DNA from: Nostoc sp. NMS7
GTDB lineage: Bacteria; Cyanobacteriota; Cyanobacteriia; Cyanobacteriales; Nostocaceae
Length of the DNA: 64,000 nucleotides
Assembly: GCF_017115085.1 (NCBI RefSeq)
Contig: NZ_JABXKJ010000246.1
Location: 1 to 64,000, forward strand
Reading direction: 5' to 3'
Part shown: positions 1 through 64,000 of the stretch, in pieces
How the letters are laid out: every line of letters begins with the position of its first letter
Numbering within the stretch: the stretch's first letter is position 1
Made by a program: the position numbers and the translations under genes
The notes under the pieces: generated by a model
The model's input: only the letters and a program-made list of their open reading frames with translations
Databases searched by the model: none
What the model was told of the DNA's origin: nothing

Positions 1-486
1 TTCATTGGTTTGAGGAGATGATGTCATGTTGACTATTTTAGGCTTTTTAGAGTTACTGTAATTAAATATGTAAAGTTTTGTATTAGGATTCAACATTTCT
101 GGTTCAGTGTTAATTATCTTTCCTGCTTGATAAAACTTATTCAGTCGCAGAAAAACAGCGCATATTCCCTCATGAATATGGATTTTCTGCCTTAAATCTA
201 TTCCATCATTGTCTAATCCTGTTAAATGAATTAAACCTGTATCATCTAATTGAAAAGATTCCTTAATTAACCAAGATAATGCGACGAAATCACTTCCTTG
301 CCAGAATAATTCAATAGTATCAGCAGTCAAAGACCATGATATATGTCCTCCGCGTTGACGAGATGAGGGATATTGCTTTTCTAATCGCTTTAAAGTCATG
401 TAAAGTCCCGTCATACCGACGCAGTGCATTATTGTCGTATCCGCAGCATCGAGAGATAGGGAAATTTTGGTTTGGGTAGCAACCAT
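1..486 (-). CDS. cas8: Cas8-like large subunit of a type I CRISPR effector (MYXAN/Cmx8 type), 3' part off the window
   Basis: An open frame starts at the ATG at 486 and runs off the left edge after 162 codons, so only the N-terminus is visible. It follows cas6 by two bases, which indicates one leftward operon. The N-terminus has an early ISLSLDAAD stretch and a GMTGLYMTLKRLE stretch, which I associate with Cmx8-type Cas8 proteins. In this family the large subunit sits in the Cascade complex and helps target recognition. The cas6-then-cas8 order fits type I-B/MYXAN operons. Identity rests on context and partial motif memory; the catalytic or PAM-contacting region cannot be seen. Confidence 0.6.
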   Translation of the reverse strand, partial: MVATQTKISLSLDAADTTIMHCVGMTGLYMTLKRLEKQYPSSRQRGGHISWSLTADTIELFWQGSDFVALSWLIKESFQLDDTGLIHLTGLDNDGIDLRQKIHIHEGICAVFLRLNKFYQAGKIINTEPEMLNPNTKLYIFNYSNSKKPKIVNMTSSPQTNE

Positions 487-488
487 GT

Positions 489-1160
489 TCAGGTTTCCTC
501 GGTTTCCTCTTCTTCCTTGCTGCGAGTCGCGGGGACAAATATTCCACACATCATCTTTCGTTTCCCACCAATGCCCTGTTCTTGCAAGGTTAGGGAATCT
601 TCAGGATTGAGTTCACTGATTTTTACGCCAAATCCTCTAACTTTAAACTGTTTCCCTTCTTTATTGATGGTTAATTGTCTTCGTTGAGGTGTTCCATCTT
701 GTCGAGTGAGAAGTTCAATTTTTCCTTGTATTCCTAAATTATCCAGTTGCCGTTGCACAGCTTCAATAAAATTATTAGAGTCTTGAAACCCTTTAATTAT
801 CACTAATCTGGAATAGACACTTTCTGAAGAAATTAACGGTTTGTAATCAGGAATATCTAGTTGATAAAAGTTTTGACCTATATGAAAGAATTGACCCGCT
901 AAATAAGGATAAATTAAAGGAATTTGTTGATAATAAATCCGAATTTTTAGACGAGATTGAGCAGTGAGTTCAAGCAAATTGTTCCTGGTCGGTATTCCAG
1001 CAATCGGATGAATCCCAATAGACTTTAGTTCGTGAAGGCTAGGACAAATACTGGACAAAGCACTATAGATAACATAACCATTATCAAGAGGAATCGGTGC
1101 GCCTCTGAGCTTAAACGTTAAGTCTACATATTCCTCACTGTGAATTAATATGACTGCCAT
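489..1160 (-). CDS. cas6: CRISPR pre-crRNA processing endoribonuclease Cas6 (Cmx6-like)
   Basis: A 223-residue protein with the layout of Cmx6-type Cas6: an N-terminal beta-rich start (VDLTFKLRG), a PLDNGYVIYSALS segment, LHELKSIGIHPIAG, a YSRLVIIKGF segment near 116-125, and the C-terminal glycine-rich loop GIGGKRKMMCGIFVP at 196-210. Cas6 cuts CRISPR transcripts in their repeats and usually stays bound to the crRNA. The second M in KMMCG occupies a position I expect to be Gly in relatives. The last residues are a run of Glu/Thr. It is the first visible gene of a leftward operon with a cas8-like gene. No CRISPR repeat lies between it and the transposon end. The family call is strong; the subtype is less certain. 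Confidence 0.82.
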   Translation of the reverse strand: MAVILIHSEEYVDLTFKLRGAPIPLDNGYVIYSALSSICPSLHELKSIGIHPIAGIPTRNNLLELTAQSRLKIRIYYQQIPLIYPYLAGQFFHIGQNFYQLDIPDYKPLISSESVYSRLVIIKGFQDSNNFIEAVQRQLDNLGIQGKIELLTRQDGTPQRRQLTINKEGKQFKVRGFGVKISELNPEDSLTLQEQGIGGKRKMMCGIFVPATRSKEEEETEET

Positions 1161-1211
1161 AGATGGAAATTTTGAGATGTCAGAGTTTGTTTAATACATC
1201 AACATCCTCTT

Positions 1212-1376
1212 ATGCAAAATTGTCCTCATTGTCATCGCCGACTACTTTGGTTAGAGTGGCAATCCAGTTTAGGCTATTGTTCGCAATATTCTTACTGGTT
1301 AGGAGGATCTTCTAATACTCCAGTAGTTACTCAAAACAGATGGATAGCCAAAAGTTTCTATCCCATACCAGCATAA
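1212..1376 (+). CDS. Small ORF with a CxxC motif, uncertain
   Basis: A 54-residue frame opens with MQNCPHCHRRLLW and has a further Cys near residue 23, so it could hold a small zinc ribbon. It lies between cas6 (opposite strand) and the transposon-end repeats. I do not recognise it. It could be a truncated transposon gene, for example a fragment of a zinc-finger-bearing TniQ/TnsD protein, or a chance frame. No good ribosome binding site is visible. Low confidence. Confidence 0.25.
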   Translation: MQNCPHCHRRLLWLEWQSSLGYCSQYSYWLGGSSNTPVVTQNRWIAKSFYPIPA

Positions 1377-1440
1377 ACCGCTTCTGCTCCATTCTAAAAA
1401 AATCCGGCGCTTTCCTGCTTTCTATGCTTGATTGGACTCA

Positions 1441-1595
1441 CGGCAAGCTTATCCTTCCAATTCGGACTAGCGGCAAAGTTATGGTTCCAAACTGTCAATT
1501 TCATCCAAAATTAGCTGACGCAAGAATGAGGGTTATAGTGTTGTTGACGGCAAAGTTATGGTTCCATTCGCGGCAAAGTTATGGGTAAAGTCACA
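1441..1595 (-). repeat. Four TnsB-site-like repeats at the transposon terminus
   Basis: On the plus strand the core CGGCAAAGTTATGG occurs at 1471-1484, 1548-1561 and 1571-1584, with a diverged copy (CGGCAAGCTTATCC) at 1441-1454. Start-to-start spacings are 30, 77 and 23 bp. All copies share one orientation. The outer end is the TCACA at 1591-1595, which is TGTGA on the minus strand. Spaced, same-orientation sites ending in TGT are characteristic of Tn7-like ends. Binding by TnsB is inferred, not shown. Confidence 0.6.
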
Positions 1596-1653
1596 GAATC
1601 ATTGAATAAGTTTCTTCCTTGTCTCTTCCTAATGCTCAATATTATTTAATTGC

Positions 1654-2601
1654 TCAGTATCCAGCTTGTTTGTCTACGACATTCCGCAAGGGCTGACCAG
1701 TTTGGTAGCGTTTGAGATTGTCGATAAATAGTTGTGCTATGCGCTCTCTCAACGGTGGCGAAAGGGCTGAACAATGGGGTGTGATAAAGGCGTTTGGCAA
1801 CGACCATAAGGGACTTTCCTGTGGCAGAGGTTCTGTAGCCACTGTATCTAATCCAGCACCCGCAATCCATCCCTCACGTAGTGCGGTGAGCAATGCAACT
1901 TCATCTACTATTGCACCACGAGCAATATTAATTAGGTAAGCAGATTGACGCATAGAGCGCAATGCAGCTTCATCGATCAAGCCTTTAGTTTCTATAGTTA
2001 ATGGTGTAGCAATAACTACATAGTCGGCTGTCGGGAGGAGCGATCGCCACTCATCGGCACCCACAACTTTGTCAAAATTCGGTAGGGGTTCAGGATGGCG
2101 GCGACTACCCCAAACTGTAACTCCAAAGGCTTTGGCACGAGATGCGATCGCTTGACCGATATTTCCTGTGCCAAGAATTAATAAAGTCGCGTCTGCCAAC
2201 TCTTCGAGAAACACTCCTCTTACCCAAGTGTGTTCATCCTGCAAAGTTTGCAATTTCCGCAGATTCTTGGCGTGATAGAGCATGAATGCCAGTACAAATT
2301 CTGAAATCGGAATTGCGTGAACTCCTGCGGCATTAGTGAGGATAATGTCCTTTTGCAAAAAAGCTGGCGTGAGGATGTGATTCACGCCAGCACTCGGCGA
2401 CTGTTGCCAACGCAGCGCGGGTGCTGCCGTCAATACTTTGTCAAGGGTAGAAGTTTTCAGGTAAAATCCGTTGAGATAAACTTCTGCATCACTAGCATCA
2501 CCATCAAGATTACCTTCACTATCCACCCCCACAACATCTATATCAGATGGTAGGTGTGGCTCAATATTAGCAATCAGATGATCGGCTAAAATTAGTTTCA
2601 C
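1654..2601 (-). CDS. D-isomer-specific 2-hydroxyacid dehydrogenase family protein
   Basis: A 315-residue NAD(P)-dependent oxidoreductase that should reduce a 2-oxoacid to the D-2-hydroxyacid, or the reverse. The Rossmann dinucleotide motif GTGNIG is at 144-149. The catalytic triad of the family is in place: Arg228 (IARGA), Glu257 (ATEPL) and His276 (TPHCS). The length is normal for this soluble cytoplasmic family. The substrate cannot be told; glyoxylate/hydroxypyruvate reductase-like enzymes are the nearest group. The 3' end lies 58 bp from the proposed transposon terminus, so the element inserted just downstream without breaking the gene. A strong hairpin lies upstream at 2728-2761. Confidence 0.88.
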   Translation of the reverse strand: MKLILADHLIANIEPHLPSDIDVVGVDSEGNLDGDASDAEVYLNGFYLKTSTLDKVLTAAPALRWQQSPSAGVNHILTPAFLQKDIILTNAAGVHAIPISEFVLAFMLYHAKNLRKLQTLQDEHTWVRGVFLEELADATLLILGTGNIGQAIASRAKAFGVTVWGSRRHPEPLPNFDKVVGADEWRSLLPTADYVVIATPLTIETKGLIDEAALRSMRQSAYLINIARGAIVDEVALLTALREGWIAGAGLDTVATEPLPQESPLWSLPNAFITPHCSALSPPLRERIAQLFIDNLKRYQTGQPLRNVVDKQAGY

Positions 2602-2727
2602 GATTTGCTACTCCCCCATTCGATTTTGGATTTTAAGGTGAAAAACATCTAATTTGCATAACCTAATTAAACATAATTCTTGTGGGGCGGGCAAGATGCC
2701 ATTGGTTTCGCTAAACGCTCAGAAGAT

Positions 2728-2761
2728 AGAACCCCGACTTCTGGTGAGAAGTCGGGGTTCT
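2728..2761. terminator. Perfect 15-bp inverted repeat, probable terminator or dispersed hairpin
   Basis: The arms 2728-2742 and 2747-2761 are fully complementary around a 4-nt loop; the core is CCCCGACTTCT/AGAAGTCGGGG. It sits about 80 nt past the end of bcsA and could stop that leftward transcript, although no long T-run follows. A related hairpin with the same core occurs at 55458-55490, so this is also a dispersed repeat. Confidence 0.55.
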
Positions 2762-2843
2762 GGGTACTATATTTGAGCATTTCCAGGTTCTATCTGGAAA
2801 CTAGATTTTCAAAGTGTTTTGGCTTAAATTGATAGCAATGTTG

Positions 2844-5456
2844 CTACAGAACTTGCAACAGTTGTTTAATTTTACTGTCTTGGCGTTCCTTGAATTTTTC
2901 TGGAAAAATTAACTCGATCGCAATCTTGCCATTTGCCTGTTCTTCGACTGCATAAATTTCGGCAACAAATCGGTTAGATGAGGAATTTTCGACATCCTGA
3001 TTTAACAGTAAACCAACCAGTGGTTTCACAGTTCGCATCGTATGCAAATCCTGTTGTCCAATCATTTTGTGAGAAGACATGGCTTTTTTATCCTCTATTT
3101 CCAAGCGCAAACCCGTTGTTCCTAGTTCTGTGGCTACTCCAAAGAAGAAGTTACCATCCCAGTAGAGTTGACTATTCGTGTTTACCTGCTTGCGTACCTT
3201 TTTACGACTAGTTTGGTTGAGGTCATGCAAGGCCCTAGTCAAACTCGTGGCTAGAAATCCCAGGGAAGCTAGGGGCTTGTCTACGTACTGGGCTTTCTGA
3301 GAATACCACTCCCGGACATCAGAATATAAAACTAGAGTTAAAGCATCGCGTTGGGCACTGTTGAGCTTCACAAAATCAACACCCAAAAGCGTTTGTGTGT
3401 CATTTATAGGGGAGACTCGGACAATCTGCGCCGTTAAAGAGGCGCTAGCAGTATAATCTCCCATCACCTCAACTTCTACTTCATCCAGTAAATTGGGCCA
3501 GGTTTCCAAAGAAATTAAGGCGCCAGTTTCGGAAATATTCACCGTTTTGCCCATGATTGTCTGACCGTTACTGGTAATTAAAATGGGCAGACGACGCTGT
3601 AAACGGTGGGCAGTACGTATTTGCGGTTGTTCAAAGCCAACCAGCAAAGCAGCTGAGAGTAAAACCAGATTAAAAATAGACCACATGGTGTTGACTAAGA
3701 CCGCCTGCCAATCTTCAGGACGTAGCAGCAGCCAATAGGGAACAGCCAGTAAGGAAGAGACTACAAATCCTGTCACCACCAAAAGACCACGCATTGATTC
3801 CCAATCAAAGATGCGTTTACTAATAGATGTTCCCTTGTCGGTAACGTTAAATGAACCCAGCTTGGGGTTAAACAATGCCAACATCGTCACCCATCCAGCC
3901 TGGAAAGCCATCGCAAATTCAAAAATTTCATTCCAGAAGGAGAACCGGACGTTTTTGTAAATGATGTAGTTAGTAAAAAGGGAGAGGAGAATATGGGGTA
4001 GGGCATAAGCTAGCGTTTCTAAACCCAAACCTTGAACAGAGTTAACGCCAAATAATAAAAATAGCGGCGGTGCGATCGCATATGTTAGTCGAGGATAGCC
4101 ATACAGAAAGTGGGAAGTCGCGCTAAAATAACAAATCCTCTGGGCAAATGTCAGGTTCAGCTTCCGATTAAAAACGGGATTTTCCAATCGCAGAATCTGC
4201 GCCATCCCCCTTGCCCAACGCACTTGTTGCCCCACATAAGAAGAAAACGTTTCTGGTGCTAAACCAGCCACCATAATTTTGTCGTAGTAGACAGACTTGT
4301 AACCCAGCGAATGCAATCGCAAGGCAGTGTGACAATCTTCTGTCACTGTTTCTACCGCAATTCCCCCAACTTCTAAAGCGTGGGATTTACGGATCAATGC
4401 TGCCGAACCGCAGAAAAAGGCGGCATTCCAAAAATCGTTACCTTTTTGCAGTACCTTGTAAAACAGTTCATTGCCTGCGGGGATTCTACCTTTTGTGACT
4501 AAATTACGCTCGAAGGGATCGGGGTTATAGAACCAGTGGGGAGTTTGGACAAAGGATACTTTGGGATCGAAGAAAAAACCCATTGTATGCAGGAGAATTT
4601 GCCGCGATGGGATGTGGTCACAGTCCAAAATCAACACTAAATCGCCGTCGGTTTTTTCAAAGGCGGTATTGATATTACCAGCTTTAGCGTGGTCATTACT
4701 GTCCCGCGTCATGTGTATACAGCCGAGTTCTTCGCACATTTGCCGTAGCAGTTCCCGTCTGGCGCTAAACTGTTCTCGGCGTGGGTCGTTTTCTTTATAC
4801 TTTTCTGGACGACCATCATCAAGAACATAAACGATTTTTTTATCGGCAGCATAATCACAAGCCAAGGCTGCGACGGCAGTCTTACGCACAATCTCCACGT
4901 CTTCGTTGTAAGTGGGGATGTAGATATCGACTTTGAACCATTCCTGTTCAGGAATGTTTGTGAGATTAACTGGTTGGCGTTCTTGAATTTTCAGAGTTTG
5001 AAAGTATGCCAATACTAAGGTGAGGATGGCATAGAGTTCGGCGAGAAACAACAACGTACAAGCGATGCTGTTGAGCCAACCATCAAAGTTGAGGGTATAA
5101 CTGGTGCGGTAGAATAAGTAACGCAACGTTGTTACAATACTCAGCCAGACCAAAAACAAGTGGTAATACTGGCTGATTTCTGGAGAGTCCTCTTGAAACT
5201 CTGCGTGGATCACCAGTTGACCGAGTAGCACCATAAATACTGCGACCAATCCTTGCTGCCAAACTTCTATCGGAGTAATAATCAGTGGCACTGATAGCAC
5301 TAATAGGAGCAGGATTAACCACTTAAACTGTTTCACACCTACCTTTTGGAGAGTGTGGTCAAAAAATCGGGGAGTAATATCAATCAGCCAATTGCTCAAT
5401 TTTAAGCGCTGGCGATCGCGTGATTTCCGGGGCAATGTGTCGGGGGAAGAAGACAT
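2844..5456 (-). CDS. bcsA: Cellulose synthase catalytic subunit with C-terminal PilZ domain
   Basis: A 870-residue inner-membrane GT2 synthase that polymerises UDP-glucose into beta-1,4-glucan and moves the chain through its own membrane channel. Numbered from the ATG at 5456, the catalytic motifs are DDG 213-215, DCD 278-280, FFCGS near 347, TED 372-374 and QQVRW 410-414. Hydrophobic helices precede and follow the catalytic domain. A C-terminal PilZ domain has an RLQRR motif and NISETG, the c-di-GMP contact motifs, so activation by c-di-GMP is likely. A TTG 12 bases upstream could also start; neither start has a good Shine-Dalgarno. It is the last gene of the leftward cellulose series, 57 bp after bcsB. 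Confidence 0.93.
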   Translation of the reverse strand: MSSSPDTLPRKSRDRQRLKLSNWLIDITPRFFDHTLQKVGVKQFKWLILLLLVLSVPLIITPIEVWQQGLVAVFMVLLGQLVIHAEFQEDSPEISQYYHLFLVWLSIVTTLRYLFYRTSYTLNFDGWLNSIACTLLFLAELYAILTLVLAYFQTLKIQERQPVNLTNIPEQEWFKVDIYIPTYNEDVEIVRKTAVAALACDYAADKKIVYVLDDGRPEKYKENDPRREQFSARRELLRQMCEELGCIHMTRDSNDHAKAGNINTAFEKTDGDLVLILDCDHIPSRQILLHTMGFFFDPKVSFVQTPHWFYNPDPFERNLVTKGRIPAGNELFYKVLQKGNDFWNAAFFCGSAALIRKSHALEVGGIAVETVTEDCHTALRLHSLGYKSVYYDKIMVAGLAPETFSSYVGQQVRWARGMAQILRLENPVFNRKLNLTFAQRICYFSATSHFLYGYPRLTYAIAPPLFLLFGVNSVQGLGLETLAYALPHILLSLFTNYIIYKNVRFSFWNEIFEFAMAFQAGWVTMLALFNPKLGSFNVTDKGTSISKRIFDWESMRGLLVVTGFVVSSLLAVPYWLLLRPEDWQAVLVNTMWSIFNLVLLSAALLVGFEQPQIRTAHRLQRRLPILITSNGQTIMGKTVNISETGALISLETWPNLLDEVEVEVMGDYTASASLTAQIVRVSPINDTQTLLGVDFVKLNSAQRDALTLVLYSDVREWYSQKAQYVDKPLASLGFLATSLTRALHDLNQTSRKKVRKQVNTNSQLYWDGNFFFGVATELGTTGLRLEIEDKKAMSSHKMIGQQDLHTMRTVKPLVGLLLNQDVENSSSNRFVAEIYAVEEQANGKIAIELIFPEKFKERQDSKIKQLLQVL

Positions 5457-5513
5457 TTTGGATCTCAATTTGGAAATTTAAATTTAAGATTGGCGATACC
5501 TGACGGAAAGTGT

Positions 5514-7835
5514 CTACTTTTTGTCAGCAGTTAGCCGCTTCAGATACAACTGAACAATCCCGTAAAGAATTAGGGAAACACTCAAAATGCCTACAGGTAC
5601 CAATAGCCAATTTTCTTGTAAAAAGCGTGATGCTTTACTGAGGGGAGTGGTATTTTCCCAGCGACGAGTGTTCGGGGCGCTTTCAAAAAACTGTAGTTGA
5701 TAGGCATCAGCATCGTAAGTAAGTGAGTCTTTTTGATCACTACTAATTAGCACCGTATCCTTTTTAAGTTGAAAGAACCACGGATCTTGATTAAGGACTT
5801 GTCGCACTCGCTCTAAACCAGTTTCGGTTTGAGATGTTAAAGCTAAAAGGACGCGATCGCTATTCCAAGGAGAGATAATTTGTTTAATCATCCCTTGTGT
5901 ATCCTGTGGAGTCTGAACCACAGCATAGGCAGAGGAGCGAGAAAATGCTTGATTCAAGTTAAAGCCACTGGAATTAAACACTTCCGGGAAAGGAAACTCT
6001 TCTCGCGTTCCAATTCCTACCAAATGGTCATTTTTGCGGACTTTTGTTGGCAAACCATCTGGTGTATAAACTTCTAGTTTGACGGTATCTGCTTGACTGA
6101 GCCTGCCTAAGCGTTCGCTAAAAGCTAACAAGGTCAAAATATCTGTCCTCGAGGGTATTTGGGGCAAGACAATCGCCGTCTGAGACAAATCCTGTGGTGC
6201 GGCAAAGGGAAAACCGAATTTCAGCAGGTTCAAGTCTGGTAGTTGTGTAGATATCTCCCGCTTCAGATCGAAGTTAGTATCAGAATGCACCGTACCTGTA
6301 AGTTGTTGATCTGGTGGCTGAAGACAGTTCTGTTTATCAAACGGTTCTCTGGGACTCATCCGAAAGAAAACTTGCAGTTTTGAGTTAGGTTTGATTAAGT
6401 TTTCCGGCAAATTGACTTTGAGGTTTTTGCGACTTTCTCCCGACTCAGAATCAAGACGTGCCCCACCAATGAAAACTCCATCCAGTAAAACTTCCAGCGC
6501 AGAAGTTCGGGGATTAACCTGAGGTCCATAGCTGTATATCAGATTCATCGAACTACCCCGGAGAAATCGATCATCCGGTAAAGCGCGAAAATCAACTTCA
6601 ATTGGTGGTGCCCCCATCCCACGTACAGTGACATCATTAAACGGCTCACCATTTACCTGAGTTTTGATGTCGCTGAGTTTAAAAGAATTTTGCTCTGGCA
6701 AATAACGAGGCCACTGGCGCAGTCCTGGTGTCGAACCTTCCTTGAGGGTATTGACAAAAACTACCTGACCAGTTGCCATTTTGCGTAAGTCTGGCTGTGA
6801 TAAAAATTCGGTGGCCTTTTCCACAGCTTTTGTGCTGTTGCCAGTGGCAATTAAAACCGGAACCCCAGTCTTTTCAGTTTTTGTGATCATCAATACCCCT
6901 GTTTCATCTGGTACGGGGTTGTTATCACGATCCAGAATTTGATTGCTGACGACTTTCAGGGGTAAATTTTTCCAAGTATTTAGGGCTGGTTGCTCGGTGG
7001 GAGTGCCAATGATCACCAAGCGATCGCTTGCTTTCACATTTGCCACATTAGACACCAAGCTCGTCTGAATCGGGCGAAAATCCGCGATTCTTCCCAATCC
7101 TGCTTGTAAGCGAGCTGCTGCTGTCAGCCAGGATTGATCAATTTGACTCGGTTGCAAGTAAGCAATTTGGTTAGTTTCTAAGCCGAGTTCGTCAAACAAA
7201 GGATAAGGATAGCGGCTGAAATTCAGGGGAATCGACTGCTGTTCATAGTTCAAGATTAATTTGGAATCTGGCAGAATCTCTGTCCACAAGTCGGGACTAC
7301 TGGGGTCGCTACATTCGAGAGTGTTATTCTGCTGTGCCACCAATACGAGTTCGTTGTAGTCTTGAAGCAGCTTTGGTGGGATATTGAATAGTACTTGACC
7401 TACTTGGGACTCTTTGCGATTGAGTGGTACGCTACCAACACTGGTGCCATTGAGTAGCACGGTCAGGTTGGAGCGATTGGCATACAGTGATGGTGAGTGT
7501 TGAAAGCGGATTAAGGCTTGTACTTTACCCCGATCTAATTTCCACCCACGGGGACGGGTAAAAGCAAGACGACCTTCTGAATAAACCCCACGTAAGCGCA
7601 TCCGGTTGCCCACAATCGGACTACGATTAAATTCTAGGATGTAAGTTGCCAATTTTTTGGCGTTAGCAGTTTCTAAGTCTGCTTTACTACTACTTTCTGA
7701 TGTCGTTGCTTGAGCTAATGAAGTTACTTTGGTTTGAGCTTGAGCGCTCAATAATGAACTAGGGAACAAAAAAAAGCAGGAAGTAACAATAATTGCTTTT
7801 TTACTAATTTGGGAAAGATGAAACAACTGCTTCAT
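5514..7835 (-). CDS. bcsB: Cellulose synthase periplasmic subunit BcsB
   Basis: A 773-residue protein with an N-terminal signal sequence (hydrophobic AIIVTSCFFLFPSSLL then AQAQ) and a single C-terminal membrane helix (VGILSVSLILYG) before a basic tail. This is the topology of BcsB, which docks on BcsA, activates it, and carries the growing glucan through the periplasm with carbohydrate-binding and flavodoxin-like domains. Length is normal. The frame is open to a TTG at 7868, but the ATG at 7835 directly precedes a normal signal peptide, so I chose it. It lies immediately upstream of bcsA. Confidence 0.88.
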   Translation of the reverse strand: MKQLFHLSQISKKAIIVTSCFFLFPSSLLSAQAQTKVTSLAQATTSESSSKADLETANAKKLATYILEFNRSPIVGNRMRLRGVYSEGRLAFTRPRGWKLDRGKVQALIRFQHSPSLYANRSNLTVLLNGTSVGSVPLNRKESQVGQVLFNIPPKLLQDYNELVLVAQQNNTLECSDPSSPDLWTEILPDSKLILNYEQQSIPLNFSRYPYPLFDELGLETNQIAYLQPSQIDQSWLTAAARLQAGLGRIADFRPIQTSLVSNVANVKASDRLVIIGTPTEQPALNTWKNLPLKVVSNQILDRDNNPVPDETGVLMITKTEKTGVPVLIATGNSTKAVEKATEFLSQPDLRKMATGQVVFVNTLKEGSTPGLRQWPRYLPEQNSFKLSDIKTQVNGEPFNDVTVRGMGAPPIEVDFRALPDDRFLRGSSMNLIYSYGPQVNPRTSALEVLLDGVFIGGARLDSESGESRKNLKVNLPENLIKPNSKLQVFFRMSPREPFDKQNCLQPPDQQLTGTVHSDTNFDLKREISTQLPDLNLLKFGFPFAAPQDLSQTAIVLPQIPSRTDILTLLAFSERLGRLSQADTVKLEVYTPDGLPTKVRKNDHLVGIGTREEFPFPEVFNSSGFNLNQAFSRSSAYAVVQTPQDTQGMIKQIISPWNSDRVLLALTSQTETGLERVRQVLNQDPWFFQLKKDTVLISSDQKDSLTYDADAYQLQFFESAPNTRRWENTTPLSKASRFLQENWLLVPVGILSVSLILYGIVQLYLKRLTADKK

Positions 7836-8281
7836 GGTAGAGCGTGATTTTAGTGTTAATTTACTCAAGCTTTTTACGTAAAAACCAGAACGAATTCGGT
7901 GCTTTTAGAACTTAAAAATCAATCCAGTTTAGTTAAGGCTTAACTCTTTGTCAAAATCAATTTTTTTAACGTAGACGCGGAGTGGTGAAGCAGCGCGGGA
8001 ACAGGGGAGGCAGTGCGTTGGGCGGGTTTCCCGACTTGAAGCAACTGCCGTCGGCTCCGCCGACTTGAAGCATCTGGCGTGGTTTCCCCCATGAACGAAT
8101 CGCACTTAGCGCAGCGTTAGCGAGGCACGAGCGTCACCCGGAGGGCTTGCCGCAGGCTACCGCATACTCCTACGGAGAAGCAAGCTACGCGCCGCGTCTC
8201 GCAGAGAAGGACGCAAAGAAAGAATTGCTTAACTAATCAGGAGTTTGGGAATCCTGTACTTTAACTCAGCGTCAGAGGATG
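7836..8281. other. Intergenic region with short dispersed repeats
   Basis: The stretch between the GH8 gene and bcsB holds no convincing gene. From about 7970 to 8215 it is unusually GC-rich and made of small repeated and palindromic pieces (for example CGTCGGCTCCGCCGAC near 8050 and CTACGCGCCGCGTCTCGCAG near 8185), of the short dispersed repeat type common in Nostoc. Such a gap may allow a separate promoter for bcsBA. Confidence 0.5.
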
Positions 8282-9547
8282 TCATTTGCCGATAAGCAGT
8301 CGTTGGGGTATTGTCTTTGGAGGTAGCAATCCTAACCAAGCCAAATTCTGGGTATAATAAGCCGATTCATCTCCCCAAACTCCCTGCTTATATTGAGGCA
8401 GTATTTTTTTCAGAAGCAGTTCTTGAGCTGTTGCTGGTTCTACCAATTGCATCGCGGCATACAACATAGCGTATTGGGATGTAGCTTCGTAATTCACTAA
8501 TGCTTTCCCTTGGAGATCAATGCGGGCTGGTAAACTCGATTGTTTACTCCACAGTTTTCGCAGGTGCTGAGTAGATGTCACTAAATAGCGCTGCGCTTGG
8601 GATGAATTAAACCAAGCAGCATCTAACGACAAACGCCACCAGACTCGATAGGCATCAAAGCTATACAAACTCTTCAGAGTACTTGATGCTGGTAGGGTTT
8701 GGCATTGTCCTGTTTTGGTATTTAGAGCTACCCAGTCACTCGGTAAACCCACGCTAGAAAGTTTTGCGGAATTTTCTAGCACTTGATAGCTGCTATCTAC
8801 CAAACTCAACCAATCATGTTGGGGGTCAACTTGTGCAAAGATCCGAAAAGCATAGGGAGCAAAATAAGAGGGATTGAGGTAATAAATAGATGCATTCGGG
8901 ACAAATGCAGCCACTGGTCCTGGTAACAGGTAGCGCTTACCTTGGGGTTCTGAGATGGTGGAGAGGTTCCACAAATCTTGCAATTTAAGTTCTGCCAGTT
9001 CCAAGTATTCGGGTCGATTCCAGCGCCGTGATGCCAAAATCAAGGCAGTAATCGCATCTATATCTCCATCACTGGCAAAGTTGGTGTCGATGATACCCCA
9101 GTTACCATCTTCCTTTCGTCCCCATTTCCAAGCCCACAAACTATCTGTGCGTTTACCGTCTGCTCGGTGCTGGAGGTTATTTTCCGACCAGTGTAAAGTG
9201 AGGGCAAAAGTTGCCGGATCATTAATCAGCACTGCTCGTAGTAAAGCATAGGCTTGACCTTCACTAGTTGAGCGATCGCTTGCTTGGTAATCAATCACCC
9301 GCCCATCTGACTGAATAAATCTTTGGCGGTAGGTATCCCAGCTTTGGGCTAGTAATTCCCGGTTAGGGGTGGATTCAGGAAGATCCGCTAAAAATTTAGG
9401 GAGATTTTGACTACTACCTTCAGTGGGGAGGTTTGCCACCGGAGTTCGATTATCCGGTGTTTGGGGTTTTGCTGCCCAGTAACTAGAGTCACAGGCAGAT
9501 AAAGCAATCAGGCTGGCAAGAGCTGCCACTTTTGGGAAGTGCCACAT
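8282..9547 (-). CDS. Glycoside hydrolase family 8 endoglucanase-like lipoprotein (BcsZ-like)
   Basis: A 421-residue protein with a lipoprotein signal; the lipobox LSAC puts the modified Cys at 19. The GH8 signatures are present: TSEGQAY with the likely acid Glu96, and the NFASDGDID segment (Asp160-164). GH8 enzymes hydrolyse internal beta-1,4 bonds, and BcsZ members in cellulose operons trim or untangle nascent cellulose. A lipid anchor suggests it acts while attached to a membrane rather than free in the periplasm, unlike classical BcsZ. It lies between the TPR gene and bcsB in the same direction, which supports a role in cellulose secretion. Confidence 0.85.
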   Translation of the reverse strand: MWHFPKVAALASLIALSACDSSYWAAKPQTPDNRTPVANLPTEGSSQNLPKFLADLPESTPNRELLAQSWDTYRQRFIQSDGRVIDYQASDRSTSEGQAYALLRAVLINDPATFALTLHWSENNLQHRADGKRTDSLWAWKWGRKEDGNWGIIDTNFASDGDIDAITALILASRRWNRPEYLELAELKLQDLWNLSTISEPQGKRYLLPGPVAAFVPNASIYYLNPSYFAPYAFRIFAQVDPQHDWLSLVDSSYQVLENSAKLSSVGLPSDWVALNTKTGQCQTLPASSTLKSLYSFDAYRVWWRLSLDAAWFNSSQAQRYLVTSTQHLRKLWSKQSSLPARIDLQGKALVNYEATSQYAMLYAAMQLVEPATAQELLLKKILPQYKQGVWGDESAYYTQNLAWLGLLPPKTIPQRLLIGK

Positions 9548-9664
9548 CCTAAAAACAGTTTGATTTGTAAAACATTAGTTGATGGCGAGAGTGCCATCTC
9601 CTTGCCCTTATTGTTCCCTTGTAGTTGTTGAAAATTAACTTTCATGAAGAAATTTAAGCGATCG

Positions 9665-12022
9665 CTAATTCCTGCTACGACGTTGATAATCTTCCCAAGG
9701 GGGTTGAAATCCTCGTCGGAGTAGAAAGTCTGTTTGGATTTGCTGTATTTGCCGCGATGCATCAGGATCAATTCCTCCTTGCTCGGCTGCTTCTAATTCC
9801 AATTGTTCTAGCTGCGCCAGCGCCGTCAAAGGCTGATCTAAAATCGCATTCAATCCAGCCAGGGCGTGGCGTGTGCCTTTGTCTTCTGGTTTTTGTGCCA
9901 ACACTTGAGCATAAATCTCCTGTGCCGATTCAAAGCGGCGCTGTTCAAAGCGAATTCCGCCCAAAGCCGCTAAAGCATCGATGTTATCTGGTTGCTGCGC
10001 CAAAATATTCTCATAGCTACTGCTAGCCAAATTCAAGTCACCTACAGACCGAGCCAACTCTGCCTGCAACTGGTATGAGTCAGAAGTCTTGGGAATGCGA
10101 GCAATCAACTGCTTCATCCGCGCTCGTGCTTGGGCTGGATTACGTTTGGCGATCACCTGTAATAGGCGCAGTTGTAATGGTATAGAACTAGGGTCAACTT
10201 CTAGCAGGTAACTATATAAAGCTTCTCTTTGCGGATCTGTAGGCAGCGCTCCTAGCAAACTGTATAGTTCTGGAGGAGTATTGGTCGCAGGTTGTGTAGC
10301 TAACCAATTGTTTAAAACTGCCTCTGCTTCTGGTTGGGAGATCCGCTTGGCTTGATAGGCGATACTAGCACGCCCCAGTTGAATCGATAAATTTTGAGGA
10401 TTGCGAGCTATTAGCTGGTCATAAATTGTTACAGCCTGATCAAAACGCTTTTGTTGCAGTCGCACTCCCGCGAGTCCGCCCAAAGCAGCATCAATAATAT
10501 CGCTACTATTTGGCTTGCTAGCAAGCACAGCTTCGTAACGCTGGGCACTAGCTTCGATACTACCCTCACGACGCTCAATTTCTGCTGCTAGTAACTGGGG
10601 TGCGAGGTCTTTAGCACCTGCGGGGGTGGCTGTGTAAGCTGCCAACGCTTGCCTTGCACCATTCAAGTCTTGACGCTGCACATACATTTGCGCCACCCGG
10701 AAATTCAAAAACGGTACGTTGACCCCTGTTTGCAAAATATTTTGGTATACAGGTAAAAATTCTGGGTCGGGAGCATCAATGTTGACTAAGGCATTAGCTA
10801 GCTGTTGTAACTGCACGCGATCGCTCGGTAGTGATTGGATTACAGTCCCCAAACGCTGTTTCAAGTCATTTTTACCGAGTAAACCTAGCTGATTTTCCAA
10901 AGCTAATTGCTGTACCTGCAAACTTTGATCGTTGGGAAATTCTAATGCCACTCGTCGATATAGTTGCAGTGCTGTTTGTCGTCCTTCGGGGAACCCACTA
11001 AAGACATCAGCGACTTCGCGCAACAATTTCGGGGAAGGGTTAGGATCAGTTTGGAGGGCTTGACGATAGAGATTGAAAACTTGCTGGGTGAGGGTGGGGT
11101 TATTGGTGTACTTGCGAATTTCATTGAGCGATCGCGCTAAGGGCAAAATCGCATCTGGTCTTCCCTGTAATACATCTAAGACCGCCAATGCTTGGGCTGG
11201 TTGTTGATTTACAAGATATGCCACAGCCAGTTCTTTCCGAGTTTCAATCGCTATGTTGTCAAGGCTCTTGGAGCGCTGCAACTGCGCTTCTAACACCTCT
11301 ACTGCCCCCGCCGGATTGCCTGTTTCTCGTAAGGTGCGACCGTAGGCTAGTGCTGTATATCCTGTAATCGCTTTGCCAGTGGTGCGGTAGCGGTTAAACA
11401 ACTCCAGTGCTTTAGGAAAATCCCCACTGTAACTATAAGTTTGAGCTGCATCAAGGACTGCCTTTGGTGTCGGGTTGTTGCTCAACACGATTTGGTAATC
11501 TGCCAGGGACTCGCTTAATTGTCCTTGATAGGAGTAGAGTAGAGCACGATAACCGCGAGCTTCTGAGTCATTGGGATTCAACTCTAATAAAGTTGTCAGA
11601 GCCTCAATTCCTTTTAAGTTCCACTCAGGACGATAAGTTGCCAATAGACCAACCGTTTTTAAAGCTAGTTGGTTGTTGGAGTCTATCGCCAGCACTTGTT
11701 GATAAGCACTCCAAGCTTCGGGAATACGTCCGGCTTTGCGATAAGCGATCGCTAATCCTAACCTAACTGGCGAAGATTCCGGTTGACTTTTCAGGGCTTG
11801 CTGGAAGGCTGCGATCGCATCATTAATCAAGCCCTTTTTTAACAATGCAAAACCCTTTTGTGCCGACGGCGATAAGTTCTGTGCTTGGGCAGGGGCAATG
11901 CTATCCAAAGGTGGCACAGTTACCAAATAAGTAAAAACCAAAAATGAACAAGTAAAAAGAGAAGGATATTTAATTTTTTTAGCTTTTGCCTTTGGCCTTT
12001 TATCTATGTTGTTTTGACTCAT
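9665..12022 (-). CDS. Periplasmic tetratricopeptide repeat protein, BcsC TPR-half analogue
   Basis: A 785-residue protein with a basic N-terminus, a hydrophobic segment (LFTCSFLVFTYLVTV) and a probable signal cleavage near AQAQ, so it is likely exported. The rest is helical TPR units from about residue 50 to the end (for example AKKGLINDAIAAFQQAL-type helices). In Gram-negative cellulose systems BcsC is one protein with periplasmic TPRs and an outer-membrane barrel. Here the TPR part is separate, and its start overlaps the stop of the upstream barrel gene by 4 bp (ATGA). I infer that the two work together as a split export conduit. No barrel is seen in this protein. Confidence 0.75.
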   Translation of the reverse strand: MSQNNIDKRPKAKAKKIKYPSLFTCSFLVFTYLVTVPPLDSIAPAQAQNLSPSAQKGFALLKKGLINDAIAAFQQALKSQPESSPVRLGLAIAYRKAGRIPEAWSAYQQVLAIDSNNQLALKTVGLLATYRPEWNLKGIEALTTLLELNPNDSEARGYRALLYSYQGQLSESLADYQIVLSNNPTPKAVLDAAQTYSYSGDFPKALELFNRYRTTGKAITGYTALAYGRTLRETGNPAGAVEVLEAQLQRSKSLDNIAIETRKELAVAYLVNQQPAQALAVLDVLQGRPDAILPLARSLNEIRKYTNNPTLTQQVFNLYRQALQTDPNPSPKLLREVADVFSGFPEGRQTALQLYRRVALEFPNDQSLQVQQLALENQLGLLGKNDLKQRLGTVIQSLPSDRVQLQQLANALVNIDAPDPEFLPVYQNILQTGVNVPFLNFRVAQMYVQRQDLNGARQALAAYTATPAGAKDLAPQLLAAEIERREGSIEASAQRYEAVLASKPNSSDIIDAALGGLAGVRLQQKRFDQAVTIYDQLIARNPQNLSIQLGRASIAYQAKRISQPEAEAVLNNWLATQPATNTPPELYSLLGALPTDPQREALYSYLLEVDPSSIPLQLRLLQVIAKRNPAQARARMKQLIARIPKTSDSYQLQAELARSVGDLNLASSSYENILAQQPDNIDALAALGGIRFEQRRFESAQEIYAQVLAQKPEDKGTRHALAGLNAILDQPLTALAQLEQLELEAAEQGGIDPDASRQIQQIQTDFLLRRGFQPPWEDYQRRSRN

Positions 12023-13674
12023 TGACTAATTCTCCCTCTGGGAGTCAGATCAAATTCTGATTTCACCCTGATCCCGAAGACTGTATCGGAGAAATTATCA
12101 CGTTCCTGAATCGAGAAGCCTAACCGCAGATTATCAAGAAATTTAAAATCATAATACATTTCCAATACATCGGGACGGTCTCCACGACGCAGGCTATCGT
12201 TAGAAAGAGGGCGTCCATAAGCTACGCCTAGTCGGTCATCTGGGGTAAACGTATCTAATAAACTCGCTCCCAAGACGTAAGTATTTGCACCCTCTCCTAA
12301 AGTGCGATTTTCGTAGCGACCATAGCGCCCAAACAAACCTAATTTTAGATTGGGAATAAAGACTTCGGCGTTCAGTCCATAAGCTTCTTCGCGATCGTTT
12401 TTCTGAGTGCCAAATTGATTGTCACCTCTGGGAATGCTGTAGCTTTCAAGGAAACTATCACCAACACCAGCGTCGCGATCGGTGGTATAAGTACCGCGAA
12501 TAATTGCATTGCCGTAACGGATGCCGATTTCTCCAGCAAATCCATCTAAAGTAAAGTCACCGATTTTGTTGGCTGATGAAAAGACAGCTGCTTTGCCTTC
12601 AATATTGTCGGTGACACTCCAATCGACTAATAAACTAGTGCGTGAACTAATCCCCGTTGCTGCCAGTGCTGGGTTGGTTTGAAATACCGGATTAAAAAAT
12701 TGACTAGCCCCATCTTTAGCAAAGCTGTTGCGATCGAAATAAGAGGTTAAATCTAATTGACCGATCACAAACCGTAGATTAGGCACTCCTGCTAGAGAAG
12801 TTGCCAAATAAAGCTCGTTAATGTTCAAACCTTCGTTTCGAGAGTCATCTAAGCTGCTGCCTTGGCTGGTTAAATCCAGGGTTGCCCCAACCACAGCTTG
12901 GGAAGAAAGTGGGTAGATTCCCGTGACTCTCGCTCGTGCTGTGGTATCACTGCCTTGGGTGATATAAACTCCTTGGAATTGTAAAGAGGGTTGCCTTAAA
13001 CTACTGCTAGTAAGCTGACGGCGTTGTTGAGTAGTTACTGATTGCGTAACTGGTAGTACTGTGCTGGGAGTGGGAGTGGTACTAGGGACTGATGGTTTTG
13101 CCTCTGGATTGAATAATTGTTGATTAAAAGTTGGTGCTGCTGGTGAAGTGAATTCTTGCGTTCCAGGCAAGTTGGGAAGTGGCGGCAGGGGAGCTGCTTG
13201 AGAACTGAGTAGTTGATTAAAAGTTGGTGCTGCTGGTGCAGTTGATTCTGGCGTTGCAGACGAGTTGGGCAGTGGAGCTACTACTGAGCTAATTGGTGGC
13301 TCCAAGCCGTTCATCTGTCCCTGCAATCCTAAATTTAGGTCAGAAGTGTCCCCACCTGCTGCCACTCTTGGTAGAACAGAATTACGTGCTGCTGGGGCTT
13401 TTCCAGTCACCTGCTGCTGGATAAAGACACTTTCCAGTTGTTGGAGATTGTTGGCTGGTTTCTGCTGTACAAATTTGGGCACTGGTAGCGTTTTTACTAA
13501 ACCCAATTGGTAGTCGCTAGCTTCTAGCTGAGATGGGTTGACTTGAGCTGAAGACTTTTCGCTCACTGCCAGTACCCAGCAAATCGAAACGGCGACAGTG
13601 CAAAGCAGTGCATAAACCTTGTGGTACTGACTTGGAAAAGTAAATTTGTAGCAATCGAGTACTGTTTGCCTCAT
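12019..13674 (-). CDS. Putative outer-membrane beta-barrel protein (porin-like) of the cellulose locus
   Basis: A 551-residue protein with a signal sequence (VYALLCTVAVSICWVLAV then SAQ). A proline/alanine-rich linker (about 100-200) contains two copies of an AAPTFNQ-bearing repeat, visible also in the DNA near 13120 and 13215. The C-terminal 330 residues alternate polar and hydrophobic residues with many Gly, Tyr and Phe, like an outer-membrane barrel, somewhat reminiscent of OprB-type porins without the SLH domain. It starts the leftward series and overlaps the TPR gene by 4 bp, so it may be the outer-membrane exit for cellulose. The function is inferred from position and fold pattern. Confidence 0.6.
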   Translation of the reverse strand: MRQTVLDCYKFTFPSQYHKVYALLCTVAVSICWVLAVSEKSSAQVNPSQLEASDYQLGLVKTLPVPKFVQQKPANNLQQLESVFIQQQVTGKAPAARNSVLPRVAAGGDTSDLNLGLQGQMNGLEPPISSVVAPLPNSSATPESTAPAAPTFNQLLSSQAAPLPPLPNLPGTQEFTSPAAPTFNQQLFNPEAKPSVPSTTPTPSTVLPVTQSVTTQQRRQLTSSSLRQPSLQFQGVYITQGSDTTARARVTGIYPLSSQAVVGATLDLTSQGSSLDDSRNEGLNINELYLATSLAGVPNLRFVIGQLDLTSYFDRNSFAKDGASQFFNPVFQTNPALAATGISSRTSLLVDWSVTDNIEGKAAVFSSANKIGDFTLDGFAGEIGIRYGNAIIRGTYTTDRDAGVGDSFLESYSIPRGDNQFGTQKNDREEAYGLNAEVFIPNLKLGLFGRYGRYENRTLGEGANTYVLGASLLDTFTPDDRLGVAYGRPLSNDSLRRGDRPDVLEMYYDFKFLDNLRLGFSIQERDNFSDTVFGIRVKSEFDLTPRGRISQ

Positions 13675-13887
13675 CAGACTAGTTGGGTAACAACTACATA
13701 TTTATGTTAGTTAACGTCGCAACTTTAGCAAATATAATGAGTATTAACCACTAGGTTGCATAAATTTGACAATTTTCAATTAATTTCATTAAAAGTCATA
13801 AAACTTGTTATTTATAAAAATAAATTGGGCATCATAGGTAAAAACGTGAGTTATTTGGAAGAAATCAAAAAAATACTGCCTTTTGTC

Positions 13888-14682
13888 ATGAAAAACCTTG
13901 ATTTAAAGACTATTATTCCCAAATCTAAAGCTTTATTTCCTGCTAATCTCCAGGTAGCCATTTGCCTAATGCTTTTAGCTGCTAGTTATGGCTGTGTTCA
14001 AAAAGCACAAGAAAAGGTGGAGATACAAATTCTAAATGTCCAACCTATATCAAGTAAAGGCGTATACAACGTAGTCGGTAGTAGCAATTTGCCTGAGTCT
14101 AGCAAGATTACAGTGGCCGCTGTGCGCTATTTGCGTCCAGTATCAGGACAAGCAGAAGCTTTGCTCAACTCAGACACGAATACTAACCGTTCAATTCTGG
14201 CTCGTCAAATTGTGGAAGTGAAACAGGGACAATGGGAGGCTGCGCTGAATCTGTGGCAAGTTTCACCCAATGGCAGTTTCCAGGAAGTCTGGCAAGTAAA
14301 TCCAGCACAAATACGACTGTTTCCAGAAGGTGATGTTAAATTTGTAGCTATTTTCGATCCTGCGAGTCAGTGGGAACAGTCAGATAATCAAAACTCTCAA
14401 AAGTTAAAGTCAGAAAATCAACAGCTTGAAAAGCTTGAAAGCAAGTTGATTCGCTTTACTAATGAAGGTGAAAAATATTTACAAGTTAGCCAAATCTTAA
14501 CAATACCCCTACCTACAGGGAAAACAATACCACCTCGTCCGCAACCGGAAGACTTGAATGGTGGATGGGGAAACCGATATCAAATTCCGCCACAATCCAT
14601 AGTTTCTAAAACTACCTTACTTCCACCGGCTAAAAATAGGCAGACGAATGCCTCTGTGACTCCTCCAGAGTTTCTCAGGTGA
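13888..14682 (+). CDS. Predicted lipoprotein of unknown function, divergent from the cellulose genes
   Basis: A 264-residue protein from the ATG at 13888, with a hydrophobic signal and lipobox LAASYGC. The frame is open back to an ATG at 13756, but that extension would bury the signal peptide behind 44 residues, so I prefer 13888. The middle part (VEIQILNVQPISSKGVYNVV) looks like an extracellular beta-sandwich, and the C-terminus is proline-rich. It is transcribed away from the cellulose genes across a short shared upstream region and may be co-regulated. I do not recognise the family. Confidence 0.6.
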   Translation: MKNLDLKTIIPKSKALFPANLQVAICLMLLAASYGCVQKAQEKVEIQILNVQPISSKGVYNVVGSSNLPESSKITVAAVRYLRPVSGQAEALLNSDTNTNRSILARQIVEVKQGQWEAALNLWQVSPNGSFQEVWQVNPAQIRLFPEGDVKFVAIFDPASQWEQSDNQNSQKLKSENQQLEKLESKLIRFTNEGEKYLQVSQILTIPLPTGKTIPPRPQPEDLNGGWGNRYQIPPQSIVSKTTLLPPAKNRQTNASVTPPEFLR

Positions 14683-15123
14683 GAATATTAGACTTCTTGC
14701 ATAAATCAAAAAAAGAACCCCACCCCGCCTTTGACTTACGTCAAATTCTCCCCTCCCCGCACGCGGGGAGGGGCTGGGGGTGGGGTGTTAGGGACTTTTG
14801 CAAGAGGTTTATTGAGCATGGGGTTATGTAGCCCTCCATCCCTCTATGTTTGATAGATAAAAACTGGAATACCAGCCTCAATATGAGCGCTGGCATCGAG
14901 ATAATTAATTACCCAACAACCGCCAATTCAGTGAGCATTGTCTTTAGAAAAAAGTTCTTGCTTCACGAAAGAAGCCCTGAGGAAATTCATACCTAAAGTC
15001 CTGCTATCTAAAATACTCAACTACTTCTTGTGGGGTGGGCGACACGAGGTCTCGTATACAAAGGCGGGCTTTTCAGCCCACGCCACAAGATTGGGTAATT
15101 TATTTGTTGTCAGTCCCTAGATT
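14683..15123. repeat. Intergenic dispersed repeats
   Basis: No gene is seen. Near 14712-14790 lies a strongly inverted GC-rich element (CCCCACCCC, then CTCCCCGCACGCGGGGAGG, then GGGGTGGGG), a dispersed Nostoc-type hairpin that could also end the lipoprotein transcript. At 15022-15091 lies a second repeat, from ACTTCTTGTGGGGTGGGCGA to GCCCACGCCACAAGA, whose ends are complementary. A near copy is at 63907-64000. Confidence 0.55.
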
Positions 15124-15930
15124 TCAAAGAACAGTATTATAGTATATCTGAAATTTAGGTGGAGATTCTACCTCAGCAGTTGTTGCTTGGGGCGTTACTT
15201 GCAAATTCTTCTGCATTGTCTGCATCTGTAACATCATCTCTTTAATTTGTTTTTGCAACTCTTCAAATTCTGATGGCATAATTGCTGTTTGATTCACTTC
15301 ATCAGTAGCAGCAATTTCTTTGATGTTATTCGGATTTTCTTGAGCATAGCCAAGGAAAACTTGGGCGGATGCAAAGGCAGAAGTACTAGCAACATTTGTC
15401 ATCATCGTAGTGGTATTTTTTTGAGTTGCAACCTTTGCTACAGGATTTACTGGCTGTGCGTACATCGGTGTCGGGGTTTGCGCTTCAATAGGTTGAGATG
15501 CAGTTATTGCAGAGCTTTTTGAACTGAAAGCTTGATCAAAAGGCACTTCGTCATCTAAAAAAGCGTTCAATCCAGAAATTTGCAGCCGAGGCTCAGAAAC
15601 TTGCCATTCTTTTAGTAATGCTTCTTTTTGTTGTAGGTGTTGGTCTAGATTAGATAATTCCTGCTGAATTTTCGCTGATTTAGAGGAGGAATTTCGCCAA
15701 CCACACAAAGCAAGTGCTAAAATTCCAGACCCTATACTAAGTGCAGTTGCAAAAATTACGTAAGGAATAGCAATATCTCTAAGTTTGCCGGAAAAAATAG
15801 GTTCTTCCTGGAATTTGATGGCAATTTGTTTATCGCCTAGTGTCGCAAGCGGGAATGACATTAAAGAAAATACACTTAGAGAAGCGATTGCAGGTGGTAG
15901 TAAAAATTTTTGCAGTGCAGAAAGTGTCAT
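15124..15930 (-). CDS. Membrane-anchored coiled-coil protein of unknown function
   Basis: A 268-residue protein with two hydrophobic segments (about 10-30 and 55-76), then a coiled-coil-like stretch (KIQQELSNLDQHLQQKEALL, about 86-105), a Ser/Thr/Pro-rich low-complexity region and a second short helical stretch near 225-245. The likely topology is two membrane helices with a long soluble tail. It lies between a cellulose-locus lipoprotein and the secreted cellulase and is transcribed away from the latter. I do not recognise the family and propose no function. Confidence 0.55.
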   Translation of the reverse strand: MTLSALQKFLLPPAIASLSVFSLMSFPLATLGDKQIAIKFQEEPIFSGKLRDIAIPYVIFATALSIGSGILALALCGWRNSSSKSAKIQQELSNLDQHLQQKEALLKEWQVSEPRLQISGLNAFLDDEVPFDQAFSSKSSAITASQPIEAQTPTPMYAQPVNPVAKVATQKNTTTMMTNVASTSAFASAQVFLGYAQENPNNIKEIAATDEVNQTAIMPSEFEELQKQIKEMMLQMQTMQKNLQVTPQATTAEVESPPKFQIYYNTVL

Positions 15931-16507
15931 ATTTAGAAGCTTTTGTTAAATAAAAGACAATGGGTATATCGCAGCAGATATAATTACCGCTTCTAACATC
16001 TAGCTTATATAGAGTTTTCACGGTCAGTCAGTATGTGTACTGCGTTAGTATCCAAATTATCCTCTATCCGAGATAGTTTCAATAGACAATTGATGAAGAC
16101 CTCACTAAATACCGTAAATTTTATGTAAATTAACTAACTATCGTAGATTAGATCCAGGGGAGGGAAAAATATAGATATAAATTTCTATATACTACCACTC
16201 AAAGGTTTTAGCGCTTTTGACTTCAATGATCTAATTTTTGCGGATACAGAAACAATAGTAGCTAAATATTGATCTAAGATTAGTAGAATGGTTAAATGTA
16301 CGGAATATTAATTTAGTAACTAAAAAGCTGTCGAATAAATGCATGGAATCAGAGTGCGAAAATTTATGCTCAATGAAATGGTCAGATACCTCAAAATAAT
16401 TTTTAAGTAAAGATACTGAAAATGGCATAAATCTGCTGTTAGAACAATATATGTTCTTTTTAAGTAATTAAGCTGAGAAATTGATCTCCAAGAAAGGTAA
16501 TAAAATT
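15931..16507. other. Long AT-rich intergenic region between divergent genes
   Basis: About 580 bp separate the leftward membrane protein and the rightward cellulase. I see no credible gene. The region probably holds both promoters. A ribosome binding site for the cellulase is visible at its right end (AGAAAGG, 16491-16497). Confidence 0.4.
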
Positions 16508-18103
16508 ATGCGATCGATCTCAAAAAGTAAACCAAGAACATTCAGGTTACACAAGCAATTCCTGATATTTTCCTTAAGCTTAGTGGTATTTTTAGTCATA
16601 ATTTTGACTAAAGCACCTGTTAATATCCAGCTAGATGCTTCTAGGGCTGCGACGCCAATAGAGCTACCACTTTCAACGATTGGTAGAACAATTGTGGATG
16701 CGAAAGGCAAGGCTGTATTGCCCAGAGGTGTTAACTGGTTTGGTATGGAAACTGATACACATGCCCCTCATGGTTTATGGAAACGAGATTATAAAGAAAT
16801 GCTGGCGCAGATTAAAAGCTTGGGATATAATCTCATCCGATTGCCTTATTCTGTGGCAGGATTGCGATCGCCTAATGTAAGTGGCATTGACTTTGGAATT
16901 GGCAGCAACATAGAACTCCAAGGTAAAACCCCCTTAGAGGTAATGGACTTAGTTATTCAAGAAGCAGGACGCCAAGGATTACTAACCCTACTCGACAGCC
17001 ATCGCCTCAACGACCAGCAAATTCCAGAATTATGGTATGGAGATGGGTTTACCGAAGCAGACTGGATTGATACCTGGAAAATGTTAGCCATCAGATACAA
17101 AAATCAAGTTAACGTCATCGGCGCAGACTTAAAAAACGAACCTCACGGGAAAGCTAGCTGGGGTGATAACAACATCAATACTGACTGGCGACTAGCAGCA
17201 GAACGCGCAGGCAATGCTATTCTCAGTGTCAACCCTAATTGGCTGATTGTCGTTGAAGGAGTAGAAAAGAATGTCCCCGGTCAAAAATTGCTAGAGCATT
17301 GGCATGGTGGGAATTTAGAAGGTGTAAAGCGTTACCCAGTACGTTTATCTCGTTCTCACAAACTAGTCTATTCTCCTCATGAGTACGGCGCTGGGGTGTA
17401 CAATCAGCCCTACTTTTCTGCCTCTAACTTTCCTAAAAATCTGATTGAACGCTGGCAAATAGGATTTAACTATATCGCTAGTGAGAATATTGCTCCCATC
17501 TTAATTGGGGAGTTTGGGGGACGGAAAGTAGACTTAAATTCCAAAGAAGGAATTTGGCAAAATGAATTGGTGAAATACATTCAAAAAAATAACTTGAGTT
17601 TTACTTACTGGAGTTGGAATCCTGATAGTAGTGATACGGGCGGAATTTTACTAGATGATTGGCAAACTGTTGATCTACCCAAGCAGCAATTACTATCCCA
17701 ACTGCTCTCACCTGTACAAGTTCAACCGCCAAACCAACCGAGTAATCCTCCTGTTTCCCCAACTCCGACTCCTTCTGTTTCCCCAACTCCGACTAGTACT
17801 GTCCAACTAAAAGTGACTACTGACATCAATTCCAACTGGGAAACTGGATTTTGTATCAGTTTCAAAATTACAAATCAGGGTAATACCATGGTTAGTAATT
17901 GGCAACTGGCATTTAATATGAACCAAGCTACGATTAATAATTCTTGGAACGCAGATTTTAAGCGGCAAGGAGCGATACAGTATGTAGTGACTCCTTTGGT
18001 CTGGGGAAAAACAATTGAACCAAATCAAGTACGGGATATCGGCTTTTGTGCCAATAAACTTGGTTCTGACTACCAGCCACAGCAAATAAAAGTCAAAAGT
18101 TAA
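16508..18103 (+). CDS. Secreted GH5 cellulase with C-terminal CBM2
   Basis: A 531-residue protein. The ATG at 16508 is preceded by AGAAAGG ten bases upstream and by a signal-anchor segment; an earlier in-frame TTG at 16481 is less likely. The GH5 domain has the catalytic pair in DLKNEP (acid/base Glu211) and LIGEFGG (nucleophile Glu335). A Pro/Ser/Thr linker (PSVSPTPTST) leads to a CBM2-type cellulose-binding module (about 432-531) with several Trp and a Cys near each end. It should cut beta-1,4-glucan outside the cell. Beside the cellulose synthase locus it may remodel the organism's own cellulose; degradation of external cellulose is the alternative. Confidence 0.88.
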   Translation: MRSISKSKPRTFRLHKQFLIFSLSLVVFLVIILTKAPVNIQLDASRAATPIELPLSTIGRTIVDAKGKAVLPRGVNWFGMETDTHAPHGLWKRDYKEMLAQIKSLGYNLIRLPYSVAGLRSPNVSGIDFGIGSNIELQGKTPLEVMDLVIQEAGRQGLLTLLDSHRLNDQQIPELWYGDGFTEADWIDTWKMLAIRYKNQVNVIGADLKNEPHGKASWGDNNINTDWRLAAERAGNAILSVNPNWLIVVEGVEKNVPGQKLLEHWHGGNLEGVKRYPVRLSRSHKLVYSPHEYGAGVYNQPYFSASNFPKNLIERWQIGFNYIASENIAPILIGEFGGRKVDLNSKEGIWQNELVKYIQKNNLSFTYWSWNPDSSDTGGILLDDWQTVDLPKQQLLSQLLSPVQVQPPNQPSNPPVSPTPTPSVSPTPTSTVQLKVTTDINSNWETGFCISFKITNQGNTMVSNWQLAFNMNQATINNSWNADFKRQGAIQYVVTPLVWGKTIEPNQVRDIGFCANKLGSDYQPQQIKVKS

Positions 18104-18161
18104 AAGCCGAATTTGTCATGATGGGAAAAATCACCTATCGACTATTAACTCTGCACACAAG

Positions 18162-19943
18162 ATGACTGAAGCAACAGCAACTCGTCCCAATATCTACGTC
18201 CACGAAACCGGGCCAACGATTCATTACCTAGTGGCAATGCCCCAACCAGAAACCCATCTGTTTGAGGTGACTTTACGCCTTGCTGATTATCCTTCGGCGA
18301 TTCTCGATTTAAAATTGCCGGTGTGGACACCCGGTTCCTACTTAGTCCGGGAATATGCCAAGAATTTACAAAATTTTGCGGCTTTTGCCGAGGATAAGGC
18401 TTTACCTTGGCGGAAGATCAGCAAAAATCACTGGCAGGTAGACAAAATAGGTGTTTCAGAATTAACTCTACGTTATCGCGTTTTTGCGAATGAGCTTTCG
18501 GTACGGACAAATCACTTAGATCGAAGCCACGGTTATTTTAACGGTGCGGCACTATTTTTTAGAATACCAGGCTGGGAGAACCAACCGATTCGCGTCACTA
18601 TCGTACCACCACACCCGGAATGGCAGGTAACTACTGCCCTACCACCCGTTGCTGAGGAAACGAATACTTTCTTGGCTAGCGATTTTGATACTCTGGTGGA
18701 TACTCCCTTTGAGATTGGTAGCCACCAATTGTATAAATTTGAGGTTTTGGGAAAACCCCACGAACTAGCAATCTGGGGACAGGGAAATTTCCAAGCCCAG
18801 CAGATGATTGCTGATATCCAAAAAATTGTTCAGGTAGAAGCGCAGATGTTCGGGGGTTTGCCCTATGAACGATACGTGTTTTTACTACATTTATTTAGCC
18901 AGGCTTTTGGCGGTTTGGAGCATAAAAACTCTTGCTCTTTAATTTACCAGCGTTTTGGATTTCGCGCTCAGGATAAGTACGATCGCTTTATCCAATTGGT
19001 AGCACACGAGTTCTTTCACTTGTGGAATGTCAAGCGAATTCGCCCAAAAGCATTAGAGGTTTTTGATTACGACCAAGAAAATTACACACCATCATTGTGG
19101 TTTTGTGAGGGGACTACTAGTTATTACGACTTGTTAATTCCTTTGCGGGCAGGAATTTATAATGTTAAGTCGTATTTGAATAACTTGGGCAAAGAAATTA
19201 CTAGATATCAAATGACACCGGGGCGGAAAGTACAATCGGTTTCTGAGTCGAGTTTTGATGCCTGGATAAAACTCTATCGCCCGGATGCCAATAGCGGTAA
19301 TTCCCAAATTTCCTACTATTTAAAAGGAGAAATGGTATCGTTGTTGCTGGATTTACTGATTCGCTCTACTCACGACAATCAGCGATCGCTCGATGACGTA
19401 ATGCAGAAAATGTGGCAGCAATTTGGGCAAGCTGAAATTGGCTATACTCCAGAACAGTTGCAGGAAGTTATAGAATCTGTTGCCGGAATCGATTTGACTG
19501 ATTTCTTTAAACGCTATATTGATGGCATTGACGATTTGCCCTTAAATCAGTACTTAGAACCCTTTGGCTTACAGTTGGTAGCAGATCAGCAGGAAGAACC
19601 TTATCTGGGTGTGAGAATAAATACAGAAAATGGGCGGGAGATGATTAAGTTTGTAGAGACTGGTTCACCTGCACAACTAGGGGGAATTGATGCAGGTGAT
19701 GAGTTGCTAGCAATTGATGGGATTAAGGTAACGGGGAATAGTTTAAGCGATCGCCTGAAAGATTACCAAACAAACGATACAATCGAAGTCACAGTTTTCC
19801 ACCAAGACGAACTGCTTACCTATTCCATCACCCTCGCCTCACCACATCCCATTCAATATCAAGTAAAACCTGTTGAGCATCCTGACTCCACACAGGAGCA
19901 AAACTTTGCTGGATGGCTTGGGGTTGCGATCGTAACTGTTTGA
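18162..19943 (+). CDS. M61-family zinc metallopeptidase with PDZ domain
   Basis: A 593-residue protein with an N-terminal beta domain, a gluzincin-type catalytic domain and a C-terminal PDZ domain (about 480-565, with the EPYLGVRI start and GSPAQLGGIDAGDELLAI core). The zinc motif HEFFH is at 282-286, followed by the family WNVKRIRP, and Glu316 (FCEGTTSYY) is the expected third ligand. Relatives are glycyl aminopeptidase-like. No signal peptide is evident, so it is probably cytoplasmic. It stands alone in the rightward direction, 58 bp after the cellulase. Confidence 0.9.
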   Translation: MTEATATRPNIYVHETGPTIHYLVAMPQPETHLFEVTLRLADYPSAILDLKLPVWTPGSYLVREYAKNLQNFAAFAEDKALPWRKISKNHWQVDKIGVSELTLRYRVFANELSVRTNHLDRSHGYFNGAALFFRIPGWENQPIRVTIVPPHPEWQVTTALPPVAEETNTFLASDFDTLVDTPFEIGSHQLYKFEVLGKPHELAIWGQGNFQAQQMIADIQKIVQVEAQMFGGLPYERYVFLLHLFSQAFGGLEHKNSCSLIYQRFGFRAQDKYDRFIQLVAHEFFHLWNVKRIRPKALEVFDYDQENYTPSLWFCEGTTSYYDLLIPLRAGIYNVKSYLNNLGKEITRYQMTPGRKVQSVSESSFDAWIKLYRPDANSGNSQISYYLKGEMVSLLLDLLIRSTHDNQRSLDDVMQKMWQQFGQAEIGYTPEQLQEVIESVAGIDLTDFFKRYIDGIDDLPLNQYLEPFGLQLVADQQEEPYLGVRINTENGREMIKFVETGSPAQLGGIDAGDELLAIDGIKVTGNSLSDRLKDYQTNDTIEVTVFHQDELLTYSITLASPHPIQYQVKPVEHPDSTQEQNFAGWLGVAIVTV

Positions 19944-20053
19944 TAAAGGGCATTGGGCATTGGACATTGGGCATTGGGCATTGAGAATTAGTTATTTTCT
20001 CCTTGTCCCCCTTGTCCCCCTTGTCCCCCTTGTCTCCCTCATCTCCCTCACTC
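19944..20053. repeat. Two short tandem repeats between convergent genes
   Basis: A GGGCATTGGGCATT-type repeat (about 19948-19983) is followed by CCTTGTCCC-type and CTCCCTCAT-type repeats (about 20001-20050). The same two repeat types recur at 37379-37420, 37545-37600 and 41389-41590, always in noncoding gaps. Confidence 0.6.
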
Positions 20054-21823
20054 CTAAGACGTTCTCACCGCCCCAGAATAAATCAAACCCCGTTGCAGAT
20101 CCAGCGTTATAATCGCTCCATCTCGAATCGCCTGCGTTGCCTGCTTTACGCCAACAATCACTGGCACACCGAGACGTAAACCAATGACTGCTGCGTGACT
20201 AGTGAGACTTTCCTCTTCCGTAATAATCCCGGCAGCTTTCCGAATTGCCTCCACAAAATCGGCACTAGTTCGAGGTGCAACCAATATGTCTCCATGATTA
20301 AAGTTACTAACATCCATACCAGTATTAGCCACTCGTGCGCGACCACTCACTGAACCTTGTCCCAGTCCAATTCCCTGACCTAATATTGCCGTCACCACCT
20401 CAACCTTAATCAAATCTGTGGAGCCGGAAATTCCCTGGAGTGTGCCAGCAGTCATTACTACTAAATCACCCTCAGACAGTAACTTCAGTTCCTGAGCCAC
20501 ATTGATCGCAGCTTGAAATGTCTGACCAGTGGAAGGTAATCCTAGTACTAACAGTGGTTTTACTCCCCACACCATTTGTAGTTGTCGCGCCACATTCACA
20601 TGGGGTGTCACTGCCAAAATCGGTGTCTGGGGACGGAACTTAGAAACATTGCGAGCTGTTGCCCCAGTTTGCGTTAGGGTCATGATTGCCGCCGCGCCTA
20701 GTTGTTCGGCAATTTGACCTACAGCCTGACTAATCGCATTGGGAATAGAGCGTCGGGCATCTCTGGAAGAACGTAAGTTTAAGTGTTGGACTTCTTCCTG
20801 CTCCATGCGCTCGGCAATCCGTGCCATCGTCGCCACTGCTTCTACAGGGAAGCTACCCACTGCGGTTTCATTGGAGAGCATCACAGCATCCGTGCCATCT
20901 AAAATCGCATTTGCCACATCCGACACTTCAGCGCGAGTGGGACGGGGATTGCTCACCATGCTGTCTAACATCTGAGTAGCGGTGATGATCGGAATTCCCA
21001 AGCGATTTGCTGTGGCAATTAGCCGCTTTTGGAGTACGGGAACATCCTCTGCTGGCAATTCCACCCCTAAGTCGCCTCTGGCAACCATTACGCCATCACA
21101 CAAAGCCAGAATCGCCTCCATTTGTTCGATGGCTTCGTGCTTTTCAATTTTGGCAATCACTGGTACTTGCTTGCCTGTACTGGAAATTAGCTCTTTAATT
21201 TCGATCATGTCCTGCGGATTGCGGACAAAGGAAAGCGCCACCCAATCTACACCCTGATCGAGACCAAACATCAGATCCTCTCGGTCTTTGTCGGTCATTG
21301 CCTTAACTGACAGGTAAACGCCAGGAAAGTTTACGCCTTTGTTGTTAGAAAGTTTACCAGGCACGGTAATGCGACAATGCAAATCACCTTTGTCGCGGTT
21401 AATCTCCTCCACCAGCATTTCGACTCGTCCATCATCGAGGAGGATTTTTGCGCCAACCGGGACTTCTTCGGCTAAATAATCGTAGGTAACGCAGCTAATT
21501 TCTTGCGTACCTACCACCGGACGATTTGTCAAGGTGAAGCGATCGCCTTTTGCCACAACTATAGACCCGTTGTCAAACTTCCCCAAGCGAATTTTTGGGC
21601 CTTGCAAGTCTTGGAGAATAGCCACTGGCTGATTTAGTTCAAAGGCGGTTTGCCGAATTAAGCGAATACTACGCTGATGGTCGGCATGAGTTCCGTGGGA
21701 AAAATTTAGCCGCAGCGTCGTGGCTCCCGCTTCAATAATCGCCTTCAGCATTTCAGGACTGCTAGTGGCGGGGCCAATAGTAGCGACAATTTTTGTCCGG
21801 CGCAGAGAATCTCTTAATTGCAT
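20054..21823 (-). CDS. pyk: Pyruvate kinase with C-terminal phosphohistidine-swivel-like domain
   Basis: A 589-residue enzyme making pyruvate and ATP from phosphoenolpyruvate and ADP in glycolysis. It has the N-terminal TIGPATSSPEML and LRLNFSHG segments, the active-site signature VIAKIEKHEAIEQM and the MVARGDLGVELP segment. Ordinary pyruvate kinases are about 470 residues. The extra ~110 C-terminal residues resemble the PEP-utilising enzyme mobile domain (GIITEEESLTSHAAVIGLRL), an extension found in several bacterial and cyanobacterial pyruvate kinases. The ATG start is clear. It is monocistronic by position. Confidence 0.96.
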   Translation of the reverse strand: MQLRDSLRRTKIVATIGPATSSPEMLKAIIEAGATTLRLNFSHGTHADHQRSIRLIRQTAFELNQPVAILQDLQGPKIRLGKFDNGSIVVAKGDRFTLTNRPVVGTQEISCVTYDYLAEEVPVGAKILLDDGRVEMLVEEINRDKGDLHCRITVPGKLSNNKGVNFPGVYLSVKAMTDKDREDLMFGLDQGVDWVALSFVRNPQDMIEIKELISSTGKQVPVIAKIEKHEAIEQMEAILALCDGVMVARGDLGVELPAEDVPVLQKRLIATANRLGIPIITATQMLDSMVSNPRPTRAEVSDVANAILDGTDAVMLSNETAVGSFPVEAVATMARIAERMEQEEVQHLNLRSSRDARRSIPNAISQAVGQIAEQLGAAAIMTLTQTGATARNVSKFRPQTPILAVTPHVNVARQLQMVWGVKPLLVLGLPSTGQTFQAAINVAQELKLLSEGDLVVMTAGTLQGISGSTDLIKVEVVTAILGQGIGLGQGSVSGRARVANTGMDVSNFNHGDILVAPRTSADFVEAIRKAAGIITEEESLTSHAAVIGLRLGVPVIVGVKQATQAIRDGAIITLDLQRGLIYSGAVRTS

Positions 21824-22191
21824 AGGGGCTGAAATTAGGGAGCTATCTGGGAAGTCATCGTAACTTAAGTGGCATCTCCTTTTCAGTCACTGCTATATCA
21901 ATAATAAGCAGTTAGAGAGGGTTTATCGGAGAGTAGGGGCTGTGGGTTAGACTAGATATAGTACATCAATCTTGTCTCCATCCTCCTGACGAAGGACTTT
22001 ATCCGATCAACTTATTGCCGATTGTCATACCCCACTTATCAGTAAAGACTTGGCCTCGTCTGGAATCATAGCGTTATTCATCTAGTGATATGCAAAGCTG
22101 TAGATAAATATTGGTATACAAAACTTAGCAAAACTTTATTATTCGCTAATCTTTTATCGTATATTCGTAATGTTTGGTAAAGAAGGAGTCA
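21824..22191. other. Divergent promoter region between pyk and crtR
   Basis: About 370 bp without a coding frame. It should contain the promoters of both divergent genes. I recognise no specific operator. A purine-rich AAGGAG (22183-22188) near the right end is the ribosome binding site of crtR. Confidence 0.4.
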
Positions 22192-23091
22192 ATGTCAAAA
22201 ATGATCACATCGGAGGCACAAAAGCCACTGATAATCCCACCCAAGGAATTTTTAGCGCCTCCTGGTGATTTCAATCGCACGCTACTCCTGTTTTTCGTAG
22301 CTGTGGCAATGCTGGTGTTATCTAGCTTTGGTTACTGGCTTTGGGAATGGCCGCACTGGCTGTGCTTTAGCGTTAATACTATTGCCTTGCATTGTGCTGG
22401 GACGGTAATTCACGATGCCTGTCACCAATCGGCCCATCGCAATCGGGTGATTAATGCAATGTTAGGGCATGGCAGTGCGTTGATGCTAGCTTTTGCTTTT
22501 CCAGTATTTACGCGGGTGCATTTACAGCATCATGCCCATGTTAATCATCCTAAAGACGACCCAGATCATTATGTCTCTACGGGTGGCCCTCTATGGCTGA
22601 TTGCGGTGCGGTTTTTGTACCACGAGGTATTTTTCTTTCAACGGCAACTGTGGCGTAAATATGAGCTATTAGAATGGTTCATCAGCCGCTTAATTGTCGG
22701 TGTAATTGTTTATATATCAGTCCAGTACCACTTTTTGGGTTACATTCTCAATTTTTGGTTTATACCGGCTTTTGTGGTGGGGATAGCACTGGGGTTATTT
22801 TTTGACTATTTGCCCCATCGTCCTTTTGCGGAGCGCGATCGCTGGAAAAATGCTCGCGTTTATCCTAACCCAATTTTGAATATCCTGATTATGGGGCAGA
22901 ATTACCATTTAGTTCATCATTTGTGGCCTTCGATTCCTTGGTATAATTACCAGCCTGCATATTATCTGATGAAGCCCCTGTTAGATGAAAAAGGATGTTA
23001 TCAAACTTCAGGATTGTTGCAGAAAAAGGACTTTTTTGAGTTTGTTTATGACATCTTTTTAGGAATTCGGTTTGATCATCACAAAGAATAG
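22192..23091 (+). CDS. crtR: Beta-carotene hydroxylase (fatty-acid-desaturase type)
   Basis: A 299-residue membrane di-iron enzyme that hydroxylates beta-ionone rings in zeaxanthin synthesis. It has the three histidine boxes HDACHQSAH, HLQHHAH and NYHLVHH, separated by hydrophobic helices, as in CrtR and the desaturase superfamily. Start choice: an in-frame TTG at 22174, ATG at 22192 and ATG at 22201 are possible. The AAGGAG at 22183-22188 is 3 nt from the first ATG and 12 nt from the second, so 22201 is a fair alternative. Its 3' end overlaps a small antisense gene by 33 bp. A related desaturase is the alternative, but the length and boxes fit CrtR well. Confidence 0.88.
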   Translation: MSKMITSEAQKPLIIPPKEFLAPPGDFNRTLLLFFVAVAMLVLSSFGYWLWEWPHWLCFSVNTIALHCAGTVIHDACHQSAHRNRVINAMLGHGSALMLAFAFPVFTRVHLQHHAHVNHPKDDPDHYVSTGGPLWLIAVRFLYHEVFFFQRQLWRKYELLEWFISRLIVGVIVYISVQYHFLGYILNFWFIPAFVVGIALGLFFDYLPHRPFAERDRWKNARVYPNPILNILIMGQNYHLVHHLWPSIPWYNYQPAYYLMKPLLDEKGCYQTSGLLQKKDFFEFVYDIFLGIRFDHHKE

Positions 23092-23274
23092 AGTTGATAA
23101 AGCGATCGCTTGCTCACGGCTGACACTAGGAAAGTGATCTAAAAACTCATCTAGTGAGTCACCCGCTTCTAGATAATCGAGCAAGGTTTTTATCGGCACA
23201 CGAGTACCAACAAAAACAGGGATTCCCCCCAATATATCGGGGTCGCTATGAATAATAGGCGATGTGGATGTCAT
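23059..23274 (-). CDS. DUF433 domain protein, antitoxin-like
   Basis: A 71-residue protein with the DUF433 pattern: HSDPDILGGIPVFVGTRVPI followed by a LLDYLEAGDSLDEFLDHFP helix region. DUF433 proteins are often the antitoxin-like partner of PIN-type toxins, and the fold suggests DNA binding. No intact partner is next to it; a broken PIN-domain fragment lies upstream at 23397-23576. Its 3' end runs 33 bp into the 3' end of crtR on the other strand. Confidence 0.75.
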   Translation of the reverse strand: MTSTSPIIHSDPDILGGIPVFVGTRVPIKTLLDYLEAGDSLDEFLDHFPSVSREQAIALSTLFFVMIKPNS

Positions 23275-23396
23275 ATAGTTAGCATGTGTGCGATAGACTA
23301 CCTTCCGATCCTAGCTTTCATGGTCTCGGAAATCTCAGCATCTATTCCATTGTCCTCTTGCGGAACGCGATCACTATTTTTCTTGCGATTTATCCC

Positions 23397-23576
23397 TCAA
23401 GGTACAACTTCAAAAGACTGATTGCCACGAAATCGATAGATGTGGAAATCTCGATCAAGAGTAAAAATTAGTCTCTAATTTAAGGTTTCAGCAGTAGCTA
23501 CCAAAGAAGCATCTGCCAAATCCATTGGGATATCTCGATATTGCTCCATTAGCGAGAGATTCAATTTAACTTCCAA
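23397..23576 (-). pseudogene. VapC/PIN-domain toxin remnant with internal stop
   Basis: On the minus strand one frame reads MEQYRDIPMDLADASLVA, the C-terminal PIN motif with its acidic residues, then meets a TAG at 23475-23477. It continues in the same frame as IFTLDRDFHIYRF and FEVVP to a TGA at 23397. This is the C-terminal half of a VapC-type ribonuclease. There is no N-terminal half with the first Asp, and an in-frame stop precedes it. It is therefore a decayed toxin gene, too short and broken to be active. Confidence 0.7.
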
Positions 23577-23838
23577 TCAGACTTGGGAGCAGATTCTTCT
23601 ATTTTTCTCCCAAGATGAACACACTGCCTTAGAGCAGTTTTTCAAACTGTTTGACGAATTCATCCAAACAGAAGATCCCAGTGAATTTCAACCGAATACA
23701 ACGATTAACAATTCAAAATTGTTCGCGCAGCGTCTCGTAGAGAAGAGAGTTTCAGGCGAGGATGCTCTAGATATTCTTGGTTCGAGAGTGGTTGAACAAG
23801 AAGTATTGGATTTGATTGAAGAACCCGAAACCTGGTGA
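23563..23838 (+). pseudogene. Unrecognised coding remnant without a start
   Basis: An open frame with coding-like composition reads WEQILLFFSQDEHTALEQFF and ends EEPETW at a TGA at 23836. It has no ATG, GTG or TTG start in a sensible place and follows a stop at 23476. A short dispersed repeat (about 23727-23750, encoding FAQRLVEK) lies inside it in frame. It looks like the C-terminal part of a truncated gene. I do not know the family. Confidence 0.35.
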
Positions 23839-23957
23839 ACTGTGGCTGATCAATTTAGGACTTGCAGCCCAGACGCGCCCTGTTATATAGCCTCAAAGTA
23901 CATCAGGCTCTTAGTCTCAACCAAGCATCTCAATCCCGTCAGCATCCAACGAGATTG

Positions 23958-24509
23958 TTACATTGTCACATTGTGTTTGACTGCAATTGTCCAATACTGA
24001 AATGTTTCACCTCCAATTTTATCGCTATTCTCACGGTAAATTTGCCGCAAGCATTCATAAAATCCTTGGGCTTCATTCTCCAATCCAAATGTCATCAAGC
24101 ACTTTAATATACGGGTGATGCGAAGATAATTGTGGTCAAAAATACAGACCCATTCGCGTTTACGATTCGGATACTCTTCTGACTGGCTGACAATTATTTT
24201 TCCATCATTACTCTGGTGGCGTTGCAACCCATAAAACTGAAGCATGACTGTGAAGGAACGCAGCAAATTTTGACGTAGGTGTGGGTTGCTTTGAAATGCT
24301 TTAATTACTTCCTCATCAACGATGGGTGCGTCAGGATTGAATGCACTTCGCTCAGGCAAAGGGAACAACCACTGAATGTAATCATGGACGCACTCCAATT
24401 CTTCAAAATCCCAAGTCCACATCTCTTGAATTGTCCGACCTTCTGAATCTCGTTGTTCCCCTAAGTAGAACGGAACAAGCATTGCAGTTAGTTGTTTTTG
24501 ATGATTCAT
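23958..24509 (-). CDS. Opioid growth factor receptor (OGFr)-related conserved-region protein
   Basis: A 183-residue protein with the OGFr conserved-region pattern: a Trp-rich start, then HDYIQWLFPLPERSAFNPDAP at about 42-62, and a helical remainder. The domain was named from an animal receptor but is scattered through bacteria, where its role is unknown. No signal peptide or membrane segment is visible. It is alone in the minus direction between a decayed toxin patch and aroH, which suggests an accessory gene gained by transfer. The domain call is good; no function can be given. Confidence 0.75.
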   Translation of the reverse strand: MNHQKQLTAMLVPFYLGEQRDSEGRTIQEMWTWDFEELECVHDYIQWLFPLPERSAFNPDAPIVDEEVIKAFQSNPHLRQNLLRSFTVMLQFYGLQRHQSNDGKIIVSQSEEYPNRKREWVCIFDHNYLRITRILKCLMTFGLENEAQGFYECLRQIYRENSDKIGGETFQYWTIAVKHNVTM

Positions 24510-24686
24510 TGCAAACTACCTTCACAACTCAACATCTTTATTTTGGGCGCGATCGGCTTACCAATGACCTGAAATCACTACAACAAGCTACTAATATTCT
24601 CCCACCAATAGCAGCAGGTTGAGCAGCGCCCATAACACACAATTGTATTTTTATGCTGTTTGTTACATGTATTTTATTTAAATAAT

Positions 24687-25100
24687 TTACACTTTTGACT
24701 TAACTGCTGGCTGTGATGCTTGTAATGATTGGGGCAAACTCCAGTCGGGACGCAAACTAGCGGCGTTGCGTAAATAGGTATGATGAATTGAGGCGGAGGC
24801 TGGCAGATAGGCGTGGATTAAGAACCGAATGCAGCGCTGTAAGCTACCTTCGACGTGCATTTGCTGCACATCCAACATGGCTACATTATCCCAACCAGGA
24901 CGCGCTCTGGCGATCGCAGCTGGAAAAATCGCATCCAAATCGCGTGTCACTGAGAAAGTCACACTAATCATGTCCCTCGGCTGGAATTGATTCCGGTTTT
25001 CCAGTTCATCTAGTAGTTCTGTCACCACCTCTCGCATTGCCTCAACGGTATTTTCTGAAACGGTTGTTGCTCCGCGAATCGCCCGCATTTGCCACTCCAC
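24687..25100 (-). CDS. aroH: Chorismate mutase, AroH type
   Basis: A 137-residue protein that should turn chorismate into prephenate for Phe and Tyr synthesis. It matches the small trimeric AroH fold: RAIRGATTV at the start, LLDELENRN, a SVTRDLDAIFPA segment, and a VQQMHVEGSLQRCIR segment with the active-site arginine region. The start is a GTG at 25100, preceded by a near-perfect AAGGAGG seven bases upstream, which decides it over the internal ATG at 25088. The C-terminal tail is slightly longer than in Bacillus AroH. sppA lies upstream in the same direction, 100 bp away. Confidence 0.93.
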   Translation of the reverse strand: MEWQMRAIRGATTVSENTVEAMREVVTELLDELENRNQFQPRDMISVTFSVTRDLDAIFPAAIARARPGWDNVAMLDVQQMHVEGSLQRCIRFLIHAYLPASASIHHTYLRNAASLRPDWSLPQSLQASQPAVKSKV

Positions 25101-25201
25101 GTCAAATCCTCCTTAAAACAGAAAAGTCAGGAGCAAGGACTTAAGAACGAGAAGTTAAGATTTTTAACTCATAACTCCTCACTCATAACTCCTAACTCAT
25201 A

Positions 25202-26023
25202 TTAGGGTCGATATAACCACAACGGTAAACCACTCGTAGACATTTCAAATTCGAGCCAATCAATACCAGCCCCAATTCCTGATGAAAACTGACGACTCCC
25301 TGGAAGAAAGCGACTCAATAAGGGTTTACGTTCTTCTAGGGTATAGCAGAGAGTTTTTTCCGGATCAAGTCCGACTAGTTCTGCTGTCCAGCGACGGGCA
25401 TCTTCTTCTGTGCCCAGGCGGTCTACAACACCCAACTCTAGGGCTTGCTGTCCAGTAAAAATCCGACCATCGGCGAAAGTTTTCACAGTTTCTACTGCTA
25501 AAGAACGTCCATCAGCTACCGTTTGGACAAACTGCTGATAACTTGTGTCAATCAACTCTTGCAGGATGTTTGCTTCTGGTTGAGTCAGTTCCCGGTCGAA
25601 AGCCAAAATGTCTTTGTAAGGGCCAGACTTAATTACCATGAAGGAAACACCGATTTTTTCTAGCAAGCCTTCCAAGTTATTCCCGCGCAGAATCACACCG
25701 ATACTACCCGTAATTGTACCTGGGTTGGCTACGATGTGTTCGGCTCCCATGCCGATGTAGACTCCTCCAGAAGCCGAAATATTGCCAAAGCTAGCGACGA
25801 TTTTAATTTTTTCGCGCAAACGCTTCAGGGCGCTGTAGATTTCTTGGGAATCTCCAACTGTACCGCCAGGGCTATCGATACGTAGCAATAATGCTGGAAA
25901 CTTTTTTTCTTCTACAGTTTTCAGGGCTTCTAGGACGCGTTTGCGAGTAGCACCGGCGATCGCACCGGTAATTTCAATCCGCGCAATTTGTTTTCTAAAC
26001 TTGGGCTTAAGCGGCCAAACCAT
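25202..26023 (-). CDS. sppA: Signal peptide peptidase SppA, short (36K) type
   Basis: A 273-residue serine protease of the S49 family that degrades cleaved signal peptides and membrane fragments. It has RIDSPGG at 48-54, the nucleophile in SASGG (Ser85) and the catalytic Lys137 in SGPYKD. This is the short form with one catalytic domain, not the duplicated 67K form. The N-terminus lacks a clear membrane anchor, so it may be peripheral or soluble, as in some cyanobacterial copies. The GSIGV segment typical of the family is at 106-110. Transcription continues leftward toward aroH. Confidence 0.92.
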   Translation of the reverse strand: MVWPLKPKFRKQIARIEITGAIAGATRKRVLEALKTVEEKKFPALLLRIDSPGGTVGDSQEIYSALKRLREKIKIVASFGNISASGGVYIGMGAEHIVANPGTITGSIGVILRGNNLEGLLEKIGVSFMVIKSGPYKDILAFDRELTQPEANILQELIDTSYQQFVQTVADGRSLAVETVKTFADGRIFTGQQALELGVVDRLGTEEDARRWTAELVGLDPEKTLCYTLEERKPLLSRFLPGSRQFSSGIGAGIDWLEFEMSTSGLPLWLYRP

Positions 26024-26558
26024 GAGCTGTCAACATACCTCGTAATAAATTCAATATAAGATGCCCAACGGTCAGACGCCCTGCTTTACTCTGTTAAGAA
26101 ACATGAGCAGTCATTCTGCTGATCAGGATTTTAAGGAAAATTTTATATTTTACAGGGAGTTTTATTTGATATTCTCAATGAATACTAATTAAGTCCTAAA
26201 AGCTTGCAGCTAACACAAAATGCCAAACTCTAGTCTAGCGTTCAACGTGATGATTTAGCAGGGATTATTTTAACTGTTTTGCAGAACTTAAAATTATAAA
26301 ACCCTTGGTATTCTGACTTTTTGAGGATTGGTTTACTACGATCGCACACCTGCACTAGTTGTCAGTAATTAATAACTAATAACTAATGAATAATAAGTAT
26401 TTAATCAATCACCTCGGCACTGAATTTAATTAATAAAAATTCATTCAGCAACACTAATCCCTATCTAAGTTAAGGCCAGTAGTAGTTTCACCTTTGGAAA
26501 TATGACTTTTTCCTCGCTTCTACAGGCCATGAGCAGCTGACGAAGGTATTTCAATTAT
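26024..26558. other. AT-rich intergenic region, no gene seen
   Basis: About 535 bp without a credible reading frame or RNA gene. A short run of TAATAACTAATAACTAATGA repeats lies near 26370. The sppA promoter should be at the left side. Confidence 0.4.
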
Positions 26559-26855
26559 TTATGAACCTACTCGTAAAATTTGACACCGATAATAAACGTA
26601 CATATCAAACAGTACGCCGACGAAAGTACAGGTCAGGCTAATCACAAATAATCCGCGTAGGGGAGTTCCACTGCCAAAGGTGGCGAGAAAATGCCTAATC
26701 TGAATAGCGATCGCCTCAGTTAACTCTTGTAAACCAGGGAAGTGACTGCTCAGTGATAGAAGGAGCAATCCGCCGCCAACTAGGAGCATGGGAGCGACAA
26801 AACTAAAAATGATTGTAAGTAGTAAAGAGCGGAGAAAGTTTGTGAAAATAGTCAT
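26559..26855 (-). CDS. Small membrane protein of unknown function
   Basis: A 98-residue protein with two or three hydrophobic segments (about 8-33 and 68-88) joined by a mildly amphipathic loop. The ATG at 26855 is the natural start. It stands alone between long noncoding regions. It has the look of a conserved cyanobacterial membrane protein, but I recognise no family. Confidence 0.55.
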   Translation of the reverse strand: MTIFTNFLRSLLLTIIFSFVAPMLLVGGGLLLLSLSSHFPGLQELTEAIAIQIRHFLATFGSGTPLRGLFVISLTCTFVGVLFDMYVYYRCQILRVGS

Positions 26856-27303
26856 TTAGGACAAACTCCGTGAGTAGAGATGACAATAGCCCGATAGCGG
26901 TTTCTCATTTTCTAGAATACGAGCGATCGCTTCCGAACAGACAATCTGTCAAAAATCTTAAGTTTTCATTAAAAGAAACGGCTATCAGTTACAGCAGATG
27001 GGGGAGTTATCAAAAATGACTTCAATCTCCCAAACCCTTGCAAAATCAATGTTAGAGCCAAGGCTAGCAGCTATTTATTGGTTTGCAGCACCTTTAATAG
27101 CAGCTTCACTTTCTGAGAAGGTCTTTAATCTAAGTTAATGTTTAGTCTTCTTAAGGGAGTGGAGAGTAGGCTTGCCGTGAGCGTAGCCGAATGGGAGTAG
27201 GGGAAGAAGAAGCAGAGGGGAGAGGTAATTTCTCATTCTCCCCATTCCCCATTCCCATGACTTCCGCTATTCTTAAAGCAGTTACCGAGTTAGCTACAGA
27301 ACA
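26856..27303. other. Intergenic region upstream of the MlaE-type gene
   Basis: About 450 bp between divergent genes. It contains short repeats (GGGAGTAGGG and CCCCATTCCCCATTCCC near 27190-27257) and a 16-codon frame at 27257-27307 that is probably chance. No RNA gene was recognised. Confidence 0.4.
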
Positions 27304-28101
27304 TTGAACCAGACTACATCCGAATCCAGTTTAGGAAAATGGAGTCAGCGGCTACTGTCAGCGATTTTTCTGGGTGGGCAAGTACTAGTTCACCTATTAA
27401 AGGGCAAAATCCATCGGCGCAACACCTTACAACAAATGGCAGCAGTTGGGCCAGATTCCCTATTTATTGCCCTCGTGACGGCTATTTTCGTTGGCGCGGT
27501 GTTTACCATTCAGGTGGCGCGAGAATTTATCAACTTTGGGGCAGGAAACGTTATCGGCGGAGTGCTTTCTATAGCCTTGACACGAGAACTCGCTCCCGTG
27601 TTAACAGCAGTGGTTTTAGCCGGACGAGTCGGTTCTGCCTTTGCAGCAGAAATCGGTACCATGCGAGTCTCAGAACAAATTGATGCCATGTTGATGTTAA
27701 GAACAGATCCAATCGATTACCTAGTTATCCCCCGCGTCCTTGCTTGCTGTTTAATGCTACCAATTTTAACTCTCCTGTCTTTGATAACAGGGATGTTTGG
27801 GGGATTAATAATTGCGACAAATATCTACAACCTCTCTGATACGGTATTTCTAGACTCAGCCCGTAACTTTCTTGGTATCTGGGATATTTTTAGCGCCATG
27901 ATTAAGGCGTGTTGCTTTGGCATTTTAATCGCCGTAATTGGTTGCAGTTGGGGGTTAACGACAACAGGAGGAGCCAAAGGTGTAGGACAATCAACCACAA
28001 CTGCTGTTGTGACTGCCTTGCTAGTTATATTTGTGAGCAACTTTTTTCTTTCTTGGTTAATGTTTCAGGGGACTGGCAGTGCATTTACACAAAGTCCATA
28101 A
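27304..28101 (+). CDS. MlaE-family lipid ABC transporter permease
   Basis: A 265-residue inner-membrane permease of the MlaE/Ycf63 type, which moves phospholipids between inner and outer membranes together with an MlaF-type ATPase and an MlaD-type substrate protein. Visible family segments are ALVTAIFVGAVFTIQVAREF, LTRELAPVLTAVVLAGRVGS, and the EIGTMRVSEQIDAM coupling helix; five or six hydrophobic helices follow. The only start between the upstream stop and the conserved region is the TTG at 27304. The ATPase and MlaD partners are not in the window. It heads a co-directional set with DUF3119, DUF3086 and plsY, consistent with a lipid theme. Confidence 0.9.
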   Translation: MNQTTSESSLGKWSQRLLSAIFLGGQVLVHLLKGKIHRRNTLQQMAAVGPDSLFIALVTAIFVGAVFTIQVAREFINFGAGNVIGGVLSIALTRELAPVLTAVVLAGRVGSAFAAEIGTMRVSEQIDAMLMLRTDPIDYLVIPRVLACCLMLPILTLLSLITGMFGGLIIATNIYNLSDTVFLDSARNFLGIWDIFSAMIKACCFGILIAVIGCSWGLTTTGGAKGVGQSTTTAVVTALLVIFVSNFFLSWLMFQGTGSAFTQSP

Positions 28102-28168
28102 AAATTAAGAGTTAGAAGTGAGGAGTTTTAAATCATAACTCATAACTCTTAACTCCTAACTCCTGTAC

Positions 28169-28188
28169 AGACGCGATTAATCGCGTCT
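28169..28188. repeat. 20-bp perfect palindrome, dispersed
   Basis: AGACGCGATTAATCGCGTCT is its own reverse complement. The same palindrome is at 61834-61853, in both cases flanked by CTGTACAG and by AACTCCTAACTCCT-type direct repeats. It lies between the MlaE-type gene and the DUF3119 gene. It is a small dispersed element; a regulatory role is possible but unsupported. Confidence 0.7.
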
Positions 28189-28253
28189 CTAACTCCTAAC
28201 TCCTGACTCCTAAAATAGGAGATATCCCTACTAATAAAGCAGGATTTAAGATT

Positions 28254-28640
28254 GTGACCAGTTCATTTGCTCCTAACTCCACATCAACTGTGGAACTCAA
28301 GCCTAGTTACAATATACCTATAGTGTTGGTGATTGCCGCTATTCCACTACTGTTGGTACAACCGTGGGTAGGCTCCGTTTTCACACTGTTTGGTTTGTTT
28401 CTCATGTTTCAGGCGTTAACGCTGCGTTTGCAATTTACCGCCACCGACTTAGATATTTACAGAGGCGAAAAATTGATTCGGCGCTTTCCCTACCAGGAAT
28501 GGCAAAACTGGCGGATATTCTGGAATGGAATCCCCATCCTGTTTTACTTTAAAGAAATTAAAAGTATTCACTTTTTGCCGATTTTATTTGACCCCAACAC
28601 CTTGAAAACTTGCTTGGAACAACGTTGTCCACGTATTTAG
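28254..28640 (+). CDS. DUF3119 family membrane protein
   Basis: A 128-residue cyanobacterial protein with two close membrane helices (about 23-55) and a C-terminal soluble part resembling a PH-like fold (RLQFTATDLDIYRGEKLIRR then FPYQEW). The start is GTG at 28254. DUF3119 is found in cyanobacteria and plastid-bearing organisms; the function is not known to me. It sits between an MlaE permease and a DUF3086 gene, an order that suggests work at a membrane. Confidence 0.75.
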   Translation: MTSSFAPNSTSTVELKPSYNIPIVLVIAAIPLLLVQPWVGSVFTLFGLFLMFQALTLRLQFTATDLDIYRGEKLIRRFPYQEWQNWRIFWNGIPILFYFKEIKSIHFLPILFDPNTLKTCLEQRCPRI

Positions 28641-28770
28641 TGTTGAGTGCTATCTGTGCTGAGTTGTTTTGCTTTAAACTCATAACTCAGCACTCAGGAC
28701 TTTTATGGCAGGTCAATTGTAATATTTCTGAAAGCTATTTATTCGCGTCATCGGAATTACACTATTGTTT

Positions 28771-30045
28771 ATGAACTCAGAGGCATCTCAAACCCCAGAA
28801 CCAATTGATGAGCGGTTGGCAGAAAAAGCAGAACAGAACAATGCATTTTTTCATCCAGTAAATCCATCTGTTGAGTCAGTGGTAAAAACAGAAGCCATTA
28901 GCTCATCAGAAGGCTACTCAACTTCTGAGCCACTCATCTCCAATGCAGAAGTGGTAGATTCTCCAGTAGAGCTAACAGAAAATTCAAATGGCGAGTTTGT
29001 AGGGCAGTTAGAAGCCGAAAATATCACACTGGGGTCAGAAATAGGATCAGAAAATAATTCATTATATGCAGAAGCAGAGCAGCGAGTGGCAGAGTTGCAG
29101 AGTGCTGAGGCAGTTCTCAAGTCAGAAATAGCCAAGCTGCAAGCTTCTTATAAAAACCTTCAGTCCCAAGTGAGTGAAACTCAAACCTCGCTGGGACGAC
29201 TTGTGCAAGAGTCGCTGGTGCAGTTAGAACAACGTAAACAAACCCTGCAAATTTCTGTAGAACAGCTAGAACGCCGTCAAGAACGTATCCGCAACGAGAT
29301 GCGAACCACTTTTGCGGGTACATCCCAAGACTTGGCAATTCGAGTGCAGGGTTTTAAAGACTATCTCACAGGTAGCTTACAGGATTTGGCCTCTGCTGCT
29401 GAACAGTTACAACTGACGCCAAGTGTGGTGGAACGAGAAAAACCATCTATAAAAGAGGCTAAACCAGTTGAATCCCAACCTGGAATACCCCAATTTGCCC
29501 AACAGCAGTTTCAAGATACTACAAAGCAAATTCGCCGCCTAATTGATCAATACCGCAATAAACCAGATTACTATGGGCCAGCGTGGCAACTACGCCGCAC
29601 CTTTGAACCAATCCATGCAGAACGAGTCTCTAACTGGTTTTTTACCCAAGGGGGACGGGGTGGTTTGCGGACAATGGGTAGCCGCTTACAGAATATTCTG
29701 ATTGCCTCAGCCACAATTTCGATATTACATAAGCTATATGGCGATCGCGTCCGTACTTTAGTCTTAGCTAATACACCGGAGCGGTTAGGTGAATGGCGGC
29801 GCGGCTTGCAAGACTGTCTGGGAATCGGTCGCCCAGATTTCGGCCCAGACCGAGGTGTGGTATTATTTGAGGCATCTGATGCTGTGGCTCAGAAAGCCGA
29901 CCGATTGACGAAAGCCAATCAACTGCCCTTAATTATCATTGACGATTCAGAAGAGCAAATCAGTTTGTCACTGCTGCAATTTCCCCTCTGGTTAGCCTTT
30001 GCCCCTGACCCCAAAGCAGTGAGAAACTATGATGATGACTTTTAA
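28771..30045 (+). CDS. DUF3086 domain protein with central coiled coil
   Basis: A 424-residue protein from the ATG at 28771; an in-frame TTG six bases upstream is less likely. The first ~100 residues are acidic and low complexity. A long coiled coil follows (about 95-190; for example SVEQLERRQERIRNEM), and the C-terminal DUF3086 domain contains a WFFTQGGRGGLRTMGSRL segment. Such proteins are cyanobacterial and of unknown role. No signal peptide. It lies between DUF3119 and plsY, in the same direction. Confidence 0.78.
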   Translation: MNSEASQTPEPIDERLAEKAEQNNAFFHPVNPSVESVVKTEAISSSEGYSTSEPLISNAEVVDSPVELTENSNGEFVGQLEAENITLGSEIGSENNSLYAEAEQRVAELQSAEAVLKSEIAKLQASYKNLQSQVSETQTSLGRLVQESLVQLEQRKQTLQISVEQLERRQERIRNEMRTTFAGTSQDLAIRVQGFKDYLTGSLQDLASAAEQLQLTPSVVEREKPSIKEAKPVESQPGIPQFAQQQFQDTTKQIRRLIDQYRNKPDYYGPAWQLRRTFEPIHAERVSNWFFTQGGRGGLRTMGSRLQNILIASATISILHKLYGDRVRTLVLANTPERLGEWRRGLQDCLGIGRPDFGPDRGVVLFEASDAVAQKADRLTKANQLPLIIIDDSEEQISLSLLQFPLWLAFAPDPKAVRNYDDDF

Positions 30046-30065
30046 ATTAGTCATTAGTCACTTGT

Positions 30066-30125
30066 ACTGAGCGTTCGCGTAGCGTCTCTACGAGAAGCCG
30101 TTGGCGCAGCCTCTCGTAGAGAAGT
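30066..30125. repeat. Short dispersed repeat cluster upstream of plsY
   Basis: GCGTTCGCGTAGCGTCTCTA is followed by CGAGAAGCC and GCGCAGCCTCTCGTAGAGAAG. These pieces are partly inverted with respect to each other and recur at 41512-41565 and 61322-61378. They are typical Nostoc short dispersed repeats; a tandem TTTTGAATTTTGAATTTTGA stretch follows at about 30168-30197. Confidence 0.6.
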
Positions 30126-30202
30126 ATTAGTCATTGGTCATTGGTCAAGAGTAATACCTCTTGACTTTTTTGAATTTTGAATTTTGAATTTTGAATTGTA
30201 TT

Positions 30203-30883
30203 ATGGCTATTTGGTTAACTCTGTGCGCGGCAATTGTGGTCATAGCTTACCTGCTGGGTTCTTTTCCCACTGGCTACATCGCTGTGAAGCAGCTAAAAGG
30301 TATTGATATTCGAGAAGTTGGTTCAGGTTCTACTGGGGCAACTAATGTATTAAGAACCTTGGGGAAAGGGCCAGGAGCATTGGTTTTAGTACTTGATTCC
30401 TTAAAGGGAGTATTAGCGATCGCTCTAGTTTACTGGTTGTTCAATTTTAAGCCAATTCAAAATTATATCCCCCCAACGGTAGATGTACAACTGTGGCAAC
30501 CCTGGATAGTAACAATATCTGGGTTAGCTGCCATCCTGGGACATAGTAAATCGATTTTTTTGGGCTTTACTGGTGGTAAATCTGTTGCTATTAGCTTGGG
30601 GATTTTGTTGGCAATGAGTTGGCAGATAGGTTTAGCAACAGCAGGTGTGTTTGCCGTGGTTGTGGCGATATCGCGGATTGTCTCTTTGAGTTCAATTGCA
30701 GGTGCGATCGCAGGTTGCATTTTCATGGTACTTTTGCATCAACCGTTACCCTATGTTCTGTTTGGGATTGCCGGGGGATTATATGTAATTTTGCGCCACC
30801 GCACTAACATTCAACGACTGCTTGCGGGAACGGAGCCAAAAATTGGACAAAATGTAGCAACAGAACCAGAACAAACTACATAA
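30203..30883 (+). CDS. plsY: Acyl-phosphate:glycerol-3-phosphate acyltransferase PlsY
   Basis: A 226-residue inner-membrane enzyme that transfers the acyl group of acyl-phosphate to glycerol-3-phosphate, the first step of phospholipid synthesis. The three PlsY motifs are visible: GSGSTGATNVLRTLGKGPG with the following LDSLKG, GHSKSIFLGFTGGKSVA, and the LRHRTNIQRLLAGTEPKIG C-terminal motif. Five hydrophobic helices are present. The start is the ATG at 30203; an upstream in-frame TTG at 30191 lies in an AT-rich repeat. It follows an MlaE-type lipid transporter and two cyanobacterial DUF genes. Confidence 0.95.
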   Translation: MAIWLTLCAAIVVIAYLLGSFPTGYIAVKQLKGIDIREVGSGSTGATNVLRTLGKGPGALVLVLDSLKGVLAIALVYWLFNFKPIQNYIPPTVDVQLWQPWIVTISGLAAILGHSKSIFLGFTGGKSVAISLGILLAMSWQIGLATAGVFAVVVAISRIVSLSSIAGAIAGCIFMVLLHQPLPYVLFGIAGGLYVILRHRTNIQRLLAGTEPKIGQNVATEPEQTT

Positions 30884-30959
30884 TTGACCAACCGACAAAT
30901 AGATATATTTTTTGCCTCCATGCTTCAGCCACGGCTAGGCTTACGAACGAACGTTTCCT

Positions 30960-31199
30960 TTAATCAAACGATGGAAAAGGCGGCAAGGCCACAAAAAAGC
31001 TCCACAGATATCTTACTGAGGCGATGGCGGCCACAACTCGCCAACTCGAACTAGGCCCAGTCGCAGACTCTGAAGAATGAGCTTGTGTACTTTTAGGTAG
31101 TTCTGGCACTAAATGAGATAGCTGACTGGCTGTACTAACCCCTTCAATCGCTGCTCCAATTAAATAAGCTACCAGGGCAATTACTAGCCAGTGATTCAT
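30960..31199 (-). CDS. Small membrane protein of unknown function
   Basis: A 79-residue protein from the ATG at 31199 (MNHWLVIALVAYLIGAAIEG), with one membrane helix at each end and a Ser-rich middle. The frame is open further upstream to 31409, but that part overlaps a toxin remnant on the other strand and lacks a sensible start. I do not recognise the family. Confidence 0.45.
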   Translation of the reverse strand: MNHWLVIALVAYLIGAAIEGVSTASQLSHLVPELPKSTQAHSSESATGPSSSWRVVAAIASVRYLWSFFVALPPFPSFD

Positions 31200-31307
31200 A
31201 ATATTCAATTGTTTGAACTCTGAGCGTATACTTGGCAATGAGCAATCATTTGATTTCTCGCGCCTATCTAAAAAAGCTAAAACCGAAGAATCACTTAACA
31301 AAGCTGA

Positions 31308-31535
31308 CTCAAAAGTACACCTTACTATGAGGCGATTAAAATACTTGCTTTTGAAGAAATACCACAAATAGCTAACTTTGAAGAAATTACTAATATCAAA
31401 AAGCTGCAAGGATATGATGATATTTATCGTATTCGTATAGGAGATTATCGGATCGGGATTATATTTGACGGTGAAACATTAATATTTCAGCGTGTGCTAC
31501 ATTGTAAAGATATTTATCGATATTTTCCGAAGTAA
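31308..31535 (+). pseudogene. RelE-family toxin remnant lacking its N-terminus
   Basis: The frame reads YYEAIKILAFEEIPQIANFE, then LQGYDDIYRIRIGDYRIGII, then VLHCKDIYRYFPK and stops at 31533. This is the C-terminal two-thirds of a RelE/ParE-fold mRNA interferase, including the IYRIRIGDYR strand. A TGA at 31305-31307 precedes it, and no start codon is available before the conserved core. It is a truncated relic next to intact toxin-antitoxin genes. Confidence 0.7.
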
Positions 31536-31561
31536 GTCAAATTAGTTGTTTTGTGGAATTG

Positions 31562-31660
31562 TGCGATCGCACACTGGAGATTTTGCAGGCGATCCGCGAT
31601 CGCCTTTTTTAACGAACTACTCCAGGCGCAGAGAACACAGAGTCAGAAGAGAGCGATCGC
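31562..31660 (+). repeat. Nostoc dispersed repeat, copy 1
   Basis: GCGATCGC, then GGAGATTTTGCAGGCGAT, then a second HIP1-like palindrome, TTTTTTAACGAAC and a CAGGCGCAGAGAACACAGAG tail. Related copies lie at 32340-32503 and 33605-33670, and the tail recurs in inverse orientation at about 35632-35662. Confidence 0.65.
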
Positions 31661-31695
31661 GTTTGTTGTGAAAGTACAATTAGACTATGGCTATT

Positions 31696-31995
31696 TCACT
31701 CTAATTCTAAAAACAGTGACTCCAAATCTCTATATCCACTGATGACACGGGCAATATCAATTCCATCTTCTCTGGGATAGTATAAGATGATATATTCTTC
31801 AATGTTAAATCCCCGTAAATTGAGAGATAATTGCTCATAACTCTTCCCCATGTTGGGAAATCCAGCAACTAATTTGCATTTCTGGCGAATTGCATCAAAA
31901 AGTTTACTAGCAGCACTGGGACTATTCTGGGCAATATATTCACAAATAGTATTTAAATCTTTGACTGCTTCATCAGAAAAAGAGTAGTTACTCAT
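31696..31995 (-). CDS. parE: ParE/RelE-family toxin
   Basis: A 99-residue protein with the ParE pattern: FSDEAVKDLNTICEYIAQNSP at the start, a GFPNMGKSYEQL middle and the C-terminal YIILYYPREDGIDIARVISG and RDLESLF. ParE toxins act on gyrase and RelE relatives on mRNA; the sequence alone does not decide. It follows the antitoxin gene with a 4-bp overlap (ATGA), the usual translational coupling for such pairs. Confidence 0.85.
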   Translation of the reverse strand: MSNYSFSDEAVKDLNTICEYIAQNSPSAASKLFDAIRQKCKLVAGFPNMGKSYEQLSLNLRGFNIEEYIILYYPREDGIDIARVISGYRDLESLFLELE

Positions 31996-32246
31996 TTTTG
32001 AGACTCAGCAATTTTATTGATTTTTTCTTGTAATTGAGCAAATACTATCTCACCATCTATAACCTCTCCTCTTGCAATTTGTTCCTTTCCAATCACTATT
32101 TTTCCCCGAAGTTCTTCCAAACGTTGTTCTCGTGTTTGTAGCAATTTGAATGCTTCGTTCATCACTTCTTCTGCATTAGCATATCTCCCAGCTTGAATTT
32201 GGGATTGAATAAACTGCTCATGCTCAGGTTTAAGGGAAATATTCAT
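31992..32246 (-). CDS. parD: ParD-like antitoxin
   Basis: An 84-residue protein from the ATG at 32246 (MNISLKPEHEQFIQSQIQAG); the open frame reaches 32279, but the ParD family starts at this Met. The N-terminal ribbon-helix-helix pattern (ISLKPEHEQFI, GRYANAEEVMNEAFKLL) should bind DNA and autoregulate the operon. The C-terminal half wraps and neutralises the toxin. It lies directly upstream of parE and overlaps it by 4 bp. Confidence 0.85.
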   Translation of the reverse strand: MNISLKPEHEQFIQSQIQAGRYANAEEVMNEAFKLLQTREQRLEELRGKIVIGKEQIARGEVIDGEIVFAQLQEKINKIAESQK

Positions 32247-32339
32247 GACAAATAACTCTACTAAATTTAGTATATTCAAATTTTATCGCTAATTGAGTTG
32301 ATGAACGAATACGGCTCAGTTTTCAACTGAAAGATTAAT

Positions 32340-32503
32340 GCGATGCCTACGGCGGGCTTTCCTGCGGAACGCTACGCGAACGCCTACGCACAGTGGAAAT
32401 TTTGCAGGCGATGCCTTCTCTACGAGAGGCTATGCGTAGCAAGATCCCGAAGGGTAGGGCGGGCTTCGCCTACGCTTTTTTAACGAACCGCAGAGGACAC
32501 AAG
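32340..32503 (+). repeat. Nostoc dispersed repeat, copy 2, with two nested small repeats inside its HIP1 sites
   Basis: The same backbone as at 31562 and 33605 is present, but both HIP1 palindromes are split between GCGAT and CGC. The first carries 42 nt (32345-32386) and the second 60 nt (32413-32472). Both inserts begin GCCT and end GCCTA. Removing them restores GCGATCGC at both places, and the element then aligns with the other copies. Confidence 0.7.
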
Positions 32504-32596
32504 AAGAGGTGGATACCTGCGATAAGCTACACTAACGCACATTGTAAACGCCATATTTTGATTAAGATTAATAATAGATCGACTCTATAAACTGAT

Positions 32597-32857
32597 ATGC
32601 AAATCAAAGAAATTCTCCAAGCACTTCCAAGTTTGAGCATAAGCGATCGCCTAAAGATAGCTGAATCAGCCCTGCAATTGGTTATTCAAGAAAAACACTC
32701 ACTTACCAAAGATCAGCAAAAACGCCAATTAACACTAGCCGCAATGACAGCGATTGCAGATTATGCACCTAGTAGTGAATTAAATATATTCTCAGAGTTA
32801 GAGGGAGAAGACTTTTGCAATGATCCAGATGAAGACTTCTATAACTCAGGGAATTAG
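32597..32857 (+). CDS. Small antitoxin-like protein
   Basis: An 86-residue protein with a helical N-terminus (MQIKEILQALPSLSISDRLK) and an acidic C-terminus (SELEGEDFCNDPDEDFY). It resembles small cyanobacterial proteins found beside PIN or RelE toxins. The next gene starts 10 bp later in the same direction and is itself antitoxin-like, so this may be a leftover antitoxin from an older module or part of a three-gene unit. Not firmly recognised. Confidence 0.5.
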   Translation: MQIKEILQALPSLSISDRLKIAESALQLVIQEKHSLTKDQQKRQLTLAAMTAIADYAPSSELNIFSELEGEDFCNDPDEDFYNSGN

Positions 32858-32867
32858 GAGACAACAA

Positions 32868-33146
32868 ATGACCATACAGCTACAATTGAAACTAGAAATA
32901 GAGGCTCGTCTCATTGCTGAAGCTGCTGCACAAGGTTTATCGGTAGAAGCTTATCTTACATCTCTGATTGAAAACAGTTTAACCACCCATGAAGAAAGTT
33001 TTTTTTATCAAGTATCAAGTCAGGCAGAATGGGAAGCTATATTAACAGATTTAATAAATAGTCCTGCTTTTTCATTAGTACCAGCACTTTCAAATGAAGC
33101 AATTAGTCGAGAGAGTATTTACACCACAGAAGATGAAATGTTATGA
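32868..33146 (+). CDS. Antitoxin of a VapBC-like module
   Basis: A 92-residue protein from the ATG at 32868, chosen because AGGAG lies at 32856-32860; the frame is open to 32820 without a binding site. The N-terminal strand-helix (MTIQLQLKLEIEARLIAEAA, GLSVEAYLTSLIE) resembles a ribbon-helix-helix DNA-binding domain. The C-terminus should bind the toxin. It overlaps the following PIN gene by 4 bp. Confidence 0.7.
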   Translation: MTIQLQLKLEIEARLIAEAAAQGLSVEAYLTSLIENSLTTHEESFFYQVSSQAEWEAILTDLINSPAFSLVPALSNEAISRESIYTTEDEML

Positions 33147-33592
33147 GCTATTTGGTGGATACTAATATTTTGCTGCGTTTGGTGCAGAAGAATAACCCAA
33201 TGCACTTTGATACTCAAAGAGCGATATTGATGCTCAAGAGACAAGGTGAATTATTATATATAATTCCACAAAATCTGATTGAGTTTTGGGCTGTTGCTAC
33301 AAGACCGATTAATAGTAATGGTTTAGGTTTATCCACGGCTCAAGCAGTACAAGAAACTGAGAAACTGAAGAAGATATTTATACTACACCTTGGTACACCT
33401 GCAATTTTTAGTGAGTGGGAATCTCTAATTGTTAAATACCAAGTCATGGGAAAACAGGTGCATGATGCACGTTTAGTCGCGGCGATGATAACACACCAGA
33501 TTACACATATACTTACATTCAACATTGATGATTTTAAACGTTTTTCTGCAATTGTAGTTGTTGATCCGCGCAGTTTTATACCGCAGTCTTAA
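33143..33592 (+). CDS. vapC: PIN-domain toxin (VapC-like ribonuclease)
   Basis: A 149-residue PIN protein with the acidic active-site residues at expected places: Asp6 (VDTNILLR), Glu47 (LIEFWAVATRP), Asp108 (VHDARLVAAM) and Asp129/130 (FNIDDFKRF). VapC toxins cut tRNA or rRNA and are held by the upstream antitoxin, whose stop overlaps this start (ATGA). The length is a little above average. All catalytic acids are present, so the toxin is probably functional. Confidence 0.85.
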   Translation: MSYLVDTNILLRLVQKNNPMHFDTQRAILMLKRQGELLYIIPQNLIEFWAVATRPINSNGLGLSTAQAVQETEKLKKIFILHLGTPAIFSEWESLIVKYQVMGKQVHDARLVAAMITHQITHILTFNIDDFKRFSAIVVVDPRSFIPQS

Positions 33593-33604
33593 TTATATTG
33601 TCAG

Positions 33605-33670
33605 AGCGATCGCACCGTAGAGATTTTGCAGGCGATCGCTTTTTTTAACGAACCACAGAGGCGCAGATAA
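33605..33670 (+). repeat. Nostoc dispersed repeat, copy 3 (intact HIP1 sites)
   Basis: GCGATCGCACCGTAGAGATT, TTGCAGGCGATCGCTTTTTT, AACGAACCACAGAGGCGCAG. Both HIP1 palindromes are intact, which makes this the reference copy for the nested insertion seen at 32340-32503. Confidence 0.65.
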
Positions 33671-33704
33671 ATTAGTGAGGTTAAGTAATTGTCGCTTTAG
33701 TTTA

Positions 33705-34544
33705 CTACTCTTTACGTCCAACACGATACGCAACATCAGCAGTTATTTTTGGATTACCAATAGCTTGAAACTTTTCAAAATATATTTCTAAGTCATTTTT
33801 ATCTTCATGATTAGGTAAATACATTCTCCCAGTTTTGTTGTTGATAATATTAATACTATTGTCTTTAGCCAGTTTATCAAACCAACCGTAAAAACTGGGG
33901 TTATTATTATCAACAAACAAGAATAATGATCCCGGTTTAGCTTGACTAAATAAGTTGGCAAAATATTCATTTGCTACATCTTTCAATGTATATACCTCAG
34001 ACATGAAATAAATCATTGTAAAAAGGTCTGATTGAAAATACTTATTATATGCCTGCCAATCATCTGGCTTAGTTACATCTAATGGTAAATAAGAAGTTGA
34101 TATGCGAAAAATAGGATCAATTTTATCATCTACATCATACCAAGACTCTGCCCATGTTTTCTCTTTATCACAAAGTTGGAATTTAACTGTAGGTGACTTT
34201 TTATTAGTCATCAGATACTTCAATATTCCTAAAAAGTCACTTCCTGGTCCTCCTCCGATACAAGCTACGTTGACTTTTGAATTGTTAAATAAATTGCCTA
34301 AATTATCATCTTGTTCGATAAGAGTACAGACTAAGTTAGCATGAGATGTTACATAGGTATAAATATAGGCAAATCTAGTAATAGGGTCACTATAAGTAAT
34401 ATTGTTTCCAGTTAATAAACTCGTATATTCTTTCCGCAAATATTTTATTGCTTCTTTAATATCATTATCTTTGTTTACATCATCTCCAGGTATTTGACTG
34501 TACGCTTCATCTAGAACAGACTTAATAATTTGAAAACAGTTCAT
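33705..34544 (-). CDS. SAM-dependent methyltransferase-like protein
   Basis: A 279-residue protein from the ATG at 34544; a TTG 12 bases upstream is possible. A motif-I-like loop VACIGGGPGSDFLG (near 95) with a following LCDKEKTWAESW (acidic end of strand 2) suggests a Rossmann methyltransferase fold. The later FTMIYFMSEVYTL and FLFVDNNNPSFYGW fit motifs IV and VI. The target is unknown. It is AT-rich and divergent from the alkB gene, with a 340-bp gap. Hypothetical proteins with this loop occur in defence and accessory islands, but I claim no such role here. Confidence 0.5.
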   Translation of the reverse strand: MNCFQIIKSVLDEAYSQIPGDDVNKDNDIKEAIKYLRKEYTSLLTGNNITYSDPITRFAYIYTYVTSHANLVCTLIEQDDNLGNLFNNSKVNVACIGGGPGSDFLGILKYLMTNKKSPTVKFQLCDKEKTWAESWYDVDDKIDPIFRISTSYLPLDVTKPDDWQAYNKYFQSDLFTMIYFMSEVYTLKDVANEYFANLFSQAKPGSLFLFVDNNNPSFYGWFDKLAKDNSINIINNKTGRMYLPNHEDKNDLEIYFEKFQAIGNPKITADVAYRVGRKE

Positions 34545-34883
34545 AAGAATACTCAAGGTTATGAAGTGATCAAGACTACTATATAATGCTTTTTTGGAAA
34601 ATCTAATACTCAGTAATAATTTTAAGATTGTTTTAATTTTTATAGCAATCCTAATTTAATTTCAGAACTATAGTATTTTTGTACTATAATTTGAATAGTA
34701 GGTTATGTGGTTGAAAAATTTGATTTTTCTAACTTTCATCAAAATGTGTCTTGTCCATTACTCATTTAGAATTGCTATTTAATGTGATAAACTTCATATA
34801 TTAGCAATATTAGAAGTAATTTCCTTTGAGATAATTGACCATACACTGCAAGAAAAATTATAGATATTAATTGAAATTATTTC
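34545..34883. other. AT-rich divergent promoter region
   Basis: About 340 bp between two divergent genes, clearly AT-richer than the chromosome backbone. No reading frame or RNA gene is seen. It probably holds both promoters; I recognise no operator such as an Ada box. Confidence 0.4.
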
Positions 34884-35516
34884 ATGTTTAATCAACTATC
34901 GATCTGGGAAGAGGGAAATGATAAGAGTAGGTATCAGGGTGAAAAGTTACCTATGCAAAATGCTGAAGTAATCTATTACCAAAATTTCTTTGATGGGAAC
35001 GAGAGTAACCAATTATTTGTTGAATTATATGAAACTACTTCTTGGAATCAAGAATCTACAATACTTTTTGGTAAACAAGTTAAGTTACCAAGGCTTACAG
35101 CTTGGTATGGAGATCCAGGTAAATCCTATTCTTACTCCAAAATCACAATGCAACCTTTTTTATGGACTCCTGTATTAATCAATATTAAATCTAAAATTGA
35201 ATCTTTATCTAAAATTAAATTCAATAGTGTGTTACTTAATCTATATCGTGATGGTAAAGACAGCGTAGCTTGGCATAGTGATGATGAACCAGAACTTGGA
35301 GAAAACCCTGTAATTGCTTCTGTGAGTTTCGGAGCTAATCGTCGTTTTATGTTTAGACATAAAATACAAAAAGAATTAAACTACGAAATTCAACTTACTC
35401 ATGGAAGTTTACTAATCATGAAGGGAACTACACAGCACTTTTGGCAACATCAGATACCTAAAAAAAATAAACTTACACAATCAAGAATAAATCTTACTTT
35501 CAGACAAATTAAATAA
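34884..35516 (+). CDS. alkB: Alpha-ketoglutarate-dependent dioxygenase, AlkB family
   Basis: A 210-residue Fe(II)/2-oxoglutarate dioxygenase that removes methyl lesions from DNA or RNA bases by oxidation. Iron ligands are His131 and Asp133 (WHSDDE) and His189 (FWQHQIP), with the 2-oxoglutarate arginine in RINLTFR (Arg201/207). The NLYRDGKDS segment and ASVSFGANRRFMFRHK make it most like the ALKBH2/3-type branch found in many bacteria. Base composition is AT-rich like its divergent neighbour, which suggests both arrived together. The product is a complete, normal-length AlkB. Confidence 0.92.
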   Translation: MFNQLSIWEEGNDKSRYQGEKLPMQNAEVIYYQNFFDGNESNQLFVELYETTSWNQESTILFGKQVKLPRLTAWYGDPGKSYSYSKITMQPFLWTPVLINIKSKIESLSKIKFNSVLLNLYRDGKDSVAWHSDDEPELGENPVIASVSFGANRRFMFRHKIQKELNYEIQLTHGSLLIMKGTTQHFWQHQIPKKNKLTQSRINLTFRQIK

Positions 35517-35656
35517 CCGTTTTTTAGATAAAAATAGGATAAATTAATCGGGATAAAATACACAAAAAAACTTGCCTCAGAAGCATCAAACCCCCAAGGC
35601 AAGCCAACTCTCTACATTCTTTCTTTACTCCGCGCTCTCTGCGCCTCTGCGGTTCG

Positions 35657-37063
35657 TTAAAGTTGCTTCACTTCCGAAACTAACTTCGACACCATATCTT
35701 TAGCACCACCAAAAAGCATCGTCGTCTTATCCTTGTAGAACAACTCATTATCTACACCGGCAAAACCCGTACTCATCCCGCGCTTAATTACAATCGTCTG
35801 CTTCGCACGATCTACTTCCAAAATCGGCATACCATAAATCGGGCTATTGACATCACTCCGCGCCGCCGGATTTACCACATCATTTGCCCCAATTACTAAA
35901 GCCACATCTGCTTGCTCAAACTGGGGATTAATATCATCCATGTCGTACAACTGCGTATAAGGCACATTTGCCTCCGCCAGCAACACATTCATGTGCCCCG
36001 GCATTCTCCCAGCAACGGGGTGAATCGCATACTTGACATCAACGCCCATCCGTTCTAGCTGATCTGACAATTCCCGGACGCTATGTTGCGCTTGGGCAAC
36101 TGCCATACCATAACCAGGTACAATTACCACAGAACGGGCATAACCCAACATCATCGCCCCTTCTTCGGCATCGATGCTGCGGACGCTTTGCTCAGTTGCA
36201 CCACCACTAGCAGCAGCACCACCAGAAGTAGAACCTGTACCAAAAGCGCTGAACAGCACACTAAATAAGGAGCGGTTCATCGCCTTACACATAATCTCGG
36301 TGAGGATTAATCCAGATGCTCCCACCAAAGCCCCAGCGATAATTAACATATTGTTCATCACCACGAACCCAGCCGCCGCCGCCGCCACACCTGACAACGA
36401 GTTCAACAGCGAGATTACCACTGGCATATCGCCGCCACCAATGGGGATGACGAACATCACGCCCAGCACCAATGAAACGCCAACCACTCCCAAGAATATG
36501 GGTAAGCTATCTGGCGTGATGATTAAGTAGGCACTACCCACTAGATAAGCACCCAGAAGCAAGAGGTTAAATGGTTGCTGGAAAGGAAATGTAATCGGGG
36601 AACCACTGATTAAACCTTGCAATTTGGCAAAGGCTAGAAAACTACCTGTGAAGGTAATACCACCGATTAACACGTCCAATAGTATGGAAATGTTGACATC
36701 TAGGGGTATCGACTGAGAACTATCTAATAACCGCCAGAATTCGGCAACGGCTACTAAAGCCGAAGCCGCACCGCCCAAACCGTTGAGTAAACCCACCATT
36801 TGGGGCATTTCCGTCATTTGGACTTTGTAGGCAACGATCGCACCAATCGCCGATCCTATAGCCAAGCCCAACAATATCATCTCGTAGTTCAACACATGTT
36901 GATCCAGTATTGTCGCGGCGATCGCTAGCAGCATCCCCACAGCCGCGACGAGATTACCGTTCCTCGCTGTAGCAGGCGATCCCAGCTTTTTCAACCCCAG
37001 AATAAATAACGATGCAGCGACTAAGTACGTCAGCTGAATGCCAGTTGGTAAAAAGTCGCTCAC
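35657..37063 (-). CDS. pntB: NAD(P) transhydrogenase beta subunit
   Basis: A 468-residue protein with about eight membrane helices and a C-terminal NADP-binding domain (VIVPGYGMAVAQAQ, GRMPGHMNVLLAEA, VALVIGANDVVNPAA, KRGMSTGFAGVDN). It couples hydride transfer from NADH to NADP with proton movement across the membrane. The start is a GTG at 37063 overlapping the stop of the second alpha gene by 4 bp (GTGA). An inverse copy of the AACGAACCGCAGAGGCGCAG repeat tail lies just past its stop at about 35632-35662. Confidence 0.95.
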   Translation of the reverse strand: MSDFLPTGIQLTYLVAASLFILGLKKLGSPATARNGNLVAAVGMLLAIAATILDQHVLNYEMILLGLAIGSAIGAIVAYKVQMTEMPQMVGLLNGLGGAASALVAVAEFWRLLDSSQSIPLDVNISILLDVLIGGITFTGSFLAFAKLQGLISGSPITFPFQQPFNLLLLGAYLVGSAYLIITPDSLPIFLGVVGVSLVLGVMFVIPIGGGDMPVVISLLNSLSGVAAAAAGFVVMNNMLIIAGALVGASGLILTEIMCKAMNRSLFSVLFSAFGTGSTSGGAAASGGATEQSVRSIDAEEGAMMLGYARSVVIVPGYGMAVAQAQHSVRELSDQLERMGVDVKYAIHPVAGRMPGHMNVLLAEANVPYTQLYDMDDINPQFEQADVALVIGANDVVNPAARSDVNSPIYGMPILEVDRAKQTIVIKRGMSTGFAGVDNELFYKDKTTMLFGGAKDMVSKLVSEVKQL

Positions 37064-37353
37064 GCCTTAATCTCCTTCTTCTTGAACATTTGCAACATTC
37101 TGTCTGTGACTAAAAAACCACCCACAACGTTGACTGTTGCCAATACCACAGCAATCAAACCGAGAATTACTGATACATTCGTCTCTCTCGCACCAGCAGC
37201 AACTATTGCTCCAAGTACCGCAATCCCAGAAATCGCGTTTGAGCCTGACATCAAGGGCGTGTGTAAAGTCGGTGGTATTTTGTTGATGACTTCAAAGCCG
37301 ATAAAAGATGCCAAAACAAATACAAACAAAGCAGCAAGTAATGCCTCTGTCAT
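37060..37353 (-). CDS. pntA2: NAD(P) transhydrogenase alpha subunit 2 (membrane part)
   Basis: A 97-residue protein with three membrane helices (MTEALLAALFVFVLASFIGF, TPLMSGSNAISGIAV, VILGLIAVVLATVNVVGGFL). It is the membrane-spanning part of PntA, separate here from the NAD-binding part, as in many cyanobacteria and alphaproteobacteria. The open frame extends upstream to 37596 through tandem repeats; that extension (repeated IKDSFIH units) is noncoding, and the ATG at 37353 is the true start. It overlaps pntB by 4 bp. Confidence 0.9.
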   Translation of the reverse strand: MTEALLAALFVFVLASFIGFEVINKIPPTLHTPLMSGSNAISGIAVLGAIVAAGARETNVSVILGLIAVVLATVNVVGGFLVTDRMLQMFKKKEIKA

Positions 37354-37422
37354 GAAATCAAAACTCCTTAATGTAAATGGGCATTGGGCATTGAGCATTG
37401 AGCATGGGGCATTGGGCATTAA

Positions 37423-37548
37423 GAACGAGTCTTTGAAGTGGATGAACGAGTCTTTGATATGGACGAACGGAGTTCCGAAGTGGATGAACGAGTCTTTGAT
37501 ATGGATGAACGGAGTTCCGAGGTGGATGAACGAGTCTTTGATTTTCCT
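37423..37548. repeat. 21-bp tandem repeat, six units, between the two pntA genes
   Basis: Units of GAACGAGTCTTTGATATGGA type alternate with GAACGGAGTTCCGAAGTGGA type, giving a 42-bp higher-order period. The array is flanked by GGGCATTGGGCATT-type repeats on the left and CCTTGTCCC/CTCCCTCAT repeats on the right. Because 21 is a multiple of three and the unit lacks stops, frames stay open across it on both strands. Confidence 0.8.
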
Positions 37549-37607
37549 TGTCCCCCTTGTCCTCCTTGTCCCCCTCGTCTCCCTCATCCCCCTCATCTCC
37601 CAATTCC

Positions 37608-38780
37608 CTAACTAACCGCCGGTTCTTGAGTATTCAATGCTTCTAGCGCATCCCGCACTCGTTGATTGCGAATTTCACCTGCGTGGGTAACGCAAGCTGC
37701 ATCAACGATGTCGTCGCCAAAGTCTACTTGCAAAGCTTTGTCTTTAATTAACAGTTGAATCAACGATGTTATGTTCTTGGCATACAATTGGCTGGCATGA
37801 ATTGGTATCGATGATGGGAGATTTATGGGGCCGATAATTGTTACACCGTTCCAGACAATATCTTTACCGGGCTCGGTGCAGGCGCAGTTACCACCCTGTT
37901 CGGCAGCCAAATCTACAATTACTGAACCGGGTTTCATCTGTGCCACCATTTCTTCTGTAACGAGCCGTGGTGCTTGTCTCCCAGGCACTTGGGCGGTGGT
38001 AATTACCACATCAGAATTTTTGACGTGTTCGGCGACAACTTCTTGGGTACGTTGTTTGCTAGCCTCAGAAATTTCCTTGGCGTAACCACCTGCGGCGACA
38101 GTTTCTTCGTCTAATTTGACTTCAACGAATTTTGCCCCTAAACTTTGCACTTCTTCTTTGACGGCGGGACGAATATCAAAGGCTTCTACCACTGCTCCCA
38201 AACGTCTAGCGGTGGCGATCGCTTGCAATCCGGCTACACCAGCGCCCATAATAAATACTTTCGCTGGTGCGATCGTGCCTGCGGCTGTGGTTAACATCGG
38301 GAAATATTTTGGTAATGCAGCTGCGGCAATTAACACCGCTTTGTAACCTGCTAATGAAGCTTGCGAGGACAAAGCATCCATACTTTGCGCCCTGGTAGTA
38401 CGGGGAATCATCTCCATACTCAAAGCTGTGATTTGACGATTTGCTAGTTGCTCTGCTATTTCGGGATTTCCCAAAGGATTCAGGAAGCTGACTAATACAG
38501 CCCCTTCGCGGAGTAATTCAATTTCGGAGCGTCCATCTTCTCGTTCTTGCGGTGGGCTGACTTTTAGCAGAATATCAGCTTCACCCCATAATTTCGCAGT
38601 ATCGCTAATTATTGTGGCTCCTGCTGCTTCATAGTCAGAATCACTAAAAAAAGCTCCCTCTCCTGCACCTGTTTCTACCCAAACTTCCAAACCTTGTTTT
38701 ACCAATCGGCCAACGGCATCCGGAATTAATGCCACACGACGTTCACAAACTTCAATTTCTTTAGCAACTGCTATTCTCAT
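37608..38780 (-). CDS. pntA1: NAD(P) transhydrogenase alpha subunit 1 (NAD-binding part)
   Basis: A 390-residue soluble NAD(H)-binding subunit with the alanine dehydrogenase/PNT fold: MRIAVAKEIEVCERRVALIP at the start, the Rossmann region VFIMGAGVAGLQAIATARRLGA and the following AFDIRP, plus ALSMEMIPRTTRAQSMDALS. The ATG at 38780 has AGGAGAT just upstream, which decides it over the longer frame to 38873. It is the first gene of the pntA1-pntA2-pntB series; a 250-bp repeat-filled gap separates it from pntA2. Confidence 0.94.
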   Translation of the reverse strand: MRIAVAKEIEVCERRVALIPDAVGRLVKQGLEVWVETGAGEGAFFSDSDYEAAGATIISDTAKLWGEADILLKVSPPQEREDGRSEIELLREGAVLVSFLNPLGNPEIAEQLANRQITALSMEMIPRTTRAQSMDALSSQASLAGYKAVLIAAAALPKYFPMLTTAAGTIAPAKVFIMGAGVAGLQAIATARRLGAVVEAFDIRPAVKEEVQSLGAKFVEVKLDEETVAAGGYAKEISEASKQRTQEVVAEHVKNSDVVITTAQVPGRQAPRLVTEEMVAQMKPGSVIVDLAAEQGGNCACTEPGKDIVWNGVTIIGPINLPSSIPIHASQLYAKNITSLIQLLIKDKALQVDFGDDIVDAACVTHAGEIRNQRVRDALEALNTQEPAVS

Positions 38781-39540
38781 AAAATCTCCTGAAGATAAAT
38801 ACCTAATCTCTGCTAAGTAAGCGATTGTCCATATAAGGGGTGTGCCGCACTCATAGTACTTAGGCAGGAACATCAGCCATGACTTTTATTTGTAGATTGA
38901 ACCTGGAATCTTTCCTCTCTCACTCTTAGTTCTCCAGGCAAAGCCTCACTTTGCCGCTAGCAGAGGTCATATTTTCAGATAGTTGCAAACAGGGTTACGT
39001 ATTGCACATCCTAAATTGATTCCCAAATTTTGCATTTTTATCTTCAGCTGATTTTTGGGATTGAAAAATTTTGGTATTCCTTTCTTATAGAGTAATATTG
39101 ACCCAATTTTCAAAGCTTGATAATTTCCCAATCAAATTTTAAGGATTACGATTTTGATTCAAACTTCTTTTAATCAATTTAGCCCAAGTTAACTGGCGAT
39201 CGCTGATAGCGCGGCTCAATTTTTATAACAAAATTCTCAAATTTAGATACACTTGTACATATTTTGAAATACAATCTAATCCTAACTGTGTTTCTATCTA
39301 GTTCAAATTTGACTAACTTAGTAATCTAAATCATGACTCTACAAGGATAATGAACTAAGTATTATATGTTTAATTTGCTGCTAAGTAATTTTACTGTCGC
39401 CCAAAGCTCAGGGAAGATGGCACTTTTTATTGTTATGAAACGTCCATTGTTAGGAAGTGAGTAGTAAAGTTTAGTAAAGAATACTAACACACAGTTATTT
39501 TTAGATAACAGATTTACATTTTGGTAGAGGAAGCCCAATT
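38781..39540. other. Long AT-rich intergenic region
   Basis: About 760 bp between the divergent pntA1 and DUF2808 genes. I see no convincing reading frame, tRNA or repeat beyond one HIP1 site near 39198. It probably carries both promoters; a small RNA cannot be excluded. GAGGAAGCCCAATT just before 39541 could serve the DUF2808 gene. Confidence 0.4.
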
Positions 39541-40053
39541 ATGCGACGTTTACTTTCTGCTTTAGCCGTGACTAGTTTTTTGGTTACTGGATTACCAGCC
39601 TTGACTTTGGCGCAAAGCTTACCTGGATTGACGCTGTTTAGCGGTATCAAAAGCGAAAATCAGCTGCCCTTTAGGTTAGATTTTGGTGGACAAGCTAATT
39701 CTCCTGATCGATACATATTAAGGATTCCAGCCAAAAGAATGAAATTGGCTGTTGGTCAATTTGCCATTACCTACCCTGATTATTACAAAGGAACTTTTGA
39801 CCAGAAAGAAATCGAAGTTCGAGTCAAAGGCAAAGCAGTTCCGCTTTCTGAGGTGAAGTGGGACAAAGAAGGTAAGCTGATTAATATTTATCCCCAAGAG
39901 CCGGTGCCAGCAGGTAGCGCAGTTGAGTTAGTCTTATCTAACGTCCAAAACCCAGCCTTCGGCGGAGTTTACTATTTTAACTGTCAAGTACTCTCTCCTG
40001 GCGATGTGCCACTACTGCGTTACGCGGGAACATGGATTATCAGCATCAATTAG
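39541..40053 (+). CDS. DUF2808 domain exported protein
   Basis: A 170-residue protein with a clear signal peptide (MRRLLSALAVTSFLVTGLPA, cleavage near LAQS) and the DUF2808 pattern (YILRIPAKRMKLAVGQFAIT, FDQKEIEVR, INIYPQEPVPAGSAVELVL). DUF2808 proteins are predicted periplasmic or surface proteins of cyanobacteria; the function is unknown. GAGGAAG lies about 9 bases before the ATG. It is monocistronic. Confidence 0.8.
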   Translation: MRRLLSALAVTSFLVTGLPALTLAQSLPGLTLFSGIKSENQLPFRLDFGGQANSPDRYILRIPAKRMKLAVGQFAITYPDYYKGTFDQKEIEVRVKGKAVPLSEVKWDKEGKLINIYPQEPVPAGSAVELVLSNVQNPAFGGVYYFNCQVLSPGDVPLLRYAGTWIISIN

Positions 40054-40413
40054 GAGTGGGGAGTAAGAATTTTAGATTTTAGACTTTGCTGCGGAACGCT
40101 ACGCGTAGCTTGCTTCTTTGAAGGAGTACGGCGTGAGCGCTACTTCTCTTCTTAGGCTGCGCCAACGACAACGCTCAGTACAAGTCAGTCGAACGCTTTT
40201 GGATTAAAGAATTGAAATTTAATCCAAAAGACGGTCGATAGCATTCGCGTAGCGTCTTGTAGAGAAACGTTAGCGAGTCTGCAAACGTCTGACTCGCTCT
40301 CCGTGTCCCTATTGTCAATCCAAAATTGAATTGTCCAATTCCCAATTTCCTAATAATAGTGATAAAATATGAGATTGTGAGTTTTTATAAAAATCACCTA
40401 AGCGGAGAACTCT
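40054..40413. repeat. Repeat-filled region upstream of rpmH
   Basis: Several short dispersed repeats: GCGGAACGCTACGCGTAGC at about 40091, GGCTGCGCCAACGACAACGC at about 40155, and GCATTCGCGTAGCGTCTTGT near 40240. Part is inverted: CTTTTGGATTAAA (about 40195) against TTTAATCCAAAAG (about 40220). The rpmH promoter must lie in the last ~100 bp. Confidence 0.5.
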
Positions 40414-40548
40414 ATGAAAAGAACACTGGGCGGCACTAGCCGTAAGAGAAAAAGAACCTCTGGTTTTCGCGCCAGAATGCGGACACCAGACGGCAGAAAC
40501 GTAATTAGCGCTAGGAGAAGAAAGGGACGTCACCGTCTGAGCGTTTAG
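40414..40548 (+). CDS. rpmH: Ribosomal protein L34
   Basis: A 44-residue basic protein, [20 protein letters not shown] and so on, ending [11 protein letters not shown]. This is L34 of the large ribosomal subunit, in its normal place before rnpA. GGAG lies about 9 bases before the ATG. Confidence 0.97.
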
Positions 40549-40573
40549 GGTATATCAAGCTAAAAGAGCATCT

Positions 40574-40996
40574 GTGGCTTTGCCCAAAGCAAATCGGCTA
40601 AAATCCCGCAAGGATTTCCAGGCAGTTTTCCGGGAAGGAATTCGGCGTCATGGCTCTTATTTAACATTGAGAGCCTTAAAGCCATTATGTTCAACAAAAC
40701 CTTCTTTGGATATAGCCACTCAGACTACACCAGCAACTAACTCAGCACATCTTGCCAGCACGCGGATTGGCATTTCCATAAGTACAAAAGTCAGCAAAAG
40801 GGCAGTGGTTCGCAACCGAATCAAACGGCAAATTGCTGCTGCTTTACACAACTTGCTGCCTAAATTATCACCAGGATGGCGGCTAGTGGTAATTGTCAAA
40901 CCCACAGCAGGAGAATCTAAGTGCGTAAGCCCAGAATTTCTGCAAGAATTAGAGCAGTTGTTGGCACAAGCTGAGGTGTTCGATGGGAATTCGTGA
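40574..40996 (+). CDS. rnpA: Ribonuclease P protein component
   Basis: A 140-residue basic protein that assists the RNase P RNA in cutting tRNA 5' leaders. It has the ALPKANRLKSRKDFQAVFRE start and the RNR signature with flanking basic helix (SKRAVVRNRIKRQIAAAL). The start is a GTG at 40574, 25 bp after rpmH. A low-complexity insertion (about 40-60) lies between the first strand region and the conserved TRIGISISTKVS. The 3' end overlaps the next gene by 14 bp. Confidence 0.95.
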   Translation: MALPKANRLKSRKDFQAVFREGIRRHGSYLTLRALKPLCSTKPSLDIATQTTPATNSAHLASTRIGISISTKVSKRAVVRNRIKRQIAAALHNLLPKLSPGWRLVVIVKPTAGESKCVSPEFLQELEQLLAQAEVFDGNS

Positions 40997-41375
40997 AGAT
41001 GTTTATTATGAAGGTGGGCCCCATCTTGGGGATTTAATTATCAACCTACTGATTGGGCTAACGATTGTCGGGATACCCTTAACAGTTGGGGCAATTGTCA
41101 GAGCATTGTGGCTGCGTTTCCGCATCACCGATCGCCGAATTACTGTGATCGGAGGTTGGCAGGGGCGCGATCGCACTGACATAATTTACTCAGAAATTGT
41201 CAAAGTCGTCACAGTTCCCCGTGGCATTGGCTTTTGGGGAGATATGGTGTTAACCCTAAGAAACGGCAGTCGTCTCGAATTGCGTGCAATTCCCAAGTTT
41301 CGGGAAGTCTATGACTACATCAATGAAAGAATTGCAGCGAAAAATCCCGAATATACTGTCGCTGCCAACAAGTGA
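40983..41375 (+). CDS. PH-domain membrane protein
   Basis: A 130-residue protein with one or two membrane helices (LGDLIINLLIGLTIVGIPLT, about 15-40) and a bacterial PH-like domain (RFRITDRRITVIGGW then YSEIVKVVTVPRGIGFWGDM). It lies between rnpA and yidC, a position this kind of protein often keeps in cyanobacteria. The overlap with rnpA suggests translational coupling. Exact role unknown; perhaps membrane-protein biogenesis. Confidence 0.8.
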   Translation: MGIREDVYYEGGPHLGDLIINLLIGLTIVGIPLTVGAIVRALWLRFRITDRRITVIGGWQGRDRTDIIYSEIVKVVTVPRGIGFWGDMVLTLRNGSRLELRAIPKFREVYDYINERIAAKNPEYTVAANK

Positions 41376-41687
41376 TGGGAGCAAGGGGGGATGAGGGAGA
41401 TGAGGGAGATGAGGGAGATGAGGGAGATGAGGGAGATGAGGGAGATGAGGGGGACAAGAGGGACAAAGGGAATGCCCAATGCCCAATGCCCAATACCCAA
41501 TACTTCTCTACCAGAGGCTGCGCCAACGACTTCTCTACGAGACGCTACGCGAACGCTCAGTACAAGTGCCCAATGCCCAATGCCCCATTTAAATGTGCGG
41601 CTATCCGTAGCGAAAGATAGTCGCCGACAAATTATGATTTAGATAAATTAGATTCAGTTTACAGTAGCTCAGGTTGAATTCAGAATA
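41376..41687 (+). repeat. 9-bp tandem repeat and short dispersed repeats between the PH gene and yidC
   Basis: From 41389 to 41452 the unit GGGAGATGA repeats about seven times. Then come AATGCCCAATGCCC units (about 41470-41500 and 41567-41587) that flank a cluster of short dispersed repeats (CTGCGCCAACGACTTCTCTA, CGAGACGCTACGCGAACGCT). Frames across the 9-bp unit stay open and translate into acidic or Leu/Ser-rich repeats; these are not genes. Confidence 0.75.
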
Positions 41688-42839
41688 ATGGATTTTGGTA
41701 TCGGCTTTCTCTCGAACAACGTGATGCTGCCAATCATAGATTTTTTCTATGGTATTGTGCCTAGCTACGGATTAGCGATCGTTGCTTTGACACTGATAGT
41801 CCGCTTTGCGCTCTATCCCCTGAGTGCTGGCTCAATTCGCAATATGCGGAAAATGCGAATTGTACAACCTCTAATGCAAAAGCGGATGGCAGCAATCAAA
41901 GAGCGCTATAAGGATGATCCGCAAAAGCAGCAGGAGGAAATGGTCAATGTTCAAAAAGAATTTGGCAATCCTTTAGCAGGTTGTTTTCCATTAGTAGTGC
42001 AAATGCCAGTCTTGTTAGCGCTATTTGCCACTTTGCGGGGTTCGCCTTTTGCAAGTGCGAACTACAGCGTTAACCTGCAAATCTTTCCCGCAGAACAAAT
42101 CGAACAAATTCAACCGCAAGCTTTTGCCACTGCTGCTCAAAATATTTACGTTGCGGATGGGGAACACGTTAAAGTCGCTGCAATCCTTCCCAGTGGTAAT
42201 AAATTAGCGGTGGGAGAACAAACAAAGATACAATATCAGACTATTGAGGGCAAACCATTTCAGGTGCTCTTAGCAGAACACCCAGAAAATAAGCTGATTC
42301 CTGATTGGAAAGTCACCAAAGGGGAAGATAGGATAAAAATCGATGATCAAGGCAATGTAGAAGCCTTGCAACCGGGAGAAGTGAGCATTCAAGGAACAAT
42401 TCCTGGACTAGCTGCAGAAAAAGGCTTTCTATTTATTGATGCCTTAGGTAGGGTTGGCGCAACCGATCCAGATGGCACAATTCACTGGGATATTGTCGCC
42501 ATGATCGTCTTCTTTGGAATCAGCCTTTATGTTAGCCAGTTGCTTTCTGGGCAAAATTCCAGTGGTGGCAATCCGCAGCAGGATACAGTTAACAAAATCA
42601 CCCCAGTCATCTTTTCTGGAATGTTTTTGTTCTTCCCCTTACCAGCTGGGGTGCTAATGTATATGGTGATTGGTAATATTTTCCAAACTGCACAAACTTA
42701 TCTTCTCTCCCGCGAACCTCTATCAGAAGAACTGCAAAAAATTGTAGAAATTCAGGAGAAAGAATCAGCAGTCACAGACCAAAAGGCATTGCCCTTTGAA
42801 CCAAAAAGTGGTAAGAAAAAGGCGGCAGGGGGATCATGA
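41688..42839 (+). CDS. yidC: Membrane protein insertase YidC/Oxa1
   Basis: A 383-residue insertase that places proteins into the cytoplasmic and thylakoid membranes. The Oxa1 core is visible: [31 protein letters not shown], the [20 protein letters not shown] helix and the later [20 protein letters not shown]. Between the core helices lies a ~130-residue soluble insertion (about 130-265) with a beta-rich, Ig-like look, as in cyanobacterial members. The basic C-terminal tail may contact the ribosome. The stop overlaps the jag start by 4 bp (ATGA). Confidence 0.94.
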
Positions 42840-43363
42840 GCAACATTCCGATGCAGCGAGGTCAGCAATGGTTAAAAACACTGCTGGAACTCACCGGGAT
42901 ACCTGCTGAGATTCAAGGTCATTTAGAAACTGCCCAATCTCAAGACGGGGATGCCCCAGAACCAGATAACTACTGGTTGACAATTGACCAAACCAACTTT
43001 ACGTCAGAACAAATCCAGATATTAATTGGTGCTGATGGTTCTGTGCTAGATGCGATTCAGTATCTAGCGAATTCAGTTTTAAACCTGAGCCAACCGCCGG
43101 AGGAACAAGCCTCTTACACCATTGAGTTGAATGGCTATCGGGTCAAAAGAGAAGCCGAAATTCGCGCATTAGCAGAAGCAGCAGCCGATGAAGTGCGATT
43201 TTCTGGTAGAGAAGTGGAAATAAAATCCCTCAGTTCTGCTGAACGGCGTCAAGTCCATACCTTCTTGAAGGAATTTGGAGATTTGGAAACCTTTAGTCGC
43301 GGTAAAGAGCCGCATCGTCATCTGGTTGTGCGTCCAGCTTCGTTGGAAGAAGTTAGGAGTTAA
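42836..43363 (+). CDS. jag: Jag/KhpB RNA-binding protein (KH and R3H domains)
   Basis: A 175-residue protein with a KH-like domain ([20 protein letters not shown], about 62-82) and a C-terminal R3H domain ([20 protein letters not shown], then EPHRHLVV). These bind single-stranded RNA. In this gene order (rnpA, yidC, jag) it is a conserved partner of YidC. The separate Jag N-terminal domain of Firmicutes is absent, which explains the smaller size. It is translationally coupled to yidC. Confidence 0.9.
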
Positions 43364-43624
43364 GAGTCGTTCAATTTTGGATTTTGGACTTTCCTGCGGA
43401 ACGCTACGCGAACGGCTACGCTCAGTCGAACGATTTTGGATTTTGGATTTGAGATTTTTCCTTCAATTCAAAATCTCAAATTGGCAGAGTTTGGAGTTAA
43501 TTAAAAACTCATAACGATATAGTTTCAAAATTTCTCTTGTTCTTAAGAGAGAAAGTAAAAATGTAATATCAGTAGAATTGCTGGTAATCAAGATAAATTT
43601 TAGTGAGGATGTCTCACAAATCCT
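43364..43624. repeat. Short dispersed repeats after jag
   Basis: TTCCTGCGGAACGCTACGCG then AACGGCTACGCTCAGTCGAA near 43392-43430, flanked by TTTTGGATTTTGG-type direct repeats. The pattern matches 40080-40200. A ribosome binding site for the next gene is not obvious. Confidence 0.5.
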
Positions 43625-44143
43625 ATGGACGCAATTTATATTCCGCAGCTAACTCAAGCCCCGGAGCGGACAGAGGAAATTCAGGTTGAGGAATTTCTGC
43701 CTGGACTGGAAACGTTGACACCAGTTCGCGGTCATGTGCGCGTGCAGCATCATGGCAATTACTTGGAAGTGTCTAGTCAGGCAGAAACAATTATTACCTG
43801 TACTTGTAACCGATGTTTGCAGCAATACAATCGACGTTTAGGGCTTGATACGAAGGAAATCATTTGGTTAGACGAAACTGCAAATCAGCTAAATGACTTG
43901 CCCTTAGAAAGGGAAGTGGTTCTGGAAGAATTGCTTGAAACTCTACCGCCGGATGGTTATTTTTATCCTAACGAATGGCTGTATGAGCAGATGTCCTTAG
44001 CAGTTCCCCAGCGTCAGCTGTGCGATCGCAATTGTCCAGGTATTCCTGTAAGTAGTACTGTTGATAGTTCTGATAATTCTGAGACTCCAGTTGATAACCG
44101 TTGGGCTTCTCTGGAAGCACTGAAAAAGCAACTTCCAGGATAG
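43625..44143 (+). CDS. yceD: YceD family protein (DUF177)
   Basis: A 172-residue protein of the YceD/DUF177 family, linked to large ribosomal subunit or 23S rRNA metabolism in bacteria and plastids. The hallmark Cys pair TCTCNRCLQQY is at about 58-68, and a second Cys pair (LCDRNCPG) lies near 136-143, so it may bind zinc. The middle is acidic. It ends the rpmH-yceD block and is followed by a clear terminator. Confidence 0.88.
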   Translation: MDAIYIPQLTQAPERTEEIQVEEFLPGLETLTPVRGHVRVQHHGNYLEVSSQAETIITCTCNRCLQQYNRRLGLDTKEIIWLDETANQLNDLPLEREVVLEELLETLPPDGYFYPNEWLYEQMSLAVPQRQLCDRNCPGIPVSSTVDSSDNSETPVDNRWASLEALKKQLPG

Positions 44144-44231
44144 TAAGACGCGTTACAGTGCATCACTTTTTCACTTTTAGTCTTACAACTTATGCAGTAG
44201 TTTACTAGGCTAATCTATGACATTTCCATAG

Positions 44232-44263
44232 AAACCCGGCTTCTCTAAGAGACCGGGTTTTTT
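44232..44263 (+). terminator. Rho-independent terminator after yceD
   Basis: The arms AAACCCGG (44232-44239) and CCGGGTTT (44253-44260) enclose a small CTC/GAG inner pairing and are followed by a T-run to 44263. It lies about 90 nt past the yceD stop and ends the rnpA-yidC-jag-yceD unit. Confidence 0.8.
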
Positions 44264-44331
44264 CCGTTTTACTTGGCAAAATAAGTTAAATTGCCAATAA
44301 TAGAATTAACTTAGTCAATAAATAATACAAA

Positions 44332-46290
44332 ATGTTTATCAAGAAGCTACAAGTATTTAACTATAAGTCATATCTCGACTCTGGCCTAATGGAATTTTCA
44401 CCAGGTGTTAATATTATTGTTGGGCGAAATAATGCAGGAAAAACATCTTTACTTGAGGTACTAAAGCTAGATTTTGAAAATCATCCTCACAGAAGTTTAA
44501 AGACTTTACCAAATAAGCTTTCGAGTATACAAGAAGAATCGAAAATACAAATTACTTTGCATATTGAAAAGGAAGAATTGCGAAATTTGATAAAAAATTT
44601 ATCTATTATTGGAATTCCTAGAGCAGCAACTGAAAAGTATTATTTTTTTGCTGATAAATATGAATATGAGCCAAATGATTATCATGACCAATATATGAGC
44701 GCTATCGACGAATCTATGAGATACGCTGTTAGACAATTTAAATATTTTTTAGAAAATCCTGATTTTATACAGACAAGTTTATCTTTGCAGCCTAATATAA
44801 AAATGGAGAATAAAAGTTTAATAAAATTACTTAATTTTGAAACATATAAACAAGCTTTTAAGAAAGTATTTTATAAAATTAAATATGATGATAGTGACAA
44901 TATAGTTCTTGAAGAGATTACTTATTCGGATGATGACGGTATTGTAGAAGAACCTTTTGTTAATTATAGTGGAAAAATTCAAGAAAGCATAGGTTATAAA
45001 TTATTTGATAAATTTCAAAATCGCATTTATAGATTTCAGGCTGAACGTCTAAATATTGGGATTTGCAAATGTGAGAGCAAAGCTGATATAAACCTAAAAT
45101 CAAACGCTTATAATCTTGCCGAGGTACTCTTTATATTGCAGGGTAAAATTCCAGGAATGTTTGCTCAGTTCAATAAATTAGTTTCAGATATTTTGCCGGA
45201 AATAAAATGGATATCTGTTGTAATGAGAGATGATACAAATGTTGAAATCCTGGTTTGGAATACAGATAATCTTCACAGAAATGATTTATCACTTCCTCTT
45301 TCATCCTGTGGAAGTGGAGTTAGTCAAGTACTAGCTATTTTGTATATTCTAGTTTCTTCTGAAGAACATAGAACGTTAATTATTGATGAACCACAATCTT
45401 TTTTACATCCAGGTGCAGCTAAAAAACTTATAGAAACTATTAAACAATTTCCGCAGCACCAATATTTTATTGCTACTCATTCGCCAGAAATTATCGCATC
45501 TGCGAATCCATCTACTATTGTCAAGCTTCAATATCAAGATTGTGAAACAACTGCATTAGTAATAAATCCAAAAGAGATAAAGTCACAAAACGAAATTTTA
45601 GCTGAACTTGGAGTTAGGTTATCCGACGTTTTCGGTGCTGATAGTATTCTCTGGGTGGAAGGACAAACTGAGGAGATATGTTTTCCACTGATATTGGAGA
45701 AAGTTGCAATAACAACATTAATGGGTATTAAAATTTTATCTGTCAATAGCACTGATGCTCTTTTGGATGGAAAACGGTCTGACCTGGTTTTTGATATTTA
45801 TAAAAAACTCACAACGGGAGCAACTCTGTTTCCGCCAGCCATTGGATTTATATTCGATAGAGAAAGTAAGACAGAAACAAAGATTAAAGAACTAGAGAAG
45901 AGAGGTGTGACTTTCTTACGCCTACCCATGTATGAAAATTATCTACTTGATCCTGAAGCTATATCACTGACAATTAATCAAGAAGTTACATGGTTAGAAA
46001 TACATATTAGCATTACTCAGGTTCAGGAATATCTTGACAAAATAAAACAGGAAAAATCCTATCTGCTTCAAAGTGTAAAAAGAGAAGAAGTGTCAGAGAA
46101 TAATTGGTTATCTAAGATTCACGGTGCAAATATACTTTCAAGTTTATTTCAAGACTTATGTGAGAATAAATTGGAATTTAGAAAGACTAAACACTCTAAA
46201 AAGCTTACAGAATGGCTAGTTGAAAATAAACCTGATTTCTTGTCTGAACTGGCTGAAGAATTAAGAAATTTTTTACATAAAAATCAGTAG
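44332..46290 (+). CDS. OLD-family ATP-dependent nuclease (AAA-TOPRIM)
   Basis: A 652-residue protein with an ABC-type ATPase domain split by a helical insertion and a C-terminal TOPRIM domain. Seen: Walker A GRNNAGKTS at 31-39, signature SCGSGVSQ at 325-332, Walker B TLIIDEP at 348-354, switch ATHS at 381-384, then TOPRIM WVEGQTEE (Glu443) and a FIFDRES acidic motif near 500. OLD nucleases cut DNA and many act in phage defence. No UvrD-like partner (Gabija) or reverse transcriptase is adjacent, so it is a stand-alone, class-1-like OLD. It is more AT-rich than its neighbours and sits between a terminator and a gene remnant, so lateral gain is likely. Confidence 0.88.
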   Translation: MFIKKLQVFNYKSYLDSGLMEFSPGVNIIVGRNNAGKTSLLEVLKLDFENHPHRSLKTLPNKLSSIQEESKIQITLHIEKEELRNLIKNLSIIGIPRAATEKYYFFADKYEYEPNDYHDQYMSAIDESMRYAVRQFKYFLENPDFIQTSLSLQPNIKMENKSLIKLLNFETYKQAFKKVFYKIKYDDSDNIVLEEITYSDDDGIVEEPFVNYSGKIQESIGYKLFDKFQNRIYRFQAERLNIGICKCESKADINLKSNAYNLAEVLFILQGKIPGMFAQFNKLVSDILPEIKWISVVMRDDTNVEILVWNTDNLHRNDLSLPLSSCGSGVSQVLAILYILVSSEEHRTLIIDEPQSFLHPGAAKKLIETIKQFPQHQYFIATHSPEIIASANPSTIVKLQYQDCETTALVINPKEIKSQNEILAELGVRLSDVFGADSILWVEGQTEEICFPLILEKVAITTLMGIKILSVNSTDALLDGKRSDLVFDIYKKLTTGATLFPPAIGFIFDRESKTETKIKELEKRGVTFLRLPMYENYLLDPEAISLTINQEVTWLEIHISITQVQEYLDKIKQEKSYLLQSVKREEVSENNWLSKIHGANILSSLFQDLCENKLEFRKTKHSKKLTEWLVENKPDFLSELAEELRNFLHKNQ

Positions 46291-46309
46291 TTATTTTTAT
46301 ACTGATTAT

Positions 46310-46447
46310 CTAATCCCAATCACCACAACCGAGCGATCGCTCACCTTTAAAAACTATCTCACATATAGCGATCGCACTGGCAACCCCTATGAACTCGTAG
46401 ATGTTGGTTTTTTAGTTGTTAGAGGCGATACAAAGAAAGAACAATGA
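46310..46447 (+). pseudogene. C-terminal remnant of an unknown gene
   Basis: The frame LIPITTTERSLTFKNYLTYS, then GNPYELVDVGFLVVRGD, ends at a TGA at 46445. It looks like the conserved tail of a protein, but it has no start and its frame runs back into the OLD gene. The OLD gene probably replaced its 5' part, or an older gene was deleted here. Family unknown. Confidence 0.3.
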
Positions 46448-46474
46448 GAGAATAACTAATAACCACAGCTATAT

Positions 46475-47986
46475 ATGAACTTTCGTGAAGAGTTTAAACT
46501 GCTGCTACGCGCCCGCTACCCTTTAATTTATATTCCCACCTATGAGGAGGAGCGGGTAGAAGCAGCTATCCGGGAAGAAGCAACCAACCAGGGTAATCGC
46601 CCAGTGTATACTTGGGATTTTGTCGATGGCTACCAGGGAAACCCCAATGATGCTGGGTTTGGGCGGCGTAATCCGTTGCAAGCTTTAGAATTTATCGAAA
46701 AATTACCAGCTTCGGCACCTGCGGTATTGATTCTACGAGATTATCATCGCTTTTTAGATGATGTTGCGATCGCCCGCAAACTCCGCAATCTCGCCCGACT
46801 CCTGAAGTCGCAACCAAAAAATGTTGTCCTACTGTCGCCACGCATCGCCATTCCTGACGACTTAACCGAAGTGCTGACAGTTGTCGAGTTCCCGTTACCC
46901 GCCGCCGCAGAAATTAAAACTGAGGTAGAACGCTTACTACAAAGCACTGGTAACTCCCTTTCTGGGAAAGTTTTAGATGACTTAGTGCTATCTTGTCAAG
47001 GACTTTCGATGGAACGGATTCGCCGGGTTTTGGCAAAAGCGATCGCTACCCACGGAGAATTGCAACCAGAAGACGTGGATCTGGTTTTGGAAGAAAAGCG
47101 CCAAACTATCCGCCAAACTCAAATCCTGGACTTCTACCCCGCTACTGAGCAAATTTCTGATATAGGCGGACTGGATAACCTCAAAGACTGGCTGATTCGG
47201 CGGGGAGGCTCCTTTACTGAGAAGGCGCGACAGTACGGATTACCGCACCCCCGTGGTTTAATGTTGGTGGGTATTCAGGGAACTGGTAAATCGTTAACGG
47301 CAAAAGCGATCGCTCATCACTGGCATTTACCCTTGCTACGTCTGGATGTGGGAAGGTTATTTGGTGGTTTGGTAGGTGAATCAGAATCTCGGACTCGCCA
47401 AATGATCCAAGTAGCTGAAGCCCTTGCTCCCTGTATTTTGTGGATTGATGAAATAGATAAAGCCTTTGCCGGAGTTGGTAGCAAAGGTGATGCCGGAACA
47501 GCCAGCCGTGTGTTTGGCACATTTATTAACTGGCTAGCCGAAAAAAGCTCACCCGTGTTTGTCGTCGCCACCGCCAACGACATCCAAGCCTTACCGCCGG
47601 AAATGCTCCGTAAGGGGCGATTTGATGAAATTTTCTTTGTGGGTTTGCCTACCCAAGAAGAGAGAAAAGCAATTTATGATGTTCATTTATCCCGATTGCG
47701 TCCCCATAACTTGAAAAGTTATGACATCGACAGGCTAGCTTATGAAACGCCCGATTTTTCTGGGGCAGAGATTGAGCAAACTTTAATTGAAGCGATGCAT
47801 ATTGGATTTAGCCAAAACCGCGACTTTGCTACCGACGACATTTTAGAAGCCGCCAGTCAGATCATCCCCTTGGCGCGAACTGCTGTAGAGCAAATTCAGC
47901 AACTCCAAGAATGGGCGGCGGCTGGGAGAGCGCGTTTAGCATCGAAACACAGTCCTTTAAGCGATCGCCTCCGGCGCACTCCGTAA
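46475..47986 (+). CDS. Ycf46-like AAA ATPase
   Basis: A 503-residue AAA protein of the Ycf46 type, conserved in cyanobacteria and red-algal plastids. The N-terminal half is a degenerate ATPase-like domain ([31 protein letters not shown]). The C-terminal AAA module has Walker A GIQGTGKS (266-273), Walker B ILWIDEID (321-328) and an arginine-finger region ([11 protein letters not shown]). Cyanobacterial Ycf46 has been tied to regulation of photosynthesis and carbon uptake. Start ATG at 46475. Confidence 0.9.
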
Positions 47987-48099
47987 ACAGACTCAGTTGG
48001 CAGCTACAATAATCAGTTAGTCAATAATTACTAGTTAATAGTCAACAGTTAATCATGAATTAATATTGACTATTGACCACTGATGATCAAATTTTAACT

Positions 48100-48594
48100 A
48101 TGTTGTCTGGCTTAACAAAATTTATCCTTGGGTTTTTATTAGCGATCGCTGTGTTAATCGGTGGCGGTGTTGCAGTTGCACTCTATTTCATGAATCGCAC
48201 TGGCATACCCCCAGCCAAACCCGTTTTTTCCAATGATACCCCCTCGGTAAAAGCCCAAGCTCCAAAAGCAACCGAGACTGGAGCAGGTAAACCTACCCTT
48301 ACATCTGGGACGAATACTAAATCTTCTCCCAGATCAACTTCTACTCCCACTCCCACTGAATCACCAAAAGCATTGCCATCGGGAGCTTACCGAGGGCGTG
48401 TTAGTTGGCGTGAAGGCTTGAGTTTGCGATCGCAACCAAATCAAGAAGCTGAAAAAATTGGTGGGGTTGGTTTTAATCAAAAAATTATTGTTTTGTCAGA
48501 AAGCGAGGACAAATCCTGGCAAAAGATCCGTTTGGAAGGTAGCGAACAAGAAGGTTGGGTGAAAGCAGGTAATACTGAAAAAGTTGATCAATAA
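48100..48594 (+). CDS. Membrane-anchored SH3-domain protein
   Basis: A 164-residue protein from the ATG at 48100; the TTG at 48073 is in frame but unlikely. It has one N-terminal membrane helix (FILGFLLAIAVLIGGGVAVA), a Ser/Thr/Pro-rich linker, and a bacterial SH3 domain (WREGLSLRSQPNQEAEKIGG then WQKIRLEGSEQEGWVKAG). Such proteins usually face the periplasm and bind cell-wall peptides. It follows the Ycf46-like gene by ~110 bp in the same direction. Confidence 0.8.
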   Translation: MLSGLTKFILGFLLAIAVLIGGGVAVALYFMNRTGIPPAKPVFSNDTPSVKAQAPKATETGAGKPTLTSGTNTKSSPRSTSTPTPTESPKALPSGAYRGRVSWREGLSLRSQPNQEAEKIGGVGFNQKIIVLSESEDKSWQKIRLEGSEQEGWVKAGNTEKVDQ

Positions 48595-48661
48595 TAGCTT
48601 AAAAAATCAGAGCAAATAGCAGAACCACAAACGGGAAGACTAGACCAAAAATCAGATGTGT

Positions 48662-50428
48662 CTATTGAATAACTTCATCTGGAGCTACTTGAGATTTATT
48701 TCCCACCAAACCGGAAGTATGTATCAATACATCAATTGGAAGGTCAATTTGAAAATTAGTTCCTTGTTCCTTGACCGAAATACAGTTGAGCTTACCACCA
48801 TGTGTTTTAACGACAATCTGATAGCTAATTGATAACCCCAATCCAGTTCCTTGTCCAACTGGTTTAGTTGTGAAAAATGGATCATATATTTTATTTTGCA
48901 CATCTTCACTAATGCCAGAACCATTATCAAAAATCTGAATGTTGATCCAACCGACTTGATGAACAGTTGTTGTAATCCGAATTAAAGGTGTAAAACTGGA
49001 CTGCAATGTGATGTTAGTCAGCTTTTCTTGTAACACATCAATGGCATTTGTCAGGATGTTGAAAAATACTTGATTCAACTGTCCTGGATAACAATTGATT
49101 AGGGGTAAATTACCATATTCTTTAATTACAACAATTTCTGGTCGATTGTTTGGCGCATAACTAAGACGGTTCTGAAGAATCAGTAGTGCCGAATTCAGCC
49201 CTTCGTGGATGTCCACAGCCTTCAATTGTGCCTCGTCTAAACGAGAAAAGTTACGCAGGGATTCCACAATATATTTAATTCGTATGGCTCCAGCTTGCAT
49301 TGAGTTGAGTAGTTTAGGTAAATCTTCTCGCAAAAATGGTAGATCAATAGACTCTAGTTGAGCTTGAACCGCAAGTACTGGAGTTGGATAATGTTGCTCA
49401 TAGGTATTGATTAATTCTAAAAGTTGTCGCAGATAAATTTCCATATGAAACAGGTTTCCATAAATGAAGTTAGCAGGATTGTTAATCTCATGAGCAACTC
49501 CCGCTACCATTTGTCCTAAAGACGACATTTTTTCTGTTTGAATAAATTGCATTTGAGCTTTCTGAAGTGCCAATATCGCTATCTCTAATTCTTTAGACCG
49601 AGATTCAGCTAAAGCAGCTAGCGCTTCTTGGTTTTGTAAGGCTTGTTTGAGACATTCTTCCTTTTCTTTAAGATCAGCTGTTTTGACTAGTTGAACACTC
49701 AATTGTTCGTTGAAAAAAGATGTGAGCAGCGTCCATCCTAGAAGGAGTAATGTAAATAAGCCAATAATTGCAGCTATCCAATAGGTTGTAGCGGTATCAA
49801 CTGCCGAAAACTCCACTGATTCGATGACTGAAAAATGGGTAGCCATCATCCCCATGTAGTGCATTGAGGGAATGGCTGCACCCATGAGAATTGCAGCGCA
49901 AATTCTCAAAAAGCTTCCTGTTAGTGTACTATTAGCTCTGAGGTTAAACCCCACCCAGAGGGCAACCAGTGAGATGAGAATGGCGATCGCAATAGACAGT
50001 GCAACCACACTCAAGTCATAGGAGATTTTGGCTGGTAAACGAATAGCAGCCATACCCATGTAGTGCATTGCACTAATCCCTATGCCCATGATCAGGCTAC
50101 CACTTAACAACCGCAAAATCCCAAATTCTGGCTGGCTAACTAGGTACAGGGCTAATCCAGAGGCGAAAATTGCAGGTAGTACCGAAATCAAAACTGTTAA
50201 CCAGTCATAGTCAATTGGAATCGGCAGACTGAACGCCAGCATCGCAATAAAATGCATTGCCCAAATGCCGATTCCCATAGCGATCGCTCCCCCTAGCAGC
50301 CACCGCCACCGTGACTGCGATTTAGCGTCTGTGACTCTTCTTGCTAGATCGAGTGTGGTGTAAGCCGTAAGCATGGCGATCGCAATGGAAAATAAGACTA
50401 AGTGAATATCGTAGATACCGTGGAGCAT
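48662..50428 (-). CDS. MHYT-domain sensor histidine kinase
   Basis: A 588-residue membrane kinase. The N-terminal seven-helix MHYT sensor carries three copies of its motif (MHFIAML at 58, MHYMGMA at 121, MHYMGMM at 189), thought to bind copper and sense oxygen, CO or NO. A coiled coil leads to the HisKA box with phospho-acceptor His313 (VAHEINNP). The HATPase domain has FDNGSGI and GQGTGLGLSISYQIV. No response regulator gene is adjacent, so it is an orphan kinase. It converges with the SH3 gene. Confidence 0.93.
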   Translation of the reverse strand: MLHGIYDIHLVLFSIAIAMLTAYTTLDLARRVTDAKSQSRWRWLLGGAIAMGIGIWAMHFIAMLAFSLPIPIDYDWLTVLISVLPAIFASGLALYLVSQPEFGILRLLSGSLIMGIGISAMHYMGMAAIRLPAKISYDLSVVALSIAIAILISLVALWVGFNLRANSTLTGSFLRICAAILMGAAIPSMHYMGMMATHFSVIESVEFSAVDTATTYWIAAIIGLFTLLLLGWTLLTSFFNEQLSVQLVKTADLKEKEECLKQALQNQEALAALAESRSKELEIAILALQKAQMQFIQTEKMSSLGQMVAGVAHEINNPANFIYGNLFHMEIYLRQLLELINTYEQHYPTPVLAVQAQLESIDLPFLREDLPKLLNSMQAGAIRIKYIVESLRNFSRLDEAQLKAVDIHEGLNSALLILQNRLSYAPNNRPEIVVIKEYGNLPLINCYPGQLNQVFFNILTNAIDVLQEKLTNITLQSSFTPLIRITTTVHQVGWINIQIFDNGSGISEDVQNKIYDPFFTTKPVGQGTGLGLSISYQIVVKTHGGKLNCISVKEQGTNFQIDLPIDVLIHTSGLVGNKSQVAPDEVIQ

Positions 50429-50696
50429 GAGCTTGAATATTATCCGCGATTCAATGGAAGACTAAACCTACTATTTATCTGCGTTGCTCATGCTATGAAA
50501 CCCAGATGGGTGTAGCAAAAATTTTTTCAGGCAAATAGAAAACAAGCTTCCAAAGCTTTACATTGCTTATTATTCCCCCGACAAAAGCTTGTATTTCATA
50601 TCAGCTTGGAAAATTTCTTGTAAAGAATCATACAAAAATAAATATAATACAGAGCAAATGGTATAGTCTCCTATAGCCATAACTTGAAAAAAGCAA

Positions 50697-51923
50697 GTGA
50701 AAACAGGGGTAGATAGCTATTTAACTAAGCTCGCCTCAGTCTCCGAGGCATCCGAAAGTGTCAGGGTTGTTCCTAGCCTAGCTAATTTAAAATTTTTGAA
50801 TAGGAAAAAGTTATCTAGCCGTGCGGCCATACGTCTTTTGTGTGTGGCACTGACTATGGGGCTTTTAAGTATAACTGGGAAGGCTTTAGGACTTCAGAAA
50901 ATAGGAAGTAGTGGGGCTGAAGTTGCCAGTAGCCAGAGATGTTTAAAAAAGTTAGGCTACTTTAACGGCCCGGTGAGTGGTAAGTTTGCTAGCTTGACTC
51001 AAAATGCTGTGAGCAAATTCCAGCAAGCCAATAGAATATCTGCTGATGGAGTTGTGGGTATAAGTACTCAACGAGCCTTGCAACGAGCCTGTCAAGGTAG
51101 AACTTCGAGTACAAATACCAGGGGCGCATCGGTTAGGCGCAGCCCCACCCAGGCATCGACTCCAGGCAGAACAAGTCTGTCTACTCAACAAGTGAAAGAA
51201 CTACAAGTGCGTTTGCGGCAGCTAGGTTATTTTAAGACTAATCTGACTGGGAAAATTGGCCCAAAGACTAGAGAAGCTGTAATTGCATTCCAGCGAAATT
51301 ATCGCTTACCTGTTGATGGCATCGCCAATGCTCAAGTTTTGCAGTCAGTGCGTAGTGCCTCCACGGTTGGATATACTACTCAACAACCAGGCAGAAATTA
51401 TCTGACTGTAGGCGATCGCGGAGAAAATGTCAGATTAGTTCAAGAGCGTTTATCGCAGTTCGGCTTCTCTAATACCAATCCTGATGGCTTTTTCAACGAT
51501 TATACCAGACAATCTGTGATTGCATTCCAGCAATCTTCTCGACTTAATTCTACTGGAAATGTAGATTGGCAAACTTGGCAAGCTTTAGGGTTGAATAGCA
51601 CGACGGTAAGCAATTATACTGAGGCTAATGATTATGTATTATCTCAGACTCGCCGCGATGTATTACCTCCTACTAATGACTATGTAGTACCTGTTACCAA
51701 TGGCAACACATTAGTTGCTAATAATCCCTACAGAGTAATAGTACCAATTTCCAGTAATGATACTCTGATTAAAGTGCAACAGTATCTACCCAATGCTGTC
51801 ACAGAGCAATCGGGTCTAGGGGATTATGTGAATGCTGGGGCATTTAGCGATCGCACCCAAGCCGAAATGCTAACGAAAAAGCTCCGCTCATTAGGTCTTG
51901 ATGCACGGGTAAAATACAATTAA
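50697..51923 (+). CDS. Peptidoglycan-binding protein with SPOR-like C-terminus
   Basis: A 408-residue protein with a GTG start at 50697 and a membrane helix or signal near residues 45-62 (LLCVALTMGLLSITG). Three PG_binding_1 modules follow (LKKLGYFNGPVSGKFASLTQ; LRQLGYFKTNLTGKIGPKTR; LSQFGFSNTNPDGFFNDYTR), each with the AVxxFQ core. The last ~50 residues (YVNAGAFSDRTQAEMLTKKL) resemble a SPOR domain, which binds denuded glycan at division sites. It probably acts at the cell wall. The start is the least certain part. Confidence 0.85.
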   Translation: MKTGVDSYLTKLASVSEASESVRVVPSLANLKFLNRKKLSSRAAIRLLCVALTMGLLSITGKALGLQKIGSSGAEVASSQRCLKKLGYFNGPVSGKFASLTQNAVSKFQQANRISADGVVGISTQRALQRACQGRTSSTNTRGASVRRSPTQASTPGRTSLSTQQVKELQVRLRQLGYFKTNLTGKIGPKTREAVIAFQRNYRLPVDGIANAQVLQSVRSASTVGYTTQQPGRNYLTVGDRGENVRLVQERLSQFGFSNTNPDGFFNDYTRQSVIAFQQSSRLNSTGNVDWQTWQALGLNSTTVSNYTEANDYVLSQTRRDVLPPTNDYVVPVTNGNTLVANNPYRVIVPISSNDTLIKVQQYLPNAVTEQSGLGDYVNAGAFSDRTQAEMLTKKLRSLGLDARVKYN

Positions 51924-51941
51924 CTAATTCGTAATTCGTAA

Positions 51942-54900
51942 TTAAATTGACAAACTCAACTGCGAACCTTCCTGAGTTTTATTTACTTCAATCCTGGCTT
52001 GAAAAGCTTCTTTGAGGTGGGGCATGTGGGTTACAGTGAGGATGCAGGCGAAATCGGAAGCGATCGCATTAATCGCGGCAATCAAGCGATCGCATCCTTC
52101 AGCATCCTGTGTACCAAAACCTTCATCCACAATCAATAATTGCAACGCCGCCCCCGCCCGTTGTGCTAATAATTTCGCCAAAGCTAAACGGATGGCAAAG
52201 TTAATTCTAAAGGCTTCCCCACCTGAGTAAGTTTCATAAGATCGCGTTCCTCTAGAATCGGCGATTAAAATATCTAAGGTGTCTATCAGCTTGGCATTTT
52301 TCTTTGTTGATTTCGCACTGCGCCCAGCTTTTTGAGTAATAAATTGTACATGAAACTGATTCCCACTCAGCCGCGAAAGTAGTTGATTGGTCTCGGCTTC
52401 CAGTTGCGGTAACACATTCTCAATCATCAGTGCTTGGATACCATTTTTACCAAAAGCTTGCGCTAATTCCTGATAAACACGATATTCCTGCTTGCAAGAT
52501 TGGAGTTGCTGCTGCTGTTGTTCATACTGAATTTGCAGCGTTTCCAGTTGATGCGCCAGTTGTTCTAAACGCCCCAACTTAGCTATCTGCTCATCAAGTT
52601 GCCGTCTACGTATTCCTAACTGCTGCTCTAGAGCTTGAATTTGGGCAGATGGGTTAGATGTAGCTTGTAGTTGCTGGATAATGCTTTCGATTTGTCCGCC
52701 GAGTTTTTGCCGCTCCGTTAATCTGGCGTTTCTAGACTCCTCTAACTCTTGCAATCTCGTCTGGAGTTGGGGATATTGCTGCTGGGCTGACAGTAGTTGT
52801 TGATACCGCAAATGCCAAGATTGAGCTTTCTTTACAGCTATACGGAGGTTGTTATGCTGCTCAGAACTGTAGCCAATTTCGGTAATGTGACGCTCAAGAG
52901 CCGCGATTTGTTTAGCACATTCCGAATCAGTCTGATCCTGCTGGATTCTGGTTTGTAATTGAGCAATAGCGGCTTGAAGTTCTGGTTTTCGGGCTAATAG
53001 TTGCGCTTGTCGCTTAGTCGCATCCTTAATTTGCCCTTGTTTAATTTCTGCCCATCGCCACCGCTCAACTTCGCTCCGCGCGAGGGCGTGGTCTTGTTCA
53101 TTATAATTAGCTTGTTGCAGATATTGGTCTAGTTGCCGGAGTTCGGCTTGTTTATCGGGAGCATAATCACCAGCTTGGAGCGATCGCTCTAAATGCTGTT
53201 TTTCGGCAGCAATTTGTTGTAACTGTTGTTGCACATCAGTTGTAGCTTCTAACTGCGCTGCCAACTGTCCCCGTTGTTCGCGTAAACCATCGTAGCCCGC
53301 CAACTGTTGGGATATATCCCGATATTCCTGCCTAAGTACCTGAATTTCTCTGTCAGATACAGCCATTTGTTCCCGCACTACCCAAAACTGTCCTTGAGTA
53401 TCTTCTAACTCAGCCTGGGTTTTTTCCACCACCCGACTCCAGTGATGTTCATCCAATGGACGCTCACATAATGGACAAAGAGCTTCAGGATTTTGGAGCA
53501 TTTGCAATTTTTGCTCTAATTCTGCCAGCAGTTTTTCATAATCCCGTTGGTGAGCTTGCAGACGTTCGATAAAGTGCCGCCTTTCTTGCCCTTTTTCTTG
53601 GACTCGTTGCAGATAAACCCGCTTTTTCTCCAGTTCCTCAATTTGGATTCCCACATCCATCACCGCTTGTTGCAGTTGCGGTTGGCGTCGCTGCTGGCGT
53701 TGCAATTGGTTCTCAGTACTTTGGAGTTGTTCGAGTCGCGCTACTAAACCAGCATGAGTGCGATCGAGTTGGCTTTGTAAAGTTGCTCGTTGTTGCAACA
53801 AGGGAGTAACTTGCATTTGCAATTGATCTAAACGAGCAACATGATGACGTGCTGCACCTAGTTGTGCCAAAGCCGCTTCGACTTCACCTGATTTAGTCAG
53901 AGTTTGCTGGATGTCTCGCTCTTGTTGCTGTAAAGCTTCGATTTGGGCTTGGGCTTGTTGCAGTTGCCGTTCGATTTCGTGAATTTGTTTGGTAAGCTGT
54001 TGTTGTTTTTGTTGGCGATTCTGCCTGGCGCGGGTGTATTCTTCAAATTTGACAGCAAAAGCTTCTTCTTGAGATTGTAGACTTTGATATTGGGCGTATC
54101 CAGCTTTAATCTCAGCTTCTTGATGTAATATTTTTTCTAAATCCGATCGCTGAGAGCTAATAGCTGATTGTTCTTGTTGGAGGCGATCGCAATCTTGGGT
54201 AAGATTTTGGTATTGCTGCTTGACAAAGTTGAGTTGTTGTTCCCAATTTTGGCGTTGGTGCTGGACAACTTGCAAACTTTGTAATTGAATATTATCAAAA
54301 GCTTGTACCTGTTGCAGTTGGTTGAGTTCGGCTTCTAACTCCACTCTTTGCGCTTCGGTTGTCTGGCGTTGTTGCAGCTGAATTTTTATCGACTCCAAAG
54401 AACGCTCTAACTCTACTGCTTGTGCTTTGAACTGACGAGAAGATTCCTTTGCTCGTTCTTCCAAATCATCGTACTGATTCAGTTTCAACAACTCCGCTAA
54501 AATTTCTTTGCGTTCGGCGGGGCGCTTGAGCATGAATTCATCTGCACGACCTTGACGTAAGTAGGCAGAATTAATAAATGTATCATAATCTAGCTTAATG
54601 TGTTCTAAAATCAAATCCTGTGTCGCTCTTACCCCTTTGCCAGTGAGTGAGCGAAACCCAGATGGTATTTCTATTTGAAATTCCAGCACGCTAGTACCTG
54701 CTCGAATTCGGGTACGAATCACCCGATATTTTTGCTGATTACTTTGGAAAGTAAAATCAACCCGAACTTCTTTCGCCCCAGAATAGATCACATCATCTTC
54801 AGCAGTGGCGCGACTTTCACCCCAAATCGCCCAAGTGATTGCTTCCAGAAGGGAAGATTTACCCGCACCATTGGAACCACAAATACAAGCCGTATGCAAA

Positions 54901-54968
54901 CCGCGAAAATCTAAAGTTGCATCACGGTAACTAAGAAAGTTTTTCAGAACAAGTTGTACTGGGATCAT
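51942..54968 (-). CDS. sbcC: Exonuclease subunit SbcC (Rad50-like SMC ATPase)
   Basis: A 1008-residue SMC-type ATPase that with SbcD trims DNA hairpins and double-strand ends. It has the N-terminal Walker A CGSNGAGKSSLLEAI, two very long Gln-rich coiled coils around the zinc hook CPLC (about 500), and the C-terminal signature TYSGGEAFRINFAIRLALAK with Walker B LLIVDEGFGTQD. The length is normal. sbcD is not adjacent. The strong Gln/Leu bias of the coiled coils is typical of cyanobacterial members. Confidence 0.95.
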   Translation of the reverse strand: MIPVQLVLKNFLSYRDATLDFRGLHTACICGSNGAGKSSLLEAITWAIWGESRATAEDDVIYSGAKEVRVDFTFQSNQQKYRVIRTRIRAGTSVLEFQIEIPSGFRSLTGKGVRATQDLILEHIKLDYDTFINSAYLRQGRADEFMLKRPAERKEILAELLKLNQYDDLEERAKESSRQFKAQAVELERSLESIKIQLQQRQTTEAQRVELEAELNQLQQVQAFDNIQLQSLQVVQHQRQNWEQQLNFVKQQYQNLTQDCDRLQQEQSAISSQRSDLEKILHQEAEIKAGYAQYQSLQSQEEAFAVKFEEYTRARQNRQQKQQQLTKQIHEIERQLQQAQAQIEALQQQERDIQQTLTKSGEVEAALAQLGAARHHVARLDQLQMQVTPLLQQRATLQSQLDRTHAGLVARLEQLQSTENQLQRQQRRQPQLQQAVMDVGIQIEELEKKRVYLQRVQEKGQERRHFIERLQAHQRDYEKLLAELEQKLQMLQNPEALCPLCERPLDEHHWSRVVEKTQAELEDTQGQFWVVREQMAVSDREIQVLRQEYRDISQQLAGYDGLREQRGQLAAQLEATTDVQQQLQQIAAEKQHLERSLQAGDYAPDKQAELRQLDQYLQQANYNEQDHALARSEVERWRWAEIKQGQIKDATKRQAQLLARKPELQAAIAQLQTRIQQDQTDSECAKQIAALERHITEIGYSSEQHNNLRIAVKKAQSWHLRYQQLLSAQQQYPQLQTRLQELEESRNARLTERQKLGGQIESIIQQLQATSNPSAQIQALEQQLGIRRRQLDEQIAKLGRLEQLAHQLETLQIQYEQQQQQLQSCKQEYRVYQELAQAFGKNGIQALMIENVLPQLEAETNQLLSRLSGNQFHVQFITQKAGRSAKSTKKNAKLIDTLDILIADSRGTRSYETYSGGEAFRINFAIRLALAKLLAQRAGAALQLLIVDEGFGTQDAEGCDRLIAAINAIASDFACILTVTHMPHLKEAFQARIEVNKTQEGSQLSLSI

Positions 54969-55530
54969 TAAGACTATAGCGCTACATCTACTTTTAATAA
55001 TTAAGAGTACAGATGCACTGTTTGCTAGTTTAGCTATCTAAATATCAGGTTTATACTTTTGAAGACATCAACTTTACAAAATTTAACAATATAATAAGGA
55101 AATTTCTCTTGTTGCATGAATAATTTTTGCTGTCTTCGCAGAAAAATCAAACTTCCGTGGAGGTTTATTGTTATTTCTCCCTGTTGTCTGAGAGAAAAAC
55201 ATTCATAGAAGAGTGGCAAAAGAATTTTTTGGTTAAGGCAGGCAGGGGGGGCAGGGGGAGAAAAAAGCTTCACTGAACTGACAAGCAGGGGAAGCTGGCG
55301 TTGCAGGGGGAGCAATAAAAATGATTTGTATCAATAATTTCGTGAAATGGTATTACCAAGGGGCGACTACAAAGGGGTTAAAACGATCTCAAATTCTCAC
55401 GAATGATTTAAGACTGCTATAGCAATCCTATCTGATTTGTAAAAATTTGCAGTGTCCAGATCCCCAACTTCTTTAAGAAGTCGGGGATCTAACTTTTCAC
55501 GAATGATTTAGGATTGCTATATATAAGCAA
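54969..55530. other. Intergenic region with a dispersed hairpin
   Basis: No credible gene. A 15-bp inverted repeat with one mismatch lies at 55458-55490 (AGATCCCCAACTTCT/AGAAGTCGGGGATCT), related to the hairpin at 2728-2761. It is flanked by two copies of CACGAATGATTTA (about 55398-55410 and 55498-55510), so the hairpin may be a small inserted element. A GGCAGGCAGGGGGGGCAGGG run lies near 55235. Confidence 0.45.
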
Positions 55531-55781
55531 CAGATACCTCGAAGTCGTGTTGAGGTACTCCGAAGTCGTGTTGAGGTACTCCGAAGTCGTGTTGAAGTAC
55601 TCCAAAATCGTGTTGAAGTACTCCAAAATCGTGTTGAAGTACTCCAAAATCGTGTTGAAGTACTCCAAAATCGTGTTGAAGTACTCCAAAATCGTGTTGA
55701 AGTACTTGAAAATCGTGTTGAGGTACTTGAAAATCGTGTTGAAGTACTCCAAAATCGTGTTGGAGTACTTCAAACTTTGTC
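55531..55781. repeat. 21-bp tandem repeat, ten full and two partial units
   Basis: The unit GAAGTACTCCAAAATCGTGT(T) starts at 55552 and recurs every 21 bp to 55741, with part-units on both sides. Variants carry GAGG for GAAG, TTG for TCC, or CCGAAGTC for CCAAAATC. No spacers separate the units, so this is not a CRISPR array. Frames are open on both strands because the unit has no stops. It lies just upstream of the NLR-like genes. Confidence 0.85.
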
Positions 55782-55888
55782 GCACCCTGATTAAGTACAC
55801 AGGTGCGTAGGTGTAGCCCACCGTAGGGGGAAAAAGCGTTAATATACTCAGTAGAAATGTACATTTCTGATGTAGACATCATAAACCA

Positions 55889-56323
55889 ATGGATATAGCT
55901 CTACTCGTTAAATTTCTCGCTCCCTGTCTGCCATTTTTGTTAAATGTGGGTAACAAAGCTGTAGAAGGGGCATCTAAAAAAGTAGGTGAGGATGTTTGGA
56001 ATAAAGCCAAAGCTATTTGGGATAAGTTACATCCCAAGGTAGAGGCTAAGGAAGCAGCGAAAGAAGCAGCAACGGATGTAGCTCAAAAGCCAGACGATGA
56101 AGATTTACAAGCAAGTTTGCGAGTGCAACTCAAGAAGATTTTAGAAGCGGATAGAGCACTTGCAGAGGAAATAGCTAAGATTTGGGAAGAAACAACTACA
56201 AGTTCAAATAATAGCGCTTCTAATGTCAATGCTCAGTCTTACGATGACAGTACACAAATAAATACAGCAGGTAACGTTAATAACCCAACCTATGACTTTA
56301 GGAAGTACGATAACCCAAAGTAA
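55889..56323 (+). CDS. N-terminal effector-type domain of a split NLR-like protein
   Basis: A 144-residue protein: a hydrophobic start (DIALLVKFLAPCLPFLLNVG), an amphipathic Lys/Ala-rich helix set (GEDVWNKAKAIWDKLHPKVE, AKEAAKEAATDVA), and an Asn/Ser-rich tail (SASNVNAQSYDDSTQI). I have seen this kind of module fused in front of NB-ARC/TPR proteins in cyanobacteria, where it may act as effector or adaptor. Here it stops at 56321 just before the NB-ARC frame, which is in the -1 frame. The last codons are CCA AAG TAA, forming a slippery heptamer. It may be made both alone and as an N-terminal fusion. Confidence 0.65.
   Translation: MDIALLVKFLAPCLPFLLNVGNKAVEGASKKVGEDVWNKAKAIWDKLHPKVEAKEAAKEAATDVAQKPDDEDLQASLRVQLKKILEADRALAEEIAKIWEETTTSSNNSASNVNAQSYDDSTQINTAGNVNNPTYDFRKYDNPK
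56314..56320 (+). promoter_or_regulatory. Candidate -1 ribosomal frameshift site C CCA AAG
   Basis: In the frame of the upstream ORF the seven bases read C CCA AAG, matching the X XXY YYZ rule for -1 slippage, and are followed directly by TAA. A -1 slip reads CCC AAA GTA and enters the frame that runs without a stop into the NB-ARC gene. The alternative is a plain frameshift mutation. No stem-loop or pseudoknot downstream was worked out. Confidence 0.45.
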
Positions 56324-56361
56324 CCAATATTGCTGTTTTTGGTGCTGTACAGCAAGAAATA

Positions 56362-59112
56362 TTGGAGTGGCTAGAACGCAGTACCAAAGTAGAATCGCCA
56401 GGGGTTCTCAAAGCAGGGAACCCTAACAAAAGTTTGGCTTACTGGCAGGGACGTAAAACAGAAATCGCCCAAATACAGCAATGGTTAACTAATAAAAATA
56501 CCTTTTTAATTGGTATAGAAGGCATCGGTGGCACAGGTAAATCGATGCTGGCTACGAAAATTTATGATGAAATTGAGGGTTTCCCTAAGCGATTTTGGGC
56601 TGATGTCAGTAATGGGGCAGGTTTTAGCGATTTAGCCCGCCAAGTCCTCAGTGAATTTGGCTTTCCGGTTCCAGAACAAGAAGCGCAGTTAGTAGAGGCG
56701 CTAGTTGGGTGTTTACGTTCTGGGCAATTTTTACTGATCATTGACAACCTGGAGAGTTTATTACAACCTGATAGACAGTGGGGAAGTCTATTTTACGGCG
56801 ACTTTTTCCAAGCATGGGTGGAACATGGCGGTAATAGTAAGATAATAGTCACCAGCAGGGAAAGACCAGAATTAAAAGGCTTTGAGTGGCTAACCTTGAA
56901 AGGTTTGCAAGTAAATGAAGGGGTAGCACTGTTAACTGTATTAGGCATTCGGGGAGATTTAACGCAGTTTGTGGAATTAGTAGATGGGCATCCTCTATTG
57001 TTGAGATTGGTAGCAGACTTATTAAAGGCAGAATATTCACAAGACCCGGACTTAAGTAGATTAGCAGATTTAGGTTTAGGAAATTTACGGCAGTTCTTGA
57101 CAGATTCCCAAGTGGTAGGTGTGCATCGCCGGGAAAATGTGGGGATGGTGTTAGTGTTGGATGCCAGTTTTAATCGGTTGAATGAGTTACAAAAGGCGTT
57201 ATTGCTGAATATTAGTGTTTATCGTGGTGCGGTTGACAGTGCAGCAGCAGTGGCTATGTTGCCGGGAAGTTCAGCACCAGAGATTGAGAAAGAATTGAGG
57301 AATCTGGTTAAGCGTTCTTTGTTGGTAGACAAATTCAATGGTAAGCAGCGATTTGATTTTCAGCCCGTGATTTTGGAGTATGTGCGGTATCAGGCTGGCG
57401 ATCAGAGTGAGGCGCATCAAAAAGCCATAGATTATTATCGCTCAATTGCTAAACAACCGCCTTGGAAAACAAAAGATGATGTTAAAGAATACTTGGAAAT
57501 CTTTGATCACTTTTATCAGTTGCAAGATTATAACTCTGCCTTTGATACTATTTGGATTTGCGATGATTTTTTAACCTTGCGGGGTTATTATGCAGACAAA
57601 GTAGAATTATATGGGCAATTGGTAAGTAAATGGGAAGAAATTGGCGCTAGAGAAAACTGGAATTATCAGGCGGCTGCTCTCACTTCATTAGGCAATGCTT
57701 ACCACTCCCTGGGACAGTACCAACGGGCGATTGAGTTCTTGCAGCAATCTTTGGAAATCAAAAGGGAGATAGGCGATCGCAATGGCGAAGGTAAATCCTT
57801 AAACAATTTGGGCAATGCTTACGACTCCCTGGGACAGTACCAACGGGCGATTGAGTTCTTCGAGCAGTCTTTGGGAATATCTAGGCAGATAGGTGATCGC
57901 AATAACGAAGGTAATTCCTTAAACAATTTTGGCAATGCTTACAACTCCCTGGGACAGTACCAACGGGCGATTGAGTTCCACCAGCAGTCTTTGGAAATAT
58001 CTAGGGAGATAGGCGATCGCAATGGCGAAGGTAATTCCTTAAACAATTTAGGCAATGCTTACAACTCCCTGGGACAGTACCAACGGGGGATTGAGTTCCA
58101 CCAGCAGTCTTTGGAAATATCTAGGGAGATAGGCGATCGCAATGGCGAAGGTAGTTCCTTAAACAATTTGGGCAATGCTTACGACTCCCTGGGACAGTAC
58201 CAACGGGCGATTGAGTTCTTCGAGCAGTCTTTGGGAATATCTAGGCAGATAGGTGATCGCAATAACGAAGGTAATTCCTTAAACAATTTTGGCAATGCTT
58301 ACAACTCCCTGGGACAGTACCAACGGGCGATTGAGTTCCACCAGCAGTCTTTGGAAATATCTAGGGAGATAGGCGATCGCAATGGCGAAGGTAATTCCTT
58401 GGGCAATTTAGGCAATGCTTACGACTCCCTGGGACAGTACCAACGGGCGATTGAGTTCCACCAGCAGTCTTTGGAAATATCTAGGGAGATAGGCGATCGC
58501 AATGGCGAAGGTAATTCCTTGGGCAATTTAGGCAATGCTTACGACTCCCTGGGACAGTACCAACGGGCGATTGAGTTCTACCAGCAGTCTTTGGAAATCA
58601 AAAGGGAGATAGGTGATCGCAATGGCGAAGGTGCTTCCTTAAACAATTTGGGCAATGCTTACAACTCCGTGGGACAGTACCAACGGGCGATTGAGTTCCA
58701 CCAGCAGTCTTTGGAAATATCTAGGGAGATAGGCGATCGCAATGGCGAAGGTAATTCCTTAAACAATTTGGGTAATGTTTACAACTCCCTGGGACAGTAC
58801 CAACGGGCGATTGAGTTCTACCAGCAGTCTTTGGAAATCAAAAGGGAGATAGGCGATATTCGAGGGGAAGCGATCGTATGGTTTAATTTAGGTCTGTCAT
58901 TAGAAAACGTTAACCGAGAATCAGACGCGCTGGGTGCTTATCGCAATGCCCGTGAACTATATCAAGCGATGGGACTCGATGCTAAAGTGCAAGATTGCAA
59001 CAATGCAATTGAACGTCTTTCTCAACCACAAACACTTGTAGTTTCCCGTCGTGGGTTTTGGGTGTGGTTGCATCGGTTGTGGCGTTGGGTACGCAGTTGG
59101 TTTCGGCAGTAA
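56362..59112 (+). CDS. NLR-like STAND ATPase: NB-ARC with C-terminal TPR array
   Basis: A 916-residue protein as read from a TTG at 56362, the only start available between the frame's last stop (56311) and the P-loop, with no good Shine-Dalgarno. The NB-ARC part has Walker A GIGGTGKS (54-61), Walker B LLIID (124-128), the sensor KIIVTSRE (160-167) and GHPLLL (209-214). Ten 40-residue TPR units (consensus LGQYQRAIEF, QQSLEISREI) span about 444-843, then a Trp/Arg-rich tail. STAND proteins of this design act as ligand-triggered switches, several in phage defence. If translation begins in the upstream ORF by -1 shift, the product would be about 1,070 residues. Confidence 0.85.
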   Translation: MEWLERSTKVESPGVLKAGNPNKSLAYWQGRKTEIAQIQQWLTNKNTFLIGIEGIGGTGKSMLATKIYDEIEGFPKRFWADVSNGAGFSDLARQVLSEFGFPVPEQEAQLVEALVGCLRSGQFLLIIDNLESLLQPDRQWGSLFYGDFFQAWVEHGGNSKIIVTSRERPELKGFEWLTLKGLQVNEGVALLTVLGIRGDLTQFVELVDGHPLLLRLVADLLKAEYSQDPDLSRLADLGLGNLRQFLTDSQVVGVHRRENVGMVLVLDASFNRLNELQKALLLNISVYRGAVDSAAAVAMLPGSSAPEIEKELRNLVKRSLLVDKFNGKQRFDFQPVILEYVRYQAGDQSEAHQKAIDYYRSIAKQPPWKTKDDVKEYLEIFDHFYQLQDYNSAFDTIWICDDFLTLRGYYADKVELYGQLVSKWEEIGARENWNYQAAALTSLGNAYHSLGQYQRAIEFLQQSLEIKREIGDRNGEGKSLNNLGNAYDSLGQYQRAIEFFEQSLGISRQIGDRNNEGNSLNNFGNAYNSLGQYQRAIEFHQQSLEISREIGDRNGEGNSLNNLGNAYNSLGQYQRGIEFHQQSLEISREIGDRNGEGSSLNNLGNAYDSLGQYQRAIEFFEQSLGISRQIGDRNNEGNSLNNFGNAYNSLGQYQRAIEFHQQSLEISREIGDRNGEGNSLGNLGNAYDSLGQYQRAIEFHQQSLEISREIGDRNGEGNSLGNLGNAYDSLGQYQRAIEFYQQSLEIKREIGDRNGEGASLNNLGNAYNSVGQYQRAIEFHQQSLEISREIGDRNGEGNSLNNLGNVYNSLGQYQRAIEFYQQSLEIKREIGDIRGEAIVWFNLGLSLENVNRESDALGAYRNARELYQAMGLDAKVQDCNNAIERLSQPQTLVVSRRGFWVWLHRLWRWVRSWFRQ
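57691..58890 (+). repeat. Ten 120-bp tandem units encoding TPRs
   Basis: The phrase CAACGGGCGATTGAGTT recurs at exactly 120-bp steps from 57721 to 58801; one copy (58081) has GGGG for GGCG. The units starting at 57841 and 58201 are identical over 120 bp, as are those at 58321 and 58441. Silent sites are conserved too, which points to recent duplication or gene conversion. Most units contain GGCGATCGC, a HIP1 site. Confidence 0.92.
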
Positions 59113-59168
59113 AATAAGGTGTAGGAATAGTGATGAACATAATTTAAGATAGAAGAATATTTGACACT

Positions 59169-59396
59169 ATGTTACAAAATATCTATCAACTCCCGTTGAC
59201 ATTTGAACAAATTATTACCCTAGTTAAACAACTTTCTGATTCAGAAAAGTTATTACTTAGCAAAGAGCTAGAAAAAGAAACCTTGAATAAAAAGTTAACG
59301 CAATTAATAGAAGTATTTCAAACTGATGAATTATCTCTAGAGCAAATTACACAGGAAGTAGAATTAGTCCGTTCTCAAATTTATGCCAGAAAATAA
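59169..59396 (+). CDS. Antitoxin-like small protein
   Basis: A 75-residue, mostly helical protein (LTFEQIITLVKQLSDSEKLL, then LSLEQITQEVELVRSQIYAR), typical of cyanobacterial genes just upstream of PIN-domain toxins. In frame +2, an ATG at 59383 overlapping its 3' end begins MPENKI, as if a toxin gene had started there, but that gene is gone. It is now an orphan antitoxin beside a different toxin fragment. Confidence 0.55.
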   Translation: MLQNIYQLPLTFEQIITLVKQLSDSEKLLLSKELEKETLNKKLTQLIEVFQTDELSLEQITQEVELVRSQIYARK

Positions 59397-59624
59397 AATA
59401 TACTTGAGCGAGCGACACAACTTGAGCGTGTTTTGTTTTACCAAGATGACGATTTTCTTGCTGAAGCCAACCATCGTCAAGACAAACAAATAAAGTTTTC
59501 TGGTGTTATTTATGCCCATAAACTCAGAATTTCTGTTGGCAATTGTGTTCGTGATTTAGAAATTATTGCTAAAACAGCCGATGCTGAAGAATTAAGCGAT
59601 CGCGTTCAATACTTACCTTTGTAA
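59397..59624 (+). pseudogene. DUF5615 PIN-like toxin fragment lacking its N-terminus
   Basis: In the antitoxin frame, right after its stop, the reading LERATQLERVLFYQDDDFLA, then FSGVIYAHKLRISVGNCVRD and AEELSDRVQYLPL matches the C-terminal two-thirds of DUF5615 PIN-like toxins, including the QDDD active-site segment. The N-terminal strand with the first Asp is missing, and no start precedes it. It was joined here by deletion. Confidence 0.65.
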
Positions 59625-59643
59625 TGCTCGTGGAGAACATAAG

Positions 59644-59769
59644 ATGGAAACTAAAAGTGCAAATAAACTAGAAAAATCTGGAAGACCGCTCTTATGGGTT
59701 CCTATCAATGATAATTTTAAACATTGGGAACCCCTAAAAATCAAAGTTTATGAACGTAGCCGACGATAA
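59644..59769 (+). CDS. Small ORF overlapping the chlM start, doubtful
   Basis: A 41-residue frame (METKSANKLEKSGRPLLWVP) with GGAG about nine bases upstream. It overlaps the first 20 bp of chlM in another frame. It may be a leader peptide or a relic. No family recognised. Confidence 0.25.
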   Translation: METKSANKLEKSGRPLLWVPINDNFKHWEPLKIKVYERSRR

Positions 59770-60436
59770 AACGATTGTTCGTGAGTATTTCAATTCCACA
59801 GGGTTTGACCGTTGGAAGCGAATCTACGGCGATGGCGAAGTCAACAAAATCCAACTAGACATCCGCAATGGACACCAGCAAACCGTGGATACAGTTCTCG
59901 CGTGGCTGAAGGCTGATAACAATTTACCAGAGTTATCAATCTGTGATGCTGGGTGTGGTGTCGGTAGTCTCAGCATCCCCCTAGCGGTAGATGGTGCCAA
60001 AGTCTATGCCACCGATATTTCTGAAAAAATGGTGGAAGAAGGGAAGGATAGAGCCAAGCAAACCTTGCCAAATGCCGAAAATCCCACTTTTGCGGTGCAG
60101 GATTTGGAATCGTTGAGTGGTAGTTACCATACGGTTATTTGCTTGGATGTTCTCATCCACTACCCCCAAGAAAAAGCTGATGAGATGATTTCTCACCTCT
60201 GTTCTTTGGCACAGTCGCGGATAATTCTCAGTTTTGCCCCAAAGACCTGCGCCTTAAGTATACTCAAGAAAATTGGTAGTTTCTTTCCTGGGCCAAGTAA
60301 AGCCACTCGTGCATATTTGCATCGTGAGGCTGATGTCGTGAAAATTTTAGAAAGTAATGGCTTTTCATTGCAGCGACAGTCGATGACTCGGACTCGTTTT
60401 TATTTTTCCCGCCTACTGGAAGCTACACGCAAGTAA
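59750..60436 (+). CDS. chlM: Magnesium protoporphyrin IX methyltransferase
   Basis: A 228-residue SAM-dependent enzyme of chlorophyll synthesis that methylates the C13 propionate of Mg-protoporphyrin IX. It has the family opening (VREYFNSTGFDRWKRIYGDG), the SAM loop DAGCGVGSLSIPLA at about 66-79, ATDISEKMVEEG, and a C-terminal MTRTRFYFSRLLEA. The length is normal. It stands in a region of small accessory genes but is itself a core photosynthesis gene. Confidence 0.96.
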   Translation: MNVADDKTIVREYFNSTGFDRWKRIYGDGEVNKIQLDIRNGHQQTVDTVLAWLKADNNLPELSICDAGCGVGSLSIPLAVDGAKVYATDISEKMVEEGKDRAKQTLPNAENPTFAVQDLESLSGSYHTVICLDVLIHYPQEKADEMISHLCSLAQSRIILSFAPKTCALSILKKIGSFFPGPSKATRAYLHREADVVKILESNGFSLQRQSMTRTRFYFSRLLEATRK

Positions 60437-60488
60437 GGTTAAAATCGCAGCAAGATAAATACTATACCTTTGCTGCGATTTGACAATC

Positions 60489-60755
60489 TTAAGGCTTAAC
60501 ACTGGTAGGTATTCCAGTTGGCGCTAAGTTCTGTTTTTGCTCTTGGCGTAGGCGTAGCCCATCGTAGACATCGCTCTGAGTGGGAGCATAAACAATTATT
60601 AGAAAGGAAGCGATCGCAGCTGCTCCCAAAAGAGTTATTCCACCAACTAACCAGATTTCACCTTTCGGCAGATGAATTTTATTCCTTAAAGCTTTGATAG
60701 AGGATATATTGTTACTCGCTGGGAGTAAATTGATATATTGGAACCTTTGCGAAAG
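60489..60755 (-). CDS. Single-helix membrane protein carrying a repeat insertion, start unclear
   Basis: A minus-strand frame of 88 codons reads HLPKGEIWLVGGITLLGAAA, then IASFLIIVYAPTQSD, and ends TGIPTSVKP. It has one strong membrane helix. There is no ATG, GTG or TTG before the conserved part, so it is either started from a rare codon or decayed at its 5' end. A 21-nt repeat (60549-60569) is inserted in frame within a HIP1 site, adding seven residues after the Ser-Asp. Without it the text reads SDRQEQK. Confidence 0.35.
   Translation of the reverse strand, partial: LSQRFQYINLLPASNNISSIKALRNKIHLPKGEIWLVGGITLLGAAAIASFLIIVYAPTQSDVYDGLRLRQEQKQNLAPTGIPTSVKP
60549..60569 (-). repeat. 21-nt small dispersed repeat inside a HIP1 site
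   Basis: On the minus strand: GCGAT, then 21 nt beginning GTCTACGATGGG and ending GCCTA, then CGC. Removing the 21 nt restores GCGATCGC. The right part (GGGCTACGCCTA) is the same as in the insertion at 61517-61537. Confidence 0.65.
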
Positions 60756-60798
60756 TCAGGTTAAAATCGCTAGCAAAGTGTAAATCTAAAGTGGAACT

Positions 60799-61278
60799 AT
60801 GAAAACTGCTGAAAAATTGGCTGCCGGTTGGCTACTGACACTCGGGTTCATGTTTTTAACCCTATCAGCAACAGCGACATGGGAAAAATTTGCTGTACGT
60901 GAGGTATACATACCAGTACAAGATGCGGATACTTTTACCGCACCAAATGCTACTTATGAAGATGATAATAGTGCTGTTGGTGGTCTAATTTTTGGCGTTC
61001 CTACCCTAACATTGGGTACATGGTTAGCATTGGGATTGTACCGTCAAAGCCGACAGGAGAAAAAGGCGCTTAATCAACAAGTTAGCGATCGCCTGCAATC
61101 AATTTTTTATGAGATGCTACAAGAGAATCAGGGGCGCGTAACTGTTTTAGGCTTTGCAATGCAGTCACAACTACCCGCAGCCAACGCCAGACAATATTTA
61201 GATGACAAAGCTAAAGAATTCAATGCAAACTTTAAGGTGAACGAAGAAGGGGCTGTATCATATCATTTTGATGTCTAA
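60799..61278 (+). CDS. Two-helix membrane protein with cytoplasmic domain, unknown function
   Basis: A 159-residue protein with a first membrane helix (AAGWLLTLGFMFLTLSATAT), a short outside loop rich in Asp/Asn, a second helix (GGLIFGVPTLTLGTWLALGL), and a ~75-residue soluble domain (LQSIFYEMLQENQGRVTVLG, ANARQYLDDKAKEFNANF) that resembles a small winged-helix-like fold. It appears to be a conserved cyanobacterial protein. No role is known to me. Confidence 0.6.
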   Translation: MKTAEKLAAGWLLTLGFMFLTLSATATWEKFAVREVYIPVQDADTFTAPNATYEDDNSAVGGLIFGVPTLTLGTWLALGLYRQSRQEKKALNQQVSDRLQSIFYEMLQENQGRVTVLGFAMQSQLPAANARQYLDDKAKEFNANFKVNEEGAVSYHFDV

Positions 61279-61413
61279 TTGTCATTTGTCATTTGTCATT
61301 TGTCATTCACTAATGACCAATACTTCTCTACGAGAGGCTTCTCTTTCAGAGACGCTAACGACGTCGCTCAGTACAAGTGACCAATGACGATCTTAAACTT
61401 AGAGCTAGGTCTA

Positions 61414-61776
61414 ATGACGCAGATTTTTTTAAGCGTAGCTGCCATTTTAGGCGGTTTGTCAGTTGCTGCTGGTGCCTTTGCTACCCATGCCTTGCGAGAA
61501 CAAATTAGTAAGCGATGCCTACGGCGGGCTACGCCTACGCTAGAAATTTTTGAAACTGGCGCTCGTTACCAAATGTATCATGCTCTAGGACTTTTTCTCG
61601 TAGCATTACTAATTAGTCGCACCGAATTTCCTCAACCCCTTCTCGTAGCCAGTGGATGGCTATTTATCATTGGCATTGCTATTTTTTCAGGCAGCTTGTA
61701 CGCCCTTAGCTTAACCGGTATTAAATCCTTGGGAGCGATCGCACCACTAGGCGGTGTAGCCTTTCTTGCTGGTTAG
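61414..61776 (+). CDS. DUF423 membrane protein, shortened by an early stop and carrying a 7-residue repeat insertion
   Basis: A 120-residue four-helix membrane protein of the DUF423 family (FLSVAAILGGLSVAAGAFAT, the FETGARYQMYHALGLFLVAL signature). The ATG at 61414 fits the family start; a frame to 61384 is open. Two defects show. A 21-nt small repeat at 61517-61537 adds CLRRATPT where relatives have one residue before LEIFETG. An in-frame TAG at 61774 stands after AFLAG, and the reading continues GALAFAAWNLKL to a TAA at 61813, the normal family ending, so a Trp codon probably became amber. The product loses ~13 residues and part of the last helix. Confidence 0.8.
   Translation: MTQIFLSVAAILGGLSVAAGAFATHALREQISKRCLRRATPTLEIFETGARYQMYHALGLFLVALLISRTEFPQPLLVASGWLFIIGIAIFSGSLYALSLTGIKSLGAIAPLGGVAFLAG
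61517..61537 (+). repeat. 21-nt small dispersed repeat inside a HIP1 site in the DUF423 gene
   Basis: GCGAT (61512-61516), then GCCTACGGCGGGCTACGCCT(A), then CGC (61538-61540). Removing 21 nt restores GCGATCGC and a family-like SKRSLEIF reading. Confidence 0.75.
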
Positions 61777-61815
61777 GGTGCTTTAGCTTTTGCTGCTTGG
61801 AATTTGAAGTTGTAA

Positions 61816-62315
61816 AAAGTTAGGAGTTAGCAGAGACGCGATTAATCGCGTCTGTACAGGAGTTAGGAGTTAAAAACTCCTAACTCAATTTGTTGGAGGC
61901 TTAATTCTCTCCTTTTTCAGGAGGGAAAGGGTAGATGAAGTATAAAAAGTAATATTTAAGCAACAAGAATATTTGACAAGAAATAGGGTTGTCAAATTCA
62001 TAAAAATTATTTCCGTAATCTTATAGTTTTTTTTAATGAAGAAACTAATATATCGGTTGAGTTTGAGAAACTTTCAGACGATTTAATTGGGATTATAGGA
62101 CATGCTGAAAGAGCAACTCTAGTGTGAAAGAGGCTAGTAATAGTACTTAAGCACTTACTTGCTGTCATTTGAATGGGGAAATGCCTACAAATACCACTAA
62201 AGCTTGAGCAATATTGCTCAGGCATGATTTTATTACCTATGACTATGTGTTTCACTTATTGGTGTAAAGGTCTGCCATCAAAGGTAGCCTATTACGCCAA
62301 GCAAACGGAGGTTTC
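61816..62315. other. Intergenic region before egtD
   Basis: About 500 bp. It holds the 20-bp palindrome AGACGCGATTAATCGCGTCT at 61834-61853 with flanking AGTTAGGAGTTA repeats, then AT-rich sequence. An 82-codon minus-strand frame (62007-62255) has unlikely composition. An ACGGAGG just before 62316 is the egtD ribosome binding site. Confidence 0.45.
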
Positions 62316-63350
62316 ATGTCGATATCTAAAGCTGTTACCAGCAAGATTACTTACCCAGATAATATTGGAGAACGCTTGCAAATAGAGCGTTTGGTAGGAG
62401 CAACTCAAATAGTTGCACTTAGTGCTGGGAATGATGTGGTTAAGGGATTAACTCAAACACCTAAATCTCTACCCCCCTGTTACTTTTATGATGACCGTGG
62501 TTCTGATCTGTTTGAGCAAATTTGTGATTTATCAGAATATTACCTCACACGCACAGAAACAACGATTTTACAGCAGTTTGCTGGCGAAATTGCCAAGATA
62601 ACTGGCGCTTGTGAATTGGTCGAACTTGGTAGTGGCAGTTCTAGCAAAACCCGCATTTTACTAGATGCCTACCAGCAGCTAGGCTATCCCTTGCACTACC
62701 TACCAATTGATGTATCTGCGGGTATGTTGGAAAGTAGCGCCAAGCACTTATTAGAAGATTATCCCTTACTGCAAGTTTATGCACTAGCGGCAACCTATGA
62801 ATTAGCTCTTGCACAACTGCTACCGACGCAATTACCCAGTCGGATGATTTGTTTTATTGGTAGCTCTTTAGGTAATCTTAGAGCTGATGAGTGTGATGTG
62901 TTCTTCTCTCAAATTACAGAAGCCTTACAAGTAGGTGAGTATTTCTTGTTAGGGATAGATTTACGAAAGCCGAAACAGATTTTGGAACCAGCTTATAACG
63001 ACAGCCAAGGAGTGACGGCAGCATTTAACCTCAATATGCTGGAGCATTTAAATCACCGATTTGAGGGTAATTTTGATACTACGCAGTTTGAACACTGGGC
63101 GTTTTACAATGAAAGTGAGCATCAAATAGAAATGCATTTACGCAGCGTGCGATCGCAAATTGTAGAATTACGCGCTCTTAACCTCAAGGTTAATTTTGCA
63201 CTAGGTGAGACTATCCTCACTGAAATTTCTCGCAAATTTGACCTTAATACTATCAAGCAGCAACTCACCGCACAGGGTTTATTACCTCTTGATGTGTGGA
63301 CAGATCAAAATCAATGGTTTGGTTTACTGCTCTGTCAGCTGCAAGCATAA
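62316..63350 (+). CDS. egtD: L-histidine N-alpha-methyltransferase EgtD
   Basis: A 344-residue SAM-dependent enzyme that trimethylates histidine to hercynine, the first step of ergothioneine synthesis. It has the family start (PPCYFYDDRGSDLFEQICDL, TRTETTIL), the SAM loop VELGSGSSSKTRILLDA, the PIDVSAGML acidic strand, FIGSSLGNL, and the C-terminal WTDQNQWFGLLL. ACGGAGG eight bases or less before the ATG supports the start. egtB is not in the window; the gene is followed by hairpins and noncoding sequence. Confidence 0.93.
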   Translation: MSISKAVTSKITYPDNIGERLQIERLVGATQIVALSAGNDVVKGLTQTPKSLPPCYFYDDRGSDLFEQICDLSEYYLTRTETTILQQFAGEIAKITGACELVELGSGSSSKTRILLDAYQQLGYPLHYLPIDVSAGMLESSAKHLLEDYPLLQVYALAATYELALAQLLPTQLPSRMICFIGSSLGNLRADECDVFFSQITEALQVGEYFLLGIDLRKPKQILEPAYNDSQGVTAAFNLNMLEHLNHRFEGNFDTTQFEHWAFYNESEHQIEMHLRSVRSQIVELRALNLKVNFALGETILTEISRKFDLNTIKQQLTAQGLLPLDVWTDQNQWFGLLLCQLQA

Positions 63351-63449
63351 AGCAAATCAGGGTATGTCTTATATAGTGGTTCTCACTTGAGTCCAATATA
63401 TAGACCTAACAAAAACAGCCCCAACCTTTGTTGCGTTGGAGAGTAACAC

Positions 63450-63488
63450 TCAAAGCCTTTCTCCTAAAAGGAGAGAGGCTTTGAGTAT
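63450..63488 (+). terminator. 18-bp hairpin downstream of egtD
   Basis: The arms ACTCAAAGCCTTTCTCCT (63450-63467) and AGGAGAGAGGCTTTGAGT (63471-63488) pair with one G-T wobble around a 3-nt loop, about 100 nt past egtD. No T-run follows, so it may be a terminator or a dispersed repeat. Confidence 0.55.
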
Positions 63489-64000
63489 ATTGCGTACAAA
63501 CGAGAATCGCCATAGATGATATTCCTCCCACCCCAAGAAGAGAGATTCTAATTGTTCTCTCTTCTTGAGGTAGTATTTTCATCAGTTAACCTTGTATATC
63601 ATCTGTTAATGCAGATTCCTATTAGCCCAAGCAGGTAAACTAAATGTTTAGCCGCTAATTATTGCTGCATCGAAGGTGTGGGAAAAATTCTGCTGGATAT
63701 AGGAATCAGTGGCTGAGGCTTAGTTGCAGTTATATTAGCACCAAAATTCAAAGCATCCCTAATTCAGGTGATCATTAAAGCAGACTTTATAGACATAGGA
63801 GTGAAAATTAATTCTGCGTTGCTCGAAATCCTTGGTAGGGACAATACCCTGCGGTCAGCTAAAGCTACATGAATTGTCCCTACGTCATTTTCATTCCTAT
63901 GTCTAATTACTTCTTGTGGGGTGGGCGACACGAGGTCCCGTAGCTAAAGGCGGGCAAGACTTCGGCGTGAGCGCTCAGTCGAACGCTGCCCACTTCACAA
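63489..64000. other. Noncoding 3' end of the window with repeats
   Basis: No gene is seen. A second hairpin has arms CAAGAAGAGAGA (63536-63547) and TCTCTCTTCTTG (63558-63569). AGGGACAAT near 63838 and ATTGTCCCT near 63875 form a wide inverted repeat. From 63907 the ACTTCTTGTGGGGTGGGCGA repeat seen at 15022 returns, with a small dispersed repeat (CGGCGTGAGCGCTCAGTCGA) nested in it before GCCCACTTCACAA. Confidence 0.5.

Follow-up and report, generated by a model that had tools for sequence, protein, structure and literature searches.

A broken type I-B2 CRISPR-associated transposon in Nostoc sp. NMS7 and a guide module found with two transposase lineages

The window analysed here, a stretch of 64,000 nucleotides from Nostoc sp. 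NMS7 which starts at the first base of contig C122, carries at positions 102–1595 the cas6-side end of a type I-B2 CRISPR-associated transposon (CAST). Judged by its sequence, this copy is one more type I-B2 CAST, and a broken one. We hold it very likely that the data as a whole are best explained by one account, in which this end belongs to an element spread over three contigs that would have arrived by TnsD homing and been inactivated afterwards, and whose cas–CRISPR–tniQ module would be common to a second transposase lineage.

The cas genes and the transposon end in the window

The cas6 gene occupies positions 489–1160 of the minus strand as an open frame of 223 codons, and its product matched PF09559 (E 4e-67) and TIGR02807 (E 7e-57) in a profile search. 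It is 94% identical, over residues 1–215 of 220, to the Cas6 of locus L042 from a Peltigera cyanobiont, and its best segment is 95% identical to the Peltigera membranacea cyanobiont 210A locus (18 of the 58 candidate stretches from the search for Cas6 relatives were relatives). From the strain and the tRNA-Val site, we infer that the element of L042 and L095–L096 is the published PmcCAST (Tn7744). The minus-strand frame at 1–549 begins as a cas8 of the Csx13/Cmx1 type (TIGR03485 positions 2–116 of 316, E 3.8e-34), with 87% identity to residues 1–146 of the 543-residue L042 Cas8. In the comparison with L042, the Cas8 sequence reaches down to base 103 only, leaving a truncated 5' part of ~146 codons (102–549, minus strand). 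A first-pass annotation, made from the letters alone, had read a cas6 followed by the start of a cas8-like gene, and the profile models bear out both.

Positions 1–101 (minus strand) are repeated at the ends of 13 further contigs, with 96–99% identity over the aligned stretch, and for this reason are taken as the end of a multi-copy insertion sequence (IS). The assembly break at window base 1 is inside this IS, which cuts cas8 after ~146 codons. The closing 98 bases of contig C112, near-full copies of which were found at 11 other places, six of them at contig base 1, are probably the opposite end of the IS that cuts cas8. By eye, the first bases of C112 and the IS terminus in the window are alike at 12 of 14 positions. 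A single IS copy between C122 and C112 is the simplest reading.

The transposon end itself lies at 1441–1595 on the minus strand. It closes with a TGTGAC terminus at 1595 and contains four 19-bp TnsB-type sites in the same orientation, which start at 1441, 1471, 1548 and 1571 and span 155 bp from the first site to the terminus; TnsB would presumably bind them. A site pattern with two mismatches allowed matched these four sites and no others in the 64 kb, against 0.08 matches expected by chance, and four matches were reached in none of 100 shuffles; the pattern was written from the four window sites, which therefore match by construction. Stronger evidence is the recurrence of the spacing: exact steps of 30/77/23 were found in 11 of the 25 sources scanned, the window included, with a matrix to which several elements, this one included, had contributed sites. 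The terminus and the four same-orientation repeats over 155 bp, both noted in the first pass, are confirmed in this way. In another genome, the element G079b is 94.6% identical to window positions 1141–1595. A variant of the site arrangement was observed in Richelia intracellularis (L053 1886–1996), where the end-proximal site is repeated in tandem in 23-bp steps, with three extra copies beyond the usual four.

The wide spacing of the sites had initially been likened to the sparse end of Tn7. The right end of Tn7 is its dense end. In another Tn7-like element of this genome, on contig C119, the four-site end is located directly 5' of tnsAB, and in FACHB-260 an end 75% identical to that of the window lies on the 5' side of tnsAB, with 4 kb between them, while the other end is beside tnsD. 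Because ends of the window's kind lie 5' of tnsAB in both, the window end would, by gene position, be the equivalent of the right (tnsA-side) end of Tn7, and the likeness to the sparse end is not upheld.

The rest of the element on two further contigs

A 5.6-kb query from the 210A cas locus, with 40 of 175 candidates scored, matched C122:102–1598 (92%) and C112:14224–16308 (90%) in this genome; the other matches were short. For query bases 1876–3062, which correspond to Cas8 residues 147–543 and the start of cas7, there was no match among the same 40 of 175 candidates, and a Cas8 model search of the genome returned nothing beyond the window start, so that the last 397 Cas8 residues were not found. 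A small contig with the remaining part of cas8 could be lost from the assembly; the shortest of the 20 contigs sampled has 2578 bp.

A second query, covering the tnsAB–tnsC–tnsD region (40 of 61 candidates scored), matched C259:46922–50779 (84%) and C112:59–2052 (96%), and the two matches meet inside tnsAB with a 2-base overlap. TnsA and TnsB form one fused frame, interrupted by an IS and found in two parts on C112 and C259. Since the two contig ends carry one short sequence in opposite orientation at the tnsAB break, a second IS probably splits the gene. As compared to G079b, the tnsAB halves are 93.9% and 99.0% identical, and they fall at different places in the TnsAB tree, which could reflect a mosaic or unequal constraint. 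Next to tnsAB lies tnsC, which is open over 383 aa (L080 8435–9586, minus strand; AAA_22 E 2.3e-14, TniB E 4.4e-5). C259 also carries tnsD, larger than the small TniQ, in three frames or pieces. TniQ is encoded on C112 by an open frame of 329 aa (PF06527 E 1.9e-20).

The Cas7 sequence on C112 is free of internal stops, but the first six residues are missing. Its identity to the L042 Cas7 is 93%, and its best model, Cst2/DevR, scored 63.6 bits, below the cut-off of 72.75, while cas6, the cas8 start and cas5 are above their model cut-offs. A CRISPR array of four 36-nt repeats and three spacers lies inside the element (C112 14224–14473). The cargo of C112 includes a type I restriction-modification system, with hsdM in two frames, and a KAP NTPase; none of the eight cargo frames scanned, out of a cargo that also includes at least two frames of ~100 aa, gave a cas family. 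When the three spacers were compared with 1.79 Mb of sequence, the matches were the array itself and chance-level matches of 13–14 bases, and within these 1.79 Mb no match above chance lay beside either flank. Among plasmids, the single hit of spacer 1, to a Nostoc plasmid, was weak and partial (29 of 37 bases, E 0.03), and spacers 2 and 3 gave none at E 0.1.

C259 thus reads, in order, tRNA-Val(GAC), 32 bp, a TGTGAC end, the broken tnsD, tnsC and the 3' part of tnsAB. C112 holds the 5' part of tnsAB, tniQ, the NTPase, the restriction-modification genes, the CRISPR array, cas5 and cas7 without its start, and C122 holds the cas8 start, cas6, a tnsD relic and the four-site end. From these sequences, we infer that C122, C112 and C259 carry parts of one element. 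The first-pass annotation had expected the element to continue to the left of the window as the end of a Tn7-like type I-B CAST; the tnsAB, tnsC, tnsD and tniQ genes, cas7, cas5, the CRISPR array and both ends were found, in agreement with this view, and the subtype is I-B2. The designation as a CAST stands, but this copy is broken: cas8 is cut, tnsAB is split by an IS and tnsD is in three frames.

Other Tn7-like sequences were observed in the same genome. C119 (L017 700–6610) carries a second Tn7-like element with a long open tnsAB (917 aa), tnsC and tnsD; its four-site end is at 6454–6602, and the multi-copy IS of window 1–101 is found at the contig start. C262 (L018 4973–10065) retains a remnant of a third element. 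It comprises a four-site end that is complete, a frame resembling a helicase and part of tnsAB, the last with 90.6% identity to its counterpart in FACHB-260 C24. C23 (L034 214–6225) carries a different Tn7-like set in separate frames of 284, 736, 544 and 444 aa, of which the 284-aa frame matches TnsA and the 444-aa frame TniQ, and the two between them are TnsB- and TnsC-like by position.

The guide module and two transposase lineages

The cas–tniQ module occurs together with a different transposase in two genomes, in NMS9 and in the element G079a. The shared module is 79–97% identical in the Cas proteins and 82–90% in TniQ, while between the NMS9 type and the PmcCAST type TnsAB is 42–44% identical (full-length rows) and TnsC 36–37%. 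The NMS9 type is near-identical to the present element in cas6–8–7–5, the CRISPR repeat and tniQ, and in NMS9 also in the restriction system, but it differs in having tnsAB–tnsC–tniQ as one run at the other end and in its termini (TGTAATTTAAAG). The longer DNA pieces matching C112 in the NMS9 cas genes, restriction system, NTPase and tniQ are 82–93% identical, and the match stops 14–15 bp upstream of the tniQ start. In NMS9, a complete tnsD is divergent from cas6. Among the 53 genus genomes searched, two encode a TnsAB with 90% or more identity to that of NMS9, one of them, by its coordinates, apparently NMS9 itself.

In a quick, midpoint-rooted TnsAB tree, in which C119 has a long branch and two rows are less than half filled, NMS9 and G079a group with G074 and G070 (SH-aLRT 100), and the PmcCAST type groups with FACHB-260 C24 and C262 (support 99); Richelia is the earliest branch of the PmcCAST type (SH-aLRT 86–90). 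No cas match was seen in G074 and G070, and both transposase lineages have sisters in which cas genes were not seen. The Cas proteins are not sorted by chassis, the Cas6 of NMS9 being 95.0% identical to that of Pmc and 94.5% to that of G079a. TniQ is partly sorted, with NMS9 at 93.9% to G079a and at most 89.7% to the PmcCAST type. Because the Cas identities ignore the chassis and TniQ follows it in part, the sequences point to an exchange of the module and later mixing. Exchange within one cell is possible, as G079 carries both forms, with one element of each type (G079a, in a 7.83-Mb contig, and G079b).

Beside cas6, window positions 1149–1358 on the plus strand retain a relic of an NMS9-type tnsD, limited to residues 160–229. 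The relic shows 65.7% amino acid identity to these residues of the NMS9 TnsD (E 5e-24) and 39% to the L095 TnsD, and at the DNA level positions 1176–1347 are 86.6% identical to positions 5777–5948 of the NMS9 contig. In a DNA comparison of 21 sources, the NMS9-type tnsD was complete in two (L045 and L047), present as a relic or part in 13, the window included, and absent from six, namely the Richelia elements (L049 and L053) and four other loci. The breakpoints of the relic are identical in the window, Pmc and Mojavia. Judging by the relic, the module of the present lineage may once have adjoined the tnsD of the second lineage; taken together with the trees, the relic would make the cas–CRISPR–tniQ module common to a second transposase lineage. 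We consider it reasonably probable that one I-B guide module (cas6–8–7–5, CRISPR array and tniQ) is found on two Nostoc Tn7-like transposase lineages and has moved or recombined between them, with the relic as a transfer scar.

The direction of such a transfer is a separate matter. It is possible, if somewhat doubtful, that the module passed from a PmcCAST-type to an NMS9-type chassis and that the relic was gained later, by recombination between co-resident elements such as the pair in G079. The rooted concatenated module tree nests NMS9 and G079a within the PmcCAST type (ultrafast bootstrap 81–93 on the relevant branches), in favour of this direction, but the AU test did not reject the PmcCAST-type modules as one clade (p-AU 0.165), and the rooting is weak, given distant outgroups and the branch of 7.69 and odd composition of PCC 7424; CHAB5824 was left out of this tree, and G037 (13%) and FACHB-260 (25%) fill few of its columns. 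The lack of the relic in Richelia, the earliest PmcCAST-type branch in the TnsAB tree, also favours that direction, and the relic may have been acquired later instead of being inherited from the ancestor. Against this, the identical relic breakpoints in the window, Pmc and Mojavia fit one capture that included tnsD. As a proof of the direction of transfer the relic was rejected, since Richelia lacks it and the module tree is undecided.

If a single module indeed serves both lineages, one TniQ–Cascade would naturally work with TnsC and TnsAB partners of no more than 36–44% identity. If both chassis are active, nature would already have made the exchange an engineer would attempt, and positions at which the two TnsC proteins agree would be candidates for the TniQ contact.

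Insertion site, proposed history and related elements

The second, TnsD-side end begins at L080 6923, 32 bp after tRNA-Val(GAC), and in L095 the transposon end is 31 bp from tRNA-Val(TAC). As predicted in the first pass, the second end starts with TGTGAC, but it is preceded by GTCGT instead of the GAATC found outside the window end. The flanking 5-mers are therefore unequal, and the 5-bp target duplication was not found. Equal 5-mers at both ends were found in three of the eight elements for which both ends were located (S4, G079b and G037), which confirms the termini. In Mojavia and FACHB-260, the flanking 5-mers share four bases out of register, and in Pmc (TTAGA, AAACT) and N. desertorum they are unequal too. 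We read the missing target duplication as a later rearrangement, not as a sign that the element falls outside the I-B2 CASTs.

Beyond the element, window positions 1596–1640 start with GAATC and are a copy of a dispersed Nostoc intergenic repeat, with matches of 39–44 bases (91–95% identical) elsewhere in three relatives; as a dispersed repeat, this stretch was dropped as an informative flank. It is followed on the minus strand (1654–2601) by a chromosomal gene, a 2-hydroxyacid dehydrogenase by eye, with copies 81–94% identical in relatives. Further dispersed repeats of ~60–65 bp were observed at 2634–2693 and 2776–2840, with copies at many places in this genome and in relatives.

In the relative G020, tRNA-Val(GAC) adjoins the same dehydrogenase gene. 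The 53 bp between them are an end-to-end scar, in which a TnsD-side terminus is fused to another terminus that deviates by one base. This arrangement in G020 ties both flanks of the present element to one locus. In G045, tRNA-Val(GAC) is 3.9 kb from the dehydrogenase. In G013, G014, G030 and G038, the end of an acyl-CoA-dehydrogenase-like gene (by eye) lies beside the dehydrogenase, and a search of the present genome for this neighbour found no match among the 40 of 152 candidates scored. Given the unequal flanks and the missing match to this neighbour, the cas6-side end was probably rejoined to other DNA after insertion.

The same two observations, together with the unequal closeness of the tnsAB halves to G079b, would also fit two insertions of the same element, so that the window end and the C259 end would come from different copies and the genome would hold parts of both. 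We regard this as unlikely: cas6, the cas8 start, cas7, cas5 and each tnsAB half were found once, one TnsD-side end was found, and in G020 the fused-end scar separates the tRNA from the dehydrogenase next to it.

The 32 bp between tRNA-Val(GAC) and the CAST end (L080 6891–6922) were observed to resemble a V-K CAST terminus, by comparison with the termini printed in the primers of PMC9527255, and NMS9 and N. desertorum have a similar stretch next to this tRNA. The tRNA-Val(GAC) site may thus have served an older element before, and several CAST kinds may share one site.

By analogy with the family roles of TnsAB, TnsC, TnsD and TniQ–Cascade set out in parts of PMC11406308, PMC10293859 and PMC8649781, in intact relatives TnsAB would bind and cut both ends and TnsC would link TnsAB to the target. 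Two selectors would act in them, TnsD leading to a site downstream of a tRNA gene, and TniQ with Cascade and the guide RNA leading to other DNA. Under the single-element reading, TnsD would have brought this copy to its place beside tRNA-Val(GAC) by homing. It would then have lost its activity through frameshifts in tnsD and the insertion of two ISs, one of them accompanied by a loss of ~1.2 kb, and either an adjacent deletion or recombination between copies would later have linked the cas6-side end to other DNA. On its sequence this copy is probably immobile; as cas8 is cut, tnsAB split and tnsD broken, neither homing nor RNA-guided insertion would be expected of it alone.

PmcCAST is described as an I-B2 element with a tRNA att site, and I-B2 CASTs as having a fused TnsA–TnsB, in passages of PMC11406308; a tRNA-Val target plasmid was used for PmcCAST in experiments covered in part of PMC10293859. 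PmcCAST (L042/L095–L096) shares with the present element the gene order, the fused TnsAB, a four-site end with identical spacing, a second end 31–32 bp from tRNA-Val and the tnsD relic, with identities of 95% in TniQ, 94% in Cas6, 95% in Cas5, 93% in Cas7 and 87–89% in the Cas8 start. Unlike PmcCAST, the present copy has a truncated cas8, a cas7 without a start, a tnsAB split by an IS and a frameshifted tnsD, lies at tRNA-Val(GAC) instead of tRNA-Val(TAC), and contains a type I restriction system. For the type I-D CAST (CyCAST), passages of PMC10293859 give TnsAB and TnsC as ~50% identical to those of PmcCAST, and describe dual selectors with TnsD homing 30–33 nt downstream of a tRNA gene. The Cascade of CyCAST is of type I-D, whereas the present element is of type I-B by its Cas6, Cas8 and Cas5 models. 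FACHB-260 C24 and C119 of this genome have the same class of ends, a fused TnsAB and the order tnsAB–tnsC–tnsD; there was no cas match in the stretches read, and their TnsAB proteins are 75% and 56% identical to that of Pmc, respectively.

That the locus is an ordinary cas locus and not a transposon is extremely improbable and was rejected: its cas6 and cas8 are of families also found in canonical loci such as that of Gloeothece PCC 7424, but the cas3 present there between cas6 and cas8 is absent from the window locus, and tniQ, tnsAB, tnsC and both ends were found, in an arrangement shared by several relatives. Neither a cas1–cas2–cas3 locus devoid of tns genes nor the lack of a matching inverted end, the two outcomes named beforehand as evidence against a CAST, was encountered. 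A distant CAST-like locus was observed on a plasmid of Gloeothece verrucosa PCC 7822 typed as conjugative (L244 6019–11093); it carries cas6–cas8–cas7–cas5 and a TniQ ~52% identical to that of the present element, without cas3.
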